A program made the translations under genes and the position numbers. This document shows positions 1 to 24,695 of a stretch of DNA of 24,695 nucleotides, piece after piece. Source of the DNA: a virus; the IMG/VR virus record IMGVR_UViG_3300042539_000817, positions 1 through 24,695 of that record; one strand, given 5' to 3'. The notes below the pieces were generated by a model. That model was not told the origin of the DNA. It saw only the letters and a list, made by a program, of their open reading frames with translations, and made no database searches. Position 1 is the first letter of the stretch, and each line of letters starts with the position of its first letter.

Positions 1-13
1 AGACGAATAAGTT

Positions 14-22
14 TGATATAAT
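14..22 (+). promoter_or_regulatory. Extended -10 promoter (TGATATAAT), leaderless
   Basis: TG at 14-15 and TATAAT at 17-22 form an extended -10 element. The ATG of the lipoprotein gene lies exactly six bases after TATAAT, so the predicted start of transcription coincides with the start codon. The -35 position is at or beyond the window edge. Confidence 0.7.
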
Positions 23-28
23 GGGAGT

Positions 29-205
29 ATGTCAAAACTACGCATACTCCTACTATCAAGCATCCTAGCATTAGGATTGTCTGGCTGTGGATATGATGGT
101 CATTATAGATATCCATGCCAAGACCCAGTAAACTGGGAATCAGCAGAATGCAAACCACCAATTTGTACTGCTAACGGGGCATGTCCAGAAGATTTAACAA
201 AATAA
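29..205 (+). CDS. Small Cys-rich lipoprotein
   Basis: 58 residues. The N-terminus is a lipoprotein signal: positive MSK-LR, a leucine-rich hydrophobic stretch, then the lipobox LSGC with Cys20 as the lipidated residue. The short mature part is rich in Tyr and Cys (Cys30, 41, 46, 52) and Pro, so disulfides outside the membrane are plausible. From memory, similar short 'YRYPCQDP..W' lipoproteins occur in large marine phages, with no known function that I can name. It sits upstream of the holin/endolysin pair, so an envelope or lysis role (outer spanin-like) or superinfection exclusion is possible, but this is inference. The start is fixed by the -10 box six bases upstream; there is no separate room for a ribosome binding site. 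Confidence 0.8.
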   Translation: MSKLRILLLSSILALGLSGCGYDGHYRYPCQDPVNWESAECKPPICTANGACPEDLTK

Positions 206-226
206 TAAAAGGGGGATAAAAAGATA

Positions 227-556
227 ATGGAAATGCTTGATAAGAAAATTATATATCTTTACGAAAAAACACAAGATAGTTCTCATAGTGGAAGAAGTCT
301 TTTTGATCATTTAGTAGGCACATCTAATATAATTAAAAAACTTTATCCAACAAAGCAATATCTCATAGATGCTGGACTTTTTCACTCAATATATGGAACT
401 TACTATTATAATGCTAATTTAGAAATTTCAAGGTCAGAAGTTAAGTCTTTAATAGGAGAAAAAGCAGAAAACCTAGTATATATTTTTTGTACTACAGAAA
501 ATAGAACAGAAAAAATTTTACAAAACCAATTTAGCAAAGAGATCTTTATGTTTTAG
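227..556 (+). CDS. HD-like (DUF6817-type) protein, apparently truncated by a frameshift
   Basis: 109 residues as read. The protein carries FDHLVGT near residue 27 and AGLFHSIYGT near residue 50, then IGEKAENLVYIFC; this pattern of spaced histidines is typical of a small HD-hydrolase-like family that I recognise as DUF6817, found in phages and bacteria. The reading frame stops at 554-556, just after the conserved core. Coding-like sequence continues immediately in another frame (535-687, reading DLYVLEYANLLEQG and onward) up to the next gene. The intact product would be about 150 residues. A ribosome binding site (GGGGG) lies a few bases before the start. The function is probably a metal-dependent phosphohydrolase; the frameshift could be real or a sequencing or assembly error. 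Confidence 0.65.
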   Translation: MEMLDKKIIYLYEKTQDSSHSGRSLFDHLVGTSNIIKKLYPTKQYLIDAGLFHSIYGTYYYNANLEISRSEVKSLIGEKAENLVYIFCTTENRTEKILQNQFSKEIFMF

Positions 557-687
557 AATATGCTAATCTTTTAGAACAAGGTTCAGACATTAATATAATT
601 AATAAAATAAAAAACAATCTTACTAAAACATGTCAAAAACAAATTGAATTTTATTCCAAAGAAGCAAAGGAGAAAATAAATGGCTAA
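535..687 (+). pseudogene. Out-of-frame C-terminal continuation of the HD-like gene
   Basis: Read in the frame beginning at 541, this stretch encodes about 48 open residues (RDLYVLEYANLLEQG, then a lysine-rich helical tail) and ends at TAA 685-687, overlapping the start of the next gene by 8 bases. Such an overlap is usual for intact neighbours in this genome. The shift from the upstream frame is -1 (equivalently +2). A stop in this frame at 532-534 confines the switch to about 535-540, at the AAA run 536-538. No canonical X_XXY_YYZ slippery heptamer is present, so a one-base deletion is more likely than programmed frameshifting. Confidence 0.55.
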
Positions 688-1087
688 AGAAAGATTAACT
701 CCTCAAGAGTTAGATGCAAGACTTAAGTTTATCTTAGGTATCACACTAGGATCAATTTTATTTATAACTGCAACAGGCATCATGTATGCCCTTATATTTG
801 TTACACAGCCAATTACAGGACAATCAGAAAACGATAAAATGTTTTTTAATGTTCTTGGTAGCGTAGCAACATTTATTACAGGAACGCTTGCTGGTTTATT
901 AATTGGCTCATCTGGTGCTAAAGATGTTATGGCAGCACAGATTGCAAACAAAGAAGTTGATGCTAAAAATACAATGGCAGATAAAAAATTAGAGTCAGAA
1001 ATTGATGAAGCAAAAGCACGTAGACTTTCTAAGCCAGATGGTGCAATGCCAGAAGAACAACCAGTTGATACCGATTGGGATAAATAA
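680..1087 (+). CDS. Two-helix membrane protein, holin candidate
   Basis: 135 residues. Two strongly hydrophobic segments are seen at about residues 17-41 and 57-76, separated by a short polar loop. A charged C-terminal tail (about 85-135) is rich in Lys, Glu and Asp with the look of a soluble helix. The endolysin starts two bases after the stop codon, and holin-like membrane proteins are commonly adjacent to endolysins, so a holin or lysis-regulating role is the best guess. A purine-rich AAAGGAG sits before the start. There is no family-level recognition beyond this; it could also be another phage membrane protein. Confidence 0.6.
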   Translation: MAKERLTPQELDARLKFILGITLGSILFITATGIMYALIFVTQPITGQSENDKMFFNVLGSVATFITGTLAGLLIGSSGAKDVMAAQIANKEVDAKNTMADKKLESEIDEAKARRLSKPDGAMPEEQPVDTDWDK

Positions 1088-1089
1088 AA

Positions 1090-1665
1090 ATGGCAGCACA
1101 AGGCACAGCAGAAAGATTTATTGAAGTTGCTACAGCAGAAATTGGTACTATAGAGGGTCCAAAAGATAATGAAACCAAGTATGGTAAATTTACTAAGGCA
1201 GATTTTCAGCCTTGGTGTGGATCATTTGTTAACTGGTGTGCTAATGAAGCAGGAGTAAAAATTCCTAATACTGTTTTTACCCCAGGTGGTGCAGCAGCAT
1301 TTAAAAAAGCAGGTAATTGGATTGATGGAGATGTAGCAGATCCAGAACTAGGAGATGTTGCATACTTTGATTTTCCATCTGATGGAGTAGATAGAATTTC
1401 TCACGTAGGTATTGTCGTTGCTGATAATGGCGACGGTACTGTATGGTGCATAGAAGGCAATACTTCTGGAGATCCTAAAGGTAGCCAACGTAATGGTGGA
1501 GAGGTTTGTAAAAAACTTCGTGCCTTTAAAAAAAATAAAAAAGGCATTATGGTTTCTATTGTAGGGTTTGGTAGACCTAAGTTTGGCTCTGCCCCTGCGG
1601 GTACTGCTAAAAAGGCTGCTGCCAAGCCTAAAACATGCTCAGCATGTGGTCAAACCATCAAATAA
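1090..1665 (+). CDS. CHAP-domain endolysin (peptidoglycan hydrolase)
   Basis: 191 residues. Residues 8-165 form a CHAP (NlpC/P60-like) cysteine amidohydrolase/peptidase domain that cuts peptidoglycan peptide bonds. The nucleophile is Cys43 in PWCGSF, the base is His105 in RISHVGIV, and the polar partner is Glu122 or Asn124 in IEGNTS. The LGDVAYFDF segment before the histidine is also typical. The tail (about 167-191) is rich in Ala and Lys and ends with a CxxC pair (TCSACGQ), a possible zinc or wall-binding piece. There is no signal peptide, so export would need a holin; the preceding two-helix protein fits. The ribosome binding site is weak and coupling to the upstream gene is likely. Confidence 0.88.
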   Translation: MAAQGTAERFIEVATAEIGTIEGPKDNETKYGKFTKADFQPWCGSFVNWCANEAGVKIPNTVFTPGGAAAFKKAGNWIDGDVADPELGDVAYFDFPSDGVDRISHVGIVVADNGDGTVWCIEGNTSGDPKGSQRNGGEVCKKLRAFKKNKKGIMVSIVGFGRPKFGSAPAGTAKKAAAKPKTCSACGQTIK

Positions 1666-1671
1666 AGGTCT

Positions 1672-1711
1672 TTGACTAAGTAAAAAGGGTTTGGTATACT
1701 TAAATGTATAC
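1672..1711 (+). promoter_or_regulatory. Sigma-70-type promoter with GTATAC dyad
   Basis: TTGACT at 1672-1677 and TATACT at 1695-1700 are separated by exactly 17 bases. Two GTATAC hexamers (1694-1699 and 1706-1711, six bases apart) overlap the -10 box and the expected start of transcription, forming a possible operator. A ribosome binding site GAGGGG at 1715-1720 follows, eight bases before the ATG at 1729. Confidence 0.75.
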
Positions 1712-1728
1712 TCTGAGGGGATTTTTAT

Positions 1729-2253
1729 ATGACAGTCTTGGCTGTAGTTCGTCATGAAAATAAAATATATATGGCTGGTGATCGTGGTGCTTCCGATGAT
1801 AATACAATACTTTCTTTAACAGCCCCAAAAGTTTGGAAACTTGGCCCATATTTGCTTGGATATGCAGGGGCATTGGATGGAGAACGAATTAGATATAACT
1901 TTAATCCATACGTTCCAGATATAAAAGACGTGGATAAGTTTATGCAAACTAAATTTATTAAACAATTAAGAAATTTTTACAGTGATTGGTGGGTTGATAC
2001 TGGCAAAGAGGCTGACCTTGGTTTAATTATTTGTATTAAAGGACAAATATATGAGCATAATGCAGTTGATATGTCTTTATCTAAATATAATTTAGATTAT
2101 TTGGCAATGGGTTCTGGGGCTGAGTATGCCTATGGTTATTTAAATGCTACAGAAAAATCTAAAGACCCTCGCAAAAGAGTGGTTGGAGCAGTAAATGCTG
2201 CCATTAAATTTAGCCCATCCTGTATGGGGCCTATTGACGTGGTAAGTATATAA
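1729..2253 (+). CDS. Proteasome-beta/HslV-like Ntn hydrolase
   Basis: 174 residues, close to HslV size (about 175). After removal of the initiator Met the protein begins with Thr1 (MTVLAVV). Asp17 falls in AGDRGAS and Lys33 in APKVWKL, which are the exact catalytic positions Thr1/Asp17/Lys33 of proteasome beta subunits and HslV. Further family marks are LLGYAGALDGERI (residues 42-54), LAMGSGAEYAYG near the C-terminal third, and a terminal MGPIDVVSI. No propeptide is needed because Thr follows Met. Such proteins form ring-shaped peptidases in the cytoplasm and usually need an ATPase partner (HslU, ARC/Mpa); none is in the window. It is the first gene behind a strong promoter and may degrade host proteins or process phage proteins (inference). 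Confidence 0.82.
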   Translation: MTVLAVVRHENKIYMAGDRGASDDNTILSLTAPKVWKLGPYLLGYAGALDGERIRYNFNPYVPDIKDVDKFMQTKFIKQLRNFYSDWWVDTGKEADLGLIICIKGQIYEHNAVDMSLSKYNLDYLAMGSGAEYAYGYLNATEKSKDPRKRVVGAVNAAIKFSPSCMGPIDVVSI

Positions 2254-2254
2254 T
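2249..2254 (+). promoter_or_regulatory. Possible -10 box (TATAAT), near-leaderless
   Basis: TATAAT lies seven bases before the ATG at 2262 and overlaps the end of the upstream gene. There is no ribosome binding site before that ATG. No -35 hexamer stands at 17 bases; a TTGACG at 2234-2239 is too close to pair with it. Confidence 0.45.
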
Positions 2255-2261
2255 TAATTAA

Positions 2262-3029
2262 ATGATAATTAATCAAGATAAAACAATTGCATTTTTCCCA
2301 ATTGTAGCAGAAGATGGATTAAAACAATTTGATTTAAAAGACATAAACTTATTTTTAAATCCGTTAAATATAAATCATCAAAGAAGTTGGTTTAATCCCT
2401 TTTTTTATAAATGTTTGCCATTAGCAATTGGAAATATGCAGGGTTTTATTTTTAGTTTACCATATAAAATTAGTGTTTTTTGGAATGGTGGAAATTTTCC
2501 AGAAGATATATCCATAAAATATTTTGAAGATTTTGAAAAATATAAAAATATTAATTTTATTTATCCAAAATCAGAATTTGGAAATGGAATTTTAACATTA
2601 CATTTTCCATTAACTTTAAAAACACCGCCAGGGATTAATTTAATGACAATTGCTCCACCAAACTTTCCATTAGTTGGATTAAGCCCTATGACTGGAGTTG
2701 TAGAGTCTGATAATCTTAGGTTTTCTTTTACATTAAACATAAAAATAGATTTGCCAAACATAGAACTAGTTATTGATAAGAATACGCCATTGGTTGGATT
2801 ATTACCAATACCAAGATATTTTTGTGATTCTTTTGAATTAAAAAATGCTTATGATATTTTTGATAAAAATATAGTAGAAGAAGAAATTAATGTAGCCAAC
2901 CAACATGCCGATTTTAGAACACATTCACAGAATGATAAGTTTAAACCAGATAGAATATACTATCTTGGAAAAGATATTAAAGGAAATAAATTTAAAGACC
3001 ATCAATTACCTAAAAAAAAGAAAAGTTGA
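2262..3029 (+). CDS. DUF6065-like phage protein
   Basis: 255 residues, soluble, with no membrane segment. The middle (about 115-190) carries the family-like run TPPGINLMTIAPPNF, GLSPMTGVVESD and a beta-rich FSFTLNIKI segment, which I recognise as DUF6065-like. The N-terminal half has YKCLPLAIGNMQGFIFS followed by YKISVFWNG, a pattern echoed by the proteins at 9853-10557 and 4131-4835. The C-terminus is lysine-rich (PKKKKS). The biochemical role is unknown; the fold is likely beta-rich. Its close spacing to the Ntn hydrolase gene allows co-transcription, with an additional -10 box just before its own start. No catalytic motif is obvious. Confidence 0.7.
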   Translation: MIINQDKTIAFFPIVAEDGLKQFDLKDINLFLNPLNINHQRSWFNPFFYKCLPLAIGNMQGFIFSLPYKISVFWNGGNFPEDISIKYFEDFEKYKNINFIYPKSEFGNGILTLHFPLTLKTPPGINLMTIAPPNFPLVGLSPMTGVVESDNLRFSFTLNIKIDLPNIELVIDKNTPLVGLLPIPRYFCDSFELKNAYDIFDKNIVEEEINVANQHADFRTHSQNDKFKPDRIYYLGKDIKGNKFKDHQLPKKKKS

Positions 3030-3054
3030 CTTTTATAGTTAACTACAGTATAAT
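3026..3054 (+). promoter_or_regulatory. Consensus promoter, leaderless
   Basis: TTGACT at 3026-3031, a 17-base spacer and TATAAT at 3049-3054. The ATG at 3061 is six bases beyond the -10 box, where transcription should begin. There is no ribosome binding site, so the transcript is predicted to be leaderless. Confidence 0.8.
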
Positions 3055-3060
3055 TTATAT

Positions 3061-3279
3061 ATGGCAAATTTTGATGACATATTAAAAGACATTCAAAGTG
3101 AGGCATCAAATCTTGACGAGTTTGAGATTTGGCTAACTAATGGAATTGAGCGGGGCTGGGTAACAGAACCGTTCTGCAATACTCATGAGGGAGATCCCTA
3201 TATGAGTGACGAAGAGGCACAAGAGTGGGAAGAGGGCGGAGACCCTTGTCAGGTAGTAATTAAAATAAAAAACAACTAA
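3061..3279 (+). CDS. Small acidic phage protein
   Basis: 72 residues, strongly acidic. It begins with a helical segment (residues 1-25), then carries GIERGWVTEPFCNTHEGDPY near residues 29-48, with Cys39 and His42, and later GDPCQVV with a second Cys near 63. Similar short proteins with 'WVTEPFCNTH..DPYMS..E...WEEGGDPC' are familiar from actinobacteriophage genomes, but I know of no function. The two Cys and one His could bind a metal. A near-perfect promoter drives it without a leader, suggesting strong and perhaps early expression. The start is set by that promoter. Confidence 0.75.
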   Translation: MANFDDILKDIQSEASNLDEFEIWLTNGIERGWVTEPFCNTHEGDPYMSDEEAQEWEEGGDPCQVVIKIKNN

Positions 3280-3291
3280 TAAAGGGGTAAG

Positions 3292-3939
3292 ATGAAAAAA
3301 AATATTAAAAGTATAAGTTTTATTTCAGCAGCAATATTGTTATTTAGTATTTCTCCAGCAGTTGCTGATCCAACATATGCTGTTCTTGATGCAAATGGAA
3401 ATGTTAAAAATATAATTGTTTGTGGAGAAGCATGTGCCAGTGGTACATTTGGTGGAGATAGGGTGGTTTTACAGGTAGCAGCAGACCCAACTACTAATGC
3501 CAATCGTGGCGGTATTTGGAATGGTCCAGGAACAACAACGTATAATGATAATACTGCTACATTTACCGTAAATAGACCTATCACAATTACACAAACTGAA
3601 GAGAGTGTTGTTTCAGAAGATGAAAATGAAGAACCTGTAACTTTAGCAGGTACTATTTTTGGCAGCACATATACATTTACTTATGGCGATACATTAGGAA
3701 CTGATTGGGTTATAAACGGATTTAGAGATATGGGTAAAATAGAAAAACCTGCTGATTTAAGTCAAAAGACTAAAGCAGAAATATCTGCTACTACAAAATC
3801 AAAAACAGAATCAGCATCTTTTGATGAAAGAAAGACAGCAGCGGAAGTATCATATAGTGTTGCATTACAAAATCTTAGTTTATTACGAGCAAAGATTGAC
3901 AGACTGTTAGTACTTATTGATAATTGGGTAAAAAAGTAA
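3292..3939 (+). CDS. Secreted protein with signal peptide
   Basis: 215 residues. Residues 1-25 form a classic Sec signal peptide: Lys-rich start, hydrophobic ISFISAAILLFSIS, and a cleavage site after AVA before DPTYAV. The exported part starts with a small domain YAVLDANGNVKNIIVC (residues 28-43), with Cys43 and Cys47 close together, a pattern I recall in other phages of low-GC actinobacteria. The middle is Thr/Asn-rich and beta-like; the last 70 residues are charged and helical, consistent with a coiled coil. It could be a virion component or a surface-modifying factor; the function is unknown. A GGGG ribosome binding site precedes the start. The first tRNA gene follows within 15 bases of the stop. 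Confidence 0.72.
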   Translation: MKKNIKSISFISAAILLFSISPAVADPTYAVLDANGNVKNIIVCGEACASGTFGGDRVVLQVAADPTTNANRGGIWNGPGTTTYNDNTATFTVNRPITITQTEESVVSEDENEEPVTLAGTIFGSTYTFTYGDTLGTDWVINGFRDMGKIEKPADLSQKTKAEISATTKSKTESASFDERKTAAEVSYSVALQNLSLLRAKIDRLLVLIDNWVKK

Positions 3940-3951
3940 TAATTTAGTGTT

Positions 3952-4026
3952 GCGGAAGTAACTCAACGGTAGAGTACTACCTTGCCAAGGTAGATGTTGC
4001 GGGTTCAAATCCCGTCTTCCGCTCCA
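3952..4026 (+). tRNA. tRNA-Gly (anticodon GCC)
   Basis: The acceptor GCGGAAG pairs with CTTCCGC. The D-arm is ACTC/GAGT, the anticodon stem CTACC/GGTAG encloses loop TTGCCAA with anticodon GCC, and the T-arm GCGGG/CCCGT encloses TTCAAAT. The discriminator is T at 4023 and CCA is encoded at 4024-4026. All stems close and the genes around it are phage-like, so this is a phage-borne tRNA. Confidence 0.93.
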
Positions 4027-4027
4027 C

Positions 4028-4099
4028 GCCCTCATCGTCTAGTGGTTAGGACATCACCCTTTCACGGTGGTAACAGGGGTTCAATTCCCCTTGGGGGTA
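4028..4099 (+). tRNA. tRNA-Glu (anticodon TTC)
   Basis: It starts one base after the CCA of tRNA-Gly, so both were probably transcribed together. The acceptor GCCCTCA pairs with TGGGGGT (two G-U pairs). The anticodon stem TCACC/GGTGG holds loop CTTTCAC with anticodon TTC, and the T-arm AGGGG/CCCCT encloses TTCAATT. The discriminator is A at 4099. CCA is not encoded (CAA follows) and would have to be added by the host. Confidence 0.9.
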
Positions 4100-4104
4100 C
4101 AATA

Positions 4105-4125
4105 TGTTACAATAAAATAAAGGAG
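4105..4125 (+). promoter_or_regulatory. Extended -10 (TGTTACAAT) and ribosome binding site
   Basis: TG at 4105-4106 and TACAAT at 4108-4113 form an extended -10 box just after tRNA-Glu. AGGAG at 4121-4125, five bases before the ATG at 4131, is the ribosome binding site and would lie near the 5' end of the transcript. Confidence 0.5.
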
Positions 4126-4130
4126 AAAAA

Positions 4131-4835
4131 ATGGCAATAACTATTTATTGGGCTTGTATTGAAGATGAGTGGATAAAAGCAGTTGAGCCAGAAAAAGTAA
4201 GTAAAAGATTTTATTCTATGGGCATTAAAGATGACAATAGATCATCTCCAATAGCAATTAATCACTGTCCTGTTTTTAATGGATCATTGACAAATACTTA
4301 TGCAGTAAAATCAATATATGATTATTCTTTTAAAGTTGAAAACGGCCAATGTGTTTCATCAGACCATGACCAAAAATTTTTTGATGAACATGTTTTTATA
4401 AGATTGCTTGAAAAAAAATTTTTTTCTTTTAATGTAAGATATATTTTTTTTACAGAAGAAGATGATTTAAATATGAGTGCTTATCAGTATCCATTTTTTG
4501 AAGATAATGAAATTACTAAAAGATGTATGATAATTCCTGGAGATTTTAATATAGGAAAATATTTTCGTAATTTAGAATTTCCATTTATTTTAAAAAAAGA
4601 GTATGATGAATTTATAGTTAATAATGAAGATGTTTTATATTATTTAAAATTTCATACTGAAGAAAAAATAAAATTTAAACAATTTAGATATAATGAAAAT
4701 TTAAAACAAATGCTAGCAGATGTTAGAAAGGCAAATAGCGGTAATAAAAGGGGGGCAAGTATGCAAGTATACTACAATAAATTTAAAGGAAAAAAATATA
4801 TTTTAAATCAAATTAAACAAAACTTAATAGACTAG
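4131..4835 (+). CDS. Conserved phage protein, possible DUF6065 relative
   Basis: 234 residues, soluble. Key stretches are NHCPVFNGSLTNTYAVKSIYDYSF (Cys near residue 47), a FFDEHVFIRLLEKKFFS segment, NEITKRCMIIPGDFNIGKYFR in the third quarter, and a closing lysine-rich helical tail. I recall this family from large phages of marine bacteria, always hypothetical. The arrangement Cys-Pro-hydrophobic, then 'Thr/Gly-Tyr-hydrophobic' beta strands, is similar to the proteins at 9853-10557 and 2262-3029, so the three may be diverged copies of one fold. The reaction and partners are unknown. The gene follows the tRNAs under its own weak promoter with a good ribosome binding site. Confidence 0.68.
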   Translation: MAITIYWACIEDEWIKAVEPEKVSKRFYSMGIKDDNRSSPIAINHCPVFNGSLTNTYAVKSIYDYSFKVENGQCVSSDHDQKFFDEHVFIRLLEKKFFSFNVRYIFFTEEDDLNMSAYQYPFFEDNEITKRCMIIPGDFNIGKYFRNLEFPFILKKEYDEFIVNNEDVLYYLKFHTEEKIKFKQFRYNENLKQMLADVRKANSGNKRGASMQVYYNKFKGKKYILNQIKQNLID

Positions 4836-4839
4836 CATA

Positions 4840-4848
4840 TGGTATAAT
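4840..4848 (+). promoter_or_regulatory. Extended -10 promoter of the hsp20 gene
   Basis: TG at 4840-4841 and TATAAT at 4843-4848 give an extended -10 box right after the preceding stop codon. The predicted transcript starts near 4855, leaving a 5' leader of about 55 bases before the hsp20 start at 4910. Confidence 0.62.
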
Positions 4849-4852
4849 AATA

Positions 4853-4877
4853 TTGTACCTGCCAAATGGGGGTACAA
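4853..4877 (+). promoter_or_regulatory. Leader hairpin with mini-ORF upstream of hsp20
   Basis: TTGTACC (4853-4859) and GGTACAA (4871-4877) form a perfect 7-base-pair stem, extended inside by CC/GG around an AAAT loop. The 3' arm includes most of a GGGGG run (4868-4872) that lies eight bases before ATG 4881. That ATG opens an 11-codon frame (MKLAEKENITW) whose stop at 4914-4916 overlaps the hsp20 start at 4910. The hairpin could mask the first ribosome binding site and act as a thermosensor or operator; this is inference. Confidence 0.4.
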
Positions 4878-4909
4878 AAAATGAAACTCGCTGAAAAGGA
4901 GAACATAAC

Positions 4910-5341
4910 ATGGTAAGTTCATTGACATTGGATCTTTTTAAGGATCCATTTTTTATTGGTTTCAACAGAGAGTTGGACCGTTTAAATGCAATACATAACC
5001 TAGCAACTCGTCAGGCATATCCGCCATATGACATTATTAAATTAAACGAAGATAAATATAAATTATCTTTAGCAGTTGCTGGATTCTCTAAAGATGACAT
5101 TAATGTATCTGTAGATAATGGAACATTAATCATTAGGGGAGAACTTGTTGAAGCAACAGATGCAGAAGTTGTTCATAAAGGCATTGCTGGTAGAAAATTT
5201 ACCCGCACATTTGCACTTGGTGAATATATGGAAGTAACTGGTGCCGAAATGAAAGATGGTATGTTATATATTGACATTGATCGCATTATTCCAGAGGATA
5301 AAAAGCCAAAAGAAATTGCAATCAAAGTTGCAAAAAAGTAA
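4910..5341 (+). CDS. hsp20: Small heat shock protein (Hsp20 / alpha-crystallin)
   Basis: 143 residues, normal for bacterial IbpA-like proteins. The N-terminal 38 residues are family-variable (DLFKDPFFIGFNREL). The alpha-crystallin domain spans about residues 38-130: PPYDIIKLNEDKYKLSLAVAG opens it, FSKDDINVSVDNGTLIIRGE follows, then the RKFTRTFALGEYMEV and GAEMKDGMLYIDI strands close it. A short C-terminal tail with EIAIKV supplies the I-x-I/V motif that links dimers. Such chaperones hold unfolding proteins in the cytoplasm without ATP. Phages of marine bacteria often carry one, possibly to protect virion assembly or host proteins during infection. The ribosome binding site AAAGGAG at 4895-4901 is well placed. 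Confidence 0.93.
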   Translation: MVSSLTLDLFKDPFFIGFNRELDRLNAIHNLATRQAYPPYDIIKLNEDKYKLSLAVAGFSKDDINVSVDNGTLIIRGELVEATDAEVVHKGIAGRKFTRTFALGEYMEVTGAEMKDGMLYIDIDRIIPEDKKPKEIAIKVAKK

Positions 5342-5356
5342 CTAACGTTGTATAAT
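5328..5356 (+). promoter_or_regulatory. Promoter for the fmdB-like gene
   Basis: TTGCAA at 5328-5333 (inside the end of hsp20), a 17-base spacer and TATAAT at 5351-5356. Transcription should begin near 5363, giving a leader of about 57 bases before ATG 5420. Confidence 0.65.
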
Positions 5357-5368
5357 ATATATAAGACC

Positions 5369-5391
5369 TGAGCATGTCCATAAACTGCTCA
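5369..5391 (+). promoter_or_regulatory. Leader hairpin before the fmdB-like gene
   Basis: TGAGCA (5369-5374) and TGCTCA (5386-5391) form a 6-base-pair stem with an 11-base loop, a few bases after the predicted transcription start. No U-run follows, so it is not a normal intrinsic terminator. The ribosome binding site AAAGGAG lies downstream at about 5406-5412. Confidence 0.35.
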
Positions 5392-5419
5392 CTACTTATT
5401 AAAAGAAAGGAGTAACTAA

Positions 5420-5593
5420 ATGCCAAGATATGACTATAAGTGTTCTGTTTGTTCTGGACAAGTTGAATTTGAAAAAACAATTAATGAAGATAAATATCCA
5501 GTCTGTTGTAATCAATCAATGCAAAGGCTTTGGAGTGCTCCTGCTGCAATTTTTAACGGTAGCGGATTTTATTCAACTGACAACAGAAAGTAG
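5420..5593 (+). CDS. FmdB-type zinc-ribbon protein
   Basis: 57 residues. It opens with MPRYDYKCSVCSG, has a second cysteine pair at VCC (about residues 34-35) and ends with FNGSGFYSTDNRK. The opening (P-x-Y-x-Y-x-C-x-x-C) and closing (GSGFYxTD) signatures are the hallmarks of FmdB/putative regulatory zinc-ribbon proteins, which are usually 60-110 residues and found in bacteria including actinobacteria. The ribbon binds one metal ion; a role in transcription regulation has been proposed for relatives but is not firm. The second pair is CC rather than CxxC, which is degenerate. The start has a strong AAAGGAG site upstream. It lies between Hsp20 and DUF7455, with its own promoter. Confidence 0.85.
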   Translation: MPRYDYKCSVCSGQVEFEKTINEDKYPVCCNQSMQRLWSAPAAIFNGSGFYSTDNRK

Positions 5594-5596
5594 ATG

Positions 5597-5602
5597 TATA
5601 AT
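5597..5602 (+). promoter_or_regulatory. -10 box (TATAAT) that fixes a leaderless start
   Basis: TATAAT at 5597-5602 is six bases before ATG 5609. An in-frame ATG at 5594 overlaps the promoter itself and would not be transcribed, so 5609 is the better start. Confidence 0.65.
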
Positions 5603-5608
5603 AACACT

Positions 5609-5866
5609 ATGACTAGCATTGTTAAAGAACATCCCAGTGTAGTTTCAAAAAAGTATATACTAAATGCTAATGATCGTTGTGATAAGTGTCTAGCACAAGC
5701 ATTAATTAAAGTAAAAGGTGTTTCTGGAGAGTTAATGTTTTGTGGACACCACTATGAAAAAATAATGAATGACCCTGAGTCACATAATAAAATGATGGCT
5801 TTTATGTTAGAGGTTGTTGATGAACGTGAAAAACTAATAGAAAATAGAGCAATTGGAGCAATATAA
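5609..5866 (+). CDS. DUF7455-type zinc-binding protein
   Basis: 85 residues from the chosen start. The core reads NDRCDKCLAQALIKVK, then GELMFCGHHYEKI: a CxxC pair and a CxHH group separated by about 23 residues, a likely zinc site. This is the pattern of DUF7455 proteins, which I know almost only from actinobacteria and their phages, so it supports the host assignment. The rest is helical, with EVVDEREKLIENRA near the end. The function is unknown; relatives are small cytoplasmic proteins. The last base of its stop overlaps the ATG of the nuclease gene, so the two are translationally coupled. Confidence 0.8.
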   Translation: MTSIVKEHPSVVSKKYILNANDRCDKCLAQALIKVKGVSGELMFCGHHYEKIMNDPESHNKMMAFMLEVVDEREKLIENRAIGAI

Positions 5867-6273
5867 TGTATCAATATTTTGTAAAAGAAGTTAAAAATGT
5901 GGTTGATGGAGATACCATTGATGTAATTATTGATTTAGGGTTTGATATTTTGTTTTCTTCCCGTGTTCGTTTAGCGGGTATTGATACACCAGAGTCACGC
6001 ACAACAGATAAAGTTGAAAAAGCACTTGGTCTTGAATCTAAAGAGTATTTAAAGAAACATCTTAAAGATGCAAAATCTGTTGTTATTAAAACTGAAAAGA
6101 TGAACTCATCAGAAAAGTATGGTCGCATTTTGGGCTGGTTATATGTTAATGGAGATACAGAATCATTAAATGATAAGATGATTAATGATGGATATGCTTG
6201 GGGATATCTTGGAGAAACTAAAGTTAAGGATTTTGAAGTTCTTAAAAAGGCTAGAGCAAAGTCTGGAAAATGA
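5866..6273 (+). CDS. Thermonuclease (SNase)-like nuclease
   Basis: 135 residues, a single SNase (OB-fold) domain of near normal length. VVDGDTIDV holds the calcium ligand Asp16. VRLAGIDTPE gives Arg35, Asp40 and Glu43, and EKYGRILGWLYV gives Arg87; together these are the catalytic and metal-binding residues of staphylococcal nuclease. Later NDKMINDGYAWGY is also typical. It should hydrolyse DNA or RNA to 3'-phosphates with calcium. There is no signal peptide, so it acts in the host cytoplasm, perhaps degrading host DNA for nucleotide recycling (inference). It overlaps the thioredoxin start by ATGA, so both are in one operon. Confidence 0.9.
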   Translation: MYQYFVKEVKNVVDGDTIDVIIDLGFDILFSSRVRLAGIDTPESRTTDKVEKALGLESKEYLKKHLKDAKSVVIKTEKMNSSEKYGRILGWLYVNGDTESLNDKMINDGYAWGYLGETKVKDFEVLKKARAKSGK

Positions 6274-6548
6274 AAACAATACTTTACTTTACTGCAGATT
6301 GGTGTCAGCCGTGCAAAAAAGTAAAACCCATCGTTAAAGAATTAAACAGGGACTACGTTCCTGGAATTTTTCAAATGGTTGATGTTGATATAGAAAATGA
6401 AATGGCTAAAAATTTTGAAATTAAATCTGTTCCAACATTTGTTTTATTAAAAGAAGGTAAGGAAATAAATCGTACCACTGGTGTAAAAACAAGGGAAGAA
6501 TTGGAAAATTTTATTAATTATGAAAAAACTATTCAAGAGAATATTTAA
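6270..6548 (+). CDS. Thioredoxin
   Basis: 92 residues, a compact thioredoxin fold. The active site is WCQPC with Cys12 and Cys15 (Gln replaces the usual Gly), the buried acidic residue region DVDIE is at 38-42, and the cis-proline is Pro55 in SVPTF. It reduces disulfides in the cytoplasm; phage thioredoxins can serve ribonucleotide reductase or act as a DNA polymerase processivity factor, but neither partner is in view. The gene is coupled to the nuclease by a 4-base ATGA overlap and overlaps the next gene by 29 bases. Confidence 0.92.
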   Translation: MKTILYFTADWCQPCKKVKPIVKELNRDYVPGIFQMVDVDIENEMAKNFEIKSVPTFVLLKEGKEINRTTGVKTREELENFINYEKTIQENI

Positions 6549-6906
6549 TCCAGATGGGAAAAGCATGACTTCAGATGAAAATGAAATGATTGAAAAATTA
6601 ATTCTTGAAGGTGGTCTAGAGGTTGCTGGTATTGACTCTGAAGATGGGTCATTGCTATATTCATTTACTCCTAAAATTAAACAGTTAATGCCAGAATTAT
6701 ATGATGACCACATGAATGCTGTAAACGCTGAGATATTGTCTTTGTGGGAAAGAGGGTATGTAGACATAGACTTTTTATCTAAAGATCCAGTAGTTACATT
6801 AGCATTAAAATCATTTGATAAAACAGAAATGTCTAAGTTAACCAAGCGTGAAAAATGGTCTATTGAAGAACTTAAAAGGCTGTCTGGCAAGCATCCAAAC
6901 AACTAA
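6520..6906 (+). CDS. Conserved phage protein of unknown function
   Basis: 128 residues, soluble and helical. Recognisable stretches are LEGGLEVAGIDSEDGSLLYSFTP (residues 29-51), PELYDDHMNAVNAEILSLWERGYVD in the middle, and LTKREKWSIEELKRL at the end. The middle part has the appearance of a small winged-helix-like or helical phage protein, but I cannot name a family. The start at 6520 overlaps thioredoxin by 29 bases with a poor ribosome binding site. ATG 6565, preceded by GGGA, is a plausible alternative that would remove the basic N-terminus. Confidence 0.7.
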   Translation: MKKLFKRIFNPDGKSMTSDENEMIEKLILEGGLEVAGIDSEDGSLLYSFTPKIKQLMPELYDDHMNAVNAEILSLWERGYVDIDFLSKDPVVTLALKSFDKTEMSKLTKREKWSIEELKRLSGKHPNN

Positions 6907-6910
6907 ACCC

Positions 6911-6919
6911 TGATATAAT
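6911..6919 (+). promoter_or_regulatory. Extended -10 promoter (TGATATAAT), leaderless
   Basis: TG at 6911-6912 and TATAAT at 6914-6919, with ATG 6926 exactly six bases later. The nine-base motif is identical to that at 14-22. There is no ribosome binding site and no clear -35 box. Confidence 0.72.
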
Positions 6920-6925
6920 AGTAAA

Positions 6926-7987
6926 ATGCCATATCGTGTAGGTGCTAAAGGTTCATACGGTTGTTCTGGCTACCCTGCTTTAAAAGAGGGTACCAACGAA
7001 GTTATGGGCTGTCACAAAACACGAGGACAGGCAGCAGCACAAATTTATGCAATTAATAGATCAGAGGGGAACATAGGTAAAAGCATGGTTAAAGAAGGCG
7101 ACATGGTAATGGCACCAAATGACGACGAAGTTTATGTTGGTCGTGTTGTTCATGTAATGACAGAAGGAATGCTAGGTTTTCCTGGATCAGAATATGCACT
7201 TGCAGCATCCGCTACAGAACCTGCAGTATTAATTCAACTTTTTGAAATGGAAGAAGGCGGATTAGAAGAAACAGAATATTTTATTGGTAAAAAAGCATCT
7301 GAAGTTATGGCAATGCCATCTCTTGAATCTAATGTTGGTATGGATAAATCTATGGACAATAATGATAAAGAAGATGATTCATACGAGTCTGATAATGAGG
7401 ATGAAGATAAATGGGACAACATGACAAAAGCATGTTGGGTTGGATATGAGCAACGTGGTATGAAAGAAAAAGACGGACGTATGGTTCCTAATTGTGTTCC
7501 AGTAAGTAAGTCAAATGAAATTGATAAAGCAAAAAAACCAAACTATGATGAATTTATTAAGCCACGTAAAGGTGAGCCAGCAAATGCTAGACTTTATGCA
7601 CGTATTATTCAAGAAGCAAAAGATAAATTTGATGTGTATCCATCTGCAGTTGCTAATTCTTGGGTAGTTCAAGAATATAAACGTCGTGGCGGAACTTATA
7701 AATCAGAAAAACGTGATTATTCTACAGCGTCCCGTGAAAGAATGGCAGAATCTGGAAATGCAATGCCTGATGGATCATTCCCAATCTCAAATCGTGCAGA
7801 CCTTATGAATGCAATTCGTTCTGTCGGTCGTGCAAAAGATTATGAAAAAGCAAAAGCACATATTGTTCGTCGTGCAAAAGAATTAAATGCAACAGATATG
7901 TTGCCAGAAGATTGGAACAATATGGCTCGTAAAGGTATGACTAGTTGGGGCGGATCTATATTTGATTTAAATCCGTTTAAAAAATAA
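6926..7987 (+). CDS. Multi-domain phage protein (DUF5872/DUF6582-like)
   Basis: 353 residues, a string of short phage modules. Residues 1-50 (MPYRVGAKGSYGCSGYPALKEG, then VMGCHKTRGQAAAQIYAI) resemble a Cys-containing motif common at the N-terminus of phage proteins. Residues 55-130 form a beta-rich segment (VKEGDMVMAPNDDEVYVGRVV). An acidic linker lies at about 143-165. CWVGYEQRGMKEKDGRMVPNC starts near 169. A DUF5872-like piece (DVYPSAVANSWVVQEYKRRGG) is near 240-260 and a DUF6582-like piece (AESGNAMPDGSFPI..NRADL...IRSVGRAK) fills the end. Similar modules flank phage prohead proteases, so a virion or assembly role is likely. The leaderless promoter fixes the start. Confidence 0.78.
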   Translation: MPYRVGAKGSYGCSGYPALKEGTNEVMGCHKTRGQAAAQIYAINRSEGNIGKSMVKEGDMVMAPNDDEVYVGRVVHVMTEGMLGFPGSEYALAASATEPAVLIQLFEMEEGGLEETEYFIGKKASEVMAMPSLESNVGMDKSMDNNDKEDDSYESDNEDEDKWDNMTKACWVGYEQRGMKEKDGRMVPNCVPVSKSNEIDKAKKPNYDEFIKPRKGEPANARLYARIIQEAKDKFDVYPSAVANSWVVQEYKRRGGTYKSEKRDYSTASRERMAESGNAMPDGSFPISNRADLMNAIRSVGRAKDYEKAKAHIVRRAKELNATDMLPEDWNNMARKGMTSWGGSIFDLNPFKK

Positions 7988-8154
7988 TGTCTAAAAAATC
8001 TTCAGGTTCATATTTTAAAGATCATGGTTTTAATCCATTACAAATTAAAGATGGAAGAATAGTCCGTTTAAGAAAAGACGGTAGAATAAAAGCAGATCTT
8101 GGTCCATATAGACCAGGAAAAAATAAAATAAGGGTGGTAGCAAGTGGCCAATAA
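7987..8154 (+). CDS. Small basic phage protein
   Basis: 55 residues, very basic (many Lys and Arg), with two related 'KDGRI' repeats (IKDGRIVRLRKDGRIKADLG). The start overlaps the previous stop by one base (TAATG), so it is read by coupling. It is not recognised beyond its similarity in style to small DNA- or RNA-binding phage proteins. The next gene starts inside its last codons with GTG at 8144. Confidence 0.62.
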   Translation: MSKKSSGSYFKDHGFNPLQIKDGRIVRLRKDGRIKADLGPYRPGKNKIRVVASGQ

Positions 8155-8251
8155 AGAACAAAAGGGTAATACCAATAAAAAGAAAGAGCCAAAGATGACT
8201 CTTAAAGAAAAACGTATTGAAAAACAAAAAAAGAAAGACGGTAAAAAATGA
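8144..8251 (+). CDS. Very small lysine-rich protein (GTG start)
   Basis: 35 residues; more than a third are Lys. The GTG start at 8144 has an AGGGTGG ribosome binding site at 8131-8137 and the reading frame overlaps the upstream gene by 11 bases. The pattern ANKEQKGNTNKKKEPK is familiar from small phage proteins that follow capsid-protease-type modules, with no assigned function. It overlaps the next start by ATGA. Confidence 0.5.
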   Translation: MANKEQKGNTNKKKEPKMTLKEKRIEKQKKKDGKK

Positions 8252-8355
8252 GCATGTTTTATTTTTGGCACTCACTAGTAATAGGTTTATTAATGATTGG
8301 ATCATTTTTTTGGGGTAAGTCATATGAAAAAAATAAGGTAAGACAAGATGGCTGA
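8248..8355 (+). CDS. Single-span membrane microprotein
   Basis: 35 residues. Residues 3-22 form one hydrophobic helix (MFYFWHSLVIGLLMIGSFFW) followed by a short charged tail. The start is coupled to the upstream gene (ATGA at 8248-8251) and the stop overlaps the next start by eight bases, which supports it as a real gene. The function is unknown. Confidence 0.5.
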   Translation: MSMFYFWHSLVIGLLMIGSFFWGKSYEKNKVRQDG

Positions 8356-8716
8356 TACATATACACCAAATGCTGGCATGAAGGCTGCTGCTCGTCGTGC
8401 TTTAAAATGGAAAGAAGACGGTAAAGCAACAGGTGCTGGGACTCCAGTAGGTTGGGGTAGAGCAACAGATATTGTAAATGGATCAGCAATGTCTCTTAGT
8501 ACTGTTAAAAGAATGTTCTCTTTCTTTTCCCGTCACGAAGTAGATAAAAAGGGAAAAGGTTTTTACGATGGTCCAGAGTTCCCATCTAATGGAAGAATTA
8601 TGTGGGATGCTTGGGGTGGAGATGCAGGATTTGCATGGAGTCGTGCTATTGTTGAAAGAGAAAAGAAACAAGTAGAAAAGGTTTGGCAGGGAACTGCATT
8701 TGATCTAAAAAAATAA
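8348..8716 (+). CDS. Phage accessory protein with STVKRMFSFFSRHEV domain
   Basis: 122 residues. The whole protein is a domain I know from many phages and prophages: GMKAAARRALKWKEDG, then GVGRATDIV-like (here GWGRATDIVNG), MSLSTVKRMFSFFSRHEVDKKG, and SNGRIMWDAWGGDAGFAWSR. It often appears fused to or next to prohead-protease or capsid-decorating proteins, so a virion-assembly link is likely, but the biochemistry is unknown to me. Its location after a cluster of similar modules agrees with this. The start lacks a strong ribosome binding site, and translation probably couples to the upstream microprotein. Confidence 0.8.
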   Translation: MADTYTPNAGMKAAARRALKWKEDGKATGAGTPVGWGRATDIVNGSAMSLSTVKRMFSFFSRHEVDKKGKGFYDGPEFPSNGRIMWDAWGGDAGFAWSRAIVEREKKQVEKVWQGTAFDLKK

Positions 8717-8726
8717 AGGGGGAAAT

Positions 8727-8888
8727 GTGGATAATTTAGAAAAAAATGAGTTAATTCAATTAATAGGATTTTATAAACAAAAACTATCTGATACAGAGTT
8801 AGATTCATTAAAGTTACAACTTGAGATTAATAAACTTAATTCTATGATTTTAGGTTTAACAAAAGAATCAACAAAAAAATCTAAATAG
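8727..8888 (+). CDS. Small coiled-coil protein (GTG start)
   Basis: 53 residues, mostly one amphipathic helix with Leu at heptad-like spacing (ELIQLIGFYKQKLSDTELDSL, then LQLEINKLNSMILGL). The GTG at 8727 has GGGGG at 8718-8722; the overlapping ATG one base earlier leads to an immediate stop. It is unknown in function; such mini-helices can be adaptor or anti-host proteins. The next gene begins directly after the stop. Confidence 0.58.
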   Translation: MDNLEKNELIQLIGFYKQKLSDTELDSLKLQLEINKLNSMILGLTKESTKKSK

Positions 8889-8889
8889 T

Positions 8890-9318
8890 ATGGAATATTT
8901 ATTAGTTATAGGCTTGACATTGATTGTCTCTTGGTCTATAATTAAGATATCAAATAAAAAAAGAATAACATTTTTAAAAAAAATTAAATATAAACAAAGT
9001 GACATATATGAAATGATTAAAGATGTTGTTCCAAAACAAAAATTTGATAAGCCTAGACTTATTACGCAATCTGAAAAACATATTCAAAAAAATATGTTAA
9101 AGGTAGTAATAACCGAAGGCAAGGCATATTGGATATTGGATAACATTTTTTATACTGCTGATGCTATTAATGGCAGAGTAGATGAAAACACAATAAAACA
9201 ATTAAATTTTGAAAATATGTCAAAAACAGAGTTAGACAAAATGTTATCAATACTTGATGACTTAAAGCAAGGGGTAAGACCAAATGATAGTGGCAGTGCA
9301 GGGAACAAAAGAGTTTAA
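8890..9318 (+). CDS. Membrane-anchored phage protein of unknown function
   Basis: 142 residues. Residues 2-20 form an N-terminal transmembrane helix (YLLVIGLTLIVSWSIIKI), followed by a basic patch and a soluble domain. KVVITEGKAYWILDNIFYTADAING (about 86-110) is the conserved-looking core, followed by ENMSKTELDKMLSILDDLK and a Ser/Gly/Asn-rich end. I recall relatives in large phages but no role. The C-terminus overlaps the following gene by 35 bases, and GGGG within the overlap serves as that gene's ribosome binding site. Confidence 0.7.
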   Translation: MEYLLVIGLTLIVSWSIIKISNKKRITFLKKIKYKQSDIYEMIKDVVPKQKFDKPRLITQSEKHIQKNMLKVVITEGKAYWILDNIFYTADAINGRVDENTIKQLNFENMSKTELDKMLSILDDLKQGVRPNDSGSAGNKRV

Positions 9319-9634
9319 TGATTATAGCGTATTTTTACGTGCTATGAGCGTTGCTTTGTCTGGAATGAAAAATGGAGATAATGACTTCATTATTTATTCT
9401 GCTGGACCATTAAAAATTAATAATTTTGTTTCAGAATTTTGCAATTTGTCAGAACGTGGGATGAAAGCAAGAGGCAAAAAAATTAAATTCTATAATGCTG
9501 CTCCTGCATGGTTAAATGAAAATATAAATCAAATTAATTACTTTGTTTTTTTAAGTCGTCCAAAAGAACTAAAATCAAAATTGGTTTTAACTGCAGAAGC
9601 AAATAATATTGACGTCGGTCTTTTTAGATATTAG
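9284..9634 (+). CDS. Rossmann/SLOG-like phage protein
   Basis: 116 residues. An N-terminal MIVAVQGTKEF resembles the first beta-strand and glycine loop of a Rossmann-type fold, followed by a helix (VFLRAMSVALSGM), a second strand with FIIYSAGPLKI and a helical FVSEFCNLSERGMKARGKKI, then strands ending with VGLFRY. This order fits a SLOG/DprA-like nucleotide-sensing fold; proteins of this kind can bind nucleotides or their derivatives. I rate this as inference from shape, not a firm family match. It overlaps the upstream membrane protein gene and is followed by a small gene seven bases later. Confidence 0.65.
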   Translation: MIVAVQGTKEFNDYSVFLRAMSVALSGMKNGDNDFIIYSAGPLKINNFVSEFCNLSERGMKARGKKIKFYNAAPAWLNENINQINYFVFLSRPKELKSKLVLTAEANNIDVGLFRY

Positions 9635-9641
9635 GAGAAAA

Positions 9642-9863
9642 ATGATAATTAAAAGTTTAAATACAATGGAAAAAATTGTAAATAAAAACAAAAACTTATT
9701 TTGGAGTGGTTGGGATGTCGTTGATTTAAAAGAATCTGATATAGCAAGAACCTCTCCTTTAGGAATTAGAGTAAAAGATAAGTGGTATTTGCATAGAATT
9801 TATAAACCTACCCGTATTGGTTGGAATATACCAAATAAATATGGAGATAAAAATGAAAAATAA
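9642..9863 (+). CDS. Small phage protein of unknown function
   Basis: 73 residues. ATG 9642 is preferred because AGGAGA stands six bases before it and just after the stop of the upstream gene; an ATG at 9609 would overlap that gene and has no site. The protein is basic, with NLFWSGWDVVDLKESDIARTSP and GIRVKDKWYLHRIYKPTRIGWNIP, suggesting a small beta-rich domain of the kind seen in other phages. The function is unknown. It overlaps the following start by 11 bases. Confidence 0.65.
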   Translation: MIIKSLNTMEKIVNKNKNLFWSGWDVVDLKESDIARTSPLGIRVKDKWYLHRIYKPTRIGWNIPNKYGDKNEK

Positions 9864-10557
9864 AATATTGTTTGTTCCAATATCAATAGATTTAAACAAT
9901 AGTTTTAATTTAGAAAAGCCAAAACCAGCAAAAAATTTTTTACCAATTTGGTGGAAAGAACAAGAATTAACTTTAAAAAATGAAAATAAAGAAGATTTTA
10001 TACCACCCCAAATATCTTTTAAAGGCTGTATGCCATTTTTAGATTCTTTAACTACTGGATATATGCTATCTACACATCAAGATATTTACGTGTCAAAACA
10101 AAATAATATACATTTTTTTAATTGGAACGTTGGACCAGATCCAATAGCAGTAAGGGATAATGGAAAAGTTTTAAGTACACTACCAACTCCAGATGGTTGC
10201 AGTGAAGTGCATTATGCTTGGAGAGGAAATTTTGGAATACTTCTCCCAAAAGGATATAGCATGCTAATTACTCATCCACTTAATAGAAATGATTTACCCT
10301 TTATTTCAAGTAGTGGAATTGTTGACGAAGGTGTTCCATGGCCTGGACAATTTTCATTTTGGATAAAAAAAGATTTTACTGGTTTAATTCCACAAGGAAC
10401 TCCTATAGCACAAATAATACCATTTAAAAGAGAAAATTGGGATTCTGAATTAAGGGTAGATTTAATTAAAGAAGCACAAAATAAAAGTATGGAAAAAAAT
10501 AAATATTTTTTTGGATTTTATAAAAAATTTATAAGACAAGAAAAGAAATTTAAATAA
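9853..10557 (+). CDS. DUF6065-like phage protein, second copy
   Basis: 234 residues from ATG 9853, which has GGAG at 9843-9846; a longer frame from 9817 lacks a site. Near residue 25 stands PAKNFLPIWWKEQ, then KGCMPFLDSLTTGYMLSTHQDIYVS, a tryptophan-rich middle, LLPKGYSMLITHPLNRNDLPF and SGIVDEGVPWPGQFSFWIKKDF, ending with QGTPIAQIIPFKRENW. The layout (C-P-hydrophobic near the N-terminus, 'G(y/i)-SMLITHP/NLMTIAPP', 'SGIVD/TGVVE', 'PxGTPIAQIIP/KNTPLVGLLP') parallels the 2262-3029 protein closely enough to call them homologous. The role is unknown; proline/glycine turns imply a beta-rich fold. Its stop overlaps the WhiB-like start. Confidence 0.75.
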   Translation: MKNKILFVPISIDLNNSFNLEKPKPAKNFLPIWWKEQELTLKNENKEDFIPPQISFKGCMPFLDSLTTGYMLSTHQDIYVSKQNNIHFFNWNVGPDPIAVRDNGKVLSTLPTPDGCSEVHYAWRGNFGILLPKGYSMLITHPLNRNDLPFISSSGIVDEGVPWPGQFSFWIKKDFTGLIPQGTPIAQIIPFKRENWDSELRVDLIKEAQNKSMEKNKYFFGFYKKFIRQEKKFK

Positions 10558-10838
10558 TGAAGCAACATTTATGGAAAGATCAGGCTGTATGTTTAGGCCT
10601 TGATACAAATATTTATTTTGATAAATATGAAGACGAAGAAAATTCTAGGTATAATGTTGACGCACTTTGCAAACAATGTCCAGTAAAAAAAATATGTTTT
10701 GCCAACGGAATTTCTGGAAAAGAGTGGGGTGTTTGGGGTGGCGTATACTTAGAAGGTGGAGAAATTTCAAAAGAATTTAATAAACATAAAACTAAAAAAG
10801 ACTGGTCTGAAACTTGGCAGTCATTAACAATGGAATAA
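10557..10838 (+). CDS. WhiB-like Fe-S transcription regulator
   Basis: 93 residues. The four cluster ligands are Cys12, Cys38, Cys41 and Cys47 (C-x25-CxxC-x5-C), followed by GVWGG at 58-62, the diagnostic turn of the Wbl family. The charged, Lys-rich C-terminus corresponds to the DNA-binding or partner-binding tail. Wbl proteins hold a redox-sensitive [4Fe-4S] cluster, bind the principal sigma factor and are confined to actinobacteria and their phages, so this gene is strong evidence for the host. It may redirect host transcription or block host Wbl action. The start shares a base with the upstream stop (TAATG). Confidence 0.93.
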   Translation: MKQHLWKDQAVCLGLDTNIYFDKYEDEENSRYNVDALCKQCPVKKICFANGISGKEWGVWGGVYLEGGEISKEFNKHKTKKDWSETWQSLTME

Positions 10839-10842
10839 AATT

Positions 10843-11568
10843 ATGGCTAACGACAACTTTTATAGTGATTTAAACACATTTTTTGAATCAACAAATGTTG
10901 ATTTTATGAATCATGGGTACTACCCATCATATAATTTTATAAAAAAAGAAGATCAAGATTTTAAAAATCAACTTAGTCTTTATTTATCTTTATTTGATAA
11001 TTTAAAATTTACAAATAAAAACATACTTGAGGTTGGTTGCGGTAGAGGTGGTGGAATAAAAGGTTTAAATAAATACTTTAATTTTACAGAAATTTATGCT
11101 TGTGATTTAAATAAAAAAAATATAGAGTATTGTAATAAAAATAATAAAAATATTAATTTTAAAGTTTCAAATGCAGAAAGTTTAGACTACGAAGATAATT
11201 ATTTTGATATAGTCGTCAGTGTAGAATCTTCTCATTGCTATCAAAATTTTCCATTGTTTTTTTATGAGGTAAAAAGAATTTTAAAACCAAATGGTATTTT
11301 TCTTTATACTGATAATGGCCCAGCAATTCATGCTTTTCCTGATTTTTTTCATTTATTTAAAAATATTATTCGTACAGATATTACAAAAAATGTTGCAAGT
11401 GCTTGTAAAGAAGATATGGAAAATTTTAAAAATCTTAAAATTAAACAAGATGTAAAAGAATGGCTTATAAATATTGCAGAAACTAAATATTATACAAAGT
11501 ATAGTTTGTTTAAAAATCAATATATTAAATATGTTTGTTCTGATAATGATAATTGGTTTAATAAATAA
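10843..11568 (+). CDS. SAM-dependent methyltransferase, phthiotriol-type
   Basis: 241 residues, a class I methyltransferase. Motif I is ILEVGCGRGGG (61-71), the acidic strand ACDLN is at 86-90 and motif IV is FDIVVSVESSHCYQN (121-135), with motif V in VKRILKPNGIFLYTD. The opening (NVDFMNHGYYP) and the VESSHCY signature resemble small-molecule methyltransferases of mycobacterial lipid and polyketide pathways such as phthiotriol O-methyltransferase. The substrate here is unknown; a lipid or glycan acceptor made by the minus-strand cluster is one idea. The DNA is very AT-rich. It starts five bases after the WhiB-like gene, with a weak site, and its stop overlaps the next start. Confidence 0.83.
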   Translation: MANDNFYSDLNTFFESTNVDFMNHGYYPSYNFIKKEDQDFKNQLSLYLSLFDNLKFTNKNILEVGCGRGGGIKGLNKYFNFTEIYACDLNKKNIEYCNKNNKNINFKVSNAESLDYEDNYFDIVVSVESSHCYQNFPLFFYEVKRILKPNGIFLYTDNGPAIHAFPDFFHLFKNIIRTDITKNVASACKEDMENFKNLKIKQDVKEWLINIAETKYYTKYSLFKNQYIKYVCSDNDNWFNK

Positions 11569-11798
11569 TGTATACAGATTTAATGAGATATGCCGTTCAT
11601 TCTATACCTGCGCCAAAAGGTTTTGGAGTGCAGATTATTGACAACGATCATTTTCTTACGGTAAAATTAGATGAAAAAAAGTTTTTACATATGGGGCACG
11701 ATGATAAAATATCAGCACTTCAATATGTTGTAAAACTTAAAAAAGCACTAGAAGATTGTGGAGCAATTGTTTTGATAACTAGAGAGGCAATTAAATGA
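11568..11798 (+). CDS. Small conserved phage protein of unknown function
   Basis: 76 residues. A beta-rich first half (YAVHSIPAPKGFGVQIIDNDHFLTVKL) is followed by a helix (DDKISALQYVVKLKKALEDCG) and a closing strand (AIVLITREAI). The compact alpha/beta outline is unlike any domain I can name. Overlaps with both neighbours (TAATG upstream, ATGA downstream) show that it belongs to the methyltransferase transcript. Confidence 0.68.
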   Translation: MYTDLMRYAVHSIPAPKGFGVQIIDNDHFLTVKLDEKKFLHMGHDDKISALQYVVKLKKALEDCGAIVLITREAIK

Positions 11799-11926
11799 TT
11801 AAACAATTAATTAAAATTATTATATGTAAAATTAAAGATCATGTATTAATTACTGCTGGAGCATGCCCATATACTGGGAAAAGTTATAACGCCTGTATAA
11901 GATGTGGAACAATGATAACAATATGA
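11795..11926 (+). CDS. Cys-containing microprotein
   Basis: 43 residues. It has an N-terminal basic-hydrophobic stretch (MIKQLIKIIICKIKDH) and a C-terminal ACPYTGKSYNACIRCGTMI. Cys at residues 11, 24, 34 and 37, plus His16, could form a small zinc site. The start is coupled to the upstream stop (ATGA) and the gene ends in an ATGA-style overlap with the next. The function is unknown; I recall similar short 'CP.TG..Y..C..C' proteins in other phages. Confidence 0.5.
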   Translation: MIKQLIKIIICKIKDHVLITAGACPYTGKSYNACIRCGTMITI

Positions 11927-12048
11927 AAAAGAAAACAAAAATATTAATACTAATAATCTTATCTTTGTTAACTGCCATGACACTTTGGGTAGCATCCAAT
12001 TTAAAAAAAATATCTGAATTAAACATTTTTGATATAGAAGAAAATTAA
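11923..12048 (+). CDS. Single-span membrane microprotein
   Basis: 41 residues: a Lys-rich start, a hydrophobic helix at about 6-24 (KILILIILSLLTAMTLWV) and a short acidic tail. It could be an inner-membrane anchor or signal-anchored peptide with the C-terminus outside. The overlap with the flanking genes (ATGA upstream, TAATG downstream) supports a real gene. No family is recognised. Confidence 0.5.
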   Translation: MKKKTKILILIILSLLTAMTLWVASNLKKISELNIFDIEEN

Positions 12049-12536
12049 TGCAAACCTTCCTACCTTATAAAGATTATGATCAGTGTGCAGAAATATTAGA
12101 TAATAAAAGATTAAATAAACAGATATTAGAAGCCTATCAGATACTCAAGGTTTTGTCTGGTAAATCCCCATCAGGGGCTTGGCGCAATCATCCAGCGGTA
12201 TTGATGTGGAAAAATGCAGAGCATTCATTACGCACATACGCTAAAGCCATGATTAAAGAGGCTAAGGCAAGGGGTATAAGGACAGATAAGAACGAAGCCA
12301 ATATAGAGGCTCTAGAGGCTGTTTGTGGGCAGATTTGGGGTACTGATAAGCCAGTCTGGAACAAGCCCTCTCACATAGACCGTGTAAATATCACTCATAG
12401 GGCTAACTTATACCGTAAAGATCCTATCTATTATGCTGAGTTTTACAAAGACATTAAAAATGAACACAACAAACCTTGTTGCGATAAATGTTTATATTAT
12501 TGGGCAACCCATGCCATTAGAGATGGAGTACAATAG
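12048..12536 (+). CDS. Pyrimidine-dimer DNA glycosylase-like (Pyr_excise) protein
   Basis: 162 residues. MQTFLPYKDYDQCAEILDNKRLNKQILEAYQIL and GAWRNHPAVLMWKNAEHSL are the hallmark blocks of a family placed in Pyr_excise (PF03013), related to phage T4 endonuclease V, which removes UV-induced pyrimidine dimers. In T4 the N-terminal Thr2 amine is the nucleophile; here residue 2 is Gln and no Thr1/Thr2 is exposed, so the same chemistry is uncertain. A C-terminal CCDKC (near residues 145-149) is an extra metal-binding-like motif. Codon usage is visibly more GC-rich (for example runs of GGC, GCC and AAG codons) than neighbours, which suggests more recent acquisition. UV protection in sunlit water would fit. 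Confidence 0.8.
   Translation: MQTFLPYKDYDQCAEILDNKRLNKQILEAYQILKVLSGKSPSGAWRNHPAVLMWKNAEHSLRTYAKAMIKEAKARGIRTDKNEANIEALEAVCGQIWGTDKPVWNKPSHIDRVNITHRANLYRKDPIYYAEFYKDIKNEHNKPCCDKCLYYWATHAIRDGVQ
12529..12534 (+). promoter_or_regulatory. Possible -10 box (TACAAT), near-leaderless
   Basis: TACAAT ends seven bases before ATG 12542, one base further than in the six exact cases. No clear -35 box or ribosome binding site is present. Confidence 0.4.
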
Positions 12537-12541
12537 TTAGT

Positions 12542-12901
12542 ATGGAAATGATGTTTATAATATTTTTTGCTACCCTCTCATTTTCTTTTGGCATAGCCTA
12601 TTGGTCAGTATTTGATAAGTTAAAAAAATCAAACATTTTACTTGCAGAACTTTTTATAAAAAATAGAGCACTAGAGGAAATTGCTTCTCAAGTTAAAAAT
12701 AATATAACACTTTCAGATGATGCAATACATAAAGAAAATTTTATAAAATTTCTTTCTGATTCTAGAGATTGGGCTTTTGAATATATTGAAACATCACAAA
12801 AAACTATTAAAGAAGTATCAGAAGAACTTAAAAGTAAAGGTTTGAATGGGTATTCTGAAAAACTTTTAGCACTTTTGCCACCAGCAGTAGGAGATAAATA
12901 G
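12542..12901 (+). CDS. Membrane-anchored helical protein
   Basis: 119 residues. An N-terminal transmembrane segment (MFIIFFATLSFSFGIAYWSVF, residues 4-24) is followed by a long charged helical region with heptad-like Leu/Ile spacing, and a C-terminal SEKLLALLPPAVGDK. The central NFIKFLSDSRDWAFEYIE reminds me of a phage family but I cannot name it. A single anchored helix next to a holin-like gene allows an inner-membrane spanin-like or lysis-timing role, offered only as inference. The XapX gene starts two bases after its stop. Confidence 0.68.
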   Translation: MEMMFIIFFATLSFSFGIAYWSVFDKLKKSNILLAELFIKNRALEEIASQVKNNITLSDDAIHKENFIKFLSDSRDWAFEYIETSQKTIKEVSEELKSKGLNGYSEKLLALLPPAVGDK

Positions 12902-12902
12902 C

Positions 12903-13061
12903 ATGAGAGATGTTTTATTATCAACATTAACAGGTTTTGGATGCGGTGCCGTGTTTGCTGCATTCAAATTGCCAGTACCAGCACCACCAGTTTTTGCGGG
13001 AGTCGCAGGAATTATTGGGCTGTGGATTGGTTTTACAATACTAACACAAATTATATCCTAG
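12903..13061 (+). CDS. XapX-domain membrane protein
   Basis: 52 residues. TGFGCGAVFAAFKLPVPAPPVFAG followed by GIIGLWIG is the XapX (DUF1427) signature: two membrane segments joined by a proline-rich turn. XapX proteins are small bacterial inner-membrane proteins of uncertain function, sometimes beside transporters. The stop codon TAG lies inside the AGGAGG ribosome binding site of the next gene, so the two are tightly coupled; this suggests the pair acts together, for example as membrane partners in lysis (inference). Confidence 0.8.
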   Translation: MRDVLLSTLTGFGCGAVFAAFKLPVPAPPVFAGVAGIIGLWIGFTILTQIIS

Positions 13062-13069
13062 GAGGAATA

Positions 13070-13348
13070 ATGAATAACTTACTAAATGATAAGACAAAGG
13101 CAATGCTAGCATCATACGGACGATCTGTTCTTGGTTCAGTAATTGCACTTTATATGGCTGGCGTAACAGATCCAAAAGATTTATGGGCTGCATTAGTTGC
13201 TGCTCTAGCGCCCGTCGCATTAAGAGCGCTTAATCCTAATGACAAGGCGTTTGGCGTATTGCCAGACACTGGTGCTGTTTCAGATGCACTTAGCAAGATT
13301 GTACCTGCTAAAAAGGCTCCAGCAAAAAAGGCTGCTAAGAAAAAGTAG
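13070..13348 (+). CDS. Holin-like membrane protein
   Basis: 92 residues from ATG 13070, chosen for the AGGAGG at 13060-13065. Residues 15-31 (YGRSVLGSVIALYMAGV) and 36-54 (DLWAALVAALAPVALRAL) form two hydrophobic helices around a short TDPKD turn. NPNDKAFGVLP follows, and the end is a Lys/Ala-rich tail (KKAPAKKAAKKK). The pattern 'SYGRSVLGxxxALYMAGVTDP..LW.AL' occurs in many actinophage proteins annotated as holins. The basic tail matches the tail of the endolysin at 1090-1665. It ends the left operon at the terminator 13361-13399. Confidence 0.75.
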   Translation: MNNLLNDKTKAMLASYGRSVLGSVIALYMAGVTDPKDLWAALVAALAPVALRALNPNDKAFGVLPDTGAVSDALSKIVPAKKAPAKKAAKKK

Positions 13349-13360
13349 TTTGTTTTTAAT

Positions 13361-13399
13361 AAGGAGGGCAAACTTAAAAACTTGCCCTCTTTATTTTTT
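13361..13399 (+). terminator. Strong intrinsic terminator
   Basis: An 11-base-pair stem (13361-13371 with 13382-13392, including GAGGGCAA/TTGCCCTC and one G-U pair) encloses a 10-base A-rich loop and is followed by a T-run. It closes the long plus-strand transcript after the holin-like gene. The 65-base gap holds this and a weak TATAAC near 13399. Confidence 0.88.
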
Positions 13400-13413
13400 A
13401 TAACTGGGTAATT

Positions 13414-14106
13414 ATGGACTTTGTATACATATGTAAAGAAGGCGTTAACGAAGAGTTAAAGTATTCTATTAGATCTGTCGTTGAAAGTTTTCCAGACTCA
13501 AATATATGGGTTGTTGGTGGTAAGCCTGATTGGTACATAGGAAACTATATTGAGGTTCATCAGGTATATACTAAGTATAAAAATGCTGTAGAGAATTTAA
13601 AAATGATCTGTTCTTCACCACAAATATCTAATGAATTTGTTTTGATGAATGACGATTTTTATATTATTAAAAAAATAGATAGCATAAACACTTTTCATGG
13701 CGGATATCTATTAAATAAAATAAACTTATATCAAAAACTAAATGGTAATTCTAACTATACTAGAAAACTTAATGCCACATACAAAAGATTAAAAGCCATT
13801 GGAATTGATGATCCACTAGACTATGAACTGCACGTACCTATGATTATGGAGAAACAAAAATTGCAAGATGTGTTAGATAAAAATGACCAGTTTTTATGGA
13901 GATCCATGTATGGAAATATATTTAAGGTTGGTGGGTCAGAGATGCAAGATGTTAAGGTTTATACTAGAGGTCCTTTAGTTTTTAAGTCTTATAATTTAGA
14001 TATAGATAATCACACATATTTATCTAGCGCAGATAGTTCTTTTGATATTATTTGGAATAACATACTTAAGATTCAGTTTAAACAAAAAACTAAATTTGAG
14101 AGATAA
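13414..14106 (+). CDS. Stealth-like glycosyl/phosphosugar transferase
   Basis: 230 residues. MDFVYICKEGVNEELKYSIRSVVESFP parallels conserved region 1 of Stealth proteins, and EFVLMNDDFYIIKKIDS (near 76-92) carries the NDDF motif of region 2, where the Asp pair binds metal and sugar nucleotide. YELHVPMIMEKQ resembles the next conserved region. Stealth-type enzymes transfer hexose-1-phosphates in capsule or wall polymers. I rate the fold as likely and the exact reaction as uncertain. No ribosome binding site is visible. The gene's last 17 bases overlap the convergent GT4 gene on the other strand. Confidence 0.68.
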   Translation: MDFVYICKEGVNEELKYSIRSVVESFPDSNIWVVGGKPDWYIGNYIEVHQVYTKYKNAVENLKMICSSPQISNEFVLMNDDFYIIKKIDSINTFHGGYLLNKINLYQKLNGNSNYTRKLNATYKRLKAIGIDDPLDYELHVPMIMEKQKLQDVLDKNDQFLWRSMYGNIFKVGGSEMQDVKVYTRGPLVFKSYNLDIDNHTYLSSADSSFDIIWNNILKIQFKQKTKFER

Positions 14107-15127
14107 GTTCTAAATATTTTTCTTTTAAAATAACTGGAGAAAAGTTTGCAACTCCAATATTATATGCTTGTTCTTTATAAGATACCTTATCTTTAATATT
14201 AATATAGTCATCAATTGTTTTTGCTAAAGCCATCGGATCTGCTTCAAACAATTCAAGTCTAACCTTAGTTCTAATTGTTCCGATTGAATCGCTTTTGACC
14301 AACCACTCTGAAGGTAAAATATAATTATTGGGAGATATGTTAGTCATAAAAACTGGCAGGGCACTTAATAGGGCTTCATTCATTGGCAAACATAATCCAG
14401 CATAGCGTCTTGGCAATACCATAGCGTCAAAACTATTATACATATCTTCCCTATTGTCTGGATTGCCTACTTCAATCTTAAGCCTTGAATCCTTAATATT
14501 TGTCTCTATTTCACTTTGACTTCTAATTACTAACTCATAATCTGCTTTAGAATACTTAAGCATATTAATTACAGTCTCAGTACCGTTTCTATCTTTTGCT
14601 GCTTTTTTACCAGCAATGTGTAATATTCTGTTATGTGATTTAGATAAATTGTTTTCTTTTACTTTACTAAATAATTCCTCATTTGTTGGTGGTGGAAGAT
14701 GGATAACTTTGGTTTGACCACCAAACATTTTTTTTATATGTTCAATTTGCCATACACTTGGAGATAAAAGTACTGTTGGTAGTGGTAGATTAGGGTTTGA
14801 TAAATGACCAAATAGTTCATAGTTATATTGAAGTATGGTTTTTACATTTCTTTTGTTTGCAAAATTTATAAAGTTTTGATCATAAAATGTTTCACAACTT
14901 AATACAACATCTACATCCCCTAAAAACATTTTAATCTGTTGAATAGATGGAAAACCATTACTTCTAATGCAACTATATTTTTCATACCATTCTGGATGCT
15001 GCTTATTTTTATTAAATGATGTAGAGTCAATTAAAAGAATCTTATCTGGATTAAGCATATTAACCAATTCTTTAGTCTGATTGCCAAGTCCAGTATTGTC
15101 AGATCTTGCTATAATTCCCAGTCTCAC
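14090..15127 (-). CDS. GT4-like glycosyltransferase
   Basis: 345 residues, GT-B fold. The N-terminal MRLGIIARSDNTGLGNQTKELVNML has the glycine loop of retaining GT4 enzymes. The second Rossmann half holds NRILHIAGKKAAKDRNGTETVI and the donor-binding region DAMVLPRRYAGLCLPMNEALLSALPVFMT (about residues 237-265), with the Glu of the 'E-x7-E'-like motif. It likely adds sugars from a nucleotide donor to a growing glycan. The start overlaps the previous gene's end (ATGA-type, 15124-15127), so it is the last gene of a five-gene operon. It runs into the plus-strand Stealth-like gene tail to tail. Confidence 0.8.
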   Translation of the reverse strand: MRLGIIARSDNTGLGNQTKELVNMLNPDKILLIDSTSFNKNKQHPEWYEKYSCIRSNGFPSIQQIKMFLGDVDVVLSCETFYDQNFINFANKRNVKTILQYNYELFGHLSNPNLPLPTVLLSPSVWQIEHIKKMFGGQTKVIHLPPPTNEELFSKVKENNLSKSHNRILHIAGKKAAKDRNGTETVINMLKYSKADYELVIRSQSEIETNIKDSRLKIEVGNPDNREDMYNSFDAMVLPRRYAGLCLPMNEALLSALPVFMTNISPNNYILPSEWLVKSDSIGTIRTKVRLELFEADPMALAKTIDDYINIKDKVSYKEQAYNIGVANFSPVILKEKYLELISQI

Positions 15128-15996
15128 TCTATTGACCTTAAAATATCTTTATCATCTTTAAATAACTCAGACTGACTTAATATTTTTTTTGCATCTTCAA
15201 TACTCGTATATGACCAAAACTCATCATCTTGGGTAAACTTTCTAGTGCTTTGTCTTCCATCTAAATGTAAAACCCTGCTTACGTTTTGACCATTATCTGG
15301 GTAATAAATAAACATCTTATGCGCTTCCCAGTTTCTAATTTTAAAAACATATGGAGTATCTACAATTCTTTCTTCGTTTGGCAAGTACTCACAATCAGTT
15401 TGAGCCTTTCCATAAAACTCATCTTCAATATAATTTCTTTCACCAATATTTGGCAAAATAATATTCTTATAGTAACTAGTAAAACTTAAATGTGGATTTT
15501 GACTCCACTGAACAGTCTTTATAAAGATATCTTCTTGACCACACATCATATGAACATGTTCTTGTGGCATCTCTTCTCTTAAATAAAACCTTATTGTGTT
15601 TGCCTTGTTATATTCAAACATATCCAAACATTTATTCCAGTCAATATCTCTATCGGTTCTTAATGGTAAATCTCCTTCAATATAAAGAATTAGTGGTGTT
15701 TGAACCAAGTTAATAGTTTTTTTCATCATAGTGCTCTGATGGCTATGTTCATCAAATATAATTGGTAATACATTTTTCCATTCGTGTAAGCATTTCCATA
15801 AAACTCTATTTTTATATTCGTCATAGTCTTTTTTATAGTTTGATTGCTCTGATCTTATTCCATCTATTTGTAATATTATCTCACTGTCTGGAAAATGAAA
15901 TCTTGTATTGTTTATAGTTGTTTCTATAACCTTTGTACTGGGATGGCTAGGAATATAAGATGTTGGAACAATAATTGTTACATCAGACTTTTGCAT
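15124..15996 (-). CDS. GT-A-type glycosyltransferase
   Basis: 290 residues. SDVTIIVPTSYIPSHPSTKVIETTI gives the first beta-strand of a GT-A fold. IILQIDGIRSEQ is the second, and LILYIEGDLPLRTDRDID (about residues 107-124) holds EGD in place of the DxD metal motif. Later, a conserved FYGKAQTDCEYLP and WEAHKMFIYYPD suggest a defined family, but I do not recognise it by name. It lies between an exostosin-like gene and the GT4 gene, overlapping each by a few bases, so it takes part in the same glycan pathway. Confidence 0.7.
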   Translation of the reverse strand: MQKSDVTIIVPTSYIPSHPSTKVIETTINNTRFHFPDSEIILQIDGIRSEQSNYKKDYDEYKNRVLWKCLHEWKNVLPIIFDEHSHQSTMMKKTINLVQTPLILYIEGDLPLRTDRDIDWNKCLDMFEYNKANTIRFYLREEMPQEHVHMMCGQEDIFIKTVQWSQNPHLSFTSYYKNIILPNIGERNYIEDEFYGKAQTDCEYLPNEERIVDTPYVFKIRNWEAHKMFIYYPDNGQNVSRVLHLDGRQSTRKFTQDDEFWSYTSIEDAKKILSQSELFKDDKDILRSIE

Positions 15997-16843
15997 TTAC
16001 TTGCCTCATAATCTCAATTGATAAATCTCTTTTATATTTTATCCACCAACAGACAGTTTTATGCATATTGCTCATATATGTTTCTAATAAGTTTGGTAAT
16101 AATTCTGACAGGTGATTCCAGTTTTCAAGAGTTTTTATTGGATGAATATCTCCAAAAACAAAATTATAAAAATCTGGATTTATACCCTTTGAATCTATTC
16201 TATCACCTATTGGCAAACAAAGTGTTTCAATTGCCTCATAAAATCTAAAAGAATCTATTACTTCAGCCCCGCTTGGACAAGGAACAATTTTTGATAAACT
16301 CATCTTGTCGTAATAATTTTTGGGTTTTAATCCTTCAGCAAATCCATTAGTTGGATTATAAAAAGAATTTTCTATTTGAGGCATAACGTTTGCAAGTTCT
16401 TGTCTTCTTTGATGTGTTATTTGACCAGAAAAAAACACATCGTAAGATTTGTTTTGATATTGTGGCAAGTTTTTAGAAAAATGTTGTGGTACACCAAGCG
16501 CTAACTTATTATATTTTATATGTTTTTTATGAGGATATTGTACCCAAATCTCAATATTATTATGATTTATTTTATCAACATTGAACGTAGCAGATTCATC
16601 TCCAGTGATAAATAGAACTACTCTTTTTATTTTATTTAATTCATTTGATATCTGTTCTTCATAATCAATGTTTTGTGGGCCAGGAATTACGACAAAGGCT
16701 TTTTCTATTTCTGGCAGTTCTGTTGTTTTGATTTGTTTAATTTTATTTTTATTAAAGATTTCTTTTAATAATCCATAATCCCATTTGTCGGAAGCACAAT
16801 CTTCTTCTTTAACAGAATATAAAAATGCTTTTACTTCATTCAT
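15983..16843 (-). CDS. Exostosin (GT47)-like glycosyltransferase
   Basis: 286 residues. KSYDVFFSGQITHQRRQEL is the typical opening of the second half, and YYDKMSLSKIVPCPSGAEVIDSFRFYEAIETLCLPIG (about residues 181-217) matches the exostosin pattern 'KFxLxPxGxxxDSFRxxEAxxxGCxPV' in spirit. The enzyme would be an inverting GT-B transferase. The first 110 residues are less conserved. Its start overlaps the end of the GT2/zinc-ribbon gene by four bases and its end overlaps the GT-A gene by 14 bases. Confidence 0.72.
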   Translation of the reverse strand: MNEVKAFLYSVKEEDCASDKWDYGLLKEIFNKNKIKQIKTTELPEIEKAFVVIPGPQNIDYEEQISNELNKIKRVVLFITGDESATFNVDKINHNNIEIWVQYPHKKHIKYNKLALGVPQHFSKNLPQYQNKSYDVFFSGQITHQRRQELANVMPQIENSFYNPTNGFAEGLKPKNYYDKMSLSKIVPCPSGAEVIDSFRFYEAIETLCLPIGDRIDSKGINPDFYNFVFGDIHPIKTLENWNHLSELLPNLLETYMSNMHKTVCWWIKYKRDLSIEIMRQVNAKV

Positions 16844-17673
16844 TTTTTTGTACCATCCTGCATAAATTCAGAAGAGTCGCAGGCAGCACAACTATCAACC
16901 TGAAGATCCCCACTTACAGACATCGTCTTAAAATTATTACCACATTTACATTCAACTTTTACTTCAAAAAAGACTTGTTTGTCTTTTTTAGATTCATTAT
17001 TTATCCACTGATTGTAATAGTCATTAGTAAAATATTTTAAACCATTTTCTGGATTATTGAAAGGGTAAAAGTAAGAGTTGTATGGGTCTTCATTAGTTGA
17101 CGGATACCTACCCCATTTTTTATTATAGTATTCTTTTGTTTCTCCCATGTTTGGATCAACACCACCAAGTTTATGGCTATGCCCCATTATTGTATCTTTA
17201 ATATCAATCTTAACTTTTTTCCATGTAGTTTTTTCTTCTTTTATTTTTTTCCAATGATCATTATAATCTAATAAAAATGCTCTTTGTATTCTCATACTAT
17301 AATCTAAATCTTCATATCCATATGGCGTAAAGTTTGTATCCCAAAATCCAACCTTATCAATTAATGTTTTATGAAAAGCAATAAAGTGCCATCCAAAAAC
17401 TCCAAGGGCCTCAATAATTACATAGTCGGTATTTTCTAATATTTCTATAAAGTCTAAGCCACCAGGTTCTCCAAAACGAACTGCAGCACTCATAACTATA
17501 TACCAGTCTGCATCTTCATCATACATTTTTTGAATTCCTAAATTATGACTTGCAGCAAACCCTATATTGTTTTCAGTATTATCAATTTCAAAAACATTTT
17601 CTAACTTACAAGTTTCCATAAGTTCATCTTTAAAAGATTTAATTCTATAAGGAAGACCAACTACATACTTCAT
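16840..17673 (-). CDS. GT2 glycosyltransferase fused to an L31-like zinc domain
   Basis: 277 residues. Residues 1-150 form a GT2 (GT-A) transferase: NTENNIGFAASHNLGI and YGYEDLDYSMRIQRA are diagnostic of rhamnosyl-type GT2 enzymes, although the usual DxD is replaced (VMSAAV). The last 46 residues (16840-16980 region) carry CKCGNNF.T and CAACDSS, a CxC..CxxC set (Cys242, 244, 262, 265). The order, spacing and neighbours (VEC-CGN-F-T-S-L-VD-C-C) match the zinc-binding part of bacterial ribosomal protein L31, which I have not seen on a glycosyltransferase. It probably transfers a sugar in the operon's pathway; the added domain's role is unknown. Confidence 0.8.
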   Translation of the reverse strand: MKYVVGLPYRIKSFKDELMETCKLENVFEIDNTENNIGFAASHNLGIQKMYDEDADWYIVMSAAVRFGEPGGLDFIEILENTDYVIIEALGVFGWHFIAFHKTLIDKVGFWDTNFTPYGYEDLDYSMRIQRAFLLDYNDHWKKIKEEKTTWKKVKIDIKDTIMGHSHKLGGVDPNMGETKEYYNKKWGRYPSTNEDPYNSYFYPFNNPENGLKYFTNDYYNQWINNESKKDKQVFFEVKVECKCGNNFKTMSVSGDLQVDSCAACDSSEFMQDGTKK

Positions 17674-18671
17674 TTGTTAAATATATCTTGATTTACCCAA
17701 GTTTTTGGAGTTAGGTTATTTTGAATTTCAACTGGTATATTAAAATTAAATGGCCCAGTTCCTCTTTGTTTTACCCATTCAATCATTGATGTTAATATTT
17801 CTTTTAATTCATACTTTGTTTCATATCCAAGCAATTTTCTTGCTTTATCAGCAGAACAATGTGCTAATCTTACTTCAGAAGGTCTTGCATCTAAGTAAAT
17901 TGGATCTAAGTCAAATCCAATAATAGAGGCTATTTCTTTTGCTAACTCATTAATAGTTATAAAATTATCATCTGGACCAATATTAATTACTTCTCCATTG
18001 GCGACATCAGAAAAAATAACTTTGTGAAATGGATCAATGATATCTCTCATATCAGAAAAACATCTTTTTTGATTACCATCTCCATAAATAATTGGCTGTT
18101 TTCCTTGAAGCATTCTATTAATCATAATGCCAGCAACATTTCTAAATGGATCAGTATAGTTCTGTCCACTACCCACAACATTATGTGGTACAAGAATAAC
18201 AAACTCCATACCATGAGTTTTTGAAAGATTTTTTAACGTTAATTCAAAAGCATGCTTTGCAATTCCATAAGGATCTTGTGGTTTAGGCGTCATGTTTTCT
18301 GTAAATGGCAAGGTATCTTGTGTTCCGTACCTAGCCATGCTTGATGTAAATATAAACTTTTTTACACCAGCCTGAATTGCACAACTTAATACATTCATAG
18401 AATTTCCATATGTATTGTCTGTTATAAACTTAGGAGAAAATACAGAAAGACCCTCATGGGCAGTACATGCTGCATGGACTACAACTTCAATATCTTTAAA
18501 ATCTTCTTTTGTTAAATCATTACAATCTTTTTTTATAAAGTTAATTTCAGATGGAATGTTATCTACATACCCACCAATTAAACTATCAATGCCAGTAATG
18601 CTATGATCGGAAAGACTTCTTGCAAGGTTGCTTCCTAAAAGACCAGCGACCCCAGTAATTAATATATTCAT
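17670..18671 (-). CDS. NAD-dependent epimerase/dehydratase (SDR family)
   Basis: 333 residues from MNILITGV, chosen because GGGGAG precedes it; a start 12 bases upstream is less likely. The extended SDR signature is complete: GVAGLLG near residues 7-13 binds NAD(P), TSSMARYG holds the catalytic Ser region, and YGIAK near 140 supplies the Tyr-x3-Lys pair. GDGNQKRCFSDMRDIIDP and the NIGPDDNFIT segment are the sugar-nucleotide-binding parts of UDP-glucose 4-epimerase or dTDP-sugar enzymes. It would supply a modified sugar nucleotide for the transferases that follow it on the minus strand. It is the first gene of the operon that runs to 14090. Confidence 0.92.
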   Translation of the reverse strand: MNILITGVAGLLGSNLARSLSDHSITGIDSLIGGYVDNIPSEINFIKKDCNDLTKEDFKDIEVVVHAACTAHEGLSVFSPKFITDNTYGNSMNVLSCAIQAGVKKFIFTSSMARYGTQDTLPFTENMTPKPQDPYGIAKHAFELTLKNLSKTHGMEFVILVPHNVVGSGQNYTDPFRNVAGIMINRMLQGKQPIIYGDGNQKRCFSDMRDIIDPFHKVIFSDVANGEVINIGPDDNFITINELAKEIASIIGFDLDPIYLDARPSEVRLAHCSADKARKLLGYETKYELKEILTSMIEWVKQRGTGPFNFNIPVEIQNNLTPKTWVNQDIFNK

Positions 18672-18696
18672 GGTTCTCCCCATTTACTCTTATAAT

Positions 18697-18705
18697 ATTA
18701 TAGCA
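18697..18705 (-). promoter_or_regulatory. Extended -10 (TGCTATAAT) for the epimerase operon
   Basis: On the minus strand TGC is followed by TATAAT (18702 to 18697). A short leader with GGGGAG follows before the epimerase ATG at 18671. This drives the five-gene glycan operon running left. Confidence 0.62.
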
Positions 18706-18717
18706 TGATAATGTTTA

Positions 18718-18726
18718 TGCTAAAAT
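18718..18726 (+). promoter_or_regulatory. Extended -10 (TGCTAAAAT), leaderless
   Basis: TGC at 18718-18720 and TAAAAT at 18721-18726, with ATG 18733 exactly six bases later. It faces away from the epimerase promoter 12 bases to its left, so the 61-base gap is a divergent promoter pair. Confidence 0.58.
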
Positions 18727-18732
18727 GGTTAA

Positions 18733-19383
18733 ATGAATGAAATGTTGGTTATAGTGCCATCCAGAGGAAGACCAAAAAATCAGGAAAGATTTTTAGAATA
18801 TTTTTTTAAAAATTCCGTTATTAGTGATTTATGTTTTGTATTAGATACTGACGATGAGTCTAACTATCCCAGATTTGATAAGGTTATTTATGAACTATTA
18901 GAGCCCTTAATGTTAAACGAAAAGTTAAACATTATCTCAAGCAAATATTGTAATGATTATAAATTTATTGCTTTTATAGGAGATGACCACTTGTTAAAAA
19001 CTTATGCCTGGGATAAAACATTAACTAAACCGTTATTAGATAGGATTGGAATATCCTATGGAAATGATCTTTATAAAAAAGAAGAACTTCCAACATGTGC
19101 AGTCTTAAGTTCTAGTATTATTAAACATCTTGGGTATATGGCTCCGCCAGAGTTAAAACATTCATACATTGATAAGTTTTGGCTAGATCTTGGGCTTGCA
19201 GTTAATAACTTAAACTATTTTGAAGATGTAGTTTGGGAACACATACATCCAGATAATAAAAAAACAGAAGTTGATGAAACATATTTACGTGGATGGTCTA
19301 GCCAGTCACAAGATAAAGAAAATTATTTGCTTTATAAACAAAACAAGTTTAGTAATGACGTTATAAAACTAACTAATGTTTAA
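18733..19383 (+). CDS. GT-A-type glycosyltransferase, leaderless
   Basis: 216 residues. MNEMLVIVPSRGRPKNQERFLEYF resembles the first strand and loop of GT2-like enzymes, FVLDTDDESNYP is the second strand with acidic residues, and FIAFIGDDHLLKTYAWD (near residues 77-93) provides the DD metal motif. The end (EDVVWEHIHPDNKK) contains the His expected near the active site. Such proteins are seen in actinophage glycan modules. It is transcribed away from the epimerase operon and overlaps the next minus-strand gene by 15 bases at the 3' ends. Confidence 0.72.
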   Translation: MNEMLVIVPSRGRPKNQERFLEYFFKNSVISDLCFVLDTDDESNYPRFDKVIYELLEPLMLNEKLNIISSKYCNDYKFIAFIGDDHLLKTYAWDKTLTKPLLDRIGISYGNDLYKKEELPTCAVLSSSIIKHLGYMAPPELKHSYIDKFWLDLGLAVNNLNYFEDVVWEHIHPDNKKTEVDETYLRGWSSQSQDKENYLLYKQNKFSNDVIKLTNV

Positions 19384-20328
19384 TTCTTTTAATATAGTTG
19401 CCCATCTATGAACATATGTATGTTCTTTTTTAGTTCTTTCATGTCCATTAAGTCTTATTGATTCTCTTGATACTCCGTCTAATAAATATCTATCTATTTT
19501 ATTTTTTAGATCTTCAAGATTACCGTGTTCATAAAATACAATTTCAATCTCATCTTTAAAATATTCTTCAAGTCCTTTAATACGAGGGTAGATAGTAAAA
19601 CCACCACGACCAGTGCTTTCAAACAACCTATCGCTAGTGTAGTATGGATAGTTAAAGTTTATGTTAAGACTATCACCTATTGCTACTTTGCTTTTTGCAT
19701 ATATACGATTAAGCGCATCTCCACGAACTGTGCCAGTGTCTCCATCGCCACCAACATGTAGAAATCTTTTGCCGTATGTTTTTCGTAAGAAATCTATTAG
19801 TTGTGGACGGTATTTATGTTCAGGATGATAACCCTTACTACCAACAAAGATAATATCGTTTTCAAAGTTATGTGGATCATAGTCTTCATGGACATAACAC
19901 TCTTTATCATATACACCAGCAGGCAAGAAGTGTCCTTTAACCTGTGTGTTTTCATTAAACCAATCACACATTAACTTATCTGTAGCAAAAAAATGACCTA
20001 TGCTTGTATAAAAATCATCACCCTTTAAATCTTTTTCACGCTCAATGCCAAACCATAAATCTAAATGATAGGTCATAGTTGGTACGCCAGCAGCCTTTAA
20101 TTCTTTTAATACATCTGTCATTGTTCTAGATCCTGGGGTTTGCCATCTATGTGTGTGTACCCATATGAATAGATCAGACTTTAATGCTGCATTTAATATT
20201 TCTGTGCTGCCTGCTTTTTTTTCTTGCAATTTTTCAACGGTATGCCCAAGAGATTCTAAAGACTTAGCATGATGATTCTCACTACTATAAGGCACTTCAA
20301 AGTTGCCAAGAAATACTATGTTAGCCAA
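19369..20328 (-). CDS. GT-B (CgeB-like) glycosyltransferase, TTG start
   Basis: 319 residues from TTG 20328, read as MANIVFLGNFEVPYSSENHHAKSL. The ATG at 20358 would lie on a promoter-like TATACT, while GGGG (20334-20337) stands five bases before the TTG, so TTG is the better start. The N-half has HTHRWQTPGSRTMTDVLKELKAAGVPTMTYHLD; the C-half has NDIIFVGSKGYHPEHKYRPQLIDFL and SDRLFESTGRGGFTIYPRIKGLEEYF, the donor-site pattern of CgeB/GT1-like proteins. It probably adds a sugar to the same polymer as its neighbours. It overlaps the plus-strand GT-A gene tail to tail by 15 bases. Confidence 0.78.
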   Translation of the reverse strand: MANIVFLGNFEVPYSSENHHAKSLESLGHTVEKLQEKKAGSTEILNAALKSDLFIWVHTHRWQTPGSRTMTDVLKELKAAGVPTMTYHLDLWFGIEREKDLKGDDFYTSIGHFFATDKLMCDWFNENTQVKGHFLPAGVYDKECYVHEDYDPHNFENDIIFVGSKGYHPEHKYRPQLIDFLRKTYGKRFLHVGGDGDTGTVRGDALNRIYAKSKVAIGDSLNINFNYPYYTSDRLFESTGRGGFTIYPRIKGLEEYFKDEIEIVFYEHGNLEDLKNKIDRYLLDGVSRESIRLNGHERTKKEHTYVHRWATILKELNIS

Positions 20329-20361
20329 GATTACCCCTTTGTTTATATCAGTATACACTAT

Positions 20362-21036
20362 CTAATGTTTATATAAAAATTCAATCAATTTTTCATATTT
20401 TCCCATTGTTCCACAGTCAAAATATCTACCGCCAACAATTAAGCCTTTTACTATTAGTCCAGAATTTGCTGCTGGCATAATAGAAAACCCAATATGCTCA
20501 TCTTCTTTTTTTATATGCTTTATTATTTGATTATCAAACTTTATTAATCCCCAAAAAACTGGATATTTACAGTCAATATCTTTATCTTTTACATCAGCAA
20601 CTGTGTTATCACCTCTAAGTAAAACTTGACCAAGGGTTCCAAATTGATCCTTTTTTATATCCCATAGTGCAAGTAACATATTTGAATTATCTATATTTTT
20701 AATTAAAATCTCATAAGGGTTTTCTCCAACAGTGTAAGTATCTGGCATACCCAAGATATATTGGTCTGATGGAAATGATTCAACTGCTCTTAATATGCTT
20801 TCAGACATGGTTTTAGTTTCAACAACTAAAATACTTATTTTTTCATTTTGTGCTAAATGTCTAAAAAATATTGCATTTTCTGGTTTTGTAATTATAACAA
20901 CTCTTTCACAAAATTTTAATTGATTTTCTATATGCCAAGATATTAATGTTTTTTCTGTTTTAAAAATTGGTAAAAGAAATTTAGGAATTTCTAACATTCT
21001 TTTTGCATCTCCAGCAGCAGGAATTAAACCAATCAT
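20362..21036 (-). CDS. Sugar nucleotidyltransferase
   Basis: 224 residues. MIGLIPAAGDAKRML and IPKFLLPI match the signature of NDP-sugar pyrophosphorylases (G-x-G-x-R loop as GDAKR, then PK-LLP). YILGMPDTY carries the Asp for metal binding, and YFDCGTMGKYEKL near the end is the 'D-x-GT-..Y' tail motif. It would join a sugar-1-phosphate to a nucleotide, giving donors for the transferases around it. It is shorter than RmlA (about 290), so the C-terminal regulatory part is missing. It begins one base after the GT61 gene's stop. Confidence 0.82.
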   Translation of the reverse strand: MIGLIPAAGDAKRMLEIPKFLLPIFKTEKTLISWHIENQLKFCERVVIITKPENAIFFRHLAQNEKISILVVETKTMSESILRAVESFPSDQYILGMPDTYTVGENPYEILIKNIDNSNMLLALWDIKKDQFGTLGQVLLRGDNTVADVKDKDIDCKYPVFWGLIKFDNQIIKHIKKEDEHIGFSIMPAANSGLIVKGLIVGGRYFDCGTMGKYEKLIEFLYKH

Positions 21037-21037
21037 A

Positions 21038-21820
21038 TTATGCTACCTTTTCTTTTTTTAATATATCCATAATTAAATCTATATTTACATCTTCAGTCCA
21101 TGAGTTTTGTGCAAAAATTCTTATAAATTTATGGCCTAGTGCATTTGCTAAAAGTTCAAAAGCATCGTTACTGACCATTGGTCTAGCGCATATTTCAATA
21201 ATTAAACTTCCCTTATCCATCCAGATCATATTGGTTAATCCAGCACCCCATTGACCAATTAATACTTTTAAATTAGAATAAATTTGAATAGCATCTTCTG
21301 GATTGGTATCTGATGTATCAATTAATTCAGAATTATAAAAATTAGAAATAGCGCTGTGTAATTCGTTAATATTTTTAATTGAACGCACTGGCATATCTTT
21401 TATTTTTGGTATTTCTATTTTTTTAAAATCAAAATTATTGTTTCTATTTAAAATTCCAATATTATTTTTATTGTTATTTGTTGGTAAATTATATATATTT
21501 TTTAAAAATTTTATGGTTTCTTGAAATTCATCATTAACAAATTTATCAGAGTTGTCCCAATAATCAAAAACAATACTTGGCATACCAATTAAATAATATT
21601 TTAAAATTAAACCTGAACTTTTTATAGTAATTGGATACATTTTTTGTAAAGATTCTAACCAAGGAGTCATTGGTCCACATTCTCTAACTACAAACATGGT
21701 GTCATCATATTTTTGTTTTCTTAATTCGTTTGCTATTGGAATAAAATATCCAGTCCAAAAATAATATGGATGCTCTAATGATTGTGTGTGTTTTGCAACT
21801 AAAAGTTTATTATAACGCAT
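21038..21820 (-). CDS. GT61-like glycosyltransferase (DUF563)
   Basis: 260 residues. VLIGQWGAGLTNMIWMDKGSLIIEIC (about residues 185-210) is the core GT61 pattern 'GxHGAGLTNxxFxxPGSxVIEI', with Trp in place of the usual His. An earlier region (SIVFDYWDNSDKFV, LNRNNNFDFKKIEIP) lines up with the rest of the domain. The enzyme probably adds a pentose or amino sugar. No ribosome binding site is clear. Its DNA is especially AT-rich. It follows the small helical gene by 18 bases and precedes the nucleotidyltransferase by one. Confidence 0.78.
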   Translation of the reverse strand: MRYNKLLVAKHTQSLEHPYYFWTGYFIPIANELRKQKYDDTMFVVRECGPMTPWLESLQKMYPITIKSSGLILKYYLIGMPSIVFDYWDNSDKFVNDEFQETIKFLKNIYNLPTNNNKNNIGILNRNNNFDFKKIEIPKIKDMPVRSIKNINELHSAISNFYNSELIDTSDTNPEDAIQIYSNLKVLIGQWGAGLTNMIWMDKGSLIIEICARPMVSNDAFELLANALGHKFIRIFAQNSWTEDVNIDLIMDILKKEKVA

Positions 21821-21838
21821 AAAATATCCAAATTTGAT

Positions 21839-22051
21839 TTAAATTTCATTCTGTCCTCTGGCAATTGCAGCAGATATTTGAAATGCTTTGGTTGTACGAC
21901 GGGATTTATTTAAACCTTTTACTTTCCATAAATCACTGGTGCCCTCAATATCTTGAGCAATTTGTTCACGTATCTCTTTAACTGTTTCTACAATGAAATG
22001 CCAAATCTGTTCTTTTTGTTCATCTGTTACTTGCTCTGTCCAGTTAGACAT
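21839..22051 (-). CDS. Small helical protein of unknown function
   Basis: 70 residues, charged and mostly helical (TDEQKEQIWHFIVETVKEIREQIAQDIEG, then LNKSRRTTKAFQISAAIARG). The ribosome binding site AAGGAGA lies just before ATG 22051 and inside the 3' end of the P450 gene, which shows coupling. The sequence has a regulatory or adaptor look, but I cannot name a family. Confidence 0.7.
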   Translation of the reverse strand: MSNWTEQVTDEQKEQIWHFIVETVKEIREQIAQDIEGTSDLWKVKGLNKSRRTTKAFQISAAIARGQNEI

Positions 22052-23368
22052 TTATTTCTCCTTAACAACATTCATTAATACATTTTTTTTAGTTCTTAGT
22101 GTTAATTCTGCAGATGCTTTTGGAAAACCTGAATCTAATAATAATTTCATTTTATTTGCTGTTTCAAGAAGTATTATTTTTGCTTCCATTATTGCAAATT
22201 GATCACCTATACATCTTCGTGATCCAAGACTAAATGGAAAGTATGATCCATTTGGCAATTGTTTTTCAAGTCCATCATACCATCTTTCTGGAATAAATTC
22301 TTCTGGTTGATAAAAATAATTTAAATCTCTATGTGTTACATAAGAACTTATTAATACGGTTGTTCCTTTTTTTAAAAAAAATCCATCAATTTCCACATCT
22401 TTAATTGTTCTTCTGGTGTTTGACCATACTGGTGGACAAAGCCTTAATGACTCATTAATGATTGAGGTTGCTATCTTTGAATTTAATATTTTTTGTCCAA
22501 ACTCAGGAGTATTTTCATACTTAAATATTTCCTTAGATTCCTCTTTTAATAAATTCCAAAGATCTGGCCTATTAGATAAATAAGAAAATGCCCACATTAC
22601 TGAGTTTGAAGTGGTTTCGTGGCCAGCAGTAATCATTGTCAATGTTTCATCATATGCATCTTGTTTTTTAATTTTTTTATTTTTAACTGCTAAGTTTAAT
22701 GCTTCAACTAATTTTGTTAGATTATGTTTTTTATCTTTTACTTTATTTTCAAAAATTTCTTTTGCAATAGCCCTTAAAATTTTAGTAGATTTTGTATATC
22801 TGTTAAAATATGGAATATTATATTTTCTTAATTTATTTAGTTTAAATGGTAAAAGTTGTGTAGTGCCTAGAGTAACCATGTCCATATTTTTTTTAACCTT
22901 TTCAGTATCTTTGGAAAGGTCTGAATTAAATAAAACTTTTGTTGTAATATCAAAAGTAAGAGACATAACCTCTAAATTTATGTTTACCTTATCATTATTT
23001 AACCATTTTTCTGTATATGTTCTTGTTATATCTAACATTTCTTGCGAATAACTTAATATATTTTTTGAATGAAATGAAGGAGATACAATTCTTTTATGCT
23101 CCATATGTATTGGCTCTTCACTTGTAATTAATCCATCACCAAGCAGTTCTTTTAATTTAACGGTTGGGCCAACTTTTATAAAGTTTTCATGTTTAGTTAC
23201 TGTAATTTCATTTACTGCTTTGGGAGAAAAGAAACAAACAATTGGTTTTTTGTTATATAAAAAAGAAAATACATCTCCATATTTATTTTTATTATTTAAT
23301 AAAAACAATGGTGGATTTTTTTTGAAAGATAAAAATAAAAGTTTTGATCTAGGACCATTGGGTAACAT
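22052..23368 (-). CDS. Cytochrome P450 monooxygenase
   Basis: 438 residues, full bacterial length with no membrane anchor. All landmarks are present: a proline-rich N-terminus (LPNGPRSKLLF), the I-helix AGHETT (248-253) that handles oxygen, the ExxR pair as ESLR (306-309), PERW (360-363) and the heme loop FSLGSRRCIG (379-388) with Cys386 as the iron ligand. It should insert one oxygen atom from O2 into a substrate using electrons from a redox partner. No ferredoxin or reductase is in the window. It is coupled (TAATG) to the 37-residue Cys-knuckle gene upstream. A lipid, steroid-like or sugar-linked substrate is possible. P450s in phages are rare. Confidence 0.95.
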   Translation of the reverse strand: MLPNGPRSKLLFLSFKKNPPLFLLNNKNKYGDVFSFLYNKKPIVCFFSPKAVNEITVTKHENFIKVGPTVKLKELLGDGLITSEEPIHMEHKRIVSPSFHSKNILSYSQEMLDITRTYTEKWLNNDKVNINLEVMSLTFDITTKVLFNSDLSKDTEKVKKNMDMVTLGTTQLLPFKLNKLRKYNIPYFNRYTKSTKILRAIAKEIFENKVKDKKHNLTKLVEALNLAVKNKKIKKQDAYDETLTMITAGHETTSNSVMWAFSYLSNRPDLWNLLKEESKEIFKYENTPEFGQKILNSKIATSIINESLRLCPPVWSNTRRTIKDVEIDGFFLKKGTTVLISSYVTHRDLNYFYQPEEFIPERWYDGLEKQLPNGSYFPFSLGSRRCIGDQFAIMEAKIILLETANKMKLLLDSGFPKASAELTLRTKKNVLMNVVKEK

Positions 23369-23481
23369 TAGTCTGGCTCCTTTTCAAAAATTTTTAATGT
23401 ATTTGAATTATTTAAACAATAGTTACAGTCTTCATTTACCAATTTATTGCCACAAGTAATACAAAAATTATTAAATTTCAT
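23368..23481 (-). CDS. Mini CxxC/CxxC metal-binding protein
   Basis: 37 residues. Cys7, Cys10, Cys19 and Cys22 form CITCG and CNYC, two knuckles separated by eight residues. This fits a zinc ribbon, or in principle an iron knuckle as in rubredoxin, though rubredoxin has about 29 residues between pairs. The start overlaps the hydrolase gene by 11 bases and the stop overlaps the P450 start by one (TAATG), so it is co-translated with P450. It could be an assembly factor, a regulator or an electron donor; this is inference. Confidence 0.7.
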   Translation of the reverse strand: MKFNNFCITCGNKLVNEDCNYCLNNSNTLKIFEKEPD

Positions 23482-24226
23482 ATATGCTTAAGTCTTCATC
23501 ATATGGTCCATTATGTTTCATAGATGACCAAGTTTCTAATGTAGTTTTTGCAAATTTTTGTTTATTTTTTTTAATCCATTTGGCTAAATCAAGCCTTATT
23601 AATTCGCTTTTATGTCTATAAAAGTGATATCCATCTGGTGTATCTATGCCAGTTATTCTAGTTAATGAACCAAAAGTTTCTAACCCAATACTAAATGGCT
23701 CTAAAATATTATTATCTATGCATTTTTCTTTTAGTTTTGTAGTAAAATCCATCCAATTTTTTGTTCTTTGTTCATTTGGAATTTTTGGTAGTAATTTTTT
23801 TAATGCCCCATGAGTAACTTCTGCAAGACCAGAGACCTCAATATAAAAAACATTTGGTGTAATTTTTTTAAAAAAGTTTTGTGTAGAATTAAAATAATTA
23901 TCAACCACTATTGATGCATCATTGTCTGGGGAAAATTGTTGCTCTACATCCATTCCACCATAATATAAAAATACTAATGACTCTTCATCAATTTTTGTTG
24001 GTAAAATATTTATCATTGAGTCTAAAAATGTATGGTCTTTATAAGTTTTTGCTGCGGGTGCTCCAATTTGCCAACAGAAGGTAAAATCTAAATCATCAAT
24101 TATAATTTTTTTATAATCTTCATGTTTAACCCTTTTCCCATCCCATATATCCTGTAAGTCTGGAATTTGAGCACTTGCTATGTCGGCGGTACAAGAGTCT
24201 CCAAAAATAAATACTTTTTTACGCAT
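23471..24226 (-). CDS. GDSL/SGNH-like hydrolase
   Basis: 251 residues. KVFIFGDSCTAD (GDS at 9-11) sets the nucleophile Ser11. A later FLYYGGMDV (87-94) occupies the G-x-N-D oxyanion block with Asp instead of Asn, and TPDGYHFYR (near 197-204) supplies the Asp/His pair. This order fits the SGNH fold of esterases and O-acetyl-transferring or deacetylating enzymes on polysaccharides. The length is near normal. The start is fixed by the -10 box six bases upstream. It is the first gene of the P450 operon. Confidence 0.7.
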   Translation of the reverse strand: MRKKVFIFGDSCTADIASAQIPDLQDIWDGKRVKHEDYKKIIIDDLDFTFCWQIGAPAAKTYKDHTFLDSMINILPTKIDEESLVFLYYGGMDVEQQFSPDNDASIVVDNYFNSTQNFFKKITPNVFYIEVSGLAEVTHGALKKLLPKIPNEQRTKNWMDFTTKLKEKCIDNNILEPFSIGLETFGSLTRITGIDTPDGYHFYRHKSELIRLDLAKWIKKNKQKFAKTTLETWSSMKHNGPYDEDLSIYEI

Positions 24227-24232
24227 ATTTAT

Positions 24233-24241
24233 ATTGTATCA
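24233..24241 (-). promoter_or_regulatory. Extended -10 (TGATACAAT), leaderless
   Basis: On the minus strand TGA is followed by TACAAT (24238 to 24233), with the ATG at 24226 exactly six bases later. It drives the hydrolase-P450 operon. It overlaps the region just beyond the tiny zinc-finger gene. Confidence 0.65.
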
Positions 24242-24248
24242 TAAGGGT

Positions 24249-24359
24249 TTAATGTTGCTTTAAGTGTCTTGCTAACGTATTATGACCAAATATGCCCCAT
24301 CTAAGTTCAATTTCTTTACTACAGTTTGGGCAAATAACATATCTTTTTAAATTATTCAT
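24249..24359 (-). CDS. C2H2-like mini zinc-finger protein
   Basis: 36 residues, minus strand. It reads YVICPNCSKEIELRWGIFGHNTLARHLKQH: Cys10 and Cys13 form CxxC, and the closing His residues (RHLKQH, with another at GHN) complete a C2H2-like finger. The gene is near perfect in its control: TTGACA/TATAAT lies just upstream. The stop precedes the promoter of the hydrolase operon. It may be a DNA-binding regulator of the nearby operon; this is inference. Confidence 0.65.
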   Translation of the reverse strand: MNNLKRYVICPNCSKEIELRWGIFGHNTLARHLKQH

Positions 24360-24368
24360 CGTTATTCT

Positions 24369-24398
24369 ATTATACTGTTTGGGTTGCTTAATTGTCAA
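24369..24398 (-). promoter_or_regulatory. Consensus promoter for the mini zinc-finger gene
   Basis: On the minus strand TTGACA (24398 to 24393) and TATAAT (24374 to 24369) are separated by 18 bases. The ATG at 24359 is nine bases after the -10 box, so the leader would be only about three bases. Confidence 0.8.
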
Positions 24399-24412
24399 GA
24401 ATAGTATATAAT
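24384..24412 (+). promoter_or_regulatory. Promoter for the right-edge gene
   Basis: TTGCTT at 24384-24389, a 17-base spacer and TATAAT at 24407-24412; a second TATAAT overlaps at 24412-24417. It overlaps the minus-strand promoter, so the two may interfere. Confidence 0.5.
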
Positions 24413-24433
24413 ATAATTATAAGCATAATCTGG

Positions 24434-24695
24434 GTGCAATCCACCTTGATCGTAATTCTTGCAACCGTCTTGCTTTTTATGGGAGGGGATTTAAAACAAT
24501 CTCGCAAGATGACCTTAGATCAATCTAATTATTGTATTCGTTATACCAGTGACATTATTGCAAGCAGCCGTCTTGATTTAATAAGAGAACAAGATGCACA
24601 TGGGCGGGATATTGATAAAGCGAATACTGTAATTTCTGATATTATTGATAGATATAACGCCCTTGTGGCACGGTATAACAAAAGCACTGGTGGAT
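24434..24695 (+). CDS. Membrane-anchored helical protein, 3' end cut off
   Basis: About 87 residues to the window edge. An N-terminal transmembrane segment (STLIVILATVLLFMGG) is followed by a soluble helical region with DLKQSRKMTLDQSNYCIRY and SDIIDRYNALVARYN. The reading frame is open upstream of GTG 24434 as far as about 24416, but no ATG is present; GTG is the nearest usual start codon and lacks a ribosome binding site, so the start is uncertain. The base composition is more GC-rich than the neighbours. Function unknown. Confidence 0.55.
   Translation, partial: MQSTLIVILATVLLFMGGDLKQSRKMTLDQSNYCIRYTSDIIASSRLDLIREQDAHGRDIDKANTVISDIIDRYNALVARYNKSTGG

Follow-up and report, generated by a model that had tools for sequence, protein, structure and literature searches.

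The locus described here raises the question of what a cytochrome P450 gene is doing in a viral genome, and whether the very small cysteine-containing protein encoded immediately upstream of it is its partner. The window, that is, the whole stretch of DNA analysed, comprises 24,695 bases and is a virus record in IMG/VR. The initial annotation, made from the sequence alone, described an intact P450 in a phage-type context, preceded by an ORF of 37 amino acids with two CxxC knuckles, and suggested that the two proteins might work together. The features relevant to this question are as follows.

10557..10838, plus strand: WhiB-like regulator (PF02467, E=2.9e-11; PHROG WhiB)
17670..18683, minus strand: NAD-dependent sugar epimerase/dehydratase (PF01370, E=1.6e-40)
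19369..20358, minus strand: glycosyltransferase, start of a conserved glycan operon (PF13524, E=1.9e-24)
20362..21036, minus strand: MobA-like/IspD-like nucleotidyltransferase (PF12804, E=4e-8)
21038..21820, minus strand: glycosyltransferase family 61-like protein (PF04577, E=1.1e-12)
21839..22051, minus strand: p70, a conserved phage protein of 70 aa (MSNWTEQVTDEQKEQIW...), usually found downstream of the mini gene
22052..23368, minus strand: cytochrome P450, 438 aa, intact, with heme-ligand Cys386
23368..23481, minus strand: zinc-ribbon-like mini protein, 37 aa, two CxxC knuckles, a widespread phage family
23471..24226, minus strand: SGNH-hydrolase-like protein, 251 aa, overlapping the start of the mini gene; no Pfam match, and provisionally named from its N-terminal FGDS motif

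The P450 ORF extends from an ATG at 23368 to a stop codon ending at 22052, and residues 10-407 of its product are covered by the Pfam p450 family (PF00067, E=6.9e-66), with a score of 223 bits, above the curated cut-off of 22.8. The FxxGxRxCxG signature is present as FSLGSRRCIG, which includes Cys386, together with AGHETT at 248-253 (the I-helix AGxET motif), ESLR at 306-309 (ExxR) and PERW at 360-363. In an alignment with seven other P450s (8 sequences), A248, G249, E251, T252, E306, R309, R362 and C386 were invariant, so the description of an intact enzyme with every catalytic motif was confirmed. A structure predicted with AlphaFold, of low confidence (pLDDT 62.8) and too weak to point to a substrate, gave 50 listed PDB matches, all of them P450s, with a best E of 5.3e-16 and TM scores of 0.61-0.75, while the top PDB match by sequence was 3dbg, which we take to be CYP170A1. 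Among the curated NCBIfam families, the closest resemblances were to bacterial terpene-type P450s, albaflavenone monooxygenase (CYP170; 1.4e-51) and pentalenene oxygenase (1.3e-41). Both were far under their cut-offs (175.5 bits against 700 for the terpene-type comparison), and no terpene cyclase was recognised near the P450 in the window.

As P450s are common in bacteria, the window could in principle be a piece of bacterial chromosome or host contamination, and two further IMG/VR matches (L059 and L060) do resemble host P450s adjoining prophages. An identical P450 (100%) was found in two other IMG/VR contigs, G001 and G002, with aligned DNA 99.7-99.8% identical to that of the window. The larger view is given by G002 (46 kb; shared DNA 99.8% identical), which carries genes for a terminase large subunit, a UvsX/RecA-type recombinase, a RuvC-like resolvase and a Cas4-like exonuclease, placing the terminase and recombinase, as phage hallmark genes, on the same molecule as the P450. 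In addition, the terminases encoded on the contigs of five other phages with related P450s (38-110 kb) are 55-57% identical to the G002 enzyme, and the genes flanking the P450 in the window are conserved in dozens of viral contigs. The phage context proposed initially is therefore upheld, and a bacterial origin of the contig, which was checked specifically, has a negligible probability. The WhiB-like gene in the window points to an actinobacterial host; whiB has been described as a marker gene for freshwater actinophages (PMC6802176).

For the mini protein (MKFNNFCITCGNKLVNEDCNYCLNNSNTLKIFEKEPD), the four cysteines (Cys7/10/19/22) and the TAATG shared by its stop codon and the P450 ATG could be read directly from the DNA, as had been described. 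Homologues that are 55-67% identical keep all four cysteines, which shows that this is a real protein and not a chance ORF. A degenerate DNA pattern for the family matched at least 80 viral stretches. Of the 80 listed, three were unrelated long ORFs and two were the P450 contigs; the other 75 contigs encode 49 distinct mini proteins. Among these listed matches, none of the 75 other mini-bearing IMG/VR contigs had a P450, while in 58 (57 from a script count, and L080, with a p70 that starts MTKWT) the mini stop overlapped the start of a p70 homologue by 8 or 14 nt. In L014 and L015, for example, the homologue (55-58% identical, four cysteines kept) overlaps the p70 start directly with no P450 between them, and in some phages genes other than p70 come after the mini gene. 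On these counts, the mini protein is conserved among phages and is regularly found next to p70.

The same counts make the P450 read as an insert. In relatives, the junction DNA is ...GAAGATGACTAACTGGAC..., with the mini stop inside the p70 start, and in the window it is ...CCAGACTAATG on the mini side of the P450 and AAATAAATGTCTAACTGGAC... on the p70 side. A P450 at this junction is known from one phage only (three near-identical contigs), and among the contigs sharing the sugar epimerase, which is 70-100% identical across 32 viral loci, it was found only in G001 and G002, the copies of the window's phage. The glycosyltransferase at 19369..20358 is 72-92% identical in relatives without the P450. 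The SGNH-like gene was present only in the three P450 contigs, apart from a 30% identical relative in L018. Comparison with these relatives suggests that the P450 has most likely been inserted between the members of an old overlapping mini-p70 pair, and its rarity favours insertion over loss. In L015, the mini-p70 pair is immediately preceded by a luciferase-like monooxygenase gene (6480-7433); oxidative enzymes therefore seem to come and go at this site.

Two other features of the region were observed. A glycan-operon protein at 16840-17673 of the window has a C-terminal extension with Cys knuckles and a weak ribosomal L31-like match. A multi-copy family of ~230-245 aa with a 'SMLITHPLNRNDLPF' motif recurs within and between phages, at 9817-10557 in the window, 4072-4794 and 5674-6381 in L003, and 5772-6467 in L015.

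The proposal that the mini protein is a redox partner (rubredoxin-like, binding iron) or assembly partner of the P450 was based on the direct TAATG overlap and the four conserved cysteines. The overlap is not special to this pair, because most gene junctions in the P450 operon overlap or abut, including that between the mini and SGNH-like genes, and the coupling can be explained as a by-product of the position of the P450 at the mini-p70 junction. The suggested check of co-occurrence was run, and the mini gene was found without a P450 in most relatives and normally coupled to p70; the partner role was rejected on this ground. The window-type mini gene was also absent upstream of the P450 in the five other phages, three of which (L054, L055 and L058) have a Cys-free gene of 74-91 aa there. 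The knuckles of rubredoxin are spaced by about 29 residues, far more than the 8-residue gap of the mini protein, and no match to ferredoxin or rubredoxin families was obtained. Instead, four of five family members weakly matched the DZR zinc ribbon (PF12773), with a sub-threshold 18.2 bits against a cut-off of 27.3. The family shares the FCxxCGxxL...CxxC pattern with DZR proteins, although it also has a conserved acidic tail (NSNALREFEEED) that DZR does not explain. Somewhat in favour of a partnership, in L057 (3870-3980) and L068 (4855-4986) the P450 start is overlapped by a different Cys protein of 36-43 aa (CxYC...VCKxH), with no relation to the mini protein by BLAST. This second family had no P450 in the fetched locus for 41 of 44 viral stretches, and about 21 of the 192 genes below 100 aa that a simple ORF count gave for 11 stretches of these phages encode small Cys-knuckle proteins. 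Given this base rate, finding a small Cys gene upstream in two of three independent P450 arrangements is a mild, after-the-fact coincidence, which we estimate ourselves at about 3%. The mini protein is thus almost certainly not the partner of the P450, a role to which we give very little probability; to judge from its sequence, it is most likely a structural zinc ribbon that serves the phage in some unrelated way.

The P450 itself belongs with those of five other phages (L054, L055, L057 with its copy L056, L058 and L068), which were brought up by an alignment-based scan and are 33-37% identical to it. In a maximum-likelihood tree of 22 sequences, the six phage P450s formed one group with 100/99 support and a long stem, the sequences outside it being only plasmid-borne P450s with the Pseudomonas-like one from phage Y1, two prophage-side sequences and that of mycobacteriophage Adler. 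Two scans across 84,980 species genomes, one starting from the single protein and one from an alignment, brought up no close cellular relative; both used exact short peptide patterns, a method of limited reach as plasmid P450s at ~32% identity exist. The P450 in the window is a real phage P450 of a new clade, which is possibly restricted to phages. In all five other phages, the P450 is preceded by a short-chain dehydrogenase/reductase (SDR) gene and by at least one small gene; L054, L055 and L058 have a 2OG-oxygenase-like gene directly after it, and luciferase-like genes lie nearby in these three and in L068. We refer to these SDR, P450, 2OG-oxygenase-like and luciferase-like genes as an oxidative island. 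As a cassette, SDR - small gene - P450 - 2OG-Fe(II)-oxygenase-like occupies 3077-6126 in L054, 3036-6102 in L055 and 3062-6108 in L058, with the luciferase-like gene ~2 kb upstream in each.

That phage P450s are rarely reported, as had been remarked, agrees with the literature searched, which names only that of Mycobacterium phage Adler (PMC9405906, PMC11814380). Adler's enzyme, CYP102L1, was reported as acquired from its host Mycobacterium abscessus (PMC11814380), whereas the two pattern-based genome scans gave no close cellular relative for the P450 described here. Both come from actinobacteriophages and neither has a redox partner that could be found, but the two are only 25.5% identical over 82%, and in the tree Adler's is not part of the viral clade. 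Membership of a CYP family requires about 40% identity or more, so the window's P450 would not be placed in CYP102. Other candidates were rejected. The P450 of Pseudomonas phage Y1 (L044, OQ572403.1) is likely host contamination, because it lies among bacterial-chromosome-like genes (methyltransferase, TetR-like, efflux-like) in an unannotated record marked UNVERIFIED. The closely related P450s of L059 and L060, which lie right beside prophage genes, are probably host genes.

Taken as a whole, the locus is best explained by a cargo P450 at the mini-p70 junction, acting as a monooxygenase powered by the host, next to an unrelated mini protein, and we regard this explanation as probable. The P450 would be an auxiliary metabolic gene of an actinobacteriophage, and its product would most likely be made in the infected cell as an active monooxygenase, with Cys386 expected to hold the heme and the AGHETT helix to activate oxygen. 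In seven P450 phage records, which are fragments or of unknown completeness, no match was obtained to Fer2, Fer4_15, Fer4_13, Pyr_redox_2 or Flavodoxin_1, so the earlier remark that no iron-sulfur donor is visible still stands, and no flavodoxin or reductase was found in these records either. As the phage shows no donor, electrons would be supplied by ferredoxin and ferredoxin reductase of the host. The simplest assumption is that the electrons come from the host, which PMC9405906 also implies for viral P450s in general, and no redox partner was known in viral or phage genomes with P450s at the time of the earlier reports (PMC9405906, PMC11814380). The likeliest substrate would be a small lipophilic host metabolite or lipid, a guess that follows from the weak family resemblance to terpene-type oxygenases.

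Two other functions could be considered for the enzyme. It could act in the neighbouring glycan operon, oxidising a sugar- or lipid-linked intermediate and so remodelling the cell surface or the virion, as it lies on the same strand between the SGNH-like gene and the genes for the family 61 glycosyltransferase, nucleotidyltransferase and glycosyltransferase. We consider this unlikely, though worth keeping in mind, since the operon is conserved across many related contigs that have no P450, and the other phage P450s adjoin SDR and 2OG-oxygenase-like genes with no glycosyltransferase in the stretches read. The same glycosyltransferase neighbours, the lack of a recognisable electron donor and a weak match to TIGR04515 (1.7e-10; 40.8 bits against a cut-off of 343) could also indicate that the protein is not a monooxygenase, being a peroxygenase or a non-catalytic helper like the P450-derived glycosyltransferase activators. 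This is improbable: Cys386 and the acid-alcohol pair of the I-helix (E251, T252) are kept, while the activators are not known to have the heme-ligand Cys, and the protein matches the peroxygenase family CypC only weakly (4e-6).

To summarise, we favour a host-powered cargo monooxygenase beside an unrelated resident gene. A tiny Cys gene that overlaps an enzyme gene need not encode a partner: it can be a resident separated from the gene it normally adjoins. Beyond essentially one mycobacteriophage in the literature searched, six distinct phages of one lineage share a P450 clade, which, together with the failure to find a close cellular relative, suggests a maintained function and not a recent accidental pick-up. 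More tentatively, a phage-restricted P450 family may have evolved in this actinophage lineage, often within an oxidative island, where it could modify a specific host metabolite with electrons from the host.
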